In this document: positions 1-61,409 of the stretch, in pieces
Layout of the letters: every line of letters begins with the position of its first letter
How positions within the stretch are numbered: position 1 is the stretch's first letter
Source of the DNA: an uncultured Ruminiclostridium sp.
GTDB lineage: Bacteria; Bacillota; Clostridia; Oscillospirales; Ruminococcaceae
DNA: 61,409 nt
Direction: 5' to 3'
Assembly (NCBI GenBank): GCA_947623915.1
Contig: CANQIB010000015.1
Location: 1 to 61,409, forward strand
Notes under the pieces: model-generated
The model's input: only the letters and a program-made list of their open reading frames with translations
Told to the model about the DNA's origin: nothing
Database searches by the model: none
Position numbers and translations under genes: made by a program

Positions 1-20
1 TGAGGTCGTTTTTAGTATAT

Positions 21-46
21 GAAAAAACAGCGTATTTACGCTGTTT
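21..46 (-). terminator. Rho-independent terminator at the window edge
   Basis: Read on the minus strand this is an inverted repeat with 10-bp arms (AAACAGCGTA) and a two-base loop followed by a run of T. The stop codon of the giant ICE methylase-helicase lies inside the hairpin. It looks like a real intrinsic terminator, which is unexpected in the middle of a helicase gene and points to a rearrangement. Confidence 0.7.
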
Positions 47-3000
47 GAAGCTGTTGTGAAGGTGTTGCGTAGGGCGTTCCGGTTGCAAACACCGTACCAC
101 GACCGCCCGTAATCTCATCAAGATAGCGGCACTTCATAAAAAGGTCGCTGGATTTTTGCGCTTCGGTCTGTGCGATACCGCCGACATTCCTCATTTTTGT
201 ATAGAGGAAAAGGTTCTTGTAATAGTGGCTCTCATCAATGAAAAGCCTGTCCACACCAAGTTCCTCAAAGGTCACAACATCGTCCTTTTTCGACTGGTCG
301 TTGAGCTTATCGAGCTTCTGTTTAACGGATTTTTTCGTGCGCTCCAACTGCTTGACCGAGAAGTTATCTCCATGATTTCTTTTCAGGTCTGCAATGCCGT
401 TGGTGACTTCTTCAAGCTGCTGTTCAAGGATGGCTCTCTGCCGTTCAATGCTCATCGGGATTTTCTCAAACTGAGAATGCCCGATGATGATAGCGTCGTA
501 GTCCCCGGTTGCAATTCGACCGCAGAACCTTTTGCGGTTTTTGGTTTCAAAGTCCTTTTTCGTAGCCACCAAAATATTTGCGGACGGATAGAGCTGCAAG
601 AACTCCGACGCCCATTGCTCGGTGAGGTGATTCGGGACTACGAACAGCGATTTACTGCATAATCCGAGCCGTTTCGACTCCATAGCAGCCGCCGTCATTT
701 CAAAGGTTTTGCCTGCGCCGACGGCGTGTGCAAGGAGCGTATTGCCGCCGTAAAGGATATGCGCCACCGCATTTCTTTGGTGTTCCCGAAGTTCAATTTC
801 GGGGTTCATACCGTTAAAGGTAATATGGCTTCCGTCGTACTCACGGGGACGAATACTGTTGAACTTTTCGTTGTAGAGCTTGCATAGTCTTTCTCTGCGC
901 TCAGGATCAGACCATATCCAGTCCTGAAAGCCCTGCTTAATAAGCTCCTGCTTTGCCTGAGCGATAGCAGTTTCCTTTTTATTCAGGATTGCTTTCTTTT
1001 TGCCGTCTGCATCTTCCTCATAATCGAAGATACGCACATCCTTCAGGTTCAGCGTTTCCTCGATAATCTTGTAAGCATTGATACGGCTTGTGCCGTAGGT
1101 GCTGTACGCTTTGACATTTCCTCGGTCGTAGGATTTGCCCTCGATATTCCATTCTCCCGTGTACTCGGAAAAATGGATTTTGATGTTCCATTGTGCATAT
1201 CTCGGCGTTCCCAAGAACTCAAACACAAACTGCTCGACAATCTCAGGCGGAAGCCAAGTCGCACCGAGACGGACGGAAATCTCACTTGCCGTCAGGTCTT
1301 TCGGCTGCACCTTTTGGAGCGCTTCCACATTGATACTGTATTCTTCGGGTGAAAGCTGTGCCGATTTCTTTGCCCAGGCGAGCTTCTCACGGACATTGCC
1401 GGAGAGGTATTCGTCAGCCATAAGATACTTTGCTTCGGTGCTGTTCCCGTACCCGTACATCGGGTTTAAGAAGATAACACCTTTAAGGTCGGCAAAGATT
1501 TCTTCCTCGGTTTTGCCGCTAAGCTGACACATATATTCCATATCAATACAGGCTTTTTCGCCCATAGATACGGCAAGTGCTTCGCTCGAAGTGTCTACCG
1601 AAGTAACAGGGGTATGGGGTTTAATTGTTCTCTTAAAGAACATATCCGCTTTCTTTTCCAGAGTCCCGTCATCGCCCAAGACTTCAAGAGCCGAGAGCAA
1701 AGAGAACGAGCTGTCCTGTGAGAAAGCAGAAGAATTGGCACGGCTGTTTATAAGACCGTACTTCGCCGTAAAGGTATCATAGAGGCTGTTTAGCTTTGCC
1801 TGTTCCTCCTTGATTGCCGAGTCAGGATAATCTTCGGTCTGCAACTCAATCAGGTTTCTGACACAGTCACGGATCGCAATCATACCCTTAATGCGGTTTT
1901 CTGCGGTGGCAGAAACATCAACGGGAGCCATTCGGCTGTTTTCACGGAAATAAATTTTGCCGTCCACAAGCGTATAGGAAAAGTTTCTCACGGTCGGATC
2001 GGCAGGAATGGAATTATCTTCTTCGGTGAGTTCATCTTCCACTTCATAAGCCGTAATCTCACCGTGAATGTTTGCAACGGCTTCACTGAGCTGCTCTGCA
2101 AGGTCAGCGCCCTCATACGGTACACAGGAGGGTTCGGGACCGAAACGCCCCGATACCATTTTCATCTCACCGAGTATCATTTCGGGATGCTCTACAAAGT
2201 AACTGTTCATCGCAATGCCGTTTTCGTCTGTACCAAGATGCACCCAATCAGGCTCAATATCTACAATGCGGTCACGCTTTTGTAAAATGAGAATATCCGA
2301 AACGACTTCCGTTCCGGCATTACCCTTAAAGGTGTTGTTCGGCAGACGGATAGCGCCCAGCAGGTCGGCTCTCTGTGCGATATACTTGCGGACTGCGGGA
2401 TTTTCCTTGTCCATCGTTCCTTTGCTCGTGATAAGCGCCATAACGCCGCCCGGTCGAAGTTTATCAAGGGACTTTGCAAAGAAGTAGTCGTGGATCAGGA
2501 ACTTGTGCTTGTCATATCTCTTGTCGGGAACTTTGAAATCCCCGAAAGGAACATTGCCCACAACGGCGTCAAAGAAACTGTCGGGGAGATTTGCTTCCTC
2601 AAAGCCTTGTGCGGCAATAGAGGTCTTTTGGTAGAGTTGCTGTGCGATACCCGCCGAAACAGTGTCAAGCTCCACGCCGTAAATCTTACTTTCCCTCATT
2701 GACTCCGGCAGCATACCGATAAAATGACCGATACCGCAGGACGGCTCCAAGATATTTCCCTCACGGAAACCTAACTGCTCCATAGCCTTATATACGGCTT
2801 TAATAACCGTAGGCGGAGTGTAAAAGGCAGTCAATGTGCTTTCTCTTACAGAGTCGTATTCTTCAGGTGTCAGGATGTTTTTAAGCATTGCGTACTCGGT
2901 GTGCCAAGCTCCTGCTCGTTCGTCAAAGGCTTCGGGAATACCGCCCCAACCGACATATCTCGACAAGATTTTCTGCTCATCAGGTGTGGCAAATCGGTTT

Positions 3001-6000
3001 TCCTCCTGACATCTTTTCAAGACCGTAATCGCCGCATAGTTGCGGTGGAAACGCTCTTTTTTGTTTACCTCCGTAATCTCGTTGTTGGCAAGGTCAAAAT
3101 TGTGTCGCTCGGACATTGGAATTTCAGGGTGCAGGTCAAAGGATTGCACCTTGCTTTTCTTTGGCTGCTCCCAAGCAGGAATAACGGGGGCAGAAGCCTT
3201 TTCCACACGCTCAAGTTCTTCTTCGGACAGGTAAACAAGGTCATCAAAGGAAAGGTACTTCAGACCTCGACCGGTCATATCCTCAAGACTGTCATACTGT
3301 TCGGTGCGGATAACCGTACCGTCAACAAGGGTTTCAATCTTGAAGTCTACAAGGTTGACATTCGCCTGTATTTCGTGCTTATCATCTTCGGTGGTTGTGT
3401 ATGCCACATTGACTTCGGAAAGGTTAGAGTAGTCCGCACCCTCGTCACGCTCAAATTCCTCTCGACAGTATTCGTCAATAATCTCCTTTGCAATATCAAG
3501 GGAAGATTTCAAGTACGGACTGTCGATAATCTCAACGCTCTGCGGTTGAGGATCAAGCTGAGAGATAAAGTCCTGCGGAATAGTCGTTCCGTCCCTGTCC
3601 TTATACAGAACAATTTTCATCGGAACGCCGTAGTAATTTTCTTCCTTAATGTCCTTTTCAAACTGATAGGGACTTGTGTATTCGATGCTCTCACGAACAC
3701 GCCCGTCCGTATGAAGGTAATCAATTCTGCCGATAGGCTTTGACTGTACCGGAGCTTCCTTGTTCGTAGAAACAATGGAAAGAACCTTGCGCTCGCTGCC
3801 GTCAACGGTTGAAACCGCAAGGTCAAAACCTCTGTCGGTCAGCATATTCATATAGGTTTCGAGGGTGTGCTGCGGGAAGCCCACCATAGGAACTCTCTCG
3901 CTGTCGCTTATCGCACGGGAGGTCATCACAAGGTCAAGAGCTTCAGCAACCTTTTGTGCGTCCTCGCCATAGGCTTCAAAGAAATCGCCAACCTGATACA
4001 AAACAAGGCTGTCGGGATTTTCGGCTTTCACCGCAAGATAACTTCTATACGGCTCTCGCACTCGGTTGTCCTCAACAGGAACGCCGTTATGCTCGGATAG
4101 TTCCGTAAAGTCCTTCAAGAGTTCATCACGGATACCAAGAACGCCGCCGTTATCTTCAAAGACAAAGGCTTCTTCCACAAGGAATTTGTAGAACTCCTGA
4201 CCGTGCCACTCGTTGTCCATACTGTCGGTTGCGATAAGTTCATCACCGTCGAAGTCCAACTCAACATCATCAATTTTCAGGGCGGAGAGAACATCATAGA
4301 GGATTTCTGTTTCACGGTCATAAACCGGCAATGCGTTCGGCTCATTCTGCCCAGCCATTCTGTTAAGTTCTGCTTGATGTTCCGCTTCAAATTGCTGAAT
4401 ATCCTTGTGGATTTTGAGAATGTTTTCGGGTGTGAACTCGGTATAGTCGCAGTCCATCTCATAGTCGTTTTCCGCTTCCATAAAGAAAGGCGTGTTGATG
4501 TCAGCCAAAAACTGATCCGACATTTCTTCAAGTTCGGCAACAAACCTATCCGTGTTTTCGGGATGATTCGCAATATCATACTGCTCGATGAGTTCTTCAA
4601 AAACAGTGAAGCTCAAATCACCTGAGACATACTGACCACCGGCATTTGCGTCGGGATTGAAATATATCCAATGAACAAGGTCGTTTCCGCTATCCAAGGA
4701 TATTCTCACCTTTGTGTTGTCCGTGATTTCTTCGGCTGGTAAAACCTTTACTTTCAGGTGGTCGTTCATCGGGTTTTCCTGAACCTTTTGGTCGAACTCG
4801 GCTCTTGTCATTTCCTTATTGAACAATGGGAACTGCGTATCATAGAGCATTACCCGGTCGTTGTCAAAGGACAGAATTTCATACTCGTTTGCACCGATAT
4901 AGACGGTGTTGCCAAGATGATATTCATATCTTTCGTTGCTCGGTTCAGGCGCTTTCTTTTCGGGTGGTGCAGTAGAAAGGATTTCTCGCTTTCTGCGTTC
5001 CTCTGCGGCTTCGGCACGGCGAATTTCGTGTTGCTCAAGCCACTCAGGGTAGAGTTCCTTTTCTTTCGGGTTCAGGTATCTATCCATTTTGATAAGCTCA
5101 GAAATGCGCTTTTCAACCTGATTCCAATTTAGAAGCACTTTGACTTCTTCGCCGTTTGCATTCTTCGAGATTTTGATGCCTTTGCCATCGTGCTGCTCGT
5201 CAATGCCCGTTCCGGTGATAACGGGGTAAGAACCGCCCCAGCCGTATTCATTTTTCAGGAAATCCACATTTTCTTTCTTTGAAAGGCTCTTTTGGAACTG
5301 CTCATAGATGCGGAACTTTCCCTCCGACACGCCGCTTCCACGGGTAAGAACAGCGTCGATAATCTCCTGAGAAAAGGAAAAAGCAGAGGGTTTCGTTACC
5401 TCTGCTTCGTAATTGAGCATTAAGCTCATCTGCCCGTCCATAGAGGGCAAGGGTTTCATTGTGTCCTGAAGCTCGCCCATAAGACGCATTGCTTCAAAAT
5501 GTTTGGCTATCACACCCCAGTCGTAAAAGCTCTGCTTTGTACGGCTAAGATAATTACCTTCCCAAAGCTGAAGCACATTCTGATAAGTCTTGTAGCCGCC
5601 TCGTCTGCCGTCGCCCAGTATCACTTCGGTATAATCATTATTGAAAATGCCCTTGATATACTCGGTGCGCTTGTCCTCGTCGGCTACACTTTCGTAAAAT
5701 GCACGGATTTCGTCTTTGGTGGCTTTCAGGTGGGGTGTGGTTGCAAGGATTTCACGGATAGTATCATCGTGACCGAAGAACGGAAGGCTCTTGTCCTCGT
5801 TGCTTCGGTCGTAATACTCTAAGCGAAGATTACTTCCTTCATCACGATTTCCTGAACTCGGCTCTTCAGGTTGTTCATCTTCCGAACCCAGCTCATCATA
5901 TCCGTCGCTTTCAGGCTCTCGGTCAAGCCTTCCTTCGCCGCCATCTCTTTCGTCAGGCGTCCCTCCATTTCGGTCGCCGTCTGTTCGATCTGCGTCAGAT

Positions 6001-7004
6001 GCTCGCTCAGCTTGCAGCTCGTCAGGAGATTGTAGTACAGCACCTTGCGGTTCTCTTTCAGGTACTTCGCTCTCATTCGGGAGTACCGTCCCATCGGCGC
6101 TTCCGGCTGTTCCGGCAGCTCCAAATTGGGCAGTCTGTAATCGCCCTGCATCGTGTATGTCAGCTCGTTCATTTTGTGGACTCCTTTCTGTGTTTTGATT
6201 TCTGCCTATATTGTAATCAGGCTTTCTGTTTTCCGCAATTATGCGATTTTGCCTTTCAAGGGACATCACTGTTTTTGCAATTTCGGTAAGTCCCATTTCG
6301 GCAATGTCGCTGGTGGCAAAGCCCAGGGCATTAAGCGTACCGGGCGTATTGAAATTGATAATATCCTCAAAGTCCTCACGCTCGAAATAGTCCTCCGTAT
6401 CAATGCCGAGCCGTTCCATCATCATATATGCCACGCTGTTGGTAACAACTTTTCTGTATATGGAGGAAATATTGTCATCGTCCAGTTCCTCCAAGAAGCT
6501 GTCGTTTACAGAGTATAGCAAATCACGGGTATAATCGGGAAGATTGTCCTCGGCGGCATTTTGTGCCGCACTCATAACTGCGTCCGCAAGGCTTTGGCTG
6601 TTATCCAGCGTTCCGAAGGTGCTTTCAAGGGTTTCGGTGATTTCCTGCTCATATTCCGGCTTCATTTCCCAAATAGGAACGGGGCGGGAATACTTGCTCG
6701 GATGGGTGTCGGAAATGTCAAAGTAATGGATAAGACGCTGGCGGCTTCTGCTTGCATCGTCAAAGACCGCAATACCGGTTGCACCTCGATTAACCCATCT
6801 TCCGAAAGTGCCGTTCCAACGCTCAATTTCAAGAACTGCGGTAGCGTCCGGTCGCTGTGCGAACACCAAAAGCTGTTCATCAAAACGCAGCTTATAGTTT
6901 CGGCAGGCAGAAGTCAAAAAGGCTTCCCAATTCTGCGGAGAGGATACCACCGTCTTGCAGGTACGGTCGTACAGTTCGGAAATAAGGTCATATTTACGAG
7001 CCAT
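36..7004 (-). CDS. Giant ICE methylase-helicase, truncated in its SNF2 domain
   Basis: This 2322-residue protein belongs to the very large polyvalent proteins of Tn1549-like conjugative elements. In order there is an N-terminal region starting MARKYDLISELYD, a MutS-I-like segment near the middle (LVLYQVGDFFEAYGEDA), an N6-adenine methyltransferase-like domain from about residue 1400 (EPSCGIGHFIG, then NVPFGDF in place of NPPY), and a SNF2-type helicase starting near residue 2095 (Walker A AVGAGKT, DESH box, motif III FATGTP). The protein stops about 11 residues after TGTP, so motifs IV to VI are missing; family members normally continue for several hundred residues. The ATG follows AAGGAGG. 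It is the last visible gene of the ICE operon on this strand. Its likely role is DNA processing or anti-restriction during transfer; as it stands the helicase is probably inactive. Confidence 0.85.
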   Translation of the reverse strand: MARKYDLISELYDRTCKTVVSSPQNWEAFLTSACRNYKLRFDEQLLVFAQRPDATAVLEIERWNGTFGRWVNRGATGIAVFDDASRSRQRLIHYFDISDTHPSKYSRPVPIWEMKPEYEQEITETLESTFGTLDNSQSLADAVMSAAQNAAEDNLPDYTRDLLYSVNDSFLEELDDDNISSIYRKVVTNSVAYMMMERLGIDTEDYFEREDFEDIINFNTPGTLNALGFATSDIAEMGLTEIAKTVMSLERQNRIIAENRKPDYNIGRNQNTERSPQNERADIHDAGRLQTAQFGAAGTAGSADGTVLPNESEVPEREPQGAVLQSPDELQAERASDADRTDGDRNGGTPDERDGGEGRLDREPESDGYDELGSEDEQPEEPSSGNRDEGSNLRLEYYDRSNEDKSLPFFGHDDTIREILATTPHLKATKDEIRAFYESVADEDKRTEYIKGIFNNDYTEVILGDGRRGGYKTYQNVLQLWEGNYLSRTKQSFYDWGVIAKHFEAMRLMGELQDTMKPLPSMDGQMSLMLNYEAEVTKPSAFSFSQEIIDAVLTRGSGVSEGKFRIYEQFQKSLSKKENVDFLKNEYGWGGSYPVITGTGIDEQHDGKGIKISKNANGEEVKVLLNWNQVEKRISELIKMDRYLNPKEKELYPEWLEQHEIRRAEAAEERRKREILSTAPPEKKAPEPSNERYEYHLGNTVYIGANEYEILSFDNDRVMLYDTQFPLFNKEMTRAEFDQKVQENPMNDHLKVKVLPAEEITDNTKVRISLDSGNDLVHWIYFNPDANAGGQYVSGDLSFTVFEELIEQYDIANHPENTDRFVAELEEMSDQFLADINTPFFMEAENDYEMDCDYTEFTPENILKIHKDIQQFEAEHQAELNRMAGQNEPNALPVYDRETEILYDVLSALKIDDVELDFDGDELIATDSMDNEWHGQEFYKFLVEEAFVFEDNGGVLGIRDELLKDFTELSEHNGVPVEDNRVREPYRSYLAVKAENPDSLVLYQVGDFFEAYGEDAQKVAEALDLVMTSRAISDSERVPMVGFPQHTLETYMNMLTDRGFDLAVSTVDGSERKVLSIVSTNKEAPVQSKPIGRIDYLHTDGRVRESIEYTSPYQFEKDIKEENYYGVPMKIVLYKDRDGTTIPQDFISQLDPQPQSVEIIDSPYLKSSLDIAKEIIDEYCREEFERDEGADYSNLSEVNVAYTTTEDDKHEIQANVNLVDFKIETLVDGTVIRTEQYDSLEDMTGRGLKYLSFDDLVYLSEEELERVEKASAPVIPAWEQPKKSKVQSFDLHPEIPMSERHNFDLANNEITEVNKKERFHRNYAAITVLKRCQEENRFATPDEQKILSRYVGWGGIPEAFDERAGAWHTEYAMLKNILTPEEYDSVRESTLTAFYTPPTVIKAVYKAMEQLGFREGNILEPSCGIGHFIGMLPESMRESKIYGVELDTVSAGIAQQLYQKTSIAAQGFEEANLPDSFFDAVVGNVPFGDFKVPDKRYDKHKFLIHDYFFAKSLDKLRPGGVMALITSKGTMDKENPAVRKYIAQRADLLGAIRLPNNTFKGNAGTEVVSDILILQKRDRIVDIEPDWVHLGTDENGIAMNSYFVEHPEMILGEMKMVSGRFGPEPSCVPYEGADLAEQLSEAVANIHGEITAYEVEDELTEEDNSIPADPTVRNFSYTLVDGKIYFRENSRMAPVDVSATAENRIKGMIAIRDCVRNLIELQTEDYPDSAIKEEQAKLNSLYDTFTAKYGLINSRANSSAFSQDSSFSLLSALEVLGDDGTLEKKADMFFKRTIKPHTPVTSVDTSSEALAVSMGEKACIDMEYMCQLSGKTEEEIFADLKGVIFLNPMYGYGNSTEAKYLMADEYLSGNVREKLAWAKKSAQLSPEEYSINVEALQKVQPKDLTASEISVRLGATWLPPEIVEQFVFEFLGTPRYAQWNIKIHFSEYTGEWNIEGKSYDRGNVKAYSTYGTSRINAYKIIEETLNLKDVRIFDYEEDADGKKKAILNKKETAIAQAKQELIKQGFQDWIWSDPERRERLCKLYNEKFNSIRPREYDGSHITFNGMNPEIELREHQRNAVAHILYGGNTLLAHAVGAGKTFEMTAAAMESKRLGLCSKSLFVVPNHLTEQWASEFLQLYPSANILVATKKDFETKNRKRFCGRIATGDYDAIIIGHSQFEKIPMSIERQRAILEQQLEEVTNGIADLKRNHGDNFSVKQLERTKKSVKQKLDKLNDQSKKDDVVTFEELGVDRLFIDESHYYKNLFLYTKMRNVGGIAQTEAQKSSDLFMKCRYLDEITGGRGTVFATGTPYATPSQQLQTA

Positions 7005-7018
7005 CGGGAAACACCTCC

Positions 7019-7954
7019 TTATCTTTCATAATCTTTGTTCCGTTTTGGCTTTACAAGTTTTCCGTTTTCATCATAGTTTTTCGGATCGGCGGCAGGGACT
7101 TTCCACCCAAACATAGAGCCTGCCTTCATTGCCTCGGCTTGCCCCTTTGTAACACCGAGCTTACGGTTCATAGAGTCGGCAAGCTCTTTCATTTCACCGG
7201 GAACGCCGTCTGTCAGGTCTGTTTTGTAATAACCGGTTTCGCCTTTTTTGATAATGCCGATTTCATTGCTCGTCGGCAAGTACACATAGCATTGCTCCGG
7301 CAGAGAGGAACGAAGCGGAATAACGGTATTTCCGTTTTGCTCCATTCGCTCGGCAAACTCACAGATATGATAGAGATTGTCGCCCACCTCAAGGTGGTAA
7401 TCATCGATATATCTGCACTCTCTGTCGTAATGCTCACCGCTGCTTAAAGTTATGCGGATTTTATCTCCGTCAGGGATAGTGAACTGCTCTTTGTAGTGCG
7501 GATCAATAAAGCGGATACCTTTTTCGGCTTTTTGAAGATGGTTGTCAAGCCACTCCCGCTGATAGCAATAGCAGTACAGATTGTACTCTCCACGGTTTGG
7601 ATTTAACCGCATTAAATATGAATACTGTTCGGTATCAACACGGACGCCGTAATGATTACGGTCATCCTCGTAGCTGCTTTCGGGATGTTCATAGCAGAAT
7701 TTTGTCATAGCGCTTCTGCCGATTAAGAATTCGCCGTCTCCGAAACGGTAGGAGTTTATCACCAAGTCAAATTCCTTTTTGAAATCGTCGGTCTTTAAGT
7801 CCTTTCTGAAATCGTTCCAAGTGGAATAAAACTCTTTGCCCGTACTGCCGAAATCTGCTCTCAAATACCCGATAAGTCCCGTCTGCATAGAAATCTGCTG
7901 GCTTTGGCGGAAGGTATATTTTCTTTCGGCAGGGTTCATAATTCGGTAATCCAT
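7019..7954 (-). CDS. ICE protein with DUF4316-like C-terminus
   Basis: About 311 residues starting MDYRIMNPAERKY; this ATG is chosen over an upstream in-frame one because GAGGTGAAAAT precedes it and the upstream extension overlaps the neighbouring gene. The C-terminal part (VTKGQAEAMKAGSMFGWKVP) matches what I recall of the DUF4316 family, found next to the large methylase-helicase in Tn1549-like elements. No catalytic motif is visible. It ends 14 bases before the helicase ATG, so the two genes are surely co-transcribed. Its function is unknown; a role accessory to conjugation is inferred from position only. Confidence 0.75.
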   Translation of the reverse strand: MDYRIMNPAERKYTFRQSQQISMQTGLIGYLRADFGSTGKEFYSTWNDFRKDLKTDDFKKEFDLVINSYRFGDGEFLIGRSAMTKFCYEHPESSYEDDRNHYGVRVDTEQYSYLMRLNPNRGEYNLYCYCYQREWLDNHLQKAEKGIRFIDPHYKEQFTIPDGDKIRITLSSGEHYDRECRYIDDYHLEVGDNLYHICEFAERMEQNGNTVIPLRSSLPEQCYVYLPTSNEIGIIKKGETGYYKTDLTDGVPGEMKELADSMNRKLGVTKGQAEAMKAGSMFGWKVPAADPKNYDENGKLVKPKRNKDYER

Positions 7955-7958
7955 ATTT

Positions 7959-8513
7959 TCACCTCGCTCTCTCGATATTTTTCTTTTGCCGGGGAATATC
8001 GAACCCGTAAACGGCGGCAATTTCATCACCGAGCCGCCTTGTCACTCTCGTTATATCGGCTCGTGTTGCCTTGCCATCGTAAATCTTTGATTTGAGATTT
8101 TCAATCTGACTGTCTGTTGCGGTGTCCTTATACACACGGTAGAGGTAGTGATTTGTCCCGTCGTGATGAACAGCATCGGCACGGAGATCTCCGTATTTGT
8201 CCACATACCACTCGCACATATCCATTTCGGAATACAAACAGTCTTTAATATTGCCTGTCTTGATTTCCGCATACCCGTCATAACGACCGTCCCAACGCCC
8301 GATGTCCGCCACAACCAAGATGGGCTGTGAGAGTTGAACATTCAGGTTCATACGCTCGTCACCGAGATAGTCGGAATTGATTTCGTACATTTTCTGTATC
8401 AGTTCATCTTCGGACAGGTCGGGGTACTGTTCTTCAAGGTCTGCCCGCCAGTCCTCAAAATCAAGGTGAATATCGCTCCAGATAATATGACGGTCATTCT
8501 GCTTGCTGCTCAT
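7959..8513 (-). CDS. Conserved hypothetical ICE protein
   Basis: About 184 residues starting MSSKQNDRHIIW; the start is set at this ATG, just after GGCGGTGGTACAG, although an in-frame GTG lies three codons upstream. The protein is acidic, rich in aromatic residues and charged, with no signal peptide or membrane segment. A segment on water- or substrate-facing residues (VVADIGRWDGRYDGYAEI) recurs in ICE-borne proteins I have seen with no assigned function. It lies five bases upstream of the DUF4316-like gene and overlaps the preceding small gene out of frame, so it is translationally linked to both. Confidence 0.65.
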   Translation of the reverse strand: MSSKQNDRHIIWSDIHLDFEDWRADLEEQYPDLSEDELIQKMYEINSDYLGDERMNLNVQLSQPILVVADIGRWDGRYDGYAEIKTGNIKDCLYSEMDMCEWYVDKYGDLRADAVHHDGTNHYLYRVYKDTATDSQIENLKSKIYDGKATRADITRVTRRLGDEIAAVYGFDIPRQKKNIERAR

Positions 8514-8724
8514 CTGTACCACCGCCTAAGTAGGAGAACAGCTTGCCCGATTTGGTTGCTTTCTGAAGCTCCATAATCACCGTCATATCCTGAATGGTGA
8601 TGTTCGGGATTTTCAAAATGCTTTCCATAGAAAGTCCCTGCAAGTCCTTTTCGGTTCTGCATTTTGCATCAAAGAGCTTGTTTAAGACTTTGACCTTCTG
8701 CTGAAGGGTAATTGTATCTTTCAT
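8494..8724 (-). CDS. Small conserved ICE protein
   Basis: 76 residues, MKDTITLQQKVKVLNKLFDA, preceded by AAGGAGG at good spacing. Composition is soluble and mostly helical, with no recognisable motif. Its 3' end overlaps the next gene by about 20 bases in another frame, typical of a tightly packed conjugative operon. I do not recognise a function. Confidence 0.65.
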   Translation of the reverse strand: MKDTITLQQKVKVLNKLFDAKCRTEKDLQGLSMESILKIPNITIQDMTVIMELQKATKSGKLFSYLGGGTDEQQAE

Positions 8725-8738
8725 AGGTCTGTACCTCC

Positions 8739-9332
8739 TTATCGTTCTTTGTCTTTTTCTTTATGGCTTCGGCTCATAGCGGCAATTTTTTCTTTTGCCC
8801 AGTCCGGCATACATTCGGGCTTTACTTCGCCCATAACATTCATTCGTTCAAATCGGGTGTTTTTCCCGGTATGAAGATTGGTGCAGAACACAGCGCTTCC
8901 ACGGCTGTTTGCCGAAGCACCGAAACCGCCTGTAACCAAGTAGAGCTGTCTGTCGGCTCTCTGAAATTCAGGCTTTAATACCTTCGGATCAATGGCAATA
9001 ACCTTGCCGTTGATGTCTTTTGAATAATGGTCGAGAATACAGTCTGCTTCGGTAATGACCGTGATGGGAATATCCAGCTTTTTGACCTGCTCCTTGAACA
9101 GCTCCGCTTCATTGACAACACGGCTCCCGAAAGTGTGGGCAATCTCAATATAGTCATCGCTTACCACACATTCCTTGCACAGTTCAAAAAGGTCGTTTCG
9201 CTCTACAAAGCCGCACAAAAATTTCTCTCCGTCCGTGCTTTGCTCATTGGAAGCCAAGATAACTTCCTTTTCGCCCACATTGACTGAACAGAGTACCGTA
9301 TAATCTCCGATCATTCGTTTTTCCTTGCCCAT
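8739..9332 (-). CDS. Conserved hypothetical ICE protein (DUF3849/DUF3848-like position)
   Basis: 197 residues starting MGKEKRMIGDYTVL after GGAGGGTAAGAA. It has a lysine/arginine-rich tail (SRSHKEKDKER) and a central segment with a Ser/Gly-rich turn (GGFGASANSRGSAVFC). No membrane segment or enzyme motif is evident. Similar proteins are found between the adhesin and the helicase module in Tn1549-like ICEs; the family name is a guess from position. Function unknown. Confidence 0.65.
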   Translation of the reverse strand: MGKEKRMIGDYTVLCSVNVGEKEVILASNEQSTDGEKFLCGFVERNDLFELCKECVVSDDYIEIAHTFGSRVVNEAELFKEQVKKLDIPITVITEADCILDHYSKDINGKVIAIDPKVLKPEFQRADRQLYLVTGGFGASANSRGSAVFCTNLHTGKNTRFERMNVMGEVKPECMPDWAKEKIAAMSRSHKEKDKER

Positions 9333-9336
9333 TTTC

Positions 9337-9639
9337 TTACCCTCCGTTAATGTTGATTACGATTACAACAGAACCATCCTGTTCGTTAGCACTGTTGCGG
9401 GAAAGCTCAGGAAACAGGGACTGCACACGCTGCCTTGCTCTTCGGATAGACTCAAAGCACGGAAGTCCGTATGCCTTGTAGTTATATGCCAAATCTTCAA
9501 GCGGAAGTTCGCCTGCTCGAAGATAGTCGGCAAAGCGGTTGTAGTAACGGTAGAAAAGCAGCATATCCTCATTTCTCGTTTCAGGACAGTCCCGAAGAAT
9601 TTGCAGAACCCGGCTTTCAACTGTTTTCATTGTTTTCAT
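9337..9639 (-). CDS. Small conserved ICE protein
   Basis: 100 residues, MKTMKTVESRVLQILRDCPE, with a strong AAGGAGGAGCCT just upstream of the ATG. The N-terminal half contains a helical segment (PETRNEDMLLFYRYYNRFAD) and a cluster of arginines (ESIRRARQRVQ) that could contact nucleic acid. It begins a run of five closely spaced genes that leads to the methylase-helicase. Function not recognised. Confidence 0.65.
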   Translation of the reverse strand: MKTMKTVESRVLQILRDCPETRNEDMLLFYRYYNRFADYLRAGELPLEDLAYNYKAYGLPCFESIRRARQRVQSLFPELSRNSANEQDGSVVIVININGG

Positions 9640-9651
9640 AGGCTCCTCCTT

Positions 9652-9688
9652 AAAAAGAATAAGGGGACGGAGTATTTCATCCGCCCCC
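9652..9688 (-). terminator. Intrinsic terminator after the adhesin transcript
   Basis: On the minus strand GGGGGCGGA and TCCGTCCCC form a G:C-rich hairpin followed by TTATTCTTTTT. It lies just after the 30-residue membrane protein and before the next ribosome site, so it separates the adhesin unit from the downstream conjugative operon. Confidence 0.75.
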
Positions 9689-9693
9689 GTAGG

Positions 9694-9786
9694 TTATTTC
9701 TTCTTTCTGTTTTTCACCTGAAGAAAGATAAAGCCGCCAATGATAAAGGCGACCAAAACGATTGCGATAATTGTTTTCGGCTCCAT
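9694..9786 (-). CDS. 30-residue membrane protein coupled to the adhesin gene
   Basis: A short reading frame encodes MEPKTIIAIVLVAFIIGG followed by a few residues and a basic KNRKKK tail: one membrane helix with a positively charged cytoplasmic end. Its ATG overlaps the adhesin stop codon as TAATG, the classic arrangement for translational coupling. The frame is followed directly by an intrinsic terminator. This supports a real gene in spite of its size. The role is unknown; it could assist export or anchoring of the adhesin. Confidence 0.55.
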   Translation of the reverse strand: MEPKTIIAIVLVAFIIGGFIFLQVKNRKKK

Positions 9787-12700
9787 TATTCAGAATCCTC
9801 CTTTTTCTTTTTTCTAACGCCTGCGTATACTGTCACGCCGATACCGGCAGCGGAAGCACCGAGCAGGGCAAGCCACAAGCCGAGCTTGCTGTTATCTCCG
9901 GTTTTCGGAGTGTCAATGACAACATTGTGCATTTCCACAATCGTGGTGGAGTCGGTCATAACATTTGCCTTTTTATCGGCAGGTCGTGAATACGGTGCAG
10001 ATACCTCATCGGCTACCTCGGACACGGTGTATTCACCGATGCGGAGTCCCTCGATGAAGATTTCGCCATTCTCATCGGTTTTGAGCGTTACATCATAGCC
10101 GTTTGCTCCGGTAATACGGAAGGAGAAGCCTTCCACCTTGCCGTTAGAAGATGTCTTGACGATTTTCAGGTTGCCTTTCATCGCTTCGTTGATAAAGCCG
10201 ACGCCTGCCTTGTTCTCTACGGAATAGGTCATACCGTCCGTTTCAATGAATACGGGATAAATGCCTGTATCAAGCAGGAAGCCGTCCGGCGCTTTGGTTT
10301 CCTTTATGAGATAGTGACCGTAAAGCAGGTCTTTCATCTCATAAATTCCTGCTTCGCTTTCGGTAAGAGTGCCGATCAGCGTATCACCGTCATCCGGCTT
10401 TCCGTCAGCGTTGTTGTCCTGATATACTTCAAAGGTCGCTCCGGTCAACTTGTTGTCGGGGAAGTCTGCGTCCACTTTGGTAAGTGTGATATTGCCACGA
10501 ACAAACTTGTTTACGATTTCGATTTCGACAACCTGTTCATTTTCGGCAATGTTTACTTCATATACGGTTTCGTTCAGGACAAAGCCTGTCGGCTGCTCGA
10601 TTTCTCTTACATACCAAATACCGAACGGAATCTGCTCAAAAGAAAAGCTACCGTCTTTTTGGGAGGTAGCAGTCATCAAAGCGTTTTCCTTTGTAAATTC
10701 GGTATCGTTGTACTTAAAGAGTCCGATCAGCGCACCGCCGAGAGGTTCGCCGTTTTCATTGACCTTCCTGCCGGAAACAGAGCCGTAGATAAGGTCGTTT
10801 TCGATTGCTTCGCCGTCATTGACCGCAAGCTGAACCTTTGCGGTTTCCTGTCCCGCATACTCAAAGGTTACGGGGTACTTGGCATCCGAGAGGATATAAT
10901 GCTCATCGGTGGCAAGCTCTTTTACATAGTAGCCGCCCATAGGCAAGTCGGTTTTAACCGTACCGTTTCCGCTTTCATCAAGGGTAACGATCTCAATTAA
11001 ACCGTCAGCGGGGATAGAAGTACCGCTTGCAGATACAAGCTCCTCTGCGGCAAACAGACCGAAGCTGATGTTTTTTAGTTCACCGTTCTGTCCGATACCG
11101 AAAAGGTCGCTTGTTTCAAGCGTTTTCTTCAAGCTGATTTCAACCTTCTGTCTTTCATTCACGAAAGAGGTGGCAGTTTCCGTCACGGAAATATTCTGTC
11201 CGGCATACACAAGCTCTGCGGTATGAATTTCATCATTCAACACCATACCGTAAGGTGCTTTGATTTCTTTGACTTCATATTTGCCGAGATAGAGTTCACG
11301 GCTCTTGGCAAGTCCGTCTTTTCCCGTAGTAACGGTATCCACAACCTCGCCCTTTGTGAAGCGTACTGTTCCGTCAGGAGTAATAATATCCTCGGCTGCA
11401 CGGATTTCATATACTGCGTCCGAAAGTCCGGCGATTTCATAAATCGGCTGATAGATTACCTCGGCATCCTCCGAGCCGCTTACGCTTACACCGTAGAACA
11501 CTTCGCCGGTTTTCTCTACGGTGATTGTGCCTTTCTGTGCCATATTCGGCTTATCCACTTTTATCACTGTAACCCCGCTTTCTTCGGTAGCGTTATCCTG
11601 CGTTACATCGAAGTACACAGGAGTGCTGTCGAGAACATATCCGTAGGGAGCCTGAACCTCCACAAGAGAATATCCCTTGCCGTATTCCAGCTTCTCCGGT
11701 GTCACAAGACAGCCGTTTGCGTCGGTGTAAAAGGTGTCGATTGTTGTCGGAGTCGGGTAGGTAAAGGACATTGTAACAAGATTTCCTGTCGGATCGTAAA
11801 TCTGAAAGCCTGCTCCGGCATAAGGAATGGTCTTGCCGCTTTCTGCGTCCACCTTGACCACCTTGATATAGCTTTCAAAGTTTGCATTGTTGATAAGGTA
11901 ACGGTAGGTCTGTCCGTTTTGAGCAATGAACACATCAAAGTCCTTCATCAGCTCACGGCCTTCCCAGCCGGAGGTCTGATGAACGGTATATACGCCGTAA
12001 GGCATATCCTTTGTCTGTCCGAAGCCGTTTTCGTCGCAGACGATAATATCTCTCTCATCTTCTTCGGAAGCGGTATAGCTTCCTGCGGACTTGAGGTAGA
12101 TTTCAAAGGTTGCACCGCTTTCGGGCGTTTCAATCTTGGTTTTTCCATCGTCGGTATGCTTGATGATGGCGATATTGCCTTTCATAACCTGTTCGGTAAC
12201 ATCGTTTGCTGTCTGATTGTGTTCCATGGTATAAAGCTGCGGTTCAGCACCGACCTTATGGATTGTGGTGTCAAGCAGATAGCCCTCGGACGGAGTGATT
12301 TCACGGATTGTCCAGTCATTGTCGCAGACATATTCCTTTGTGGTGAACTGCCCGTTCTGATCCGTAACATATTTGTCTACAAGGGTTTCGCCCTTATAAA
12401 TGCCGTAAACTGCTCCGGCAAGAGAAGCATCGCCCTGGGCGCTGCCTTCCTCACGGTCGCTCTTTGTCACGGTCACGGTAAACTTTTTGAGAATGTTTGT
12501 GAAATTGCGGGTAGTAACCTCTTTCCACTTAACAGGTGCGGTCTGATTTGCAGGCACGACATAACGGATAGCCGTATCCACTTCCTCGATGGTGTAGGGC
12601 ATTGTGCCTGAAATCAGGACATCCTTAAAGGTAGCAACACCGTTCTTATCTGTCACGGCATACTCATCAACGGAAATACCGGAAAGAGATGTGCCGTAAA

Positions 12701-14006
12701 GGTGGAAGGTAACGCCCTCCACAAGATTATCCTCGGAGGATTTGATTACCTGAAGGTCGCCACGCTTGAGTGTATTGCTGAATGTGACCGTTGAGGTATT
12801 TCCCGATACAATCGTAACCCTCTGCACATTCTGCGGCTCATACTTTTCCTCGGTCAGCTCCGTAACGGTATATACGCCGGGCATAAGTTCAATATCCACC
12901 GTGCCGTCCGCCTTTGTGGTGACGGTCTGATTAACGCCGTTTCCGGCAATGTTGAACTTAATGTTTGCCACCTTTCCGTCCTCGGAGTGCTTCAAGATAT
13001 GACCGACTCCGGTGGTTTCCGTCTTGATTTTGAGATAGAATACGACCGGATCTTCCGCACCCGACATCATTGTCTGCTTTCCGGGGTATCCCCAAATAAG
13101 GAAGTTGCCGTCGATACCGGGTACATTCTTTTGCGCCGTAACACTAACGGCGGTTTCAATCATCTTGTTTGAAGTAAAGGTGTATTTGTTGCCGCTTCTT
13201 GAAACGGTAATACCGCTTGCGCTGAACTTAATATCCGACAGCGTATTATTCGTATCGGTCAGCGTAAGACTGTAATTATCTGCCGCCTGATTGTATTTCA
13301 GCGTATAGGTGGTTGCAGAGCTGCTCTTATTGGAAGCAAAGCTCGGAATGGTTGCGTGGTTCTGCATCTGCGAAAGAAGCCAGTTGTAGCACTTCTCGGC
13401 AGGTCTGCCCTTGATACCCTTGAAGTAAGTGTCGGCAGGAACCCCGTAGCTGTTTGCTTTGAGAGTAGTCGGAGAAGTACGAAGCTGCTGCTGATACTCC
13501 CAAAGAATAATCTGTGTCGCCATAGAGAAATCGTCCTCGTTTGTTCCGCTGATCGGAGCCGTTTTACCCGGACGCCAGCCGTACACGGAGGTCAGCATAA
13601 TTCCGTACTGTGCCGTTGTCGGCAGGTTCTGAAAATATGAGCTGTTTGTTCCGCTTTTGCTGTCATAAGTTCCTCCGGCATTATATGGAATACCGGACTC
13701 GATACACATAATCTGTCGGGAACCGCTGCTGTCCTTAATCATCAGCTTGGTTCTCGAATTGCCTGCACTTTGAGTGTGCAGACTTTCATTGCCGTTTGCA
13801 TCATAGGCGATATACTGATAGGTTGAGGGAGAATAATACATTTCTCCGTCTGCACTCACATACTTATCACCGTAATATGCGTTTACTGTCTTTCCTTCCT
13901 CTGCTGTAAAGGCGAAGGCGGAAAGCGGCAGAGACATAATGCACATAACGTCACACAGGAGTGCGGCAGTGATGCGCTTTCCTTTGGATTTTGCAAAATT
14001 TTTCAT
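9786..14006 (-). CDS. Thioester-domain, multi-Cna-B surface adhesin (SpaA-like) with sortase signal
   Basis: 1406 residues. An N-terminal signal peptide ends near SLPLSAFAF. Next comes a thioester-type domain, with Cys101 in MCIESG and Gln165 in MATQIILW as the expected internal thioester pair, known in related adhesins to react with host surface amines. About ten Cna-B/SpaA-type repeats follow, many ending in the ..YTVTE or ..YLIKE strand that carries the isopeptide Glu. A TPKTG sortase motif at about residue 1366 is followed by a hydrophobic helix and a KKKK tail. It sits between ICE parAB and the conjugation genes and probably promotes mating-pair contact or host attachment. No sortase gene is in the window. 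The start is preceded by AAAGGACGG. Confidence 0.92.
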   Translation of the reverse strand: MKNFAKSKGKRITAALLCDVMCIMSLPLSAFAFTAEEGKTVNAYYGDKYVSADGEMYYSPSTYQYIAYDANGNESLHTQSAGNSRTKLMIKDSSGSRQIMCIESGIPYNAGGTYDSKSGTNSSYFQNLPTTAQYGIMLTSVYGWRPGKTAPISGTNEDDFSMATQIILWEYQQQLRTSPTTLKANSYGVPADTYFKGIKGRPAEKCYNWLLSQMQNHATIPSFASNKSSSATTYTLKYNQAADNYSLTLTDTNNTLSDIKFSASGITVSRSGNKYTFTSNKMIETAVSVTAQKNVPGIDGNFLIWGYPGKQTMMSGAEDPVVFYLKIKTETTGVGHILKHSEDGKVANIKFNIAGNGVNQTVTTKADGTVDIELMPGVYTVTELTEEKYEPQNVQRVTIVSGNTSTVTFSNTLKRGDLQVIKSSEDNLVEGVTFHLYGTSLSGISVDEYAVTDKNGVATFKDVLISGTMPYTIEEVDTAIRYVVPANQTAPVKWKEVTTRNFTNILKKFTVTVTKSDREEGSAQGDASLAGAVYGIYKGETLVDKYVTDQNGQFTTKEYVCDNDWTIREITPSEGYLLDTTIHKVGAEPQLYTMEHNQTANDVTEQVMKGNIAIIKHTDDGKTKIETPESGATFEIYLKSAGSYTASEEDERDIIVCDENGFGQTKDMPYGVYTVHQTSGWEGRELMKDFDVFIAQNGQTYRYLINNANFESYIKVVKVDAESGKTIPYAGAGFQIYDPTGNLVTMSFTYPTPTTIDTFYTDANGCLVTPEKLEYGKGYSLVEVQAPYGYVLDSTPVYFDVTQDNATEESGVTVIKVDKPNMAQKGTITVEKTGEVFYGVSVSGSEDAEVIYQPIYEIAGLSDAVYEIRAAEDIITPDGTVRFTKGEVVDTVTTGKDGLAKSRELYLGKYEVKEIKAPYGMVLNDEIHTAELVYAGQNISVTETATSFVNERQKVEISLKKTLETSDLFGIGQNGELKNISFGLFAAEELVSASGTSIPADGLIEIVTLDESGNGTVKTDLPMGGYYVKELATDEHYILSDAKYPVTFEYAGQETAKVQLAVNDGEAIENDLIYGSVSGRKVNENGEPLGGALIGLFKYNDTEFTKENALMTATSQKDGSFSFEQIPFGIWYVREIEQPTGFVLNETVYEVNIAENEQVVEIEIVNKFVRGNITLTKVDADFPDNKLTGATFEVYQDNNADGKPDDGDTLIGTLTESEAGIYEMKDLLYGHYLIKETKAPDGFLLDTGIYPVFIETDGMTYSVENKAGVGFINEAMKGNLKIVKTSSNGKVEGFSFRITGANGYDVTLKTDENGEIFIEGLRIGEYTVSEVADEVSAPYSRPADKKANVMTDSTTIVEMHNVVIDTPKTGDNSKLGLWLALLGASAAGIGVTVYAGVRKKKKEDSE

Positions 14007-14036
14007 TTCGGTTTAACCGTCCTTTCTTAATTTGGG

Positions 14037-14070
14037 TATAAAAAAGCCCTCTGTCTTTTCGGGCAGAGGG
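14037..14070 (-). terminator. Intrinsic terminator between lipoprotein and adhesin genes
   Basis: On the minus strand CCCTCTG and CAGAGGG pair around a short loop and are followed by CTTTTTTAT. It lies between the lipoprotein stop and the adhesin ribosome site, so adhesin expression would depend on read-through or on its own promoter. Confidence 0.75.
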
Positions 14071-14085
14071 TATGTTCTCACGAAC

Positions 14086-14829
14086 TCAGTACAGGAAATA
14101 TATCCGGTAGCTGCCGCTTCCAAGCGGTTCAATATATATCGTGAAATATTCGATTGGTGCGCCGCCGTAAGCGGCGATAATATCCGGCATCGACTGCACA
14201 TAGTCCGTGAGTTTTCTTTTCAGGCGTTCTCCCTGAAACGACTCGGAAGCCGTAACAGGCGTCGCCCACGAAGCATTGTCCGGTGTGATCGCCGTTCCGT
14301 CATCGGTTGTAATATGAGTAAGTCCCATAGAGCAGCCGAGAGAAATGAGGTCGCTCCGAATTGCTTCAATGTCAAACTCGTAGTCGTAAGCTGTTTTTGG
14401 CTTTACTTCTTCCGTAGGATGTTCTGTCGGAGGTTCTTTATCCGACTGGACAGGCTTTTCCGGCTCTTTTGTTTCCTCGCTTACGGTCGGTTTGGGTGCT
14501 TCGGGCTTTGGTGTTTCTGTTTCTGCCTTTGGTGCGGCTGGAATATCCGTTTTGTCGGCTTCAACGGGTTTCTTGCTCTCTGTCGGAGCAGTTTCAGGCT
14601 CGTTACTTTCCGATGTCGGCTCAAAAGATGTTTTCTCCGTTTCTGTTGCTTTTTCAGGTTCACTTTCTACGGTCGTATCCGTTTCATCGGAAGTTTCCGT
14701 ATTACTCACCGAAGAAGAACAGTCGGCTATATCCGAGCTTTCCAAAATATCGGCTTTTTCAGCATTACATCCGCACATTGAGGCAAGGAAAATGAGAACC
14801 AAGCCAAAGCATAAGATTTTGTTTTTCAT
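14086..14829 (-). CDS. Thr/Glu/Pro-rich lipoprotein of the ICE
   Basis: 247 residues. The N-terminus (MKNKILCFGLVLIFLASMCGC) is a lipoprotein signal peptide with the lipidated cysteine in MCGC. A long low-complexity stalk of Ser, Thr, Glu, Pro and Lys (about residues 30-140) follows, then a small folded domain of about 95 residues ending in YRIYFLY. The stalk would hold the domain away from the membrane. A promoter and the ribosome site GAAAGGAG lie directly upstream. Proteins of this build are common next to ICE adhesins; the folded domain is not recognised. Confidence 0.75.
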   Translation of the reverse strand: MKNKILCFGLVLIFLASMCGCNAEKADILESSDIADCSSSVSNTETSDETDTTVESEPEKATETEKTSFEPTSESNEPETAPTESKKPVEADKTDIPAAPKAETETPKPEAPKPTVSEETKEPEKPVQSDKEPPTEHPTEEVKPKTAYDYEFDIEAIRSDLISLGCSMGLTHITTDDGTAITPDNASWATPVTASESFQGERLKRKLTDYVQSMPDIIAAYGGAPIEYFTIYIEPLGSGSYRIYFLY

Positions 14830-14852
14830 TTCGAATCGCTCCTTTCGCCTTC

Positions 14853-14881
14853 ATTGTAGAGAGTTCTCCGCAATTTGACAA
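14853..14881 (-). promoter_or_regulatory. Sigma-A promoter of the lipoprotein/adhesin unit
   Basis: On the minus strand TTGTCA and TACAAT are separated by exactly 17 bases, close to the sigma-A consensus, and lie about 25 bases before the lipoprotein ATG. The 244-base stretch between this gene and parB otherwise shows only A+T-rich runs (several ATATAT blocks) and no open frame. Confidence 0.7.
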
Positions 14882-15073
14882 AGGTGCGAATAGGCTAATC
14901 TTTCATTTTAGCAACCAACTCCTTTAAGTGGGAATGATGCGAATTGTTTGAGATAGCTTTAAGTTATGGAGATAGATATATATTGAGAGATAGTTATATA
15001 TCTTTCTTCGGTAGGTTAGCTTGTACTTAGGGGTTAGAGTGTGAGGAAGGGGAAACGGAAAATGTTACTCCTG

Positions 15074-16009
15074 CTACCTTGCGTCACGCTCTGCCCGTTT
15101 TCTCAAATAACCCGCATAATGCTCCAAAGCCTTGCAGACATAATCCTCCGTTTGGTTAAGGGGAATATTCTTCGGGATATACTGTCGTACCTTATCCCCA
15201 CTCAGCACAATTCTCTCACGCTGATTGGGTTTCTGCTCCGACATAATGGCTTGTATGGCTTCAGGTGTGAGCTTCTTTTCTTCAAACATCTTTCGCATAC
15301 GGATTGTTTGGTCGTGGGACGGAGTGCAGTCGTTCAGGTCGATTTCATCTACCAAATCACGCTGGCAGTCCTCGTCAAGAAAAGAAATCTCAACGGCAGG
15401 TCGCATTTTCATTCTGCCCTCGTCCACAAGGTCAAGCAGTTCGGGGACAAGATTGGTCAAGCGAATATATCTGCGAATTTGCTCACGGCTTTCGCCAACT
15501 TCATTTCCGAGAGTTTCATTAGTCCTCAACTTCGACACCACTGGTGTCGAAGTTAAATCAGTTCTTTGTCCCTGTCTGTTCATTGCTTCCAAACGCATTT
15601 TATATGCGAACGCTTTTTCCGAGGGAAGTATCTGCGACCTTTGAAAATTGCTTTCCACCATTAAGATGGTTGCTTCATCTCTCGTTAGGTCAACAACTTC
15701 ACATCTGAGCGTTTCAAAGCCTGCAAGCTCACACGCTCGTTTTCTCCTGTGACCGGAAATAAGCTCATATCTGCCGTTCTCTTTTTGACGGACGGTTGCC
15801 GGGGTGATAACCCCACGCTCCTTGATGCTCTCAACGAGCTGCATCATATCTTCATCGTCACGCACCTTAAAAGGGTGGTCGGGAAAATCGTCAATCAGCT
15901 CTAAGGGAATATCCCGGATTTTTGCGAGTTTCGCATCATCTCTCATTTCCTGTGTTGAGAACAGGTCATCGAGCGTCGGCAGAGTGAAGTCGCTCTTTCT
16001 TCCTGCCAT
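15074..16009 (-). CDS. parB: ICE ParB-family DNA-binding protein
   Basis: 311 residues. The N-terminal ParB/Srx nuclease-fold core is visible (PFKVRDDEDMMQLVESI, then ATVRQKENGRYELISGHRR), followed by a helix-turn-helix region (NEVGESREQIRRYIRLT). This is the CTP-binding type fold of ParB proteins, including the GHRR motif. It overlaps the end of parA by 44 bases and has its own AAAGGAGG. On Tn1549-like ICEs the pair is expected to stabilise the excised circle or organise transfer. A perfect 27-base inverted repeat lies inside the coding sequence at 15528-15554. Confidence 0.88.
   Translation of the reverse strand: MAGRKSDFTLPTLDDLFSTQEMRDDAKLAKIRDIPLELIDDFPDHPFKVRDDEDMMQLVESIKERGVITPATVRQKENGRYELISGHRRKRACELAGFETLRCEVVDLTRDEATILMVESNFQRSQILPSEKAFAYKMRLEAMNRQGQRTDLTSTPVVSKLRTNETLGNEVGESREQIRRYIRLTNLVPELLDLVDEGRMKMRPAVEISFLDEDCQRDLVDEIDLNDCTPSHDQTIRMRKMFEEKKLTPEAIQAIMSEQKPNQRERIVLSGDKVRQYIPKNIPLNQTEDYVCKALEHYAGYLRKRAERDAR
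15528..15554. repeat. Perfect 27-base inverted repeat inside parB
   Basis: Arms of 13 bases (AACTTCGACACCA and its complement) flank a single C. It falls in the codons for a Leu-Thr-Ser-Thr-Pro-Val-Val-Ser segment. It could be a binding site embedded in the gene, or a by-product of protein sequence; the sequence alone cannot tell. Confidence 0.5.
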
Positions 16010-16790
16010 CGGCTAACACCTCCTTTGTCAATTCAGCGTAAGCCTTCGCCGCAGGACTGTTCGGTTCATACTTATATATGCTGACACCTTTCGACGCTAC
16101 CTCTGCGGCTTTTACTGCCATAGGAATGGCTGAGTGATATATCTTAATCACGTTTCCGTAGTTCTTCCGCAGTGCGTCCGCCGTGCTTTTAGCAAGGTTT
16201 GTTCGGTTATCTACAATATTCAGTAAGATACCGTCAATCTTCAGGCTTGGGTTGATATGCTGCTTGACCTTCTGAATAGTCTGCATAAGCTGTGTCATTC
16301 CTTTTGCGGGAAGATACTGAGCCTGAACGGGGATGATTACGCTATCTGCCGCCGCTAAAGCGTTCAAAGTTACCATACCGAGGGAAGGCATACAGTCGAT
16401 CAGGATATATTCATAATCGTTCTTTACCTTATTCAGATAGGTTCTCAAAACGGTTTCACGGCTCATAGTCGTTACAAGCATCATTTCCATTGCGGACAGT
16501 TCAAGGTTTGCGGGAAGCAAATCAACATTTTCCTCGTGATGCAGAATACCGAAATGCGGGTTTCCGTTTTCTTCACGCATTATCTCGGACAACTTATTAG
16601 TAATGGTAGTCGGCAGACTGTCATTATCTTTCCATCCGAGGCAAGTCGTGAGGTCGCCCTGCGGATCGGCGTCTACAAGGAGTACCTTTTTACCAAGTCT
16701 CGCAAGCCCTATCCCTAAATTGACCGTTGTGGTTGTTTTGCCTGTGCCGCCCTTCTGATTGCAGATAGCAATGGTTTTACAGTTTGGCAT
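15966..16790 (-). CDS. parA: ICE ParA-family ATPase
   Basis: 274 residues of the deviant Walker A ATPase family: NQKGGTGKTTTTVNLGIGLA at residues 10-29, the Walker A' LLVDADPQGDLTT, and the Walker B LIDCMPSLG. It should work with the adjacent ParB to position the element DNA. AAAGGAGGAAAGCCA precedes the ATG. Both genes run on the minus strand in the same direction as the rest of the ICE. Confidence 0.9.
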   Translation of the reverse strand: MPNCKTIAICNQKGGTGKTTTTVNLGIGLARLGKKVLLVDADPQGDLTTCLGWKDNDSLPTTITNKLSEIMREENGNPHFGILHHEENVDLLPANLELSAMEMMLVTTMSRETVLRTYLNKVKNDYEYILIDCMPSLGMVTLNALAAADSVIIPVQAQYLPAKGMTQLMQTIQKVKQHINPSLKIDGILLNIVDNRTNLAKSTADALRKNYGNVIKIYHSAIPMAVKAAEVASKGVSIYKYEPNSPAAKAYAELTKEVLADGRKKERLHSADAR

Positions 16791-16911
16791 TGGCTTTCCT
16801 CCTTTGCATAGATTTATAGCCGGCTGTGTTCAGACGGCTATGTATCAACGCAGTATTTGTTTTCAACACCCCCTGCGTAAAGCTGTTGCTTTGTGTGGGA
16901 AGCACATCGGT

Positions 16912-16930
16912 CACGGTTTGCGAAACCGTG
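16912..16930. promoter_or_regulatory. Candidate ParB centromere site or operator
   Basis: Two 8-base arms, CACGGTTT and AAACCGTG, around GCG, about 120 bases upstream of the parA ATG. Its place and symmetry fit a ParB or regulator binding site, but the sequence is not the chromosomal parS consensus. Confidence 0.35.
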
Positions 16931-17263
16931 TCATAGGAATTTCACCTCTGCCGGATTCTCCGCCAGCTCCGTAGAGAAGTATCATTATCATTCTGACTGT
17001 CATCGCCGTATCAGGTGCAGCCTGACACTTTTACCAGGGATTCTCGCTCGCTCCGTTTCAGAGGTCTTGGCGTACCCGATAAGGTGGCTCATCATCAGAA
17101 CTAAAGTCCGATGTGCCTATATATTCAGTTGTCAAGGAACAGCGAAAGAGTTGCTCCTAATCGGAGTTAAGAAATAACCCTTTCACTTGTTCGGACTGGG
17201 AGAGGTCAAATTATCGGGTGTTTTTGAAAAAAGTTTGAAAAAATTTTTTGAGTTGGGAAAATG

Positions 17264-17301
17264 AAAAAAGCCGCCTATCCCGATAAAGGAATAAGCGGCT
17301 T
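17264..17301 (-). terminator. Intrinsic terminator after the 58-residue ICE gene
   Basis: On the minus strand AAGCCGC and GCGGCTT pair around an A/T-rich loop and are followed by TTTTTTC. It lies about 40 bases after the stop of the small ICE gene. Confidence 0.75.
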
Positions 17302-17342
17302 GCTTATATAGCTCTATATTTTATTTTTTGAAAAGGAAATGA

Positions 17343-17519
17343 CTACGAAACAGTACGCACTATGAAAGCCTTTTTCTTTGCTTTCATCATCTTTAAGATG
17401 ACTTCATCAACAGCGTCGGTGTATCTGCCTTGAGCCATAAGTGCGTTCTTTTTATCTATAAGCGAATGTATGATTTGAGAGCGTTCCTGCTCGGTTAGAT
17501 TGATATAATACTTCTTCAT
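17343..17519 (-). CDS. Small conserved ICE protein
   Basis: 58 residues starting MKKYYINLTEQERSQIIHSL, with GGAGGGACTACAA before the ATG; an upstream in-frame start is less well placed. It is helical, basic and soluble (tail KAKKKAFIVRTVS). Such short proteins sit beside parA near one end of Tn1549-like elements. It is the outermost gene on this side of the ICE. No function is known to me. Confidence 0.65.
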   Translation of the reverse strand: MKKYYINLTEQERSQIIHSLIDKKNALMAQGRYTDAVDEVILKMMKAKKKAFIVRTVS

Positions 17520-17575
17520 TTGTAGTCCCTCCATTCGATTACAGTATATCCATAATCGTTGCCAGCTTCAAATAT

Positions 17576-17612
17576 GCAAAAAAAGAACCCCGAACTATAC
17601 AGTCCGAGGTTC
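17576..17612 (-). terminator. Intrinsic terminator at the ICE border
   Basis: On the minus strand AGAACCTCGGAC pairs with GTTCGGGGTTCT (two wobble pairs) around TGTATA and is followed by seven T. Transcripts coming from lysS across the ICE border would end here. Confidence 0.65.
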
Positions 17613-17613
17613 T

Positions 17614-17801
17614 GTCGTAAACATCGTTAAATGCCGAGTTTACAAGGCTTTTTTATTCAATTTACAATGTAGCCGTTACAATGAAGCCACTGGATTAACA
17701 GTTTACGATTCTCGTTATTTACGACACGCATTTGTCGTAAATCACGAGCGATGCTCAAAAAGTCATTTGTCGTAAATCTGTCGTAACCCCCGTTTTACGA
17801 C
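17614..17801. repeat. ICE terminus: seven copies of TTTACGAC/GTCGTAAA
   Basis: Within 190 bases the octamer GTCGTAAA or its complement occurs at 17614, 17718, 17734, 17769 and 17794, with shortened copies at 17702 and 17780. Copies at 17718 and 17734 form an inverted repeat with 9-base arms (ATTTACGAC/GTCGTAAAT); those at 17769 and 17780 are direct repeats. Clustered short repeats in both orientations at an element end are typical of arm-type sites for a tyrosine integrase or its excisionase. The array lies between the last ICE gene and the lysS stop, so it marks the ICE end; the exact crossover is not visible. Confidence 0.6.
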
Positions 17802-17859
17802 ATTTTTTTGGATTAACAAAACGCCGCAAACGCTGTCAAAACCTGATTTTTTTGGGTTT

Positions 17860-19368
17860 TTAGTCCGAGAGGGGCTTCATCGTTGGGAACAGCAGCACAT
17901 CTCTTATCGAGGCGCTGTTCGTAAGCAACATTATAAATCTGTCAAGTCCCAAGCCAAGCCCGCCTGTAGGCGGCAAGCCGTATTCCAGCGCGGTGAGGAA
18001 GTCCTCGTCGACCTGCGCGTTCGCGCCCTGCTTTCTCTTTTCCTCCGCCTGCTTTGTAAAACGTTCCCGCTGGTCCATCGGGTCGTTCAGCTCGGAAAAG
18101 GCGTTGCCGAATTCGCAGCCGTTTATAAAATATTCAAACCTCTCGGTAAACGCGGGATCGCTCGGCTTGCGCTTTGCAAGCGGCGACACCTCCACGGGAT
18201 AATCGTAAATGATAGTAGGCTGGATAAGCTCGCCCTCGGCAAACTCCTCAAACAGCGCGGTGAGCACCTCTCCCTTAACGGCGTTATCGGCTACCTCAAC
18301 GCCCTTTTGCTTAGCGGCGTTTCTGGCTGCCGCGTCGTCTGCCCAACTGTCATAATCCTCTCCGGCGTAACGCTTTACCGCGTCTTTCATGGTCATTCGC
18401 TGCCAAGGCTTACCTACGGCTATTTCCTTATCCTGATAAGTTACCGTATCTGTACCGCAAATATTAACGGTGACGGTACGGTACAACTCCTCGATAAGAT
18501 CCATCATTCCGATATAATCGGTGTAAGCCTGATACATTTCGATAGACGTAAATTCGGGATTGTGCGTCGAATCCATACCCTCGTTGCGGAATATCCTGCC
18601 CACCTCGTAAACCTTGTCAAAGCCGCCTACTATCAGCCGCTTTAAGTAAAGCTCCGTTTCGATACGCAAATACATATCTATGTCCAAAGCGTTGTGGTGA
18701 GTCTTGAAGGGTCTTGCCGCCGCCCCTATCTCAAGAGTATGCAGCACCGGCGTATCGACCTCCAAAAAGCCCTTTCCGTCCAGAAAGGCGCGTATCTCCC
18801 TTATAATTCGGGAGCGAGTCACGAACGTATCCTTTATCTCGGGATTTGCGATAAGGTCAAGATAGCGTTTGCGGTAGCGCTCTTCCTTGTCCCTCAGACC
18901 GTGCCACTTTTCGGGCAGGGGCAAAAGCGACTTTGCCAAAAGCTGTATCTCCTTGGCGTGGACGGATATTTCCCCGCGCTTTGTTTTGAAAACGAAGCCT
19001 TTAAGTCCCACTATATCGCCGAGATCCCACTTTTTAAAGCCCTTGTACGTTTCTTCGCCCACATCGTCTATGCGGACGTATACCTGCATTCTTCCGCTTC
19101 CGTCGCGAATATCTATAAAGCTCGCTTTTCCCATATCGCGCTTGCTGGTTATCCTGCCCGCGATAGCAACGTCGTTCCCCTCCAGCGCGTCAAAGTCGTT
19201 TCTTATATCCTCCGCGCGGTGCGTAACGTCGTACTTCGTCACGGTGTACGGGTCGTATCCGCCTGCTTTCAACTCCGCCAGCTTTTCCAGTCTGATGCGG
19301 TGCTGCTCGTCAAGCTGCTCCGACAGCTCCTGCTCCGTCAACTCCTGTATGTTTTCGTTTTCTGTCAT
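17860..19368 (-). CDS. lysS: Lysyl-tRNA synthetase, class II
   Basis: About 502 residues. It has an N-terminal OB-fold anticodon-binding domain (about residues 55-145), motif 2 (GRIFRNEGMDSTHNPEFTSI) and motif 3 (GLGLGLDRFIMLL) with the class II arginines. It charges tRNA-Lys with lysine. The ATG at 19368, preceded by AAGGTGAAAGAA, is preferred over a GTG three codons upstream. greA lies just upstream, a common clostridial pairing. The ICE border begins directly after the stop codon, so the last few residues may come from the element. Confidence 0.97.
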   Translation of the reverse strand: MTENENIQELTEQELSEQLDEQHRIRLEKLAELKAGGYDPYTVTKYDVTHRAEDIRNDFDALEGNDVAIAGRITSKRDMGKASFIDIRDGSGRMQVYVRIDDVGEETYKGFKKWDLGDIVGLKGFVFKTKRGEISVHAKEIQLLAKSLLPLPEKWHGLRDKEERYRKRYLDLIANPEIKDTFVTRSRIIREIRAFLDGKGFLEVDTPVLHTLEIGAAARPFKTHHNALDIDMYLRIETELYLKRLIVGGFDKVYEVGRIFRNEGMDSTHNPEFTSIEMYQAYTDYIGMMDLIEELYRTVTVNICGTDTVTYQDKEIAVGKPWQRMTMKDAVKRYAGEDYDSWADDAAARNAAKQKGVEVADNAVKGEVLTALFEEFAEGELIQPTIIYDYPVEVSPLAKRKPSDPAFTERFEYFINGCEFGNAFSELNDPMDQRERFTKQAEEKRKQGANAQVDEDFLTALEYGLPPTGGLGLGLDRFIMLLTNSASIRDVLLFPTMKPLSD

Positions 19369-19436
19369 TTCTTTCACCTTGTCCCGTAAAGCAAAATGTC
19401 CCGCGTTCTGCGGAACACCTGCCGTTATTTTTCCGC

Positions 19437-19913
19437 TTACTTGTCTATTTCAAGTATCTCGTATTTTCTTATACCTATAGGCGCTTCCACCTCGACCGTT
19501 TCGCCGAGCTTTTTGCCTATGCACGCCTTGCCTATCGGCGACTCGTCGGAGATCTTGCCGTTTTTCATATCTACCTCTTTAGAGCCGACAAGGTAAAGGC
19601 TGATATTCTTGCCGCCGTCAAGAGGTTTGAGGACTACCTTATTGCCGAGGCTGACGTGCTCGGTCGAAAGCTCGTCTACGTCCAAAACCTTTACGTTTTT
19701 AAGGGTAGCCTCTATCTCGGCTATCCTCGCCTCAACTATGCCCTGTTCGTTTTTTGCCTCGTCATATTCCGAGTTTTCCGAAAGGTCGCCGAACGAGAGC
19801 GCCACCTTGATCTTATCGGCTATTTCACGTCTTGTGACGGTTTTTAACTGTTCCAGTTCTTTTTCAAGGTCTGCAAGACCCTCCTGAGTCATTACTGTCT
19901 GCTTTCCTGCCAT
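19437..19913 (-). CDS. greA: Transcription elongation factor GreA
   Basis: 158 residues with the full family layout: an N-terminal coiled coil carrying the tip acidic pair (LSFGDLSENSEYDEAKNEQG) and a C-terminal FKBP-like domain (DESPIGKACIGKKLGETVEV). It stimulates transcript cleavage by backtracked RNA polymerase. It is followed by lysS after about 70 bases and probably shares its transcript. AGGAAAGAACA precedes the ATG. Confidence 0.97.
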   Translation of the reverse strand: MAGKQTVMTQEGLADLEKELEQLKTVTRREIADKIKVALSFGDLSENSEYDEAKNEQGIVEARIAEIEATLKNVKVLDVDELSTEHVSLGNKVVLKPLDGGKNISLYLVGSKEVDMKNGKISDESPIGKACIGKKLGETVEVEAPIGIRKYEILEIDK

Positions 19914-20026
19914 TGTTCTTTCCTCCGTGTTTTGTTTGAATTTATACGGTCATTTTTCGGTATGACCGTGCAGGGCAAATCTCCTGCCGAGTCAAAGCAG
20001 CGCAAATGCGCGGCTGCTGTTGAGCC

Positions 20027-21217
20027 TTACTGAGCCGCAACGACTTCAAGCGCTCTTTGGAGCTGAAAATCGTTGTCGGGATCTCCTATCTCGATAAGCT
20101 CCGCCTGTTCCGGCGTTATATCGACCTCGTAATCGGGCGAAAGTCCCACGTTTGTAAACGCATCGGAGCGGCTCGGCTTTACCCGCGAGGTGGACACCGA
20201 TACCGCGCTGCCGTCCTTAAAGCTCTGAACGGTTTGCAGCTCGGATTTTCCCGCTGTGGTCTGTCCCACCAGCGACGCACCCGCGAAATCCCGCAGCGAT
20301 GCCGCAAACAGCTCCGCTACACACGCCGTAGACGCGTCGGTAAGCACCGCGATAGGCTTTGCCACGACCGAAGTGCCGTCCGTTTCCACAAGGTTAGTTT
20401 CGGTTCCGTCCGCCGCTATATCGGTAGCGATTATTCCGGCGGGGAGCAGCTTGTTGAGCATCTGCTCAAGCGGCGTTATCGTACCCGTGGAGCAGCCGCG
20501 CAGGTCGAATATATAGCCCAGTACCGACTGAGCCTCGTAATTCTCGATAGCCTGTACGAACTGGTCCGAGGTCAGCGCGTTAAAGGTGGTTATCCTGATA
20601 TAGGCATATCCGTTTATAAGCTGCGAGCGCACCGACTGTATCTCTATTTTCTGACGGATAAGCACAACGCTGTGCTGCGTGCCGTCCGGATCCTGGATAG
20701 TTACCTCGACTCTTGTTCCCTCTTCGCCCAAAAGCGCGTCCTGCTGTACGGCGGCGTCGGATTCCAACAAATTCTGCCCGTTCACCGCAACTATCCTGTC
20801 GCCGACCTTTATTTCGGCGACCTCGGCGGGAGAATCCTCGTACACCTCGGTAACTTCAAGATACCTGCCGTTTATCTGCGTTTCCATGCCGGTGCCTATA
20901 ATTACGCCGCTCTCCTCCTGCTGAAGGCGATAATATTCCTCAGCGGTATAGTAACGGGCGTATTTATCCGCCGTTCCCGCTATATACCCGTTCATTATCC
21001 CATAGGTCAGCTCCTCCTCGTCTATATCGTATATCGAGGACACGCGCACGAACGAGTCTATTTCTCTTATTTTATTATAGATGTTTTCTCTCTCCTGTAT
21101 ACCGGAGACCATCGAATTATACATATTCAGCGAAACCGTCATGGTAAGTACAAAGGTTATCGCGCACGCTACCGCGATAAGGCTGATGGTCACGCCGAGA
21201 CTTACTTTTTTATTCAT
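20027..21217 (-). CDS. S41-family (CtpA-like) peptidase with Cys at the nucleophile position
   Basis: 396 residues: an N-terminal membrane anchor (residues 8-32), a PDZ domain (about 100-190, GVIIGTGMETQINGRYLEV) and a C-terminal tail-specific protease fold. The segment that normally reads TAS-A-A-E here reads STACVAEL, so Cys299 (TGT codon) takes the place of the catalytic serine. The lysine is kept (TTAGKSELQTV, Lys324). The usual DLRxNPGG strand is also changed (DLRGCSTGT). It ends the ftsE-ftsX-hydrolase activator cluster, whose CtpA-type members cut or regulate envelope proteins. It may be a cysteine variant or a non-catalytic relative. Confidence 0.88.
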   Translation of the reverse strand: MNKKVSLGVTISLIAVACAITFVLTMTVSLNMYNSMVSGIQERENIYNKIREIDSFVRVSSIYDIDEEELTYGIMNGYIAGTADKYARYYTAEEYYRLQQEESGVIIGTGMETQINGRYLEVTEVYEDSPAEVAEIKVGDRIVAVNGQNLLESDAAVQQDALLGEEGTRVEVTIQDPDGTQHSVVLIRQKIEIQSVRSQLINGYAYIRITTFNALTSDQFVQAIENYEAQSVLGYIFDLRGCSTGTITPLEQMLNKLLPAGIIATDIAADGTETNLVETDGTSVVAKPIAVLTDASTACVAELFAASLRDFAGASLVGQTTAGKSELQTVQSFKDGSAVSVSTSRVKPSRSDAFTNVGLSPDYEVDITPEQAELIEIGDPDNDFQLQRALEVVAAQ

Positions 21218-21244
21218 TGATATATTCCCTTATTTAAATTGCCG

Positions 21245-22591
21245 TTACGGAACATTGATGTATCCGAGCGCGTCTACCGCGTCGCCGTTTATCCTTATCT
21301 CAAAGTGGAGATGCGGACCGGTAGCCCAGCCGGTATCTCCCACGGCGCCCAGTACCTCGCCCTGTGATACCTCCTGTCCCTCGCTGACATACACCGCGCT
21401 CATGTGAGCGTACAGTGAGGTATATCCGCCGCCGTGATCCACCACGACATACTTACCGTAACCGCCGTTCCAACCGTAAGAGCCGTTCGCGATTATGACT
21501 GTACCGCCCTTGGTGGAATAAATATTCGCGCCGTATATTCCGCCGTCGCCTATATCCGTACCTCTGTGATATCTGTCCATATCGGGGTCATAACCGAAAT
21601 GGCAGGTTATCATGTGGAAATTCGTGCTGAGCGGCCACATCCACTCCATGCCGTCCTGCAGCTCGCTCTCCGGAGGCTTTTGCGCCGCCAGTATCATCTG
21701 ACGTACCTCTTCCTCCAGAGCGGCTATTTCCTCCTCGCTGACATTTATCATGTAGTGCAGGTCGCTTTGCTGCTGCTCAAGCTGGTCTATCGCGGACTGG
21801 TAATTGTTGTAGTCGTTCTGATAGCTGTCCGCCGCCGCCTGGCTGTCGCTTTGCAGTCCCAAAAGCTCGTCTTTTTCCGCGGTCAGCTTTTGCTCCTGCG
21901 CTATGTAATCCTCCTGCTTGGCGGAAAGCTGCTCTTTTTGCTCGGAAAGCTGCCGCTTGCTCTGTTCGAGCCGCTCGATGTCGGCTTTCAGCTCATCCAT
22001 AAATTCTATGTTCTTTTCGGTGATATTATTAAGCACTTCCGCGCCGACCGACATTTCGTAAAAATCGTCCGAGCCCGCAAGTATGCTGAACAGATCGGCG
22101 TCGCTTTGCATATACATGGCGCGGACTATCTCGGCGAATTTCTCCAGATTGTCGGCGTTCTCCGCTTCAAGCTGCTCCACCTGCTTTTGCGCCTCGGCTA
22201 TCTGAGCCTCGACTTCCTTTATATCCTTGTCCAGCTTTTCTATCTCGGTCTGGGTATCATCGATCTCGATCTCCTTGTAATAAACAAGGTTGTTGTAGTA
22301 ATCCACCAGCTCTTTCTGGTCGTTGAGCAGCTCGGCAACATCGTCCAACGCCTGCTGATTTTCGCTTATCTTGTCGCCGAGTTGGTCCAGCTCGTCGCGC
22401 CTTTGCTCGTTTTGCTGCTCGATCTGTTCTATCGTCTGCTGTATATCATCGACAGACGGTTCTTCCTCAGCGTAAGCTCCCCCGTAGGAAAGAGCGACGC
22501 AAAGCACCGCCGCCGCGGTAAATCCGCCCGCTGCGCGTTTAAATATGCCGGAAGTTTTGAATGACGGCCTTACAATGTGAATATGTTTCAT
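21245..22591 (-). CDS. EnvC-like murein hydrolase activator, coiled coil plus M23 domain
   Basis: 448 residues. A signal peptide (about 1-40) is followed by a long coiled coil (about 45-300, rich in Glu, Gln, Lys, Leu) and a LytM/M23 domain with HRGTDIG and GPHLHFEI, which supply the zinc-binding histidines and aspartate, so the domain could be an active endopeptidase. In the FtsEX system the coiled coil couples ATP-driven changes in FtsX to peptidoglycan cleavage at the septum. It follows ftsX by about 20 bases, consistent with that partnership. Confidence 0.92.
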   Translation of the reverse strand: MKHIHIVRPSFKTSGIFKRAAGGFTAAAVLCVALSYGGAYAEEEPSVDDIQQTIEQIEQQNEQRRDELDQLGDKISENQQALDDVAELLNDQKELVDYYNNLVYYKEIEIDDTQTEIEKLDKDIKEVEAQIAEAQKQVEQLEAENADNLEKFAEIVRAMYMQSDADLFSILAGSDDFYEMSVGAEVLNNITEKNIEFMDELKADIERLEQSKRQLSEQKEQLSAKQEDYIAQEQKLTAEKDELLGLQSDSQAAADSYQNDYNNYQSAIDQLEQQQSDLHYMINVSEEEIAALEEEVRQMILAAQKPPESELQDGMEWMWPLSTNFHMITCHFGYDPDMDRYHRGTDIGDGGIYGANIYSTKGGTVIIANGSYGWNGGYGKYVVVDHGGGYTSLYAHMSAVYVSEGQEVSQGEVLGAVGDTGWATGPHLHFEIRINGDAVDALGYINVP

Positions 22592-22610
22592 ACCGAACCT
22601 CCCAAACCCG

Positions 22611-23498
22611 TCAGCCTTTAAGGTACTTGCCGGTGCTTATCACCGTACCCAACGCGCCGAGCAGCGCGCCGAGCAGGCAGTATGCCGCCAGCACATACCA
22701 GCTTATCACGTCAAATGCGACTATCTTGTTTATTCCGAGCGCGCTCCACATCTGGAAGCCGGAATACAGCATGTCGTATATCCTTTCATATATCAGCTTT
22801 GTCACAAACCATGACAGCACGCCGGAAAGCAATCCTATAAACATTCCCTCCACGAAGAACGGAGTTTTGATAAATCCGTTGGTCGCGCCTACCGCACGCA
22901 TTATGGCTATCTCCTTGCGGCGGGCAAACACGCTGAGTCGTGTGGTGTTCGCGATTATTATAACGCTTACCGTGCCGAGCGCGGCGATAAGCACCAGTCC
23001 TATCACGGTAAAGGCGGTGCGTATATCGCGTATGAATTTTGCAAAATCCATCGGCGCGTTTACCCTGTATACCCCGTCTATCGAGGTAAGGGTAGCCGTC
23101 ATCTCGCTTATGCGGTCGATGTCGTTCACCGTTACCATGTAGGTGGGCGGAACGGGATTGTACGGAAGATTCTCAAACAGCGTGCGCTGTTCCTCGTAAT
23201 TTTCCATCATCTGCTCCAAGCCCTCTTCGGGTGAGATATACCGAACCGCGGCGGTGAGCGGCGAGCTTTTTATTTCCTCCCCGACCTTTTCGATGTCGGC
23301 GTCGTCGTCAAGATACACGCTTATCTCGTTTTGGTCGGAAACGTTGGAAAGGATTATCTCGCAGTCTATCATCACCAAAGCCGAAAGACCGAAAAGCAGC
23401 ATACTTACGGTCAGCACACAAAGTCCGGCAAACGACATAAAACGGTTTCGCCAGACTGATTTTATTCCCTGCTTTATAAGATAACTGAAATTATTCAT
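22611..23498 (-). CDS. ftsX: Cell division membrane protein FtsX
   Basis: About 295 residues starting MNNFSYLIKQGIKSVWRNR; this ATG overlaps the ftsE stop by eight bases and is preferred to an upstream frame extension. One N-terminal membrane helix, an extracellular domain (about 45-160) and three C-terminal helices match the FtsX fold. FtsX receives the ATPase signal of FtsE and transmits it to the outside hydrolase encoded by the next gene. Confidence 0.95.
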   Translation of the reverse strand: MNNFSYLIKQGIKSVWRNRFMSFAGLCVLTVSMLLFGLSALVMIDCEIILSNVSDQNEISVYLDDDADIEKVGEEIKSSPLTAAVRYISPEEGLEQMMENYEEQRTLFENLPYNPVPPTYMVTVNDIDRISEMTATLTSIDGVYRVNAPMDFAKFIRDIRTAFTVIGLVLIAALGTVSVIIIANTTRLSVFARRKEIAIMRAVGATNGFIKTPFFVEGMFIGLLSGVLSWFVTKLIYERIYDMLYSGFQMWSALGINKIVAFDVISWYVLAAYCLLGALLGALGTVISTGKYLKG

Positions 23499-24183
23499 CT
23501 TCCGCAGTACCTCCGATATAATCGTCAAATACCACGTCTCCGGCCTTCAGACTGATTATCCGACCGCCGAAATACTCGACCAGGCTATGCTCATGCGTTA
23601 CCATGATGACCGTTGTGCCGCACTTGTTTATCTCCTTGAGCAGCTTAACGATGTCATAGGAAAGAGCGGGATCGATATTCGCGGTAGGCTCGTCCGCTAT
23701 TATAAGTCCGGGGTTGCTTGCGAACGCGCGCGCTATCGCCACTCTTTGCATCTCGCCGCCCGACAGCTTGCCGGGAAACATTTTCGCCCTGTCCGCCAGC
23801 TTTACGAGATTGAGCACATAAGGTACTCTGTGCCTTATCTCCCTTTTGGGACGGTTGGTGACTCTCAGTACGAACGCCACGTTCTCATATACGTTAAGAT
23901 CGGGTATCAGGCGGAAATCCTGAAATATCATTCCTATGGAACGCCTGAAATACGGTATTTTCTTGTTTTTTATCTTTGAAAGATTGTAGCCGTTTACGAA
24001 AACACGGCCGGAGGTGGGAACTATTTCCCTTGTGAGCAGCTTTAACAGCGTGGACTTGCCCGCTCCGCTGTCGCCTACTATAAAAACAAATTCCCCGTCC
24101 TCTATTCTTATGTTGACGTTATTGAGCGCGTCAACGCCGCCGCCGTCCTTAAAATGGACGTCAACGTTTTTTAACTCTACCAT
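23491..24183 (-). CDS. ftsE: Cell division ATP-binding protein FtsE
   Basis: 230 residues of an ABC ATPase: Walker A GDSGAGKST, signature LSGGEMQRVAIARA, Walker B LIIADEPT. It pairs with FtsX encoded downstream with an overlapping start. The order ftsE-ftsX-hydrolase activator-S41 protease forms one transcription unit for division-linked wall cleavage. Confidence 0.96.
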   Translation of the reverse strand: MVELKNVDVHFKDGGGVDALNNVNIRIEDGEFVFIVGDSGAGKSTLLKLLTREIVPTSGRVFVNGYNLSKIKNKKIPYFRRSIGMIFQDFRLIPDLNVYENVAFVLRVTNRPKREIRHRVPYVLNLVKLADRAKMFPGKLSGGEMQRVAIARAFASNPGLIIADEPTANIDPALSYDIVKLLKEINKCGTTVIMVTHEHSLVEYFGGRIISLKAGDVVFDDYIGGTAEDE

Positions 24184-24414
24184 ATGCCGATGTTCTTCCT
24201 TCCTGTCCTCTCCGTATTATCGGAGCTACGGTTTGCTTCGCGTTTCGGCGGCGTGCCGAACGCCGTACATAGCCTGCGGCGGAAAAAATACTATCATCAC
24301 CCGCGTTTCTCACTTTTTGCACCTATACATAAACGCGGACATAGTAAAACTCTGCCGTCTTACTATGCCGCCGTATGGATTATGCGATGACGCGGGATAT
24401 TCCTCTCCCTTGCT

Positions 24415-25500
24415 TTAAAACTTTACCGGATCAGCCGAAAGATACTTTCTTACCATAAGCGCGATCTTGAAGATTATCGCATGGTCGAACTGTCTGAGGT
24501 CAAGTCCGGTCAGCTTTTTTATCTTATCTAATCTGTAGACCAGCGTGTTGCGGTGTACAAACAACTTTCTCGAAGTTTCCGAAACGTTAAGGTTATTTTC
24601 AAAGAAACGCTGTATGGTGAAAAGCGTTTCGTGGTCGAGCGACTCTATCGAGCCTTTCTTGAATACTTCCTTCAAAAACGTTTCGCAAAGCGTGGTGGGC
24701 AGGTGGTAAATAAGCCTTGCGATACCGAGGTTGTCATAGCTTACTATCGTCTTGTCGGTATCGAACACCTTGCCGACCTCTATGGCTATCTGCGCTTCCT
24801 TGAACGAGCGCGCAAGGTCCTTTATGCCGGTGACCGGCGTGCCTATGCCGACCGTAACGCGGGTGAAAAATTCTCCCGACAGCGTGTCGGAGATGGAACG
24901 CGCCAGCTTTTCCAGATCCTTGTTGTCTATGTTGCTCTTTATCTCTTTTACCAGAACTATTTCCGATTCGGTTATGTTGAATACGAAATCCTTGTTCTTA
25001 TCGGGGAACAGATTTTGGATAACGTCGTAAGCCGACACGTCGTTGGAGGTAAGTATGCTTATCAGGAACACCACTCTGCTTATCTCCGCGTTGAAATGGA
25101 GCTCTCTCGCCTTTATGGTGATGTCGCCCGGCAAAACGTTATCAAGGATTATGTTCTTAACAAAATTATTTCTGTCATATTTCTCGTCGTAATACTGCTT
25201 TATGCTTGAAAGTGAAATGGCAAGCAGCGACGCATATTTTGCCGCCTGATCGTCGGTACCCTCGATAAACACGGCGTAATCCGGCTTGACGTGGACTCCG
25301 AACGGCTTGTAGGTGTACCCGTCGCGGATAAACACGTCATGCGAATCGCCAAGCTCAATGGTAAAAAAGTCGCTGTTGGTGCCTATCCTTGAAAGCTCGC
25401 TGCAAGCGACTATAGTCGCATTTTCGTCAATGACGCCTATGACCCGCCCGATAGTATCCCTCATCTGATGGACTATGCCTTGAAATAATCTGTTTGACAT
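24415..25500 (-). CDS. CdaR/PucR-family transcriptional regulator
   Basis: 361 residues. The C-terminal 60 residues form the PucR-type helix-turn-helix (NNLNVSETSRKLFVHRNTLV, then YRLDKIKKLTGLDLR). The middle carries the GGDEF-like CdaR domain (VGIGTPVTGIKDLARSFKEA); the N-terminal part (IGVIDENATIVACSEL) looks like a sugar-diacid-type sensor. Regulators of this type respond to small metabolites; the target is not clear because the neighbours are division and protein-folding genes. A good sigma-A promoter lies upstream. Confidence 0.88.
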   Translation of the reverse strand: MSNRLFQGIVHQMRDTIGRVIGVIDENATIVACSELSRIGTNSDFFTIELGDSHDVFIRDGYTYKPFGVHVKPDYAVFIEGTDDQAAKYASLLAISLSSIKQYYDEKYDRNNFVKNIILDNVLPGDITIKARELHFNAEISRVVFLISILTSNDVSAYDVIQNLFPDKNKDFVFNITESEIVLVKEIKSNIDNKDLEKLARSISDTLSGEFFTRVTVGIGTPVTGIKDLARSFKEAQIAIEVGKVFDTDKTIVSYDNLGIARLIYHLPTTLCETFLKEVFKKGSIESLDHETLFTIQRFFENNLNVSETSRKLFVHRNTLVYRLDKIKKLTGLDLRQFDHAIIFKIALMVRKYLSADPVKF

Positions 25501-25615
25501 TTCGTTACCTCTTCTTTAGATAATCTGATTCTTTTCGACTAAAGCGCCCTTTTACGGACGCTGTTGTGTTCACGAAATACGCACCGTGAGATGATTGAAA
25601 TAATACACCAAATAT

Positions 25616-25644
25616 ATTTTACTAGAAAAATTCAAAAAAATCAA
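25616..25644 (-). promoter_or_regulatory. Sigma-A promoter of the CdaR-type regulator
   Basis: On the minus strand TTGATT and TAAAAT are 17 bases apart, with TAG just before the -10 box. The transcript would carry a leader of about 105 bases before the ATG. Confidence 0.65.
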
Positions 25645-25786
25645 GAGTTTTTTAGACAAAATGTAAAAAATACCTGAAATTTTTTTGCAAATTTCCCAAA
25701 AAAGCCGATTTTTTTCATATCAAACCCGCTTTTTTTACCCGAAAATTTAAAGTCGGCGGTTTTTTCGGTACGGAATATACCCAAAA

Positions 25787-25813
25787 TTCAGCCACGCCGT
25801 CGGCGTGGCTGAA
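25787..25813 (-). terminator. Terminator of the cyclophilin gene
   Basis: TTCAGCCACGCC and its exact complement flank a three-base loop, directly after the cyclophilin stop; the minus-strand downstream side has ATTTT. A strong hairpin with a weak T run. Confidence 0.65.
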
Positions 25814-25819
25814 CGGTAT

Positions 25820-26692
25820 TTAATTTGCCTGTGAAGATGCTGCGCCGGAATTAAGGCCGAGCTGGCTTTCCGCTTCTTCAAGCTCCTCCACGGTGACATA
25901 CTTGTCGGCGGTAGGCTCTTCCACCGGATACTTATCCTTTGAGTAGGTGTCCAGCTTAACGGAAATTATCTTTACCTCTTCCTTAGGACGCATATTCGAC
26001 ATATCGGATTCACGCCAAAGTATCTTGTCCAGCGTTTCAAATCCGTTTATTACCTGTCCGAATACGGTATAGCTGCCCGCCAGCGACGCAACGCTGCCGC
26101 GGTCGCGCAAAGCGTTGATAAGCGTTTCGGGTATGACCTGACGGCTGGTCTCGGTATCGGTGTATCCCCTAAGCTCGTCCATGTTGGCGTCGGTCATCTC
26201 CACCGCTCCGCAGAAGAAGAAGCGGCTGTCGCTGTAGCCCACATTCGCGGCGTAGCCGTTGGTGGCATATCCCAAAAGCGCGCCCTTGAACGGCCAGAGA
26301 TCTACCGAACATTCGTTGGGGATAAACTTGCCGTCGTCGGTTATGCCCTCGGTACCTTCGTCGTCCGACGCGCCGGTAATGCCGTATATGCCGTTAAGCA
26401 CCGCAAAAAACGGCTTGCCGTCATAAAAGCCCTCCTTGGCGCGCGCCTTGAAATTTCCAACGGTGTTGGGAGCGTACTCGGTATACAGCACCGCAGTCAT
26501 AGTGCCCTCCGACGTTTCGAATACCGCGACGTCCATTCCCTCCGCCGGCTCTTCAAGCTGCACGAGGTTCATTTCTTCAAAATTATATGTTCCTATCGCG
26601 TTGGTGCTTTGCCCTCCGCCGAAAAGCGAACAGCCGCCCAGCAGCGAGGCGGTCAGCAGTAAGGCTGCCGCCGATATTATGGTCTTTTTCAA
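25820..26692 (-). CDS. Cyclophilin-type peptidyl-prolyl isomerase lipoprotein
   Basis: 290 residues with a lipoprotein signal (LLLTASLLGGC, lipidated Cys about 21) and a cyclophilin domain (VGNFKARAKEGFYDGKPFFAVL, later TVFGQVINGFETLDKI). It should catalyse prolyl isomerisation of proteins folding outside the membrane. The usual FHRV catalytic arginine segment reads FFAVL, so activity may be weak. The start is a TTG preceded by GGAG. Single gene with its own terminator. Confidence 0.88.
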   Translation of the reverse strand: MKKTIISAAALLLTASLLGGCSLFGGGQSTNAIGTYNFEEMNLVQLEEPAEGMDVAVFETSEGTMTAVLYTEYAPNTVGNFKARAKEGFYDGKPFFAVLNGIYGITGASDDEGTEGITDDGKFIPNECSVDLWPFKGALLGYATNGYAANVGYSDSRFFFCGAVEMTDANMDELRGYTDTETSRQVIPETLINALRDRGSVASLAGSYTVFGQVINGFETLDKILWRESDMSNMRPKEEVKIISVKLDTYSKDKYPVEEPTADKYVTVEELEEAESQLGLNSGAASSQAN

Positions 26693-26796
26693 ATCAGTAT
26701 CTCCGTAAAATCAGATTTATACTTTCGGTAAAAGTATATGATAAATTATAATTCATTACTCCGAAAATGTCAAGTATCCGTATTTTTCCTAAAAGC

Positions 26797-28518
26797 TCAC
26801 CTGCATTTTTCCGAAAGCTCGGCAATGAGCCTGAGTATCTCCTCCACCGCCTTGTCCTTCTGAGCTTTTATGTCAAAGCTCTTATCCCTTGCGGTCAGCT
26901 CGACGCAGCCGTCCTTGAGATTTCTCGGACTTACCACCGCTCTTATCGGGATACCCAGCAGGTCCGCGTCGGAGAACATTACCCCCGCGCTCACCTTTCG
27001 GTCGTCGTACATGACCTCGACGCCGCAGTTTTCCAAAGCCTCGTACAAAGCGTCGGCGGTCTGCTTTACCTGCTCGTCGTCCGAACGTACCGCGCAGATA
27101 TGCACCTGCCACGGCGCTATAGATATAGGCCATATCGGACCGTAATCGTCATGGTGCGCTTCGCAGACGGCAGCCGCCAAGCGGCCTACTCCTATCCCGT
27201 AGCAGCCCATTATCGGATTGTGTATCTCGCCGTTTGCGTCCAGATAAGTCATTCCCATGGTCTTGGTGTACTTTGTGCCGAGCTGGAATATATTTCCAAC
27301 CTCAATACCGCGCGATACCTTTATGCCGTGCTTTTTGCAGTTGGGGCAGATACCTCCGTCGGATATTTTGGCAAAATCCCCGTATTCCTTTATGTCGGCG
27401 TCCCGTGCGGGAGAAAATCCCACATAATGATAATCGGTCTCGTTAGCGCCGCACACAAGCCCGTTGCCTCCCTGAAGGGAACGGTCGTACAGCACCGTGC
27501 AGTTATCCGTTATCCCGACGGGGCCGATAAAGCCGGCGTGCAGTCCGCTCTCCTCGGTTATCACCGCGGGGTGGAACTCGCAGCCGAGGTGATTTCTAAC
27601 CTTGGTTTCGTTCACGTCGAGGTCGCCGCGTATAAATACCACCACATACGCGTCGTCCTCGTTTTTCTGATATACCACAGCCTTGACGCTCTTTTTGGGG
27701 TCGGCTTTCAGGTAATCGCACACCTGCTCTATCGTGTGCATATCGGGTGTGTGTACCTTTTGCAGCTCGTAGTTTTCAAGAGTCACGGCTTCGTCGTAAA
27801 TGCACTCCGCAGCCTCCATATTCGCGCTGTAGCCGCACTCGTCGCATATCGCTATGCTGTCCTCACCCACCGGAGTGAGCAGCATGAATTCATGCGATAC
27901 GTTTCCGCCCATCATGCCGGAATCCGACGCCACCGAAATGACCTCCGGCACTCCCGCACGGCGGAAAACATTTTCGTATGCCTGATGACATTTTGCGTAA
28001 TATTCCTCCAGATCCTCCTGCGAGGTATGGAAAGAATACGCGTCTTTCATGGTGAACTCCCGCACACGGATAAGCCCGCCTCTCGGACGCGCCTCATCGC
28101 GAAACTTCGTCTGTATCTGGTATATCATGAACGGGTATTTGGTGTAGCTTTGACCGTATTCCCGCACGAGCTGCACCGCAGCTTCCTCGTGTGTCATGCC
28201 CAGCACCATTCTGCTGCCGTTGCGGTCGGTAAAGCGCAAAAGCTCGCTGCCTACCGATTCGTACCTGCCGGATTCGTCCCAAAGCGAGGCGGGCAGCGCC
28301 ACGGGAAACTGTACCTCCTGACCGTCTACCTTGTCCATCTCCTCGCGTATTATCTGCTCGATCTTTCGGGTTATTCGGCGCAGCGGCATATAGGACGAAA
28401 AAATACCGTTTGCCACATATTTGATGTACCCTCCCCTTACCATTATGGCATGGCTGTCTATCTGACAGTCGGAAGGCCTTTCTTTGAATCTGTCCCCTAC
28501 CAGTTTTTCCAGCTTCAT
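26797..28518 (-). CDS. proS: Prolyl-tRNA synthetase (bacterial type)
   Basis: 573 residues, with class II motif 2 (KFRDEARPRGGLIRVREFTM), an inserted editing-type domain in the middle (about 230-390) and a C-terminal anticodon-binding domain (YGPIWPISIAPWQVHIC). It charges tRNA-Pro. A T-box leader directly upstream ties its expression to uncharged tRNA-Pro. A 638-residue open frame on the opposite strand is a shadow of this gene. Confidence 0.96.
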   Translation of the reverse strand: MKLEKLVGDRFKERPSDCQIDSHAIMVRGGYIKYVANGIFSSYMPLRRITRKIEQIIREEMDKVDGQEVQFPVALPASLWDESGRYESVGSELLRFTDRNGSRMVLGMTHEEAAVQLVREYGQSYTKYPFMIYQIQTKFRDEARPRGGLIRVREFTMKDAYSFHTSQEDLEEYYAKCHQAYENVFRRAGVPEVISVASDSGMMGGNVSHEFMLLTPVGEDSIAICDECGYSANMEAAECIYDEAVTLENYELQKVHTPDMHTIEQVCDYLKADPKKSVKAVVYQKNEDDAYVVVFIRGDLDVNETKVRNHLGCEFHPAVITEESGLHAGFIGPVGITDNCTVLYDRSLQGGNGLVCGANETDYHYVGFSPARDADIKEYGDFAKISDGGICPNCKKHGIKVSRGIEVGNIFQLGTKYTKTMGMTYLDANGEIHNPIMGCYGIGVGRLAAAVCEAHHDDYGPIWPISIAPWQVHICAVRSDDEQVKQTADALYEALENCGVEVMYDDRKVSAGVMFSDADLLGIPIRAVVSPRNLKDGCVELTARDKSFDIKAQKDKAVEEILRLIAELSEKCR

Positions 28519-28547
28519 TTGTCATTTCCTCTCTGTGCTTTTAAGAT

Positions 28548-28765
28548 AAAATACGCCCTGAGCCAAAGCTCAGGGCGAACAAAAACGTCCGCGGTACCAC
28601 CTGTTTTCGGTATATCCGCACTCATTTGCTCTGTAACGGGAGCTTACGGCACGCCTCGTCGGCGACGGCTCAAAGACGGGTAAAGCAGCCGCTTTGAGGG
28701 TTTTCACCGTTCTCCTCTCTCTGTGAAAAGCAAGTCTGCCGTTATTTCTTTTCAAAGCCTTTGAT
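28548..28765 (-). promoter_or_regulatory. T-box leader of proS
   Basis: On the minus strand the leader contains the T-box core AGGTGGTACCGCGG (28589-28602), a Stem I region with AGAGAGAGGAG, and a terminator hairpin at 28554-28577 (CGCCCTGAGC/GCTCAGGGCG) followed by TATTTTATC. Uncharged tRNA would stabilise the antiterminator. Proline codons CCG and CCC occur in the 3' half of Stem I; I cannot say which one is the specifier. Confidence 0.88.
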
Positions 28766-28786
28766 ATTATTTGTTTGCGCGTCGGC

Positions 28787-29185
28787 TCAGTCCTTGTCCT
28801 CTTCCTCAAGACCGCTGAGGTCCGGCTCAAGATCCGCTCCGCAGTTGGGGCAAACGATGCTGCCGCTGCTGATAACGTCATAATCCACGGTTATCGAATT
28901 GCCGCAGGCGGGGCAGGTCAGCTCGTACATATCTTCGCAGTCCTCGCAGCCGCACTCGTCGTCATCGCCGTATACGTCGTCCTCCAGCTCGTTTATGGAT
29001 TCCTCCACGCTGAACATTTCATCCGCTATATCGTCAAGCTCGCCGTCGATGTCCTCTATCGCGTGTCCCATATCGTCCAACACGTCTATTATAGCGGCGA
29101 GGACTTTCCCCTCCTTGGTGGAATCGTCAAGTCCCAGCCCCTCGGCAAGACCCTTGATGTAAGAAACCTTTTCGGAAATCTTCAT
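28787..29185 (-). CDS. CD1247-like acidic zinc-ribbon protein
   Basis: 132 residues. An N-terminal helical domain (MKISEKVSYIKGLAEGLGLD) is followed by an acidic linker with a CGCEDCED segment and a C-terminal zinc ribbon (CPACGNSITVDYD, then CPNCGADLEPD). This build is typical of clostridial CD1247-type proteins of unknown function. It lies between efp and the proS T-box on the same strand. Confidence 0.8.
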   Translation of the reverse strand: MKISEKVSYIKGLAEGLGLDDSTKEGKVLAAIIDVLDDMGHAIEDIDGELDDIADEMFSVEESINELEDDVYGDDDECGCEDCEDMYELTCPACGNSITVDYDVISSGSIVCPNCGADLEPDLSGLEEEDKD

Positions 29186-29218
29186 GTTGCACCTATCCTT
29201 TCTTTTTAAAGAACAACG

Positions 29219-29782
29219 TCACTTGTTGACGCGTTCCATGTACTCTCCCGTTCTGGTGTCGATACGGATAATATCGCCTATGTCGATAAACAGCGGAACG
29301 CGTATCTCCGCGCCGGTCTCCAAAGTCGCGGGCTTGGTGGCATTGGTAGCGGTATCGCCCTTAAAGCCGGGATCGGTCTGGGTGACCTCAAGCTCCACAA
29401 AGTTGGGAGGCTCTACGCCGAATACCTTGCCCTTGTAGGAAAGCACCTTGCATACCATGTTTTCCTTTACGAACTTGAAATTGTCGTCAAGCTCATTGGC
29501 GTTTATCGGCACCTGCTCGTATGTTTCGCCGTCCATAAAATAATATAACTCGCCGTCGTTGTAGGTATACTCCATATCCTTTCTTTCAACAAAAGCGGTG
29601 GGGAATTTTGCGGAAGGGTTGTAAGACTTTTCAACTACCGAACCGGTAAGAACGTTTCTAACCTTGGTCCTTACAAAAGCGGCTCCCTTGCCCGGCTTAA
29701 CGTGCTGAAATTCGATAACCTGCATAACGTTGCCGTCTTCTTCAAAAGTCATTCCGTTTCTGAAATCGCCTGCTGTAACCAT
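29219..29782 (-). CDS. efp: Translation elongation factor P
   Basis: 187 residues with the three beta-barrel domains of EF-P and the tip loop [12 protein letters not shown], where Lys32 is the residue that may be modified and reaches the peptidyl-transferase centre. It relieves ribosome stalling at proline runs. GGAGGTAG precedes the ATG. A modification enzyme is not seen nearby. Confidence 0.97.
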
Positions 29783-29927
29783 ATAATAAACTACCTCCGT
29801 ATTATCATAAGGGAAAATCCGTTGTCCCTATCTTTATTATTCTACATTATTTTTTCTCCGATTGCAACCCCTTTTTCAAAATTTTTTAGTTTTTTTCTGC
29901 GCGGGCGTGTGTTTATCCCGTCTTATG

Positions 29928-29956
29928 TTGACAGAAAAGGGGCGATGTGGTATACT
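29928..29956 (+). promoter_or_regulatory. Consensus sigma-A promoter of the GH44 gene
   Basis: TTGACA and TATACT are separated by exactly 17 bases, about 35 bases upstream of the GH44 start. It is one of the strongest promoter matches in the window. Confidence 0.8.
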
Positions 29957-29991
29957 TTCGGTAGAAAAACGATACTTGTGAGGAGCTTTAT

Positions 29992-31731
29992 ATGAAAAAA
30001 CGAAACGCCGTTCTTCTCGCCGCGTTGCTGACCGCCGCAGCCGTCTGCCAACCGGCTTTATCCGCAGCAAACGAGCAGACCGTCGAAATAACCGTAAGCC
30101 CCCAAAAGGAGCTGAAAGAGATCTCCCCGATGATATACGGAGTGAACACGGGCGTTGACCTTGACGCGGTAAAGGCGGGAGCGATACGCCTCGGCGGCAA
30201 CCGCCTCACCGGCTACAACTGGGAAAACAACGCGTCCAACGCCGGTTCGGACTACCGCAACATCAGCGATATGTATTTGGTACAGGGGCTTTCCGACGAG
30301 CTTAAAGACCAACCGGGCGCCGCAGCGCTGGCTCTTTCCGAGCAGGCGAAGGAACACGATATACCCTACACCCTGCTGACGCTGCAAATGGCGGGATATG
30401 TCGTATCAAACAAAAAAGGCTCTTTAAAAGAAGAAGACAAAGCGCCGAGCGAATACTGGCTGCCCGTGGTCAACCGAAAAGGCTCGGAGTTTTCCGATCT
30501 CCCCGATACCGAGGACGGCTATGTATATACCGACGAATATTTAAACTACCTTTTCGGCAAGGTCGGCAAAGCGGACAGCGAAACGGGCTTTAAGGCCTAC
30601 GCGCTGGACAACGAGCCCGCCCTGTGGAACGGCACGCACAGCCTGCTCCATCCCGAAAAGACCACCTGCTCTGAGCTGATAGAGCGTTCGGTCGATCTCG
30701 CGTCGGTGGTAAAGGACATGGATCCGACGGCGGAGGTATTCGGACCCGCTCTGTACGGATATTACGCCTACGTCAGACTTCAGGACGCGACGGACTGGGC
30801 GGAAATGACGGCGGAAAACCGCGATTACAAATGGTTCATCGACTGCTACCTTGACAAAATGAAACAAGCGGGCGACAGCGCGGGAAAACGCCTGTTGGAC
30901 GTACTGGACCTCCACTATTACACCGAGGCTAAGGGAGAATGTGGGGAGCGCTCGTGCAGCCATTACGACAACGACGGCTGCGTAAAGGCAAGGCTGGACA
31001 GCGTGCGTTCGCTGTTCGACCCGAATTACAAAGAAAACAGTTGGATAACCGACAGCGGAGCGGAGTTTTTCCCGCTGTTGCCCAAGCTGCAAGAGTCGAT
31101 AGACAAATTCTACCCCGATACCAAGCTCGCGTTCACCGAATATAATTTCGGCGGCGGAGATCATATTTCCGGCGCGGTCGCCGAAGCGGACACGCTCGGT
31201 ATATTCGCGCGGTACGGCGTATACTTCGCCTCTTTGTGGAGCTTTGACGCAAACGAATATCAGCTTTCGGCGATAAATATGTTTACCGATTACGACGGCG
31301 AGGGCTCGTCGTTCGGCGATGTCCTTACGCAAAGCGACTGCGGAGAAGCGGAGGATATTTCGGTATATTGCGCGGCGCGTTCCGACGACGAAAACTCCTT
31401 TACGGTAATAGTCACCAACCGCTCGCTGCATGACCAAACGGTCGCGAACATAACCGTTGACAGCGATAAAACGTATACCGACGCGCAGGTGTTCTCTCTG
31501 TACGGCGACGACCCGCAGATACAGGAGCTGGCGGCGGTGGAGGGGATAGAAAACAACGCCTTTTCCTACACCCTGCCCGCGCTTTCCGTCACCGAATTCG
31601 TCATAAGTAAAAACGGCGGGAACACCGCCGTGATAACGGCGCTCATCGCGGCTGCTGCCGCAATCATCGCGGTCGCGGCGGTATTTATCATCGTAAAGGT
31701 CAAAAGCAAAAAAGCCGAAAAATCCTCATGA
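29992..31731 (+). CDS. Membrane-anchored glycoside hydrolase family 44 glucanase
   Basis: 579 residues. A signal peptide (1-25) is followed by a GH44 TIM barrel with the two expected catalytic glutamates: Glu208 in ALDNEPALWNG (acid/base) and Glu383 in AFTEYNFGGGD (nucleophile). Residues 390-530 form the C-terminal beta domain seen in the family. A membrane helix near residues 548-570 and a KSKKAEKSS tail fix it to the cell surface. The family cuts beta-1,4-glucans such as xyloglucan and cellulose. There is no carbohydrate-binding module, dockerin or sortase motif. It has its own promoter. Confidence 0.9.
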   Translation: MKKRNAVLLAALLTAAAVCQPALSAANEQTVEITVSPQKELKEISPMIYGVNTGVDLDAVKAGAIRLGGNRLTGYNWENNASNAGSDYRNISDMYLVQGLSDELKDQPGAAALALSEQAKEHDIPYTLLTLQMAGYVVSNKKGSLKEEDKAPSEYWLPVVNRKGSEFSDLPDTEDGYVYTDEYLNYLFGKVGKADSETGFKAYALDNEPALWNGTHSLLHPEKTTCSELIERSVDLASVVKDMDPTAEVFGPALYGYYAYVRLQDATDWAEMTAENRDYKWFIDCYLDKMKQAGDSAGKRLLDVLDLHYYTEAKGECGERSCSHYDNDGCVKARLDSVRSLFDPNYKENSWITDSGAEFFPLLPKLQESIDKFYPDTKLAFTEYNFGGGDHISGAVAEADTLGIFARYGVYFASLWSFDANEYQLSAINMFTDYDGEGSSFGDVLTQSDCGEAEDISVYCAARSDDENSFTVIVTNRSLHDQTVANITVDSDKTYTDAQVFSLYGDDPQIQELAAVEGIENNAFSYTLPALSVTEFVISKNGGNTAVITALIAAAAAIIAVAAVFIIVKVKSKKAEKSS

Positions 31732-31740
31732 CGCCGCGCG

Positions 31741-31769
31741 TTGACAATCGCGGCGATTTGTGGTAGAAT
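31741..31769 (+). promoter_or_regulatory. Sigma-A promoter of the methionyl-tRNA synthetase-like gene
   Basis: TTGACA and TAGAAT with a 17-base spacer, followed by a leader of about 85 bases and the ribosome site AAGAGGAGAG before the TTG start. Confidence 0.75.
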
Positions 31770-31856
31770 AATTACGCTGCCGCCAAAGCGCGGCTTTAGC
31801 GGAAAAACAGGGCAAGTCCCTTCACAAAATACAGGAACAAAAGAGGAGAGTTTATT

Positions 31857-33869
31857 TTGGAGCATAACGGGTTTATTTCAGGGAAACCGTCAAAGGACAA
31901 CCGTCCGACCTTTCCCGAAAAAGCGGTGATAACCGGCGGAATGCCTTACGGAAATAAGGAGCTGCATTTCGGACACGTCGGGGGCGTTTTCGTTTTTGCG
32001 GACGCTTTCGCGAGATTTTTAAGGGACCGCATAGGAAAGGAAAACGTGATATTCGTTTCCGGCACCGACTGCTACGGCTCGCCGATAGCCGAGAGCTACC
32101 GTGCCAAGACCGAATTGGGAGAATTTGTCGGAAGTATCGAGGACTTTGTGCGCAAAAACCACGAGAGCCAGAAGAAAACTCTGGACGACTACGATATAAG
32201 CCTCGATCTGTTCGGGGCAAGCGCGCTGGGCGACGCGGCAAAGCATCACGCCGTCGTCAGCGAACGCCTTATAAAACGGCTGTACGAAAACGGACAGCTT
32301 GAAAAGATAACCACGTCGCAGTTTTTCGACGAGAAAGCCGGAGTATTTTTAAACGGCAGACAGGTAATAGGAAAGTGCCCCGTTATGGGCTGTCAGTCCG
32401 ACAAGGCGTACGCGGACGAATGTTCGCTCGGCCATCAGTATATGCCCTCCGCGCTTATCGACCCGAAAAGCACGCTCACAGGTGAAACTCCCGTCATGAA
32501 AGACGTCGTGAACTGGTATTTCCGCCTGACCGACCACACCGACCTGCTCAACGAATACGTCGAGGAGCTGAAACGCCGACCGAACGTTCGCCAACTCGTT
32601 TCAAAAACCATAGGGGAATTTCTCGAACCGCCCGTTATCCACATCAAAAAAGAGCTTTTATCGGAATATGAGCGTATCAGCGGCTCGCTTGCGCATCATA
32701 CGCTTGAAAACGACGAAAAAAAAACCTCCTTCACGATATGCTTCAATACCCTCGCCGAGCGCGACAAGGCGTGTGAAACGCTCGCTCATGCCGGTATACG
32801 CTTTAGAACAGGCAAAACGCTTGTACCGTTCCGCCTTACCGGAAATATCGAGTGGGGCGTAAAAGCCCCCGACTTGGAGGATCTGAGCGGGCTTACCGTC
32901 TGGGTTTGGCCGGAATCGCTCTGGGCGCCCATCTCCTTTACGGTGACTTATCTGGAGTCCGTCGGAAGAAACATTGAGGAATGGAAAGATTTCTGGTGCA
33001 GCAAAAATTCCATGGTGTACCAGTTTATCGGCTCGGACAACATTTATTTCTACGGAGTGGCTCAAACCGCGATGTTCGCGGCACTGCAAAGCGGCGAGAT
33101 AAGCTGCGATATACCCGACGGGGAGCTACAGCAATCCACACTGGTGGCAAATCACCATATACTGTTTTTGGATAAAAAAGCAAGCAGCAGCGGAGATATA
33201 AAGCCGCCGATGGCAGCCGACCTGCTGAATCACTACACCGCCGAACAGCTCCGTATGCATTGGCTCAGTCTGGGACTGGGAAGAGGCAGCGTCAGCTTTC
33301 AGCCCAAGCCGTACAATCCCGCGGCAAAGCCTGAGGACAGCGATCCTGTCGTAAAGGAGGGCTTTTTGCTCTCCAACGTATACAACCGCGTCATACGCTC
33401 CTGCTTTTATTGCGCGCAAAAATATTTCGACGGCAAAATGCCGCTCGGAGAGCCGGACGCCGACGTCATTGCCGAAAGCGAAAAGGCTGTCCTGGAATAT
33501 GAGCGTTTTATGTATAAATTCGAGTTCCATCAGGTGACCTACGTTTTGGATTCCTACATCAGAAAGTCAAACAAGGTGTGGGCAAAGAACATGACGGAGG
33601 CGGACAAAAACAACGATGATGAGCTTCGCCGCCGCACGCTGATAAACGTATTTCATTATGTGCGCACCGCCGCCGTGCTTTTGCACCCGCTCGCGCCGAA
33701 CGGCACGGAAATGCTGAGAGAATACCTCGGCTTCGGCGAGGATTTCTGGAGCTGGGAGCATATTTTTGAGGGCATGGCGTACTTCTGCAAAGGCGAAAGC
33801 GAACATTCTCTCAAATTTCTTGAACCAAGAGTGGATTTCTTTACCAAGCACCCATCTCAGTTTGCCTGA
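31857..33869 (+). CDS. Divergent methionyl-tRNA synthetase-like class I ligase
   Basis: 670 residues with the class I signature HFGH (37-40), a zinc-knuckle (Cys174, Cys179, Cys189, His193) and a C-terminal helical anticodon-binding domain (from about 470). The KMSKS loop reads KASSS (441-445) and an unusual insert of about 70 residues spans 265-335. A start at TTG is supported by AAGAGGAGAG six bases upstream. It either charges tRNA-Met with a variant ATP-binding loop, or is a paralogue with a changed role. No C-terminal tRNA-binding OB domain is present. It is transcribed alone from its own promoter. Confidence 0.82.
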   Translation: MEHNGFISGKPSKDNRPTFPEKAVITGGMPYGNKELHFGHVGGVFVFADAFARFLRDRIGKENVIFVSGTDCYGSPIAESYRAKTELGEFVGSIEDFVRKNHESQKKTLDDYDISLDLFGASALGDAAKHHAVVSERLIKRLYENGQLEKITTSQFFDEKAGVFLNGRQVIGKCPVMGCQSDKAYADECSLGHQYMPSALIDPKSTLTGETPVMKDVVNWYFRLTDHTDLLNEYVEELKRRPNVRQLVSKTIGEFLEPPVIHIKKELLSEYERISGSLAHHTLENDEKKTSFTICFNTLAERDKACETLAHAGIRFRTGKTLVPFRLTGNIEWGVKAPDLEDLSGLTVWVWPESLWAPISFTVTYLESVGRNIEEWKDFWCSKNSMVYQFIGSDNIYFYGVAQTAMFAALQSGEISCDIPDGELQQSTLVANHHILFLDKKASSSGDIKPPMAADLLNHYTAEQLRMHWLSLGLGRGSVSFQPKPYNPAAKPEDSDPVVKEGFLLSNVYNRVIRSCFYCAQKYFDGKMPLGEPDADVIAESEKAVLEYERFMYKFEFHQVTYVLDSYIRKSNKVWAKNMTEADKNNDDELRRRTLINVFHYVRTAAVLLHPLAPNGTEMLREYLGFGEDFWSWEHIFEGMAYFCKGESEHSLKFLEPRVDFFTKHPSQFA

Positions 33870-34073
33870 GCATGATTTATAATGCAATGTATTTTTGTTA
33901 AGCGTGTTAATTAAATTTTGGGGTATAGTATGAACCATAGTATTTTTCACTAAACCGTCACAATTCTTTTTTATTTCTTTCACTTAGCGGAGTTATACTC
34001 TTGGTGTCGATAAGGAAAGCGCATCGACGCGATACAGATATCTTCAATTTTTCATATATATTTCCCCAACCGA

Positions 34074-34101
34074 GAAAACCCGACCGTAAGGTCGGGTTTT
34101 C
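34074..34101. terminator. Bidirectional intrinsic terminator
   Basis: GAAAACCCGACC and GGTCGGGTTTTC flank GTAA between the converging synthetase-like gene and the DUF2079 gene. The A and T runs on the two sides allow termination from both directions. The 247 bases between these genes hold no other feature. Confidence 0.82.
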
Positions 34102-34116
34102 TTGGCTTATGGAGCC

Positions 34117-35991
34117 CTATTGCTTTTCCAATCTGCATATCACGCTGCCGGCGTTTCCGTCTACGGATACCTCTTTCATACCCTGTTCAAGGTAATATTC
34201 GCGCAGCTTTTCGTAATTTTTAAAGCGTTTATCCAGCAAAGCTATATCGGCGGCGGGAGAGTTATGAGGATCGGGAGCGTCGGAGGAGGTTATGGCGTAC
34301 AGCTCCTTTTGTCGGTAAAGCGCGGGAACGAAGAACGTGTCGGCGCTTATGCTGCCGCCGTTTGAGTCGAAGTTTTCAAGATAGGATACCACGGCGCGGC
34401 AGGTGTCGTCCCCCACCCTCGGAAGCTCGCTTACCAGCCCTCGGTGGCAGCAGCCGAAAATGACCGCGCAGGCGATAACGCAAAAGGCTATCGTGCCGCG
34501 CCGCGCCTTGTATTTCATATCAGAGCAGTTCATTATGAACAGCCATATCATTATCGCGCCGCTTCCGAACACATACTGGAAATTTATATCGAACTGATAC
34601 ACATAACCGCTCATTAAATTTATAAGCACAAACGGTATCAGCAGCAGTAAACGGCTGAATTTTCGGCATACGCAGGGGATAAATCCCAACGGGGCGAGCA
34701 TTTGCAGGATAAACAGCAGCTTATTTGAGGCAAAGGAATTTCCCAGCGCGTACGCGGGATCTATAAGCACCGAGGTAATTACCGTCAGCAGTCCGCCGCC
34801 GTTATAGGAATAGTTGTCGTACCGCCACGCCATCACGCCCAGTCCGCAGCTTTCAAGATAAACGCACACCGCGATAAAATACAGCAGACCGACAGCCGCC
34901 ATCGCGCCGCCCGCCAGCTTCATTTTTTTGCCCCTGTCCGAAAAGATAAGGTACAGCGCCGTCACGCAAATATATACCGCGGCGTCCTCCTTTACCGTCA
35001 GAGTAAGCAGGGTGAAAACCGCCATGTATCCGTACCTCTCCCGCTCTATCGCCCAGAACAGCCACATCAAAAACGGCACGAGCAGGCAGTTTTCGTGCAT
35101 ATCGTATCTGCACCCTCCGATAAAAGCGGGGTAAAAGCAGAAAATAAGCCCTATAGCCGCGCAGGAGGTCTTGGAAAGCCCGTATTTCCTCGCGATAAGA
35201 AAAGCCGGTATCACGCCGACGGTCACCGCGATCCCCTGCAGCACCTCCAGCGTCACGGGATGAGGAAACAGCATATAAAAAGGCAGCATGATATAGTATG
35301 CCGGCGAAAAATGAACGGCAAAATGCGACAGCTCATATCCGCGCTCCACGGTGGTGAGCGGGAAAAAGCCGTCTTTCATATTTTCAAACATCTGGCTGAA
35401 AATGCCGAAATCATAAGCGGGCGCGTAAAGCTGATAATATCTTGCCGCTATCGTCACGCAGGCGAAAAACACCATCACCGCTCCGCCCGCACAGATAATG
35501 ATATACCACCGCTTTTTCAGCGCTTTGGGCAGCTTTAGCCCGTCCTGTACCAACGTGAAGTACACCGCCGCCGCGATGACCGGCAAAAGCGCGATACAAG
35601 CATATATATCCGCCTCGCCGAAAGCAAGGCAAAGCGCGGTCATTACCGATATAATAAGCAGCCAGCCGCTGTCCGTCTTATATCTGTACCTTACCGCAAG
35701 CGCGGCAAGCGTCATTACCGCAAAGGAAAGCAGAAATACCGCAGCCGTCAGCAAAACGCCGACCGACAGCGGATATTCCTTGGTAAAGATCCCGTGTGGC
35801 GCAAAAAAGGCGTAATTTGCGTATATTGCGGTGAGCCATGACGCGATAAGACGCTTTATCAGCGTTTGGGTATCGCGGAATATTGTTTTTGCCGCAGCCG
35901 TTATTTTTTCAAGCGTTCCTATACGATGACCTCCTTTGCGCAGATCTTTATGCCTTAACGTAAAGCGGACGCGATCCGATTTGCAGATCAC
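34117..35991 (-). CDS. DUF2079 polytopic membrane protein
   Basis: 624 residues with about 12 to 13 membrane helices and a large outward loop, in the layout of the DUF2079 family (glycosyltransferase-like GT-C fold, with SHFAVHFSPAYYIMLPFYML). The function of the family is unsettled; a lipid-linked sugar transferase is plausible. The start is uncertain: a GTG at 35991 opens the frame, but the best ribosome site (AAAGGAGG) lies about 50 bases further inside with no standard start codon after it. It follows aroB closely and seems to end the lon operon. Confidence 0.75.
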   Translation of the reverse strand: MICKSDRVRFTLRHKDLRKGGHRIGTLEKITAAAKTIFRDTQTLIKRLIASWLTAIYANYAFFAPHGIFTKEYPLSVGVLLTAAVFLLSFAVMTLAALAVRYRYKTDSGWLLIISVMTALCLAFGEADIYACIALLPVIAAAVYFTLVQDGLKLPKALKKRWYIIICAGGAVMVFFACVTIAARYYQLYAPAYDFGIFSQMFENMKDGFFPLTTVERGYELSHFAVHFSPAYYIMLPFYMLFPHPVTLEVLQGIAVTVGVIPAFLIARKYGLSKTSCAAIGLIFCFYPAFIGGCRYDMHENCLLVPFLMWLFWAIERERYGYMAVFTLLTLTVKEDAAVYICVTALYLIFSDRGKKMKLAGGAMAAVGLLYFIAVCVYLESCGLGVMAWRYDNYSYNGGGLLTVITSVLIDPAYALGNSFASNKLLFILQMLAPLGFIPCVCRKFSRLLLLIPFVLINLMSGYVYQFDINFQYVFGSGAIMIWLFIMNCSDMKYKARRGTIAFCVIACAVIFGCCHRGLVSELPRVGDDTCRAVVSYLENFDSNGGSISADTFFVPALYRQKELYAITSSDAPDPHNSPAADIALLDKRFKNYEKLREYYLEQGMKEVSVDGNAGSVICRLEKQ

Positions 35992-36008
35992 GCCGCCGAT
36001 AAACGATA

Positions 36009-37118
36009 TTACATTTTCTCAATTATCTCCGCGGCATACGCCTCGGATATCTCCTTGCTGTATACGTTTTCCCCAAAGCACATCATATCGCCTATTTCCT
36101 TTTGGAACACGAAACGCAGCTTGCCGCCGCGCACCTTTTTATCGGTGTACAGCTTTTCGATAAGCTCCTTTTTGTCAATGTAGGAGGGTATAGCGACGGG
36201 CAGTCCCGCCCTGCTTATCAGATCCGTTACCCGCTGCGCATTTTTGAGGGATATATAACCCAGCCGCATACCCATCTGCACCTGCGCCGCAAGCCCTATG
36301 GCTACCGCCTCGCCGTGCAAAAGCTCGTAATCGCTCACCGTTTCGATGGCTCTGCCCACGGTATGACCGAGGTTCAGCACCTCTCTGAGCCCCGATTCGC
36401 GCTCGTCCTTCATCACGACCTTGTATTTTACCTCGCAGTTCATTTTCGCGATATACTCGCAGCAGTAATCGTCGCCGAGAAGTATTTTTTCTATATTCTC
36501 CTCCAAAAATCTGAACAGCTGTACCGAGCCTATGCACCCGTGCTTTATAGTTTCGGCAAGACCGCTGCGCAGCTCCCGCTCCGGCAGGGTGCGCCAGGTA
36601 TTTATGTCTATGTAGACCTTTTTCGGCTGATAGAACAGTCCGATAAGATTTGTAGCTATCGGAGTATCCACCGCAGTCTTCCCGCCTATAGACGCGTCCG
36701 CCGCCGCAAGCAGCGTGGTGGAATATATGATGAACGGTATACCTCTTGCAAACGTTCCCGCAGTAAATCCCGCGATATCCGACACTACGCCGCCGCCTGC
36801 CGCGATAATGCAGCAATCCCTGTGGCAGCCCTTTTCCAACATGGCGTCCTCTATGTATTCTTTCATTTCGCGGGTCTTGGATCTCTCACCGGCAGGAATC
36901 ACCACCATATCTGCGGTAAATCCCGCCGCCTCCAGCTTTTTCATGATGGGAACGGCGTAAAGCCCCTGAACGTTGCTGTCCGTCACCACAACGTATCTCG
37001 TGATATTTCCGACCAGTCCGTTTTTAAGGTCCTCGATAAGCATATCCGAAAGATCTCTGCCTATTTCTATATCGTAAGAATCGTCCACCGTTTTTTTAAG
37101 CTCACAATTAAATTTCAT
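36009..37118 (-). CDS. aroB: 3-dehydroquinate synthase
   Basis: 369 residues. The NAD-binding segment (PAGERSKTREMKEYIEDAML) and the metal-binding region (GGGVVSDIAGFTAG, HGCIGS, LNLGHTVGRAIE, LLHGEAVAIG) are all visible. It converts DAHP to 3-dehydroquinate in the shikimate pathway. Its ATG overlaps the rlmN stop as ATGA, with ribosome site AAAGGGGGAG, so the genes are coupled. Confidence 0.95.
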   Translation of the reverse strand: MKFNCELKKTVDDSYDIEIGRDLSDMLIEDLKNGLVGNITRYVVVTDSNVQGLYAVPIMKKLEAAGFTADMVVIPAGERSKTREMKEYIEDAMLEKGCHRDCCIIAAGGGVVSDIAGFTAGTFARGIPFIIYSTTLLAAADASIGGKTAVDTPIATNLIGLFYQPKKVYIDINTWRTLPERELRSGLAETIKHGCIGSVQLFRFLEENIEKILLGDDYCCEYIAKMNCEVKYKVVMKDERESGLREVLNLGHTVGRAIETVSDYELLHGEAVAIGLAAQVQMGMRLGYISLKNAQRVTDLISRAGLPVAIPSYIDKKELIEKLYTDKKVRGGKLRFVFQKEIGDMMCFGENVYSKEISEAYAAEIIEKM

Positions 37119-38140
37119 GATACTCCCCCTTTATCCGATACGCCGCTCCTGAGCTGACCGCACGCCGCGTTTATGCCGTCGCCAAATTTTCTCCTTACGG
37201 TAACGCGCAGCCCCCTCTTTTTAAGCTCGTCGTAAAACTCGAAAAAACGCTTGCTCTTGGCAAAAGCGCCGTTTTCGATATGATTGTACTCTATAAGATT
37301 TACCGTGTAGTTCCCGTCCTTTAAAAGCCGCGCAAGCTCGTCCGCGTCCTTTGTGCGGTCGTTCACCCCGTCGAGCAGTGTGTATTCGATAAGCACCCTG
37401 CGCCCCGTAAGCGCGATATAGCTTTCCGCCGCCGCTATCACCTCGGACAGCGGATATCTCGCGTTTATCGGCATAAGCTCAGTGCGCAGCGCGTCATCGG
37501 CGGCGTGCAGGCTTATCGCCAACGAGCAGGGCCGCGCCCGTTTAGCAAATCTCAGTATCCCGTCCGGTAGTCCGCAGGTCGATACCGTCACCCTTGAGGG
37601 CGGTATCGCCATACCGCTGTCACAGGTGATTATATCGCAAAACATATCCACCGCGTCAAAATTGTCCAGCGGCTCGCCTATCCCCATAACGGCGGCGTTC
37701 GCCGGTCTTACCCGCATATTTTTGGCGATATACACCACTTGCGTTACCAACTCGCCCACGGTAAGATCTCTTACCCGCCTGTGGCGGCCGCTTTCGCAAA
37801 ACGCGCAGCCCATGTTACAGCCCGCCTGAGAAGAAACGCATATGCTTTCGCCGTATTTTTGGTGCATAAGCACCGTTTCTATCATATTTCCGTCGAAAAG
37901 CCGAAAAAGAAATTTCACGCTGTCGCCGCTTTCCGTTCTTTTGACCGGCTCCGGCATGATAAAGCGGTATTCCCGCGCCAGCTCGGATCTTACGGCGGCG
38001 GAGGTCTCGGTCATGTTCTCAAATCCGTCCGCCATGTTACGATAAAGGTCGTGAAAAATGTTCTCCGCTCTCGCGGCGGAATTTTTCCCTCCGAACCTTT
38101 TCAAAGCCTCGCTCGGAGTGAGGGAATATATCTCCTTCAT
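37115..38140 (-). CDS. rlmN: RlmN/Cfr-family radical SAM methyltransferase
   Basis: 341 residues with the radical SAM cluster CNMGCAFC (CxxxCxxC) and the C-terminal catalytic cysteine in GINAACGQLR. Members methylate adenine 2503 of 23S rRNA and some tRNAs at C2. The segment after the cluster reads ESGRHRRVRDLT where RlmN usually has ATG or STG, so this is a divergent subgroup and the exact target is not certain. It overlaps both engB and aroB by four bases. Confidence 0.85.
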   Translation of the reverse strand: MKEIYSLTPSEALKRFGGKNSAARAENIFHDLYRNMADGFENMTETSAAVRSELAREYRFIMPEPVKRTESGDSVKFLFRLFDGNMIETVLMHQKYGESICVSSQAGCNMGCAFCESGRHRRVRDLTVGELVTQVVYIAKNMRVRPANAAVMGIGEPLDNFDAVDMFCDIITCDSGMAIPPSRVTVSTCGLPDGILRFAKRARPCSLAISLHAADDALRTELMPINARYPLSEVIAAAESYIALTGRRVLIEYTLLDGVNDRTKDADELARLLKDGNYTVNLIEYNHIENGAFAKSKRFFEFYDELKKRGLRVTVRRKFGDGINAACGQLRSGVSDKGGVS

Positions 38141-38727
38141 CGGTCGAGCGCCTCGCAGATATACTTTTTCAGCACGTCTATGCCCGCGCCGCTGCGCCCC
38201 GACAACTCCAGCCTAGGTATATCCTCATACCCGACAAGCTCCGTGTCGAACGCCGCGCGGCGTGTTAAAAGCTCGGTCTTTTTCAGCTTGTCTGTTTTGG
38301 TAAGCGCTATGACAAAATCCCTGCCACTCTGCCTGAGATAATCCAACATCATCATATCGTCGGCGGAGGGCGCGTGACGGCAGTCTATAAGCTGCACCAC
38401 CAGCCTCAGCCCTCTTTTGAAGGCAAAGTAGCCGTCCACCAGCTCCGACCAGCGCCGTTTCTCGTCGCGGGCGGCTTTGGCATAGCCGTAACCCGGCAGA
38501 TCCACAAGATATATTCCGTCCACCTTGTAAAAATTGACGGTCACGGTCTTGCCCGGTACGCCGCTGACGCGCGCCAACGATTTGCGGTTCAGCAGCGCGT
38601 TTATCAGCGAGCTTTTACCGACGTTGCTCCGTCCCGAAAAAGCTATCTCCGCCCTGTCGGGGAGCGGCAGCTGTTTTGCCGAACCGCAGGACATGAAAAA
38701 ATCCGCCTTGTTGTAATTTATTTCCAT
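38137..38727 (-). CDS. engB: Ribosome biogenesis GTPase EngB (YsxC)
   Basis: 196 residues with G1 GRSNVGKSSLI, G3 DLPGYGYA and G4 TKTDK. It assists assembly of the large ribosomal subunit. It starts 17 bases after the lon stop, a conserved pairing in Firmicutes, and overlaps rlmN by four bases. Confidence 0.96.
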   Translation of the reverse strand: MEINYNKADFFMSCGSAKQLPLPDRAEIAFSGRSNVGKSSLINALLNRKSLARVSGVPGKTVTVNFYKVDGIYLVDLPGYGYAKAARDEKRRWSELVDGYFAFKRGLRLVVQLIDCRHAPSADDMMMLDYLRQSGRDFVIALTKTDKLKKTELLTRRAAFDTELVGYEDIPRLELSGRSGAGIDVLKKYICEALDR

Positions 38728-38744
38728 AAGCAGTTCCCTGTCCT

Positions 38745-41174
38745 TTATTGACGGTCGGAACGTATATCGCTCTTTCCGCCTCCGTTCACTCCGGAGCCTA
38801 CCGCCGCCTGAACATGGGCGGGCAGCGCTTTCCTGCCCGGCAGGGAGTTAGTTTTTACTATCGCCGCGTCAAGCACGGTATTTATATCGTCCGCAAGCAC
38901 AAAGTTGAGGTTGTTGAGTATCACCTCGTCCAGTTCTTTCATGTCGGCTTCGTTCTCTCTGGGGATTATGACCGTTTTTACGCCCGCTTTATATGCCGCC
39001 ATGGTCTTTTCTCTGAGTCCCCCTATCGGCAGCACCTTGCCCCGCAGGGTTATCTCTCCCGTCATAGCGACGTCTCTGCGCACCGCCATTCCCGAAAGCG
39101 CGGAGATAAGCGCGGTCGTCATGGTAACTCCCGCCGACGGTCCGTCCTTGGGTACCGCGCCCTCCGGCGCATGGATATGTATATCCCTGTTTTTGTAAAA
39201 ATCGGGGTCTATCTCATATCTGCGCGCAAGGCTTCTGGTAAGGCTCACGGCTATCTTTGCGGATTCTTTCATAACGTCGCCGAGAGAGCCGGTAAGCTCT
39301 ACCTTGCCGCTGCCCTCCAGCACCAGCACCTCAAGCGGCATGATAACTCCGCCCGCCGAGGTCCACGCAAGCCCGTTCACCAGTCCCACCTCGTCAAGTT
39401 CGGGTATCTCCTCGCCGAGATATTTGGGCGCGCCGAGATATTCGGTAAGGTCCGCGGGCTTTATCGTCACTTTCGCGCCGTCGGTGACCAGCCGTTTTAA
39501 CGCCATGCGGCACAGCTTTGCTATAGTGCATTCCAGCGTTCTTACGCCCGCCTCCTTGGTGTATCGGTCGATAATATCGTACAGCGCCGCGTCGGTTATC
39601 TTGAACTTATTGAGCTTTAAGCCGTGCTTTGCGTACTGCTTGGGGATAAGATGCTTTATCGCTATGTTGAATTTTTCCTCGCGCGTATAGCTGCCTAGCT
39701 CTATTACTTCCATTCTGTCGAGCAGCGGAGCGGGTATGGTGTCCATAGTGTTCGCGGTGGTAATAAACAGCACCTCGCTGAGATCTATCGGTATTTCCAG
39801 ATAGTGGTCGCGGAAAGCGAAATTCTGCTCGCTGTCCAGTACCTCAAGCATAGCGCTTGCGGGGTCGCCCTTGTAGTCGTTCCCCAGCTTATCTATCTCG
39901 TCGAGCAGCATAACGGGATTCATGGATCTTGCCTGCGTCAGCGCCTTGGCGATACGCCCCGGCATAGAGCCGAGATAGGTCTTTCTGTGACCTCTTATCT
40001 CCGCCTCGTCATGTACGCCGCCCAGCGATACTCTGACATAGTTTCTCCCAAGCGCCGCCGCTATCGACCTTGCCACCGAGGTCTTTCCTACTCCCGGAGG
40101 TCCTACAAGACAGATTATCTGTCCTTTTTTGTCAGCGCCCTCCCAACGGTTGAGCGCGACGGTCTCCAGTATCCGCTCCTTTACCTTTTTAAGCCCGTAA
40201 TGATCCCTGTCGAGCTGCTTTTCAGCCTTGGCGATGTCCTTGCGGGAGGTGGTGTATACGTTCCACGGAAGCTCCAATACCGCGTCGAGATATGTACGCA
40301 CTACCGCCGCCTCCTGCGAGCCCGGCACCAGCCGCATCAGCTTTTCACATTCCCGTATCAGCTTATCGTGCGTGTCGGGATCGAAGCCTATCTCGTCTAT
40401 CCTGTCCATGTACTCAAAGCCCTCGGTCTGCGGGTCGTCGCCCTCGCCAAGCTGACTTGAGATTATCCTCATCTGCTCGCGCAGGTAAAAATCACGCTGG
40501 TTTTTGTCGAGATTGTCCCTTACCTGTTCGCTTATCTCCTGCTCCAGCTTTATTATGCCTATCTCCTCGTTCATGACCTTGATAAGCAGCTGCGCCCGCT
40601 TTTTGAGCGTGGTGCATTGCAGCAGCTCCTGCTTATCCTCCGGTCTGAGGTAAATGTTGAATATTATAAGCTCCGTCATGCGCGCAAGGCTCTTCTCGCC
40701 GAGTATGCCCTTGTACAGCTCCTTTGGCATTTTGGGAGAAAGCTCGCCGTACCGTGCGAAAGCGTCCGCGAGCATACGGCACATCGCGCTTTTTTCCGTT
40801 TCGCTCATTCTGTCCGAAAGCTCCGGCAGTTCGCTCACCGACGCGAAAAGATAAGGGTCCTTTGCGTCAAGCGTTTCCAAACGCGCCGTCTTTAATCCCT
40901 GTACCAACACTCTGGTAGCGCCGTCGGGAGTGTTGAGTGTCTGGCGTATCTGCGCGATAACTCCCACGCGGTAAAGCTGGGCAGCCCCCACGTCGTCGAG
41001 CGTTTCATCTCTTTGAGTTACAAGGAAAACTCTCCTGTCGCCCTCTACCGCCGCTCTTATAGCCTCTACCGAACGTTTCCTCGAAACGTCGAAATGTAAT
41101 ATCATATTAGGAAAAATTACCAGTCCTCTGAGTGCAATGACAGGAAGCTGCATTACCGTGATCTCTTTTTTCAT
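38745..41174 (-). CDS. lon: ATP-dependent protease Lon
   Basis: About 809 residues with the N-terminal substrate domain ([13 protein letters not shown]), coiled coil, AAA+ module (GPPGVGKTS, Walker [11 protein letters not shown]) and the C-terminal serine-lysine protease (PKDGPSAGV with the active serine, then [12 protein letters not shown] with the lysine). The second ATG (41174) is chosen because AAAGGA lies nine bases before it, while the first ATG touches the ribosome site. It heads the lon-engB-rlmN-aroB unit. Confidence 0.97.
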
Positions 41175-41249
41175 CAAACTCATTCCTTTCAGTAATTTGT
41201 TTCTACACTTTTTCTCTCTATGCTCCGACAGCTTTTGTCGGCTTATACA

Positions 41250-41278
41250 ATTATACTATACATTCGCCGTGTTTGCAA
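41250..41278 (-). promoter_or_regulatory. Sigma-A promoter of the lon operon
   Basis: On the minus strand TTGCAA and TATAAT are 17 bases apart, about 70 bases before the lon start. I see no clear CIRCE or CtsR repeat near it. Confidence 0.75.
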
Positions 41279-41378
41279 GTGTTTTTTAACGGCATTACGG
41301 CCATTATCTGCCTGACTTTCGTCGGCTTTTGTCGCGCAAAGCCTCAGCTTTGCGCATACGGGTACGGTATAACCGTTT

Positions 41379-42695
41379 TCAGCAGCCGAGCAGCGCCTTA
41401 AAATGCCTGCCGCGTTCCTCGAAATTTTTGTAAAAGCCGTAGCTTGCCGCGGCAGGAGAAAGTATGCAGCGCACCGAGGTGTATTTTTTGGCAAGCTCCA
41501 CCGCCTGCTCCATATTTTCGGCGTACAGCTTTCTGACGTTCGGGTCGGTCACGGTGTCGGCGGCTCTTTTGCCGCTGTCCGGCAGGATAATAAGGTTTTT
41601 GAGCCCGTATCCCGAATTCAAAAAATCTCCCAACGGCTGATAAGATATCCCTCTGTCCATTCCGCCTATTATCAGCGTATCGGTATCGGGGTAGGCTTTA
41701 AGCGCCGCCACCGCCGTTTGAGGGGTAGTGCTTATGCTGTCGTTGATATACTCCGCCCCGTCGATGGTACAGACATATTCCAGCCGATGTTCAAGCGGGG
41801 AAAATTCCGGCAGCGAATCTATGCAGGTGTCGGTATCGCAGCCGACGGTAGCCGCCGCGCAAAGCGCCGCCGCGATGTTGTACAGGTTATGCTCTCCGCG
41901 CAGGCGGGTATTTATCCTTTCGGAGGGGTAAAACCTGTCGAAAAGGAATATTCCGCCGTCCCTTGTACCTATCTGCCCGCCGTTTCCCGCAAGCACCTTT
42001 GTAACGCCGTCACGGGCGTTTATCACGCCGTCAAGCTCCGCGGCGAGCAGCAGCGTATCGCCGCTTTTTTGAAAGCGGCAGATATTCGCTTTGGCGGCGC
42101 GGTATTCCTCAAATCCGACATAATGGTCCAGATGTTCTGGGAAAACGTTCAGCAGCACCGCCGTTTTCGGGGACGCCTTGACATATTCCAACTGATGACA
42201 GGACAGCTCGCAGACCACCGCGTCCATATCGGCAAACTCCTCCGCCCGCTCCAGCGGCGGCACGCCGATATTTCCTATCAGCGCGGACTTTTTGCCGCAG
42301 GCAGACAAAAAATGATATATCAGACCCGACACGGTGGATTTTCCCTTTGTTCCCGTCACGCCTACGACCGGCACAGGACAAAAGCGCAAAAACAGATCCG
42401 CCTGACAGGTCAGCTTTGCCTTGACGGCGTCGGAAACGTCGTTTTTAAGCCCTATGCCCGGCGCTTTCATTATAATGTCATATCCCTCGCAATGCGAAAG
42501 ATAATCCTCTCCGCAGAAGACCTCACAGTCGGGGCACTCCGTCAACGGCTGCCTGTCGGCTATCGCGTGGTTTTTATGCCCGAGAGTCTCCAACAGCCGC
42601 AGCGTGCTTTTCCCCTCTCTGCCAAATCCCAGTATCAGCACGCTTTTCCCGTCAAAAAAATCGCGCAGCTTTGAAATCATATCCCTGTTTTCCAT
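41379..42695 (-). CDS. murD: MurD-family UDP-MurNAc-L-Ala glutamate ligase (probably MurD2 type)
   Basis: 438 residues of the Mur ligase family. An N-terminal domain (VLILGFGREGKSTLRLLETL) is followed by the ATP loop VTGTKGKSTVSGL, the central ligase motif NVFPEHLDHYVGF, and the C-terminal domain ending ASYGFYKNFEERG. It adds glutamate to UDP-MurNAc-L-alanine. The gene begins two bases after the murL stop. In Xanthomonas the partner MurD2 adds L-Glu, which MurL then epimerises; by context this copy probably uses L-Glu. Sequence alone does not prove the isomer used. Confidence 0.9.
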   Translation of the reverse strand: MENRDMISKLRDFFDGKSVLILGFGREGKSTLRLLETLGHKNHAIADRQPLTECPDCEVFCGEDYLSHCEGYDIIMKAPGIGLKNDVSDAVKAKLTCQADLFLRFCPVPVVGVTGTKGKSTVSGLIYHFLSACGKKSALIGNIGVPPLERAEEFADMDAVVCELSCHQLEYVKASPKTAVLLNVFPEHLDHYVGFEEYRAAKANICRFQKSGDTLLLAAELDGVINARDGVTKVLAGNGGQIGTRDGGIFLFDRFYPSERINTRLRGEHNLYNIAAALCAAATVGCDTDTCIDSLPEFSPLEHRLEYVCTIDGAEYINDSISTTPQTAVAALKAYPDTDTLIIGGMDRGISYQPLGDFLNSGYGLKNLIILPDSGKRAADTVTDPNVRKLYAENMEQAVELAKKYTSVRCILSPAAASYGFYKNFEERGRHFKALLGC

Positions 42696-42697
42696 TT

Positions 42698-44032
42698 TCA
42701 GCTCCGTTTTTCCGTGGCTCGGCGCAGCAGTTCCAGCAGCCGCTCCGGCACAAAATTATCGTTATCGAAAAAGTTCTCCGTTTGCTCCGCGTCGGCGGGA
42801 GGGTCGGGAAATTCAGCGATGTACCGTTCCAGCAGATAAGGTAGCTTTTCTCTCTCTCTGCGCTTTGCGGCGCGGTACAGCGCGTAACGCACCTCCGACT
42901 TTGTTCCGACGCACTCGAACGGCTTATCCACGCCCTCGCGGATAAGTCCGTTGAACATTTCGGTCAGCTTTTCGTCTTTGAGCATATCCCTGCCGAATAT
43001 CCCTATCAGCTTTTCGTCGTCAAGAAACGCCGCCAGCAGAATATAAACATACAGGCACTTTGCGCAGTTTGCGCACCAACTGTCCGTTTTTGAGCCGAGG
43101 TTGCAGCTTTGGAACACCGAAAAATACTTTTCCTGCCGCACGAACAGCTCGGCTATGCGGTACTCGTTGAGCGGGCGCAGCAGGCTGAAATATTCCGGCC
43201 CGCCGCCGAGGTATTTTTGGGAATATTCGCGAAAATCCCGTTCAAACTCGGTGCTTTTGCTGTACTGGTGATTGACGTATCTGCCCTCGACGTAGCTTTC
43301 GTTGGCGCTGCTCTCGTTGGACAGCGCGATGTACCTTCTCCCCGTAAAATACGCGAAAAGGCAGGAGGAGAACGCGACTATCGCCGAAAACGGCGTATGC
43401 CCGTTAAGATATCCCTCGGCGTTAAGCGCGAGCAGCTCTCGGTCTATCGTTCGGCGCACTCCGACTATGCCGTCCGTGCCGAAGCCCGCGACGGCGGCGC
43501 AGTTGAGCGTAGCGCCGCGAGGATTTATGATATAGCACAGCGTATCGTCGCGGTAGTCCTTGAGCAGCTCCAAGGTAACTACGCTGTCTTTCCCGCCTCC
43601 CACCGGCACCAAAAATCCCGAAAGGGGCTTGTCTGACCTGTAGGCGGGGGCAGAGCCGTCGTCCGGCACTATGTTCATAAAGCTGTCGACGTCCGACGCT
43701 ATGCCGTTTTTGTAAAAAAATTCGCCCAAGCCGTTAAAATACAGCTTTTTCCACCATTCACACTGAGCGGGAGAAAGGCTGCCGCAGCATACCCTGACGG
43801 TAGGCGGGCAGACGCATTTCCAGTAGCTGACCAGCTCCGCCATGCCTATATTGAATATCATGTATTCCGCAAGCGGGGTGACTTTCTCGCCGAGGTATCC
43901 CTCACACTTCCATGACGGGTAAAAATGATGACCGTCTATCGAAAAATGAAAGGAAAAACCGTCCGCGTCTATCTTATATCCATGATAAATAAATTCCTTA
44001 TGCTTTTGTCTGAGTGTTTCGTAAAGGCTCAT
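42698..44032 (-). CDS. murL: UDP-MurNAc-L-Ala-L-Glu epimerase MurL
   Basis: 444 residues. A PP-loop-like ATP site (VPVGGGKDSVVTLELLK, GGGKDS at 145-150) and a cysteine cluster near the C-terminus (WCANCAKCLYV) are the main landmarks. The overall sequence fits the MurL family, which activates the terminal L-Glu of UDP-MurNAc-L-Ala-L-Glu with ATP and epimerises it to D-Glu. The gene sits 12 bases after tmcAL and two bases before a Mur ligase of the MurD type. Family assignment is by recall of motifs; a different PP-loop enzyme is the main alternative. Confidence 0.75.
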   Translation of the reverse strand: MSLYETLRQKHKEFIYHGYKIDADGFSFHFSIDGHHFYPSWKCEGYLGEKVTPLAEYMIFNIGMAELVSYWKCVCPPTVRVCCGSLSPAQCEWWKKLYFNGLGEFFYKNGIASDVDSFMNIVPDDGSAPAYRSDKPLSGFLVPVGGGKDSVVTLELLKDYRDDTLCYIINPRGATLNCAAVAGFGTDGIVGVRRTIDRELLALNAEGYLNGHTPFSAIVAFSSCLFAYFTGRRYIALSNESSANESYVEGRYVNHQYSKSTEFERDFREYSQKYLGGGPEYFSLLRPLNEYRIAELFVRQEKYFSVFQSCNLGSKTDSWCANCAKCLYVYILLAAFLDDEKLIGIFGRDMLKDEKLTEMFNGLIREGVDKPFECVGTKSEVRYALYRAAKRREREKLPYLLERYIAEFPDPPADAEQTENFFDNDNFVPERLLELLRRATEKRS

Positions 44033-44044
44033 ATTTCCTCCAAA

Positions 44045-45193
44045 TCATGGCAGTATCACCGGCTTTGCGGTAAGATCGCCGCCGCAGGGTCTTTTTCGGG
44101 AGAACGCCAGCGCGTAAATATCCCGCGCCGCGCTTTGCAGCGTTGCCTGACGCGCCGCCGCCGGACTTTTCTCGGAAAGCGCAAAAAGCGACGTATCTAT
44201 CGGAACGGAACAGCTCGACGCGGCAAGTATCTCCCTGCCTCTGCCGTTCATTCCCAGCACTCGGATATACGCGGGCGGCTCTTCCGCCGACTTCCGCGTG
44301 ATACCGATAAACGCGCACATGACCGTCCTTTTTACCCATGAAAGCGTACAGCGCTTGGACTTTATCGAGGCGTAAAGCTCCTCAAGGCTCGCGGACTCCC
44401 TTACCGCGCGGTATATGCGGTTCTCCGCACCGTTGGATATATCCGGCAGCTTGGCAAAGTCCTCGGCGGTAAGCGTTCTCAGCTTTGCGAGAACGGCGAC
44501 CTCCAGCCTTTTAATATCGGTCGTCTCTCCGATATTATACGGCAGAAATCCCGATACGTCAAGTCCCTCGGACAGCATTTCCCGTATTTCCCCCGCCGAG
44601 CGGAAAGTCCCGCCGCCCTTTTCGCCGTGCCGCGCGCCGTTTCTCTTTACGGCGAACGGCTTTATGCGGCTGTTCGACCTTTTTATCGCTCGGATATACT
44701 CTATCCCCAGAATATCGTTGGGGGAAGCCAGCGCCGTAAGCATTCTTTCGTCCGAGCCGCTCAAAGCCTTTGTCAACGCCGAGGGATAGCTAAGCCCCTT
44801 GCTCATATACTCCGACAGCTTTTCCTTGTCGGCGTTTTCCGCAGCGGCAGCCGCGGCGCAAAGCAGCTCGGCATCTCCCGACTCGCTGCCGAAGCTGAGC
44901 ATATCCGTACAGCCCAGCATATCCAGCAGTCCCACGCCGCGGCGGGCGAACCTCTCCGCGCTGCCCAAAGCGTAAGCCGCGGGCAGCTCTATCACCAGAT
45001 CTGCTCCGTTTTTCAGCGCGGCGGCGGTCCGTTCAAACTTATCCGTCACGGCTATGCCGCCGCGCTGGACGTAATCCCCGCTCATCACGCATACGATACC
45101 GTCCGCCGCGCACAGCTCGCGGGTCTTTTGTATATGATAAGCGTGCCCGTTGTGAAACGGGTCGTACTCTGCGATTATCCCGACTGTTCTCAT
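44045..45193 (-). CDS. tmcAL: tRNA(Met) cytidine acetate ligase TmcAL (YlbM family)
   Basis: About 382 residues starting MRTVGIIAEYDPFHNGHAYH; this ATG follows AAGGAAG, and an upstream extension is disfavoured. The nucleotidyltransferase motif PFHNGH and MSGDYVQRGG are clear. The enzyme activates acetate with ATP to acetylate the wobble cytidine of elongator tRNA-Met. Acetate kinase lies divergently next door, which may be chance. It leads the murL-murD unit. Confidence 0.9.
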   Translation of the reverse strand: MRTVGIIAEYDPFHNGHAYHIQKTRELCAADGIVCVMSGDYVQRGGIAVTDKFERTAAALKNGADLVIELPAAYALGSAERFARRGVGLLDMLGCTDMLSFGSESGDAELLCAAAAAAENADKEKLSEYMSKGLSYPSALTKALSGSDERMLTALASPNDILGIEYIRAIKRSNSRIKPFAVKRNGARHGEKGGGTFRSAGEIREMLSEGLDVSGFLPYNIGETTDIKRLEVAVLAKLRTLTAEDFAKLPDISNGAENRIYRAVRESASLEELYASIKSKRCTLSWVKRTVMCAFIGITRKSAEEPPAYIRVLGMNGRGREILAASSCSVPIDTSLFALSEKSPAAARQATLQSAARDIYALAFSRKRPCGGDLTAKPVILP

Positions 45194-45319
45194 AATACTT
45201 CCTTTTCCGTGCGCGTTCATTACGCCGACGCACATTTTCATTATACGCCCGAAAAAATCAAACGGCGATAAAGTCCCGACGGTTTTTTCCCGATAAAAGG
45301 CGATTTTGCGATAAACCCC

Positions 45320-45348
45320 TTGATTTTTTTTCTAATTTGGTATAAAAT
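45320..45348 (+). promoter_or_regulatory. Sigma-A promoter of ackA
   Basis: TTGATT and TAAAAT with a 17-base spacer in an A/T-rich stretch, about 40 bases before the ackA ATG, which follows AAAGGAAATG. Confidence 0.6.
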
Positions 45349-45386
45349 AGATTTGCAATCACTTAAATGAAAGGAAATGCAACAGC

Positions 45387-46598
45387 ATGAAAATTCTTGT
45401 AGTAAACGCGGGAAGCTCCTCTCTTAAATATCAGCTCATAGATATGAAGGACGAGAGCGTTATCGCAAAAGGCAACTGTGAGAGGATAGGTATCGACGGA
45501 AAGATAACTCACAAGACCTTTGACGGCAGGACCTATGAGGAGGTCTGCGATTTCCCCACCCACACCGAGGCGTTTGAAAAGCTGGTGGAGGTAATGACCA
45601 AGGGCGACGCGGCGGTCATCTCCGACATGAGCGAGATAGCGGCGGTAGGTCACAGGATAGTGCAGGGCGCAGAGGTATTCACCGAAACCACGCTCGTTAC
45701 CGACGAGGTAATAGACAAGATAGACGAGCTTAGGGATCTCGCGCCGGTACACAACCACGCTCACGCGCTCGCGCTCAGAGCCTGCAAAAAGGTCGTTCCG
45801 GCAAGCACGCCGCAGGCGGTCGTTTTCGATACCGCGTTCCATCAGACGATGCCCCCCAAGGCGTTCATGTTCGGTATGCCGTATGAGGCATACGAAAAGT
45901 TCCATGTAAGAAAATACGGTTTCCACGGCACTTCTCACCGCTATGTTTCCATGAAACTCGCGGAGGTGAAAAACGCCGATCTCAAAGACATGAAGATAGT
46001 TTCCTGTCACCTCGGCAACGGCTCTTCCATCACCGCGATAGACGGCGGCAAGTCGGTGGATACCTCGATGGGCTTTACCCCTCTTGACGGTATCATCATG
46101 GGCACGCGTTCGGGAAGCGTCGACCCCTCCGCGGTAGAATTCGTTCAGGAGAAGATGGGCTTTACCCCCTCGCAGATGAGCGATTATCTCAACAAGCAGT
46201 CGGGATTTTTGGGGCTGTCCGGTCAGTTCTCCGACAACCGCGACATAACCGACGCGGCAAGCCACGGTGACAAGCGCTCGCAGCTCGTGTCCGAAATGCT
46301 CGCTTACGAGATAAAGAAATATATCGGCTCTTACGCCGCAGTGATGAACGGCCTTGACGCGGTCATCTTTACCGGCGGTATCGGAGAAAACGCCGCAGAG
46401 GTCAGAAAAGCCGTCTGCGAGAATATGGACGTGCTGGGCATAAAGCTCGACGAGGAGCTGAACGCCGGTATACGCGGCAAACTCGAAAAAATATCTTCCG
46501 CAGACTCCAAAACCGAGGTATGGGTGATACCCACCAACGAGGAGCTGCTGATAGCACGCGATACGCTCAAGATAACGGGACTTGACAAGCAGCTTTGA
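45387..46598 (+). CDS. ackA: Acetate kinase
   Basis: 403 residues with the N-terminal MKILVVNAGSSSLKYQLI, the central HLGNGSSITAIDGGKSVDTS and the C-terminal FTGGIGENAAEVR. It interconverts acetyl phosphate plus ADP with acetate plus ATP, the usual energy-yielding end of clostridial fermentation. No phosphotransacetylase gene is adjacent. It is transcribed alone; the following 470 bases are gene-free. Confidence 0.97.
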   Translation: MKILVVNAGSSSLKYQLIDMKDESVIAKGNCERIGIDGKITHKTFDGRTYEEVCDFPTHTEAFEKLVEVMTKGDAAVISDMSEIAAVGHRIVQGAEVFTETTLVTDEVIDKIDELRDLAPVHNHAHALALRACKKVVPASTPQAVVFDTAFHQTMPPKAFMFGMPYEAYEKFHVRKYGFHGTSHRYVSMKLAEVKNADLKDMKIVSCHLGNGSSITAIDGGKSVDTSMGFTPLDGIIMGTRSGSVDPSAVEFVQEKMGFTPSQMSDYLNKQSGFLGLSGQFSDNRDITDAASHGDKRSQLVSEMLAYEIKKYIGSYAAVMNGLDAVIFTGGIGENAAEVRKAVCENMDVLGIKLDEELNAGIRGKLEKISSADSKTEVWVIPTNEELLIARDTLKITGLDKQL

Positions 46599-47070
46599 TC
46601 CGTATTTCTATTGTAACATATTCCGAAAGAAATTTCCATAGTAAATTTTAAATCGTGCGCCCCGCAAGAAAACAGTCGGGGCGCTGAATTTTTAATATCC
46701 TGTTTACAAATCGCTCATAAAGTGGTAAAATAAAGATAGGAAAAGCGTTTTGCGCTTTTCCGCAGCTTGTCGAAAAAGTTATTTTTCGACAAGCTGACAA
46801 ACTTCGAGAAACACGCGCAGACAAGGAAAGAGCCGCGATAGGCGTACAAGGGTACGTCGAGCGGCTTTTGACGCAGGAAGAAAAATGCGTTCTCCGCGCG
46901 ATTTTCAATCGCGCGGAGAAAATTAAAGCAAAGAAAAAATACTTCTAAATTTTAAATCATAATTCAAATTAAAATTTTTTGCATTTTTCGGTGCGTGGGT
47001 TTATCGACAGTCTGAGGAAAAGCGTTTTGCGCTTTTCCGACGAACCGATATGACCGAAAGGAGCAGGTCT
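46599..47070. other. Hairpin-rich intergenic region between ackA and fruK
   Basis: 472 bases without a gene. It contains two identical 23-base hairpins in direct order (46739-46761 and 47016-47038), a 14-bp stem with GTTA loop (46764-46795) and a 14-bp G/C-rich stem (46890-46920). It also holds a segment with CAAGGGTACGTCGAG of the kind repeated in clostridial intergenic DNA. It looks like a short palindromic mobile repeat rather than a regulatory leader. Confidence 0.55.
46739..47038. mobile_element. MITE-like palindromic repeat bounded by duplicate hairpins
   Basis: Both ends carry the same 23-base hairpin (GGAAAAGCG / CGCTTTTCC arms). Between them are two strong stems at 46764-46795 and 46890-46920. 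The size (about 300 bases), lack of a gene and terminal repeats fit a non-autonomous repeat, but no target duplication is clear. Confidence 0.4.
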
Positions 47071-48003
47071 ATGATATATACGGTCACCCTGAATCCCGCG
47101 CTGGATTATGTCATGACTTTGGAAAACTGCACAGCGGGAGAGGTGAACCGCAGCACACGGGAAAGTCTGGTGTGCGGCGGCAAGGGTATCAACGTATCTG
47201 CGGTGCTTGACCGTCTGGACGCCGAAAATGTCGCTTTGGGTTTTATCGCGGGTGAAACGGGAGATATTTTTGAAAAAAAGGCTCGCGAAAGCGGGATAAA
47301 CACGGAGCTTATCCGTCTTAAAAGCGGTAATACCCGCATAAACGTCAAGCTGAACGCAAAGCATACTACCGAGATAAACGCCGTCGGTCCGCCGGTCGGG
47401 CGGGAAAGCACGGATATGCTTTTTGAAAGGCTTTCGCGGCTCGCCGAGGGGGATATTCTTGTTCTTTGCGGCAGCGTGCCGCCCTCCCTGCCCGCCGACA
47501 TATACCGAAAGCTGATGGAAAGCCTTGAGGGAAAAGGAATATGTACTGTGGCGGATACGTCGGGAAAAGCGCTTATGCTGTCGCTGGAGCAAAAGCCGTT
47601 TTTGATAAAGCCCAACATCAGCGAGCTGAAAGAGGTAACGGATTTTGAAATAAGCGACCGCGCGGACATTGTACGCGCAGCCGCACGGCTGCATGATAAA
47701 GGCGCGGCAAACGTGCTTGTTTCCATGGGAGCAAACGGCGCTATGTTGTACGGCGGCGACGGCGAAGTTTACTTTTGCAACGCTCCCGTCGGAAAAGCGA
47801 TAAACACGGTAGGCGCGGGGGATTCGGCGTTGGCGGGATTTATCGCCGGATATTCAAAGGGCATGAGCGTCCCCGACGCCTTGCGGCTCGCGGTAGCGGC
47901 GGGCAGTGCCTCGGCGTTTTCCGACGGATTTGCAAAAAAAGAAGAAATATACGACCTGTACGGTAAACTCACGGTTCAAAAATATCCGTGTTACGACGGG
48001 TGA
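47071..48003 (+). CDS. fruK: 1-phosphofructokinase
   Basis: About 310 residues starting MIYTVTLNPALDYVM; AAAGGAGCAGG before this ATG decides against the upstream frame start. PfkB-family signatures are VCGGKGINVS and the C-terminal VGAGDSALAGFIAG with the catalytic aspartate. It phosphorylates fructose-1-phosphate, the product of fructose PTS uptake, to fructose-1,6-bisphosphate. ptsI follows after 46 bases; no fructose permease or HPr gene lies in the window. Confidence 0.93.
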   Translation: MIYTVTLNPALDYVMTLENCTAGEVNRSTRESLVCGGKGINVSAVLDRLDAENVALGFIAGETGDIFEKKARESGINTELIRLKSGNTRINVKLNAKHTTEINAVGPPVGRESTDMLFERLSRLAEGDILVLCGSVPPSLPADIYRKLMESLEGKGICTVADTSGKALMLSLEQKPFLIKPNISELKEVTDFEISDRADIVRAAARLHDKGAANVLVSMGANGAMLYGGDGEVYFCNAPVGKAINTVGAGDSALAGFIAGYSKGMSVPDALRLAVAAGSASAFSDGFAKKEEIYDLYGKLTVQKYPCYDG

Positions 48004-48049
48004 CGAAACGCCATAGCGGCGGTTCATCTCAGCAAAGGAGGTACTCGAT

Positions 48050-49657
48050 ATGCTTAACGGTATAGCTTGTTCCGACGGATACGCCATCGGAAAAGCGGAA
48101 GTTATACGCGGCAGACCCGAAATATCGCCCCAGACAGGCAAGGTCGATCCCGAAAAAGAGCTTGCCCGCTATATCGCGGCGGTAAAGGGATTTGAGGAGC
48201 GGACGGCGCAGCGTGCCGAGCTGCTCGCCGATACGGGGGGCGACGAAAAAGAGATACTGACATGGCACACCTACATTCTGAAAGACCCGTACATGGATTC
48301 GGAAATAAAAAGGCAGATAGCCAGCGGATTCAATCTGGAAAAGGCGGTCATATCAGCCTGCGACACCTACTCCAAGCTGCTTTTGATGTCGCCGAGCGAC
48401 CTTATAAGGCAGCGCGCCGCAGATATAGAGGACGTTAAAAACACCGTGCTCGATATTATAGCGGGCAATTCCTCCCCCGAACCCTTGCCGGAGGAAAGTG
48501 TGATACTTATTGCCGACACTCTCACTCCGTCTATGACCTTGGGAGCGGACAAGCGTCACGTCTGCGCGGTCGCCTCCGCGACGGGCGGAATGACCTCTCA
48601 CGCGGCTATACTTTCGCGCGCCATGGGCATACCGGCAGTACTGGGTGTGGACGGTATAACCGATATAATAAGCAGCGGCGATATTGTGATAGTGGACGGC
48701 GAAAAAGGCATTATAATCCCCAATCCCGACGACGCTTTAATAGAGGAATACAAAGCAAAGGAGCGGGAATACCGCCGCCGCAAGGAGGAGCTGGCGCAGT
48801 ACGCCCAAAGACCGACCGTTACCAAAAGCGGTGAAAAGATAGTCATATACGCGAACATAGTCGAACCCAACGAGGCGCAGGACGCAAAGTCGCTCGGCTG
48901 CGACGGGGTGGGACTTTTCAGGACGGAATTTCTTTATATGGACAGGCAGTTCCCGCCGAGCGAGAACGAGCAATTCTCCATATACAAAAAAGCCGCCGAG
49001 ATCACCGGCGACAAGCCTATGACCGTTCGTACTCTGGACGTGGGCGCGGACAAGATACCCGCCTGTCTTGAGATGAGGGGCAGGATAGACCCTCATTCTG
49101 ACGTCAGAGGGATAAGATACAGCCTAAAAAATATAGAGCTGTTCAAGGTGCAGCTTCGCGCGCTTATGAGAGCGGGGATATACGGCAACGTCCGCGTGCT
49201 GCTCCCCATGATAGATACTCCCGACGAGATACGCGAAGTGCGCGCTATAATGAAACAGATAGGCGAGGAATTTAAAAACCGCAAAATAAAATACAACAAA
49301 AGACTGCCTGTCGGGGCTATGGCGGAAACTCCGGCAGCCTGCATAACCGCCGACCTCATCGCCAAAGAGGCGGATTTTGTCAGCATAGGCACAAACGACC
49401 TTACCCACCTGATAATGGCGGCAAACCGTCAGGAAAAAGAGGTGCGTGAGCTTTGCGATACCTCGCAGCCCGCGGTGCTGCGCGCCATAAAGCATACTTT
49501 GGACACCGTTGCCGCCGCAGGAAAGCCGGTCGGTATCTGCGGAGAGGCCGCCGCAGATTTGAAGCTGCTCCCAAAGCTGGTAGAGCTTGGCGTCAGAACT
49601 TTCAGTATCTCGCCCGCCTCGGTGCTGGACGTAAGGAAAGCGCTCAGCGAGATATGA
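48050..49657 (+). CDS. ptsI: Phosphoenolpyruvate-protein phosphotransferase (PTS enzyme I)
   Basis: 535 residues. The phospho-acceptor is His184 in GGMTSHAAILSRAMGIP, and the PEP-binding C-terminal domain has GVGLFRTEFLYM and the conserved SIGTNDL. It starts sugar uptake by moving phosphate from PEP to HPr. AAGGAGG precedes the ATG. It is co-transcribed with fruK, and HPr must be encoded elsewhere. Confidence 0.97.
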   Translation: MLNGIACSDGYAIGKAEVIRGRPEISPQTGKVDPEKELARYIAAVKGFEERTAQRAELLADTGGDEKEILTWHTYILKDPYMDSEIKRQIASGFNLEKAVISACDTYSKLLLMSPSDLIRQRAADIEDVKNTVLDIIAGNSSPEPLPEESVILIADTLTPSMTLGADKRHVCAVASATGGMTSHAAILSRAMGIPAVLGVDGITDIISSGDIVIVDGEKGIIIPNPDDALIEEYKAKEREYRRRKEELAQYAQRPTVTKSGEKIVIYANIVEPNEAQDAKSLGCDGVGLFRTEFLYMDRQFPPSENEQFSIYKKAAEITGDKPMTVRTLDVGADKIPACLEMRGRIDPHSDVRGIRYSLKNIELFKVQLRALMRAGIYGNVRVLLPMIDTPDEIREVRAIMKQIGEEFKNRKIKYNKRLPVGAMAETPAACITADLIAKEADFVSIGTNDLTHLIMAANRQEKEVRELCDTSQPAVLRAIKHTLDTVAAAGKPVGICGEAAADLKLLPKLVELGVRTFSISPASVLDVRKALSEI

Positions 49658-49773
49658 AAGCGACCCGACGGACAGACGCGGATTTACCGTAAATATCAAA
49701 ATCTCTGCGGCGTTTTCGTTCCGACGGCGGTTTGCCGTTTATCAAAAAAATTTGCCTTTATTTTAAAAATTGC

Positions 49774-49802
49774 TTGACAAACGGTTTTTATTGTGGTAAA
49801 AT
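49774..49802 (+). promoter_or_regulatory. Promoter of the tRNA-Gln/tRNA-Gly pair
   Basis: TTGACA and TAAAAT with a 17-base spacer, about 40 bases upstream of tRNA-Gln. A consensus sigma-A promoter for the two tRNA genes. Confidence 0.78.
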
Positions 49803-49840
49803 AAATAAGTCGCACGGCGGAAAAGTATTCCGCCGGATAT

Positions 49841-49916
49841 TGGGGTGTCGCCAAGCGGTAAGGCAGCGGACTCTGACTCCGTTATTTCGAGGGTTCAAAT
49901 CCTTCCACCCCAGCCA
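49841..49916 (+). tRNA. tRNA-Gln (anticodon CUG)
   Basis: Full cloverleaf: acceptor TGGGGTG/CACCCCA, anticodon stem GCGGA/TCCGT with loop CTCTGAC, giving anticodon CTG, T-loop TTCAAAT, and an encoded CCA end. It is the first of two tRNA genes under one promoter. Open frames on the other strand across this pair are spurious. Confidence 0.96.
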
Positions 49917-49958
49917 AGGTTTCCCCCGCTTGCAATACAGCGGGGGAAACCATTGATT

Positions 49959-50032
49959 GCGGCTGTAGTTCATCGGTAGAACGCGAGCTTCCCAAGCTCG
50001 ACAGGTGGGTTCGACTCCCATCAGCCGCTCCA
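49959..50032 (+). tRNA. tRNA-Gly (anticodon CCC)
   Basis: Acceptor GCGGCTG/CAGCCGC, anticodon loop TTCCCAA with anticodon CCC, T-loop TTCGACT, and encoded CCA. It lies 42 bases after tRNA-Gln and ends just before a strong terminator. Confidence 0.95.
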
Positions 50033-50051
50033 ATTCGGCAAGTGCGACGAC

Positions 50052-50091
50052 AACGACCCGTCCCGCAGAAATCTGCGGGACGGGTCGTTTT
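50052..50091 (+). terminator. Terminator of the tRNA pair
   Basis: A 17-bp stem (AACGACCCGTCCCGCAG and its complement) with AAAT loop, followed by TTT. It ends the tRNA transcript. Confidence 0.85.
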
Positions 50092-50408
50092 GTCCCTTCG
50101 GAACAGCCCGCCTCTTCCGACTTTAGGTCGGGAGAGGTGGGCTGTATGCAAAGGTGTTATCTAATGCCGAACGCTTGGAATTTACACAGTCTTTAACAAA
50201 CGAAACCGCCTTGATAACTCAAAGCGGTTTCTGCGATATTTTGGTCATTTGGCAGGCGTAGCACTCTCCTGCATCTCTCGGATCTCTCCTGTCGTACCAT
50301 CGGCGTGTGGTCGCTACGAAATTTACCACCTCAAATGACTTGGTTTTATCGTATGTATATTATATAACTTTTATTCCCGATTGTTTTAGGCAAACGTGTT
50401 ATTTAAGT
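50092..50408. other. Gene-free stretch between the tRNA terminator and the U32 gene
   Basis: About 315 bases without a gene. It contains a fully paired 19-bp stem at 50103-50145 (ACAGCCC.../...GGGCTGT, two wobble pairs) and a 13-bp stem with GTTA loop at 50202-50231 (GAAACCGC/GCGGTTTC). The second could end the U32 transcript on the minus strand. Confidence 0.55.
50202..50231 (-). terminator. Terminator-like hairpin downstream of the U32 gene
   Basis: A 13-bp stem with one wobble pair and a GTTA loop; the minus-strand downstream side is GTTTGTTAAAG, a weak T run. It is about 180 bases past the U32 stop. Confidence 0.45.
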
Positions 50409-51617
50409 TCATCTGTTTATACACGGTCGTCTGAGTATCGCGCCTTTCGGGAAAACGGCGTCGCAGCGAAAGCTGAGCTTTTCCGTCGCTTTGTTTGCTA
50501 CGGTTATTTGCTCGCCCGCAGGATTTACCAGATATCCCACCGAGAGCGAAACCGGCTTTTTGCCGGGAGAAAGCACCTCCAGCTTATCCGATACGGTAAA
50601 GTGATTGCGCTGGGTGATGTAAACCGTTCCGTTTTCGCATTTGTCCACGACTCCCACAAAATCGTAAGTCCTCTCGTATCCGCTGCTTTCGTAATACTGC
50701 CGCGCATCTTCCTTGTTGAAGTAAAATCCCGTGCAATACGGACGATGGCTCACCTTTTCGACCTCCTCTGCCGCCCATTCCGGCAAAGGCTCGCCGTTTT
50801 TCAGCGCGTCGAGAGCGGCACGGTAAGCGTTGGTTATCACCGCGACATAGTAGGAGGATTTTGCTCTCCCTTCTATTTTAAAGCTCGTCACTCCCGCCTC
50901 TTTCAGCTTGTCCAGATGACGTATCATCGAAAGGTCCATGGCGTTCAGTATATAACTGCCCCGCCCGTCCTCCTCTATCGGGAAAAACTGTCCGGGGCGT
51001 TTTTCCTCCATAAGGCTGTACTTCCATCTGCACGGCTGCGCACATTCTCCCCTGTTGGCGTTTCTGCCGGTCATAAACGAGGAGAGCAGACATCTGCCCG
51101 AAAAGGAAACGCACATCGCGCCATGCACGAACACCTCTATCTCCATATCGTTCGGTATCTTATCGCGTATCCTGCGGATATTGTCTATATCCACCTCGCG
51201 GGCAAGCACAACGCGTTTCGCGCCCATTTTATACAGCTCGTTTGCCGTTACATGATTTACCACGCCGGACTGTGTGGAGATATGTATATTAAGCTCCGGC
51301 ACGGTGTTTTTTATCACCGCCGCCGCGCCTATATCGCTTACTATAGCCGCGTCTATCCCGCAGGCGGCGGCGTTTTTTATATATTCCGGCAGCGCCTCTA
51401 TCTCATCGTTCGAGGGGACGGTATTGCAGGTAAGATACACTCTTGCTCCGTGCGCGTGAGCAAGCTCCGTCGCTTTTTTCAAAGTATCGAAGTCGAATTT
51501 GGCGGCCGACGCGCGCATACCGTATCCCGTCCCGCCGAGATATACCGCGTCGCAGCCGTAGTTTATCGCGGCTTCAAGACATTCGGGGTCTCCCGCGGGA
51601 GATAACAGTTCCAACAT
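50409..51617 (-). CDS. U32-family protein (TrhP-like tRNA hydroxylation protein)
   Basis: 402 residues, starting MLELLSPAGDPECLEAAINY with the U32 signature and the four-cysteine region (GAMCVSFSGRCLLSSFM, NRGECAQPCRWKY) that may hold an iron-sulfur cluster. A C-terminal beta domain follows (FVGVVDKCENGTVYITQ). U32 proteins next to mltG in Bacillus (YrrN/YrrO) make 5-hydroxyuridine at tRNA position 34, so this role is likely rather than proteolysis. It is about 70 bases downstream of mltG. Confidence 0.82.
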   Translation of the reverse strand: MLELLSPAGDPECLEAAINYGCDAVYLGGTGYGMRASAAKFDFDTLKKATELAHAHGARVYLTCNTVPSNDEIEALPEYIKNAAACGIDAAIVSDIGAAAVIKNTVPELNIHISTQSGVVNHVTANELYKMGAKRVVLAREVDIDNIRRIRDKIPNDMEIEVFVHGAMCVSFSGRCLLSSFMTGRNANRGECAQPCRWKYSLMEEKRPGQFFPIEEDGRGSYILNAMDLSMIRHLDKLKEAGVTSFKIEGRAKSSYYVAVITNAYRAALDALKNGEPLPEWAAEEVEKVSHRPYCTGFYFNKEDARQYYESSGYERTYDFVGVVDKCENGTVYITQRNHFTVSDKLEVLSPGKKPVSLSVGYLVNPAGEQITVANKATEKLSFRCDAVFPKGAILRRPCINR

Positions 51618-51687
51618 ATCATTTCTCCTTGGTTTTATAACAGCGCTCTGCCGCTTTACGGCAGAGCGCTGGCTATATTCGTAAAAA

Positions 51688-53094
51688 TCAGTCCGCTATC
51701 GCGTCGTCCAGACCGCAGATCCTGAGATTCTCCTCATGCTGCTCGATGGTTTCCGCAAAGTACATCTCGGTAGTTTCCGGATCGGCACAGAAATAATAAT
51801 ACGAAGTTTCGTTAGGATAAAGCACCGCTTTTATCGCATCCATACCGGGATTGCATATCGGTCCGACAGGTATGCCCTCGCATTGGTAGGTGTCATACGC
51901 GTCGAACATTGCCTGATGCTTGCTTTGCTCGCTCACGGTCATATGGCTCTTGATATGCTCCTCCACATAAAGCGCGGTAACGTCCGACTCGAATTTCGGG
52001 AAGTAATCCGACGCGGCCATTCTGTTGAAGAATACCGACGCTACGTTCTTCATATTCTCGGCGCTGTCCGCCTCCTTTTGAACGATAGACGCCAGCGTGA
52101 CGGTCTCGTCTAACGTAAGCCCCAGCGCGCTCATGCGGTTGTAATATCTGCCCTCCATATTCTCGTTAAAGCTCTCGTATATGGTGTTGGCAACATCGGC
52201 GGCGTTTTCCGAGGTATCCAGCGCGTTGTCGTCCTCCAATTCGGGTATGATATAAAACTCATAGGTGTTGGGGAACAAATACCCCTCCATCTGGTAGTAT
52301 TTGTTGTCTTCCTCCTCCAAACGCTTTTGGAACTTGTAGGTCTTGTCCAGCTTTTTGCACTCCGCAAGGAAATCATCGGCACGGCACACCAGATTATCCT
52401 CCAAAAGCTGAGCCACCTCGTCCGCCGTCATGCCCTCGATTATCGTTATTTTCGCTATCTGATTAGCAATAGTCGCGGTCTGCATGGTCATCAGCAGCGT
52501 GCTGTAAGACATGGTGCTGTCCACGGTAAATGTGCCTGTTATAAAATCGTCGCCCTTGTCCGACATGGAAACATACATCTTGAATATCTCCGGCATTGTG
52601 ATAACGCCCTGATTTGCAAGCTGCATGGCTATATCGTCGGTGGTGGAATCGTCGTCTATATATATCTGAGCCTGGCAATAGGTCTTGCCGATACCCGTAA
52701 AGTCAAACGCCGTCTTTATTATGTATACGGCAAGAAACGACGAAACGGATATTATGAACACCGACAGCAGTATGCCCGCGAAAATATGGGTAAAGGTCCG
52801 TCTGTGACGGTTCTTTTTCTTTATCTTGCTGTTGCGTTGGTGCTTGCGGCGCAGATAATCCTGATACTCCTCCTCGGTGACTTCGTCCTCGGCAGCCTCA
52901 CCGTCGGTGAAATCCTCCTCGGCTATCTCGTCCTCGGAGTAGTCCTCCTGTGCAGCAGCCTGCCGTACACCGTCTGTGTCGGCATATTCCGAGGTGTTCT
53001 CCGTATAGGTATCCTCCGTAACGGAGGGCAGCTCTACCTCCTCCGTCCGTTCCTCAAGGTCGTCAAAAAAGCCGTTTTCTTTTTCGTTGTCCAT
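51688..53094 (-). CDS. mltG: Endolytic murein transglycosylase MltG (YceG)
   Basis: About 468 residues starting MDNEKENGFFDDLEER, which has GGAGG just before it and is preferred to a longer frame start. It has a long acidic cytoplasmic N-terminus (about 1-95), a basic stop-transfer stretch (KKKNRHRRTF), one membrane helix, and the YceG domain with VTLASIVQKEA (catalytic Glu) and CEGIPVGPICNPG. It cuts nascent glycan strands and helps set their length. Confidence 0.93.
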   Translation of the reverse strand: MDNEKENGFFDDLEERTEEVELPSVTEDTYTENTSEYADTDGVRQAAAQEDYSEDEIAEEDFTDGEAAEDEVTEEEYQDYLRRKHQRNSKIKKKNRHRRTFTHIFAGILLSVFIISVSSFLAVYIIKTAFDFTGIGKTYCQAQIYIDDDSTTDDIAMQLANQGVITMPEIFKMYVSMSDKGDDFITGTFTVDSTMSYSTLLMTMQTATIANQIAKITIIEGMTADEVAQLLEDNLVCRADDFLAECKKLDKTYKFQKRLEEEDNKYYQMEGYLFPNTYEFYIIPELEDDNALDTSENAADVANTIYESFNENMEGRYYNRMSALGLTLDETVTLASIVQKEADSAENMKNVASVFFNRMAASDYFPKFESDVTALYVEEHIKSHMTVSEQSKHQAMFDAYDTYQCEGIPVGPICNPGMDAIKAVLYPNETSYYYFCADPETTEMYFAETIEQHEENLRICGLDDAIAD

Positions 53095-53105
53095 ACGTCC
53101 TCCCA

Positions 53106-53681
53106 TCAATCGGTCAAAACTGCGTCAACACATACGTCGTGCTTTTCGGCAGGCAAGCTGTCGAAAATATATTCGCGGTAGCATATACCTACGGTGCGCG
53201 GTCGGGGCAAGCCGTCCGTTCCGCCGAATTTTCCGAGAAATCTGTCGTAATATCCTCCGCCGTAACCCAGTCGGCAGCCTTGCTTATCAAAGCATAAAGC
53301 CGGTACTATGCACAAAGCGTCCTCCGACGGCTCTATCTCGCCGCAATAGGCTTTCGGCTCCGATATCCCGAAAGCTCCCTTTTCGGTATCCTCAAACGAA
53401 TTTATCCTGTAAAACCTTATTTCCCCGTTTTCACATTTCGGCGCTCCGACCGGAATGTGATTTTCAAAGCAAAACCGTATTATGTCCTCGGTATTCGTTT
53501 CGGCGGGCAGGGAAATATAAACCAGCACCGCCGAGGGACGGGTCATAAGGATATACGCTTTAAGTCTTTCAAACACCGCGGCGTCCTTTTTTGCTTTCTC
53601 GCCGGATGCGGCAAGCTGCTTTCTCATTCGTCCGAGCCGGACGCGCAGATTTTTCTTTTGCTCAGCCGCCGTCATATACAT
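53106..53681 (-). CDS. 5-formyltetrahydrofolate cyclo-ligase
   Basis: 191 residues. The family motif GYGGGYYDRFL and LVYISLPAETNTEDII are present. It converts 5-formyl-THF with ATP to 5,10-methenyl-THF. Its stop lies a few bases before the mltG start, and its start overlaps the end of the DJ-1 gene by about ten bases, so these genes are coupled. Confidence 0.93.
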   Translation of the reverse strand: MYMTAAEQKKNLRVRLGRMRKQLAASGEKAKKDAAVFERLKAYILMTRPSAVLVYISLPAETNTEDIIRFCFENHIPVGAPKCENGEIRFYRINSFEDTEKGAFGISEPKAYCGEIEPSEDALCIVPALCFDKQGCRLGYGGGYYDRFLGKFGGTDGLPRPRTVGICYREYIFDSLPAEKHDVCVDAVLTD

Positions 53682-54214
53682 TGCATCGAAGCGCTTACCT
53701 TATCCGCTTTCGCTTCTCCGATAAGACTTTTTACCAGCGCGAGCCCGAACTGCACCGCTACGCCCGCGCCTGCCGCGGTGATATAATTGCCGTCGGTGCA
53801 TACCTTTTTATCGCTGAGCTTTGCGCCTATCAAAAACTCCTCAAAGCCGGGAAAGCAGACAGCCTCTTTTCCGCTGAGCAGCCCCGCTTTCCCTATTATG
53901 GAGGGCGCGGCGCAGATCGCGCCTATCAGCTTTCCGTTTTCCGCGCAAAACTTCATGGCAGCCTGTACCGCCGCGCTTTTTTCAAGGTTGAGCGTGCCCG
54001 GCATACCGCCCGGCAGCACTATCATATCCACCTTGTCGGTAAGCAGTACGTCCTGCTCGGTCACGTCGGGGATAACGGTTATCCCGTGCGAGCCGGTTAT
54101 CCTGTCCGAACCGACCCCGACGGTGACTACCTCCGCTCCCGCTCTTTTAAGTATATCTATGGGAGCAATAGCCTCCGTTTCCTCAAACCCGTTTGCCAAA
54201 AACACATATACCAT
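53672..54214 (-). CDS. DJ-1/PfpI-family protein
   Basis: 180 residues with the DJ-1 nucleophile elbow GAICAAPSIIG (Cys101) and the supporting acidic residue in GFEETEA (Glu14). Family members act as glyoxalase/deglycase-like or redox-sensing proteins; the exact role is not clear from sequence. The ribosome site GAAAGGAAG precedes the ATG. It overlaps the 5-FCL gene. Confidence 0.88.
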   Translation of the reverse strand: MVYVFLANGFEETEAIAPIDILKRAGAEVVTVGVGSDRITGSHGITVIPDVTEQDVLLTDKVDMIVLPGGMPGTLNLEKSAAVQAAMKFCAENGKLIGAICAAPSIIGKAGLLSGKEAVCFPGFEEFLIGAKLSDKKVCTDGNYITAAGAGVAVQFGLALVKSLIGEAKADKVSASMQCI

Positions 54215-54220
54215 TTTTTG

Positions 54221-55087
54221 TTACTTCCTTTCGTCGCAGCCGATATACACGGCTCTGTATTTTTCCAGCATATACGCGGGAGCGTATGAGCGTTTCGCCT
54301 TACGCAGATTTTCTTCGCCCATATCTTCCTCGCGGTTGATATATTCGTAACCCTCGCACAGCTCATTGGCTATCAGATAGTTTATCATCGGATATGCCCC
54401 GTCATAGTCGGTAAAAGCCTTTTCAACGTGCGTTACGAAGGTGTCGGAATTTTGCCGTTCCCCGTAAGAAAACGCCTGTACCTCTCCGTTCACCCTGATA
54501 AGTCCGCCCTCAAGTCCAAGCTCAAAAAAATGCTCCAGCCCCACTCCGACGGCGCACATCTCGTCGCTCTTTTCGGGGCAGGCGTCGCAGTTGTTCCTGC
54601 GGCACCATTCAACGCTCATCTTGCGGCAGTCGTCGATATTTTCCGGCGTGATACGCTCGAATATGTATTCCAACGCTTTGAACCTATTGACGTAATTGCG
54701 CTTGGAATGGAGCTTTTTGCCCTTCAGCGTTCTCAAGGCCTCCGCGCGGTAAATGTAATCGAACATTCCCTCGTCGAAAGAAAACTCGAACTCGTCGGGA
54801 AATTCCTTTTCCAGCAGCAGCTTTGCGCTTTTATCCATACTGGTAAATTTAAGCGGCAGCCCGTTTTCACGGCAGTACCTTTTCAGCCGCGCGATAAGCC
54901 CCTTTACGTCCCCGCGCCCCGCGGGGAACGCGAACCCGTCGCCGTATTTGCATATGTAAAAGTCCTGCCAACGTGCGACCGTAATATCGAAAATATCTTT
55001 CCAGACAAAATTGTTTGTGAAATTATACTCGCAGCCCTGATAGTCGGAAAGCTCCAACAACGGCTGTATCCATTCTTTGTCCGACAA
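54221..55087 (-). CDS. DUF2156 protein (LPG synthase C-terminal-like acyltransferase fold)
   Basis: 288 residues, soluble, with the GNAT-like layout of the DUF2156 family (VNGEVQAFSYGERQNSDTF, EYINREEDMGEENLRKAKRS). Relatives are the catalytic domains of lysyl-phosphatidylglycerol synthases; this stand-alone form lacks the membrane half. Its substrate is unknown. The start is a TTG preceded by AAGGAAATAGAA. The next gene, DJ-1, starts seven bases after the stop. Confidence 0.8.
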   Translation of the reverse strand: MSDKEWIQPLLELSDYQGCEYNFTNNFVWKDIFDITVARWQDFYICKYGDGFAFPAGRGDVKGLIARLKRYCRENGLPLKFTSMDKSAKLLLEKEFPDEFEFSFDEGMFDYIYRAEALRTLKGKKLHSKRNYVNRFKALEYIFERITPENIDDCRKMSVEWCRRNNCDACPEKSDEMCAVGVGLEHFFELGLEGGLIRVNGEVQAFSYGERQNSDTFVTHVEKAFTDYDGAYPMINYLIANELCEGYEYINREEDMGEENLRKAKRSYAPAYMLEKYRAVYIGCDERK

Positions 55088-55118
55088 TTCTATTTCCTTA
55101 AATTTAAGGATCTCGTCA

Positions 55119-55790
55119 TTACTGCTTATCTATACTCACCGCGCTTTCTATTATCTCCTCCAGCATTTCGCCGACCGTTTCCACAGGCAGCGGCTCATCT
55201 CCCCGCGAACACGGTATGATGCGCCAGTCCTGCTTTTCAGCGGCGTACATAGCCGCCTCGCGGCATTTTTCAAGGAAGATAACATTTTTCTCATGTATGT
55301 CTTTTTTCTGCTCATCTCCGTTGTAACGGCTGCTGAGCAGACGCTGAGATATCTCGGTAGGCATATCCAAAAACACCGTCAGCTTGGGAACGGGTATCGC
55401 AAATTTCACAAATTCCTGGTCGGTAAGCCACCGTAAAAATTCGTCCCAGTTTTCACGCGGCAGCTTTGCCATCTGATATATAGCGTTGGAGGAGGTGTAG
55501 CGCGCCGCGATAAGCGTTCTGCCGCTTTTGTAGTCTTTTTCCCAATCGGTCTTATAGCTTATATATCTGTCTATCGAATAAAAGCTGGACGCCGTGTACG
55601 CTCCCGTGAGCGGGTCGCTTTCGCCGAATCCGTCCGCCAAATACCGCTCTATTATCTCTCCGCTCGGACTGCCGTAATTCGGGAAGCTGATGAACTTCGC
55701 CCTGTCCCCGTATTTTCTTTTTAAGCGTTCGAACTGCGTGCTTTTGCCGCAGCCGTCCAAGCCCTCAATGACTATCAGCTTTCCGTCCAT
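55119..55790 (-). CDS. tmk: Thymidylate kinase-family enzyme
   Basis: 223 residues with the P-loop GLDGCGKST (10-18), DRYISYKTDW and AARYTSSNAIYQMAKLP, matching a dTMP kinase of the clostridial subtype. It phosphorylates dTMP to dTDP. It heads the tmk-DUF2156-DJ-1-5FCL-mltG-U32 series on the minus strand. AGGAGC precedes the ATG. Confidence 0.88.
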   Translation of the reverse strand: MDGKLIVIEGLDGCGKSTQFERLKRKYGDRAKFISFPNYGSPSGEIIERYLADGFGESDPLTGAYTASSFYSIDRYISYKTDWEKDYKSGRTLIAARYTSSNAIYQMAKLPRENWDEFLRWLTDQEFVKFAIPVPKLTVFLDMPTEISQRLLSSRYNGDEQKKDIHEKNVIFLEKCREAAMYAAEKQDWRIIPCSRGDEPLPVETVGEMLEEIIESAVSIDKQ

Positions 55791-56483
55791 TATAAGCTCC
55801 TGTTAAATTAAACATCGTATATAGCTATTGTATCATAAATCGCCGTTTTAGTCAACCTTTTAATACCAAATAACGTAAATTTGAAAGTTGTTATAATTAG
55901 CTTAACAGATGTAGAACCGTTCAGGAAGCGGAACTACAGAATGTTAGGCTTATTTTTTTCACAAAAAAACATTAAAAATGGTAAATCCTGCATTTGTTTA
56001 CAACAAGGCAGTATTTATACAAAAGCCTGCGGCTGCGCAAGCCGGGAGGCATTCGCAGCCGCAGGCTTCCGGCGCACAAAAACGTCGTACAAATTGAATC
56101 CCTTTGCAGACGGTGATGAAAAGACTGCACCCGTAATAACGACGCATCAGCCCGCGAACTGCTTGGCGAGTAACCTTGTAAGCGTGGGACGCCGGATCAA
56201 AACGATTCGGAGCGCGTATATATACCGACATTCGAGTTGGTTGAGCTACTTCGGGAACAATGCAAGTGTTAAGCAATGCTCGTACCAAAGCGCGAATCTG
56301 CCGGGTCTGATAGGAGGAAAAAGCTCTAAAATTTGAGGTGAGGAACTGTGTGTTTCTTGCCTCTTATCTGCAATATGCGAGGTTTCAAGTCTTGCATATT
56401 GCTCCAAAATCTTCTACATTTTGAGTGCCACCACCTGATGAAGTGAACCGAGCAAAACGGCTCGGTTCACTTCAAAATCTTTT
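55791..56483. other. Gene-free accessory stretch holding a large RNA
   Basis: Nearly 700 bases with no convincing reading frame. A/T-rich DNA at 55791-56006 is followed by the HEARO-like RNA (56007-56336), about 100 bases of unassigned sequence, and the terminator hairpin at 56439-56485. Confidence 0.6.
56007..56336 (+). ncRNA. HEARO/omega-RNA-like structured RNA without IscB
   Basis: A highly structured segment. It starts with a perfect 15-bp stem (AAGCCTGCGGCTGCG and complement, 56023-56068) around a 16-base loop. It continues with GCGAACTGCTTGGCGA, a GCGT/ACGC hairpin, CCGGATC/GATTCGG, and TTCGGGAACAATGC, and ends in GGAGGAAA. The 5' hairpin, GAACTGC..GGCG block, GGGAACAAT block and terminal GGAGG occur in the same order as in the IscB omega RNA I know from memory. 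In those RNAs a guide of about 16 bases precedes the first hairpin, here 56007-56022. No IscB frame follows. Identification is by remembered motifs, so a different RNA family remains possible. Confidence 0.55.
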
Positions 56484-56485
56484 TT
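56439..56485 (+). terminator. Terminator downstream of the HEARO-like RNA
   Basis: A perfect 15-bp stem (TGAAGTGAACCGAGC and complement) with a six-base loop, followed by AAAATCTTTTTT. It would end a plus-strand transcript from the structured RNA. Confidence 0.7.
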
Positions 56486-56855
56486 GGAAAGGGTGAGAAA
56501 AACGAAGAACACGCTGGGTATTAAGCGAATGGCAGAGCTAATGCTGGCGAACATGGCAGCTTTTGGTGCGGTGAATGTACCAAAAGTGAATTGGCATCGA
56601 ATTTCAAAAGAATTTGCATACCGAAAGAACACCAGCAGCGAGTGCTTGGAATACTTTCTCTCCAACAAGACGTGCGAGTTGTATGCTTGTGGCGACGGGT
56701 GCAAAAAAATAATCTTTCGGGTATACCGTGAGGCAGAACCGAGGAAATACGAAACGCTGTACTTCACCAGCGGGCGAGTGAACGATGATTTTGAACTGCT
56801 TGAAGCGGACAAAAGATTCAAGTATGTTGACATCGGGAAGCAAAGAACAAGATAG
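56484..56855 (+). CDS. Possible small protein, start unclear
   Basis: A frame of about 124 codons with plausible composition (WHRISKEFAYRKNTSSECLE, YFLSNKTCELYACGDGC). The upstream start would be a TTG inside the T run of a terminator, and no good ribosome site is seen; an in-frame ATG at 56529 gives about 109 residues. The stop overlaps a 46-base palindrome. I do not recognise the sequence. It may be a decayed gene. Confidence 0.4.
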   Translation: MERVRKTKNTLGIKRMAELMLANMAAFGAVNVPKVNWHRISKEFAYRKNTSSECLEYFLSNKTCELYACGDGCKKIIFRVYREAEPRKYETLYFTSGRVNDDFELLEADKRFKYVDIGKQRTR

Positions 56856-56896
56856 CAGCTTTCTCAGCGCAACGTTGCGCTGAGAAAGCTGCTATC
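56851..56896. repeat. Perfect 46-base palindrome
   Basis: The two 23-base halves are exact reverse complements with no loop (left half starts GATAGCAGCTTTCTCAGC). It lies between the preceding frame and tRNA-Gln(UUG), with no T run. It could be a transcript-end structure or a protein-binding site; its exactness suggests recent origin or selection. Confidence 0.7.
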
Positions 56897-56903
56897 AATA
56901 TAT

Positions 56904-56978
56904 TGTGACATAGCCAAGCGGAAAGGCAACGGATTTTGATTCCGTCATTCGTTGGTTCAAATCCAACTGTCACAGCCA
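56904..56978 (+). tRNA. tRNA-Gln (anticodon UUG)
   Basis: Acceptor TGTGACA/TGTCACA, anticodon loop TTTTGAT with anticodon TTG, T-loop TTCAAAT, encoded CCA. The right-hand mobile element begins just after it, and tRNA 3' ends are common integration sites, so this gene may be its attachment site. Confidence 0.95.
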
Positions 56979-57010
56979 CCGGGAAATTTTGTCACCATAA
57001 CACCCGGATT

Positions 57011-57074
57011 TGCGGACGGCGATTGCGCGTCGCTTGAGGGAGCGGTTAAAGCCTCTCCGCTCCCTTGGTCCGCA
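57011..57074 (+). ncRNA. Candidate three-way-junction RNA after tRNA-Gln
   Basis: TGCGGAC (57011) pairs with GTCCGCA (57068) and encloses two hairpins, GCGA/TCGC and GGGAGCGG/CCGCTCCC. There is no open frame. It precedes the first gene leader of the right-hand element. Base pairing is visible; a function is not. Confidence 0.4.
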
Positions 57075-57087
57075 TCTTAATTAAGGA

Positions 57088-57139
57088 AAAGAGGCAAACA
57101 CGTTTAAAGTCCCGCAAAACGCGGGCAGAAAGAGGCTAA
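57088..57139 (+). promoter_or_regulatory. Repeated gene leader, copy 1
   Basis: AAAAGAGGCAAACACGTTTAAAG is followed by the hairpin CCCGC-AAAAC-GCGGG and AGAAAGAGGCTAA, ending four bases before the ATG of the next gene. A near-identical copy precedes parA at 58013-58065 (loop C changed to T) and a short 3' copy lies at 57366-57379. AAAGAGGC may serve as the ribosome site. Confidence 0.6.
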
Positions 57140-57142
57140 AAA

Positions 57143-57331
57143 ATGACATTTGCGGAATTTAAAAGAACACACGACGGCGGGATATATGGAATTGCAAAAG
57201 AGGATATACCCGATTTTTGCAAAAAAGGCGATATGATATGGCAAAACTGCGATAATTTTATAGTTGTCGAAATCCTTTATCAACCGTTAAACGGAATTTA
57301 CACCGTGTATCTCGAAAAGCCGAAAGGATAA
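57143..57331 (+). CDS. Small unknown protein of the right-hand element
   Basis: 62 residues, MTFAEFKRTHDGGIYGIAKE, compact and soluble, with a C-terminal VYLEKPKG. It is preceded by leader copy 1. I do not recognise it; its place suggests a regulatory or maintenance gene of the element. Confidence 0.6.
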   Translation: MTFAEFKRTHDGGIYGIAKEDIPDFCKKGDMIWQNCDNFIVVEILYQPLNGIYTVYLEKPKG

Positions 57332-57380
57332 TTGAAAACAACGCTGCCCTATCGGCTACACGGGGAGAAAAGAGGCTAAT

Positions 57381-57614
57381 ATGTGGACAGACAGACTTGA
57401 TACCGGCGTATATGAGCGCCTGTGTAATTGCAGGAGCAGAAAAAGCGACATCGAGCCGCTGACGAATGCAAAATGGGCAGCTATGAAAGAGGCTGGAAAA
57501 GACAAGCAGGGATTTACCAAAGAGGACGCGCTGATATCCGTTTTGGAACTGCTCGAATCAAACAACACACCATACGACCTTTCTTTAGACGATTACGACG
57601 CGCTGGCGCGTTAA
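57381..57614 (+). CDS. Small unknown protein of the right-hand element
   Basis: 77 residues, MWTDRLDTGVYERLCNCRSR, with charged helical C-terminus (LDDYDALAR). It is preceded by AGAAAAGAGGCTAA, the third copy of the leader end. No match recognised. Confidence 0.6.
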   Translation: MWTDRLDTGVYERLCNCRSRKSDIEPLTNAKWAAMKEAGKDKQGFTKEDALISVLELLESNNTPYDLSLDDYDALAR

Positions 57615-57631
57615 GAAAAGGAGAGATAACA

Positions 57632-57904
57632 ATGTTTGCAAAAGAGAAGAATGTGAACAGTCACGGGATGCGTTTTCTGTGCATCTTCGGGCAATACATA
57701 AACGGCGGATATGTCGCTATCTTGAACTGGGGCGTAGCGGCTGAACTCTCGGATAGCGGTTGCAGCGTTGCCTACAACACATCAAAGATTTTAGAAGCGT
57801 TGGAGCGTTCGCCGGACGCGGCGCTGCTGCCGACAGCACAAACGGCGCGGTCTGAAATTGCCCGCGAACTGGCGGAAATGTTTGACGATTGCATGGCGGA
57901 ATAA
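57632..57904 (+). CDS. Unknown protein of the right-hand element
   Basis: 90 residues from the ATG at 57632, chosen because AAAAGGAGAGATAAC precedes it; a longer frame in the same phase lacks a good start. It has a hydrophobic middle (CIFGQYINGGYVAILNWGVA) that could be a membrane or core segment, and an acidic tail (EMFDDCMAE). Function unknown. The T-arm-like RNA repeat A follows. Confidence 0.6.
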   Translation: MFAKEKNVNSHGMRFLCIFGQYINGGYVAILNWGVAAELSDSGCSVAYNTSKILEALERSPDAALLPTAQTARSEIARELAEMFDDCMAE

Positions 57905-57916
57905 TGTTTTTTCGAC

Positions 57917-58012
57917 ATACGGGCGGTCTTTCCGCCCATACACGGAAGCGGTAGAACCGTCCGGGTGCAACTCCCGGAGCTTTCGAAAAATTCATCGGAC
58001 TTCAAGTCCGAT
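57917..58012 (+). ncRNA. Structured RNA-like repeat, copy A
   Basis: A 96-base segment between two genes, repeated at 61148-61244. It folds as hairpin GGGCGG/CCGCCC, an outer stem GGAAGC/GCTTTC holding CCGGG-TGCAACT-CCCGG, and a final near-palindrome ATCGGACTT/AAGTCCGAT. The seven-base loop hairpin resembles a tRNA T-arm. Copy B pairs the outer stem as GGAAGC/GCTTCC, so both copies keep the stem. Confidence 0.55.
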
Positions 58013-58065
58013 AAAAGAGGCAAACACGTTTAAAGCCCCGCAAAATGCGGGCAGAAAGAGGCTAA
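58013..58065 (+). promoter_or_regulatory. Repeated gene leader, copy 2 (parA)
   Basis: It is almost the same as copy 1 and ends one base before the parA ATG. The hairpin loop reads AAAAT instead of AAAAC, with the stem unchanged. Confidence 0.6.
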
Positions 58066-58066
58066 C

Positions 58067-58846
58067 ATGAAACAAAAGGTATTTGCAATCGCAAATCAAA
58101 AAGGCGGTGTGGGAAAGACTACTACCGCACTTAATCTGGGCGCGGCGCTGGCAAAGATGGGCAAGAGCGTTCTTCTCATCGACCTAGACCCGCAGGGCAA
58201 TCTGAGCAGCTATCTCGGCTGGAACGGAGATGGCAGCACTATTGCGGATATGCTTTCTGCGGTATGCGGAAAGACCGCAAAGCCTGTCGAGTTTTCTTTT
58301 CAGACAAATGAAAGAGAAAATATCACCTACATACCGGCAGACGAAAGCCTTATCGAGCTTAACGAAAAGCTCGCATCGGTGATCGGGCGCGAAAGCGTTT
58401 TACGGCGACTGCTTATTCAAGAACCTTTTCAAGCGTTCGACATCATAATCATTGACTGTCCGCCGACGCTGAGCCTATACACGATAAACGCTCTTGCGGC
58501 TTCGTCCGGCGTTATCATACCCGTGCAGACGCAGGATTTTGCGCTGGACGGCATCAGTCAGTTTGAGGATACGTTCGGGCAAGTGAAATCATATATCAAT
58601 CCGGCGCTGGAGCTTGTCGGAATTTTGCCGACAATGGCGGAACGCACGATAACTACACGCGACGTGATGGAACGGCTCGACGTGAAGTACAAAGATGAAC
58701 TGTTCAAAACTCGCATCGGCAAATATACCGAAGCGACGGACAGCGTTCGGACTAAGCAGAGCATGGTAAATATGCGCGGCGGAAAGCTCGGCGAAAAGTA
58801 CATAGAGCTTGCACATGAAGTTTTGACGAGAGTGGGTGAAAACTGA
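58067..58846 (+). CDS. parA: ParA-family ATPase of the right-hand element
   Basis: 259 residues with NQKGGVGKTTTALNLGAALA (deviant Walker A), LLIDLDPQGNLSSYLGW and IIDCPPTLSLYTINALA. Partition ATPase, working with the ParB encoded directly after it. It is preceded by leader copy 2 and the T-arm-like RNA A. It is not closely alike the left ICE ParA in sequence, so the two elements are separate. Confidence 0.9.
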   Translation: MKQKVFAIANQKGGVGKTTTALNLGAALAKMGKSVLLIDLDPQGNLSSYLGWNGDGSTIADMLSAVCGKTAKPVEFSFQTNERENITYIPADESLIELNEKLASVIGRESVLRRLLIQEPFQAFDIIIIDCPPTLSLYTINALAASSGVIIPVQTQDFALDGISQFEDTFGQVKSYINPALELVGILPTMAERTITTRDVMERLDVKYKDELFKTRIGKYTEATDSVRTKQSMVNMRGGKLGEKYIELAHEVLTRVGEN

Positions 58847-58847
58847 T

Positions 58848-59735
58848 ATGGCATTTGGAACTGCAACGGCTCAAAACCCCTCAAAGTTTTCTCTTTCGGC
58901 GTTCCTCGGCAATGTTAATGCCGGCGAAGTGAAAGAGCTGGACATAGACAGCTTGCTGAAATACAATGGCGGCAATCAGCCGTTTTCAATGTACAGTGAG
59001 GACAAAATGAACGAGCTGGTCGAAAGCATACGCGTGAACGGCTTGCTTCAGCCGATACTTGTACAGCCGTTAGATGGCGGCAAGTACGAGATTCTTGCCG
59101 GACACAACAGAGTTGAGGGCTGCCGCCGTGCGGGACTTGAGAGAGTAAAAAGTATAATCCTCGAAAATCTGAGCGAGGAGCAGGCGCAGCTTGTTGTGAC
59201 CGACACCAACCTTTGCCAGCGGGAAAAGCTCAAACCCTCGGAAAGAGCAAAGGCTTATGCAATGCAAAAATCCGCACTCAAAAAAATCGGCAGAAAAGCG
59301 CCGATAACGGAGATGTCTGAGCAGTACAGCGAAACTACGAAAACGATCTCCAGATATTTAACGCTTAATAAGATAGTCGTTCCCGAACTGCTGGACGAGA
59401 TAGACAGCGGACGAGTGAATATTAACGCCGGGGCAATTTTGGCAAATCTTCCTAAAGAAGCGCAAGAGGGAATGGTCAAATATTTGCAGGATGATCCGAA
59501 AAGAAAAATCAGCGAATCTTTGGCTTCTAAACTTGCTCATCGGGCGCGGGAAGAAAATTTGATACCGGCGAGGAAGAAACCTGAAAAGAAATATCTGGAT
59601 ATACGACTGGCAAAGCAGTACATAATCTCATCGGGCATCCCGCAGGAAAAGATACAAAATTTCATTGTATTTTGCCTGTCAAACAGCAAAATACTGGAAT
59701 ATTTTTTAAAAGGAGAAAATCAAAATGACGACTAA
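58848..59735 (+). CDS. parB: ParB-family protein of the right-hand element
   Basis: About 295 residues starting MAFGTATAQNPSKFSLS; this ATG is just after the parA stop, and an upstream GTG is less likely. The ParB core (LLQPILVQPLDGGKYEILAG, then HNRVEGCRRAG) with the GHNR motif and a helix-turn-helix (YSETTKTISRYLTLNKI) are clear. It should bind a centromere site of the element and load as a CTP-dependent clamp. Confidence 0.88.
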   Translation: MAFGTATAQNPSKFSLSAFLGNVNAGEVKELDIDSLLKYNGGNQPFSMYSEDKMNELVESIRVNGLLQPILVQPLDGGKYEILAGHNRVEGCRRAGLERVKSIILENLSEEQAQLVVTDTNLCQREKLKPSERAKAYAMQKSALKKIGRKAPITEMSEQYSETTKTISRYLTLNKIVVPELLDEIDSGRVNINAGAILANLPKEAQEGMVKYLQDDPKRKISESLASKLAHRAREENLIPARKKPEKKYLDIRLAKQYIISSGIPQEKIQNFIVFCLSNSKILEYFLKGENQNDD

Positions 59736-59925
59736 GAAGTCAAAACCTTATTACATAGTCGCACAAGACGACGGTGACATAAAAGCACTTGAGGACGCAA
59801 ACATACCGTTCTCGTACAGAAAACTCGACGCAGATTACATAATATGCCTCAACACCAAGTATCAACAGGAAGCTGTGAGCATAATTCAATGCCGGAAAGA
59901 AGAAAAAAGAGGTCGATCTTCATGA
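59725..59925 (+). CDS. Small unknown protein
   Basis: 66 residues, MTTKKSKPYYIVAQDDGDIK, preceded by AAAAGGAGAAAATC. It overlaps the parB stop. Basic C-terminus (KEEKRGRSS). Function not recognised; it probably shares the parAB transcript. Confidence 0.55.
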   Translation: MTTKKSKPYYIVAQDDGDIKALEDANIPFSYRKLDADYIICLNTKYQQEAVSIIQCRKEEKRGRSS

Positions 59926-60035
59926 AAAAATACGCATCGGTTTGGAACAAACTCTCCGATTGTATAGATATTATTCTTGTTGCCTTGCTGCTGCTTGGAT
60001 TCAGCATAGCTTTAATACTCGGCAATGAAAAGTGA
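59922..60035 (+). CDS. 37-residue membrane protein
   Basis: MKKYASVWNKLSDCIDIILV begins it, with one membrane helix (IILVALLLLGFSIALIL). Its ATG overlaps the preceding stop as ATGA, suggesting coupled translation. Unknown role. Confidence 0.5.
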   Translation: MKKYASVWNKLSDCIDIILVALLLLGFSIALILGNEK

Positions 60036-60048
60036 AAGGAAAAAGAAT

Positions 60049-61134
60049 ATGAAACTTTATGAACTACTGGAAGAAAACCCCGGCGAAGAAATAACGGTGT
60101 GGGATGAAAATTACGACCTTGAATGTTATTTTTACGGCGGCGTAATCGACGATAAAGGCAACGATGAATGGGATACAGCGATGTATCAACTGGCTAAAAA
60201 GCTAGAAGTCGTCAGCACAGAAATCAAAGACAATCGAACGATTGCGACAGTAAACCTTTCTCAAATAGTCGAAAATAACCTTGACGGACTGGAAAAGGCG
60301 GACTTATTCATCAACTGCGATATTGACGATATAATGGAAAACATGGCTAATATTCTCTCCGGGAATGTTTCGGAAAATTGGCTCACGGACTTTGTAGAAG
60401 CGCTGACGCGAACTGATGAGCGATTTTCTGAACATAGCACATTTTCCGAAGAGGAAGAAAGGTCAGACGACAAGCCTGCTCTGTTTGATATAAACGAAGA
60501 GGACGACCCAGACTACTATGAGGTACAGGAGTTAGCCGAGCAGGAAGCAGCGACAGACCGACAAACTGTCCGTGAAAAGCTGAAAAAAGAAATATTTGAA
60601 GCTATCGAACGGGCTTTTCGGGCAAGCTGGGAAAGCCCTAACTATTTTTCCGTCTACATTGATTTTGACACAGGCAGACCATATACAAACGAAGAACTTA
60701 GCTTAAGTGAAATGCCAATGTCCGTATATTTCGGCAAGGATTTCGGGATTTACAACTGCGGCGGAAATCCAGAACTGTATGATCCCGTCATCTATGACGA
60801 TAATTATCTGGGAAACCTTGAATCATGGCTTAACGATTATGAGCGCTCCAAATATAATGAATGGCTACAGTCCGATGAGTTTAAGGAGCTTGAAGAAAAT
60901 GACGAAAGCGAAGATAAAGACGAGTGCGAGCAAGCAAAAATCGAATGGATCAAAACAAACACAAACGCACACAAAGCATTATACGAATATGCGCGTGACG
61001 AAGAATTGGCGGAGTTTGCTTACGAAGCTGACGAGATAGCAGAGGACGCAATCAACACATGGGAAAAAGCTATTAAAGAAGAAGCCGAGGGCACAGACGA
61101 GGGCGAAGCGCCGATATTTCAACGAGCGCGATAG
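60049..61134 (+). CDS. Acidic unknown protein of the right-hand element
   Basis: 361 residues starting MKLYELLEENPGEEITVWDE, with AAAGGAAAAAG upstream; a frame start 24 bases earlier is less well supported. It is strongly acidic, with a coiled segment rich in Glu/Asp (about 130-190) and a C-terminal helical region (KEEAEGTDEGEAPIFQRAR). No signal peptide or membrane helix. The N-terminal part resembles small domains of ICE-borne anti-restriction-like or DUF proteins in composition only. Function not assigned. Confidence 0.6.
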   Translation: MKLYELLEENPGEEITVWDENYDLECYFYGGVIDDKGNDEWDTAMYQLAKKLEVVSTEIKDNRTIATVNLSQIVENNLDGLEKADLFINCDIDDIMENMANILSGNVSENWLTDFVEALTRTDERFSEHSTFSEEEERSDDKPALFDINEEDDPDYYEVQELAEQEAATDRQTVREKLKKEIFEAIERAFRASWESPNYFSVYIDFDTGRPYTNEELSLSEMPMSVYFGKDFGIYNCGGNPELYDPVIYDDNYLGNLESWLNDYERSKYNEWLQSDEFKELEENDESEDKDECEQAKIEWIKTNTNAHKALYEYARDEELAEFAYEADEIAEDAINTWEKAIKEEAEGTDEGEAPIFQRAR

Positions 61135-61147
61135 TTTTCTTTTCAAG

Positions 61148-61244
61148 ATACGGGCGGTCTTTCCGCCCATATATGGAAGCGGCAGCTGTTATCCGGGTGC
61201 AACTCCCGGAGCTTCCTGATAATTCATCGGACTTGAAGTCCGAT
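61148..61244 (+). ncRNA. Structured RNA-like repeat, copy B
   Basis: The second copy of the segment at 57917-58012, again between two genes. It keeps the GGGCGG/CCGCCC hairpin, CCGGG-TGCAACT-CCCGG, and the final near-palindrome with its loop base changed (C to G). The outer stem is GGAAGC/GCTTCC. Sequence between the stems has changed, which favours conservation of structure. Confidence 0.55.
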
Positions 61245-61278
61245 TATAGCAGACAATGAAAAAGAAAGCGAGGATGAC

Positions 61279-61409
61279 ATGAGCAAAAAAGAATATTTTG
61301 TGTACGACAAGATCGGGCTATACGATAATCCACTTAAAGTGATGAAAGGCTTGCCGATTGCAAAAGAAGCAAGCGACGTGGGCTACGATATAGTATGCGG
61401 TGCTGTTGC
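61279..61409 (+). CDS. Start of an unknown gene, cut by the window end
   Basis: The frame opens MSKKEYFVYDKIGLYDNPLK after AAAGCGAGGATGAC and runs open to the end of the window. It lies after RNA-like repeat B in the same direction as the parAB unit. Too short to identify. Confidence 0.6.
   Translation, partial: MSKKEYFVYDKIGLYDNPLKVMKGLPIAKEASDVGYDIVCGAV

What the first reader, a model, noticed from the sequence alone, without database searches (positions are those of the whole stretch)
41379..44032. A murL-murD pair in a Firmicute: D-Glu made on the peptidoglycan precursor
Seen: a PP-loop-like protein (GGGKDS, cysteine cluster) directly followed by a MurD-family ligase two bases later. Known: in Xanthomonas, MurD2 adds L-Glu to UDP-MurNAc-L-Ala and MurL epimerises that terminal residue with ATP, replacing glutamate racemase. 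Inferred: this organism may use the same route, outside the group where it was described. Since the ligase is the only Mur gene here, the genome may carry another murD in its division cluster.
Basis: partly seen in the sequence, partly recalled or inferred. Interest (0 to 1): 0.75.

Follow-up and report, generated by a model that had tools for sequence, protein, structure and literature searches.

The report
MurL-MurD2 cell-wall pathway in Clostridia
This Clostridia genome lacks the usual enzymes for making free D-glutamate and instead carries a two-gene cassette that appears to attach ordinary L-glutamate to the cell-wall precursor and flip it there, a route described so far in proteobacteria and actinobacteria and here traced into Bacillota and Bacteroidota.

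Summary
Confirmed. The 444-aa gene is a MurL homologue (NCBIfam MurL model, 236 bits, E 6e-70; 33% identical to Xanthomonas MurL). Two bases downstream lies a MurD with MurD2-type glutamate-site residues (E187, R348). In the same order MurL occurs in 23 of 247 genomes; 0 of 23 has MurI above cut-off, against 198 of 224 MurL-negative genomes (p 4e-19). murD follows murL in 23 of 23, fused into one gene in two. The E. coli K348 position is Arg in 95 of 95 readable MurL-linked MurDs and Lys in 27 of 27 sampled MurDs from MurL-negative genomes of the order. Named relatives include Ruminococcus flavefaciens, Pseudobutyrivibrio xylanivorans and Bacteroidetes MAGs. A confident AlphaFold model (pLDDT 94) puts MurL in the QueC/QatC PP-loop fold, which fits its ATP-to-AMP chemistry; the QueC and QatC papers found do not mention MurL. 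Enzyme activity is not shown, and the deep MurD tree is not decisive. The route is known; the phyla, fusion and fold assignment appear new.

The parts
42698..44032 (-). [quoted passage not shown]
   Evidence: NCBIfam NF041275 236 bits, E 6.4e-70, below that model's cut-off of 700; 33% identity to X. sacchari MurL over 381 aligned columns, E 1e-49; AlphaFold mean pLDDT 93.9
43583..43600 (-). PP-loop motif GGGKDS, residues 145-150 (ATP pyrophosphate-binding loop)
   Evidence: GGGKDS in 85 of 85 aligned MurLs (A2) and in X. sacchari MurL; GGGRDS in the Pseudonocardia homologue
43055..43105 (-). cysteine cluster C310-x9-C320-x2-C323-x2-C326, resembling the QueC zinc site
   Evidence: the four Cys are invariant in A1 and A2; hhalign sets the region on the E. 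coli QueC cysteine cluster, weakly (probability 12.5, E 0.0023)
41379..42695 (-). murD2: UDP-MurNAc-L-Ala ligase predicted to use L-Glu, 438 aa
   Evidence: TIGR01087 285 bits, over cut-off; groups with MurL-linked and Xanthomonad MurDs
42135..42137 (-). E187 of the ligase (E. coli D182 position; X. oryzae MurD2 E197)
   Evidence: role of E197 from PMC8788868
41652..41654 (-). R348 of the ligase (E. coli K348 position; X. oryzae MurD2 R358)
   Evidence: R in 95 of 95 readable MurL-linked MurDs, K in 27 of 27 sampled MurDs of MurL-negative genomes of the order
44037..44041 (-). GGAGG ribosome-binding site of murL, between the stop of the upstream gene and the murL start
   Evidence: sequence
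44045..45241 (-). upstream gene, HIGH nucleotidyltransferase (TmcAL-like), 12 bases before murL; probably co-transcribed (inference)
   Evidence: PF05636 359 bits

Best explanation
The pair is a MurL-MurD2 cassette that supplies the D-Glu of peptidoglycan. [quoted passage not shown] Shown here: the genes, their homology, the absence of murI, D-amino-acid transaminase and a second murD, the co-distribution, the substrate-site residues and the predicted fold. Inferred: the two reactions in this organism, adenylation at the PP-loop, and zinc at the cysteine cluster. The ATP-to-AMP epimerisation is published for Xanthomonas MurL, where adenylation is the authors' hypothesis (PMC8788868).
Against: No activity assay. 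The protein scores 236 bits where NCBI's Xanthomonadales equivalog asks for 700. At the D182 position 7 of 23 order and 5 of 72 readable named linked MurDs keep Asp. Arg at 348 also occurs in 2 of 11 canonical references (Paenibacillus, Bacillus), and S. mutans MurD, with Arg there, uses D-Glu (PMC8788868). AU tests do not reject trees that separate linked MurDs from Xanthomonad MurD2 (p 0.27, 0.14; 0.21, 0.21 with fewer references). 5 of 23 order and 7 of 30 named MurL genomes have weak MurI-like hits. One MurL genome, G012, has a split transaminase-like match (74 and 37 bits in one 343-aa frame). 26 of 224 MurL-negative genomes also lack MurI over cut-off, so that absence alone is not diagnostic. 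Five named loci have murL with no murD in about 3-4 kb. Foldseek's global TM to QatC is low (0.36-0.38), and the cysteine spacing varies (9-12 in A2, 15 in X. sacchari).
Confidence: 0.93

Rival explanations
1. Canonical route: the ligase is an ordinary D-Glu-adding MurD, D-Glu comes from an unrecognised racemase or transaminase, and the PP-loop neighbour does something else (for example a QueC- or QatC-like modification).
For: The murD equivalog cut-off is met. 26 of 224 MurL-negative genomes of the order lack MurI over cut-off and must get D-Glu somehow; of 18 checked, 7 have a near-full-length D-amino-acid-transaminase-like protein of 197-225 bits. One MurL genome, G012, has a weaker split match of this kind.
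Against: In the window's genome the only transaminase hit is branched-chain, and none of the 23 MurL genomes has a match like those of the 7; no murI; R348 with an acidic residue at 187; tight linkage and fusion with MurL; no PADLOC match for either protein.
Confidence: 0.04
2. The MurL homologue acts on a different carboxylate (for example free glutamate or another UDP-MurNAc peptide), and D-Glu in the wall arises from that reaction.
For: Only about 33% identity to Xanthomonas MurL; the QueC fold has been repurposed for varied substrates (PMC13329287, passages).
Against: 51 columns are invariant among 18 of the 23 order MurLs, X. sacchari MurL and the Pseudonocardia homologue, and the partner ligase has the MurD2-type site. 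In Xanthomonas no free-Glu racemase activity was found (PMC8788868).
Confidence: 0.03

Closest known systems
MurL-MurD2 pathway of Xanthomonas oryzae (XOO_1319/XOO_1320); X. sacchari WP_043095708/WP_043095707 used here for comparison
   Same: Gene order murL-murD, homology of both proteins, Glu/Arg pair at the glutamate site, lack of murI and of D-amino-acid transaminase (for X. oryzae from PMC8788868).
   Different: Only 33% and 29% identity; host is Bacillota; Tyr at the L416 position where 6 of 7 Xanthomonad MurD2s have Phe, and Ala kept at A414 where they have Pro; fused MurL-MurD2 proteins in some relatives.
QatC of qatABCD anti-phage defence (PDB 9y01, 9y02)
   Different: 11% identity; no PADLOC match; sits with a Mur ligase. 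QatC's own reaction is called unresolved in PMC13279940 (passages).
[quoted passage not shown]
   Different: No Pfam QueC match for the window protein; extra N- and C-terminal parts; different substrate.
Canonical MurD (E. coli, PDB 1uag and others)
   Same: Mur ligase family; over the murD model cut-off.
   Different: Arg for Lys348 and Glu for Asp182 at the glutamate site.

Membership tests
MurL | Sequence homology to Xanthomonas MurL, with shared invariant residues | tested here: met
   NF041275 E 6.4e-70; 33% to X. sacchari MurL over 381 columns; 51 invariant columns over 20 sequences
MurL | NCBIfam Xanthomonadales equivalog cut-off (700 bits); marks that clade, not the whole family | tested here: not met
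   236 bits. It is not filed in that equivalog; the claim is homologue with the same inferred function
MurL | Linked MurD2 in a genome without murI or D-amino-acid transaminase | tested here: met
[quoted passage not shown]
   needs purified enzyme
MurD2 | Glu and Arg at the E. coli D182 and K348 positions | tested here: met
   E187 and R348
MurD2 | Groups with Xanthomonad MurD2 apart from canonical MurD | tested here: inconclusive
   SH-aLRT 98 in favour; AU does not reject alternatives, p 0.27 and 0.14
MurD2 | Uses L-Glu, not D-Glu | not testable with these tools
   needs assay
Canonical MurD (D-Glu) | Lys at the 348 position | tested here: not met
   R348; Lys348 is not universal, as 2 of 11 canonical references have Arg
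QueC family (fold) | QueC-type PP-loop Rossmann-like core | tested here: met
QueC family (fold) | SGGxDS and C(x)8CxxCxxC motifs | tested here: inconclusive
   GGGKDS in 85 of 85; Cys spacing 9 in 69, 11 in 13 and 12 in 3 of 85, and 15 in X. sacchari MurL; zinc itself not testable here
QueC family (Pfam PF06508) | Match to the Pfam QueC model | tested here: not met
   no match for the window protein; 3 of 85 members at E up to 1, best 0.017
qatABCD defence | PADLOC match or qat partner genes | tested here: not met
   no PADLOC match for either protein at E up to 1; the neighbours examined by Pfam (TmcAL-like, Lon) are not qat genes

The most novel reading that the evidence does not exclude
MurL is an unrecognised branch of the QueC/QatC PP-loop family whose adenylated carboxylate is epimerised rather than amidated or conjugated. 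It is structurally closest to QatC, whose reaction is unresolved, and so offers a chemical precedent for it. As a cassette, sometimes one fused gene, MurL-MurD2 has displaced MurI more than once in Bacillota of the gut and occurs in Bacteroidota.
Probability: 0.7. Interest if true: 0.7.

Novelty: new member of a known kind. Interest (0 to 1): 0.6.

Why it matters
The 2021 review lists gamma- and alphaproteobacteria and rare actinobacteria as users of the route and proposes it as a narrow-spectrum drug target (PMC8788868). Its presence in Ruminococcus, Pseudobutyrivibrio, other Clostridia, Erysipelotrichaceae and Bacteroidetes MAGs means that MurL or MurD2 inhibitors could also hit gut and rumen commensals, and that lack of murI in such genomes need not be missing data. 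The QueC/QatC fold gives MurL, which the reviews say lacks known domains, a testable active site and mechanism, and links a cell-wall enzyme of known chemistry to a phage-defence enzyme of unknown chemistry.

Tried and rejected
A second murD in the division cluster: rejected. The other Mur-ligase hits are MurC and MurE (over their cut-offs), a MurF-like protein (238 bits, cut-off 289), a MurT-like protein and a carboxypeptidase-MurF-like fusion. A story that murD was cut out of the mraY-ftsW slot: the slot is empty, but in the 28 MurL-negative loci of the order no mraY, ftsW, murG or murA was found within the 1.5 kb held on each side of murD (the murE hits there lie on murD itself), so no such claim is made. 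K319 (the Lys of NDSK) as an L-Glu marker: rejected, because Ile stands there in 27 of 27 MurDs of MurL-negative genomes too. A phylum-wide claim: rejected. In 299 genomes drawn across the phylum only the window's own MurL is full length; three other hits are fragments of 18-28 bits. Phage origin of MT836755.1: not supported, as the record also holds elongation-factor-like and NUDIX-like ORFs (read by eye). QueC sequences from the order for a profile comparison: PF06508 gave only weak hits there, so a single E. coli QueC was used. The original 2017 paper, looked up by a DOI from memory, is not held. Rows dropped or chosen: L064 (partial) left out of the MurD trees and the final residue table; L096 and L120 read as gaps in that table; the MurD tree used 20 of the 74 named linked MurDs and the MurL tree 29 of the 80 named loci; the MurI check used 30 of the 80.

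Full report
OBSERVATION. The window holds two minus-strand genes exactly where stated, 444 aa (42698-44032) and 438 aa (41379-42695), with two bases between stop and start. The upstream neighbour, a HIGH nucleotidyltransferase (PF05636; the name TmcAL is recalled), ends 12 bases before murL with a GGAGG site between, so the three genes probably form one operon (inference). Downstream lies lon.

WHAT THE PROTEINS ARE. The 444-aa protein has one NCBIfam match at E up to 0.001, the MurL epimerase model, 236 bits, E 6.4e-70; that model's cut-off (700) is set for Xanthomonadales. It is 33% identical over 381 columns to the MurL of X. sacchari (WP_043095708, annotated murL, beside murD) and 33% over 330 to a Pseudonocardia plasmid homologue. 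In an alignment of 18 of the 23 order MurLs with these two, 51 columns are invariant, including G145-G147, D149, S150, R194, H212, N239, E240, N254-Q256, K259, S309-N311, W319, C320, C323, C326 and K370-F372. The protein database gives Pfam PF26298 and PF26299 for it and for the 119 other homologues listed of 8000 found; I recall these as MurL domains, but no call shows their names. The 438-aa protein is a MurD (285 bits, cut-off 212), 29% identical to X. sacchari MurD2.

GENOME TEST. The genome (2.25 Mb, 25 contigs, 99.94% complete) has no match to the glutamate racemase model TIGR00067, which rings in 10 of 14 control genomes. Its only match to the D-amino-acid transaminase model (42 bits, cut-off 277) is a branched-chain transaminase (494 bits, cut-off 307). 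It has one murD; the other Mur-ligase hits are MurC, MurE, a MurF-like protein (238 bits, cut-off 289), a MurT-like protein and a carboxypeptidase-MurF-like fusion. The MurT-like protein (Pfam MurT_C over cut-off; NCBIfam MurT 226 bits, below its cut-off of 800) suggests that the wall's D-Glu is amidated (inference).

CO-DISTRIBUTION. Of 247 genomes of the order, 23 have MurL, and 198 of 247 have MurI over cut-off. None of the 23 MurL genomes is among the 198: 18 have no MurI match and 5 (G225, G127, G142, G200, G236) have weak ones, E 1e-8 to 1e-18. The table is cut; four of the 18 are read as unmatched because they are absent from the list of matched genomes, and the 5 as below cut-off from their E-values. 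Of the 224 MurL-negative genomes, 198 have MurI over cut-off (Fisher p 4e-19); related genomes are not independent, so the p-value is only a guide. Of the other 26, I checked 18 for D-amino-acid transaminase: 7 have a near-full-length match of 197-225 bits, below the 277 cut-off. Of the 23 MurL genomes none has such a match; the nearest is G012, with two pieces of 74 and 37 bits in one 343-aa frame. So within one order MurI, probably a transaminase, and MurL look like near-exclusive alternatives; 11 of the 18 stay unexplained. Across the phylum MurL is rare: 1 of 299 (the window itself) with a full-length match, three fragments apart, while MurI passes its cut-off in 269 of 299.

NAMED RELATIVES. 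They include Ruminococcus flavefaciens Y1, Pseudobutyrivibrio xylanivorans DSM 14809, Clostridiales bacterium 1_7_47_FAA, Lachnospiraceae, Erysipelotrichaceae and 14 records titled Bacteroidetes, Bacteroidales, Bacteroidota or Alistipes. Thirty of the 80 genomes, nine of them Bacteroidota by title, were searched for MurI: 0 of 30 over cut-off, 7 with weak matches of 21-44 bits; completeness of these genomes is not told. MAG titles may be wrong, but the nine Bacteroidota rows used form one clade in the MurL tree.

LINKAGE. murD follows murL in 23 of 23 order genomes and in 74 of 80 named loci; five loci show no murD although about 3-4 kb are in hand (L084, L085, L134, L140, L151) and one stops at a contig end (L147). 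The 1353-base gap computed for L114 comes from an in-frame stop near the start of its MurL frame. Single-ORF MurL-MurD2 fusions of 840-911 aa occur in G012 (apparently the same contig as L093), G081 and L110. G012 stands apart from the other two in the MurL tree, so more than one fusion event is possible.

GLUTAMATE SITE. The review reports E197 and R358 of X. oryzae MurD2, in place of E. coli D182 and K348, as stereochemical determinants: the double mutant back to Asp and Lys switched MurD2 to D-Glu (PMC8788868, parts 1 and 2 of 3 read). The E. coli numbering there omits the Met, which my alignment allowed for (one search is off by one in its labels). Signature at 182/348/416: window E/R/Y; 23 order-linked including the window, E/R/Y 16 and D/R/Y 7; 72 readable of 74 named linked, E/R/Y 66, D/R/Y 5, E/R/F 1; 7 Xanthomonad, E/R/F 6 and E/R/Y 1; 27 from MurL-negative genomes of the order, N/K/F 26 and D/K/F 1; 11 other canonical, D/K 8, N/K 1, T/R 1, A/R 1. 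Arg with an acidic partner thus marks all readable linked MurDs and none of the others sampled; the Asp variants show that Glu is not obligatory, and Arg alone is not diagnostic.

TREES. In an 88-row MurD tree the 43 MurL-linked rows (Bacillota and Bacteroidota) and 7 Xanthomonad MurD2s stand on one side of a branch (SH-aLRT 98) against 38 canonical MurDs. Holding the MurDs of the window's genus and its sister genus together with the canonical MurDs of their own family is rejected (p 1.3e-5), but the deeper join with Xanthomonas is not secured: AU p 0.27 and 0.14 for two alternatives, 0.21 and 0.21 with fewer references. The genome G153, of the window's family, carries a cassette of the R. flavefaciens type in both trees, so the family seems to have gained the cassette more than once (inference).

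NOVELTY. The route is known. In the library searches on MurL and MurD2 only PMC5808125 and PMC8788868 were opened; other listed papers hold one of the words a few times or less and were seen as listings only. The two list proteobacteria and actinobacteria, with low-similarity homologues in cyanobacteria, a fungus and an amoeba, and name neither Bacillota nor Bacteroidota as MurL holders in what I read. Two QueC-family papers found (PMC13279940, PMC13329287; passages read) do not contain the word MurL. Subscription papers, including the 2017 original, are not held, so priority is not certain.

Noticed in passing
L019 (G012) 1489-4179; L022 (G081) 253-2805; L110: MurL and MurD2 are fused into one ORF of 840-911 aa in three genomes seen here, which could pass the L-Glu intermediate directly to the epimerase.
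   Followed up: partly
L084, L085, L134, L140, L151: murL with no murD found in the 3-4 kb downstream; whether these genomes carry an unlinked MurD2 was not tested.
   Followed up: no
order genomes G124, G190, G214, G226, G232, G238 (family f11): Genomes 96-100% complete with neither MurL, nor MurI over cut-off, nor a near-full-length D-amino-acid transaminase: source of D-Glu unexplained.
   Followed up: partly
L068 3764-5164 (Pseudonocardia alni plasmid pPaSha1): A MurL homologue (annotated hypothetical) on a mobilizable plasmid with no annotated murD in the 9 kb fetched; it may act on another substrate.
   Followed up: no
L069 (MT836755.1): A record labelled Bacteriophage sp. holds a murL-murD pair with elongation-factor-like and NUDIX-like ORFs (read by eye); it looks like a bacterial contig filed as phage.
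   Followed up: partly
L026 / L114 (Ruminococcus sp. RGIG5122, G153): The MurL reading frame has an in-frame TAG near its N-terminus; assembly error, later start or real change not resolved.
   Followed up: partly
window 36-7004 (-): A 2322-aa protein with MutS-I, Eco57I methylase and helicase domains, as on large mobile elements (that comparison is recalled).
   Followed up: no
window 9786-14006 (-): A 1406-aa protein with a thioester domain and 10 SpaA-type repeats, an adhesin-like surface architecture.
   Followed up: no
L007 1453-3690 (own genome, contig C1): A 746-aa protein joining a D-Ala-D-Ala carboxypeptidase domain to a MurF-like ligase domain.
   Followed up: partly
window MurL residues 298-342: Weak DUF6395 match over the cysteine cluster (83 of 85 MurLs at E up to 1); DUF6395 may be another relative of this fold.
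   Followed up: no
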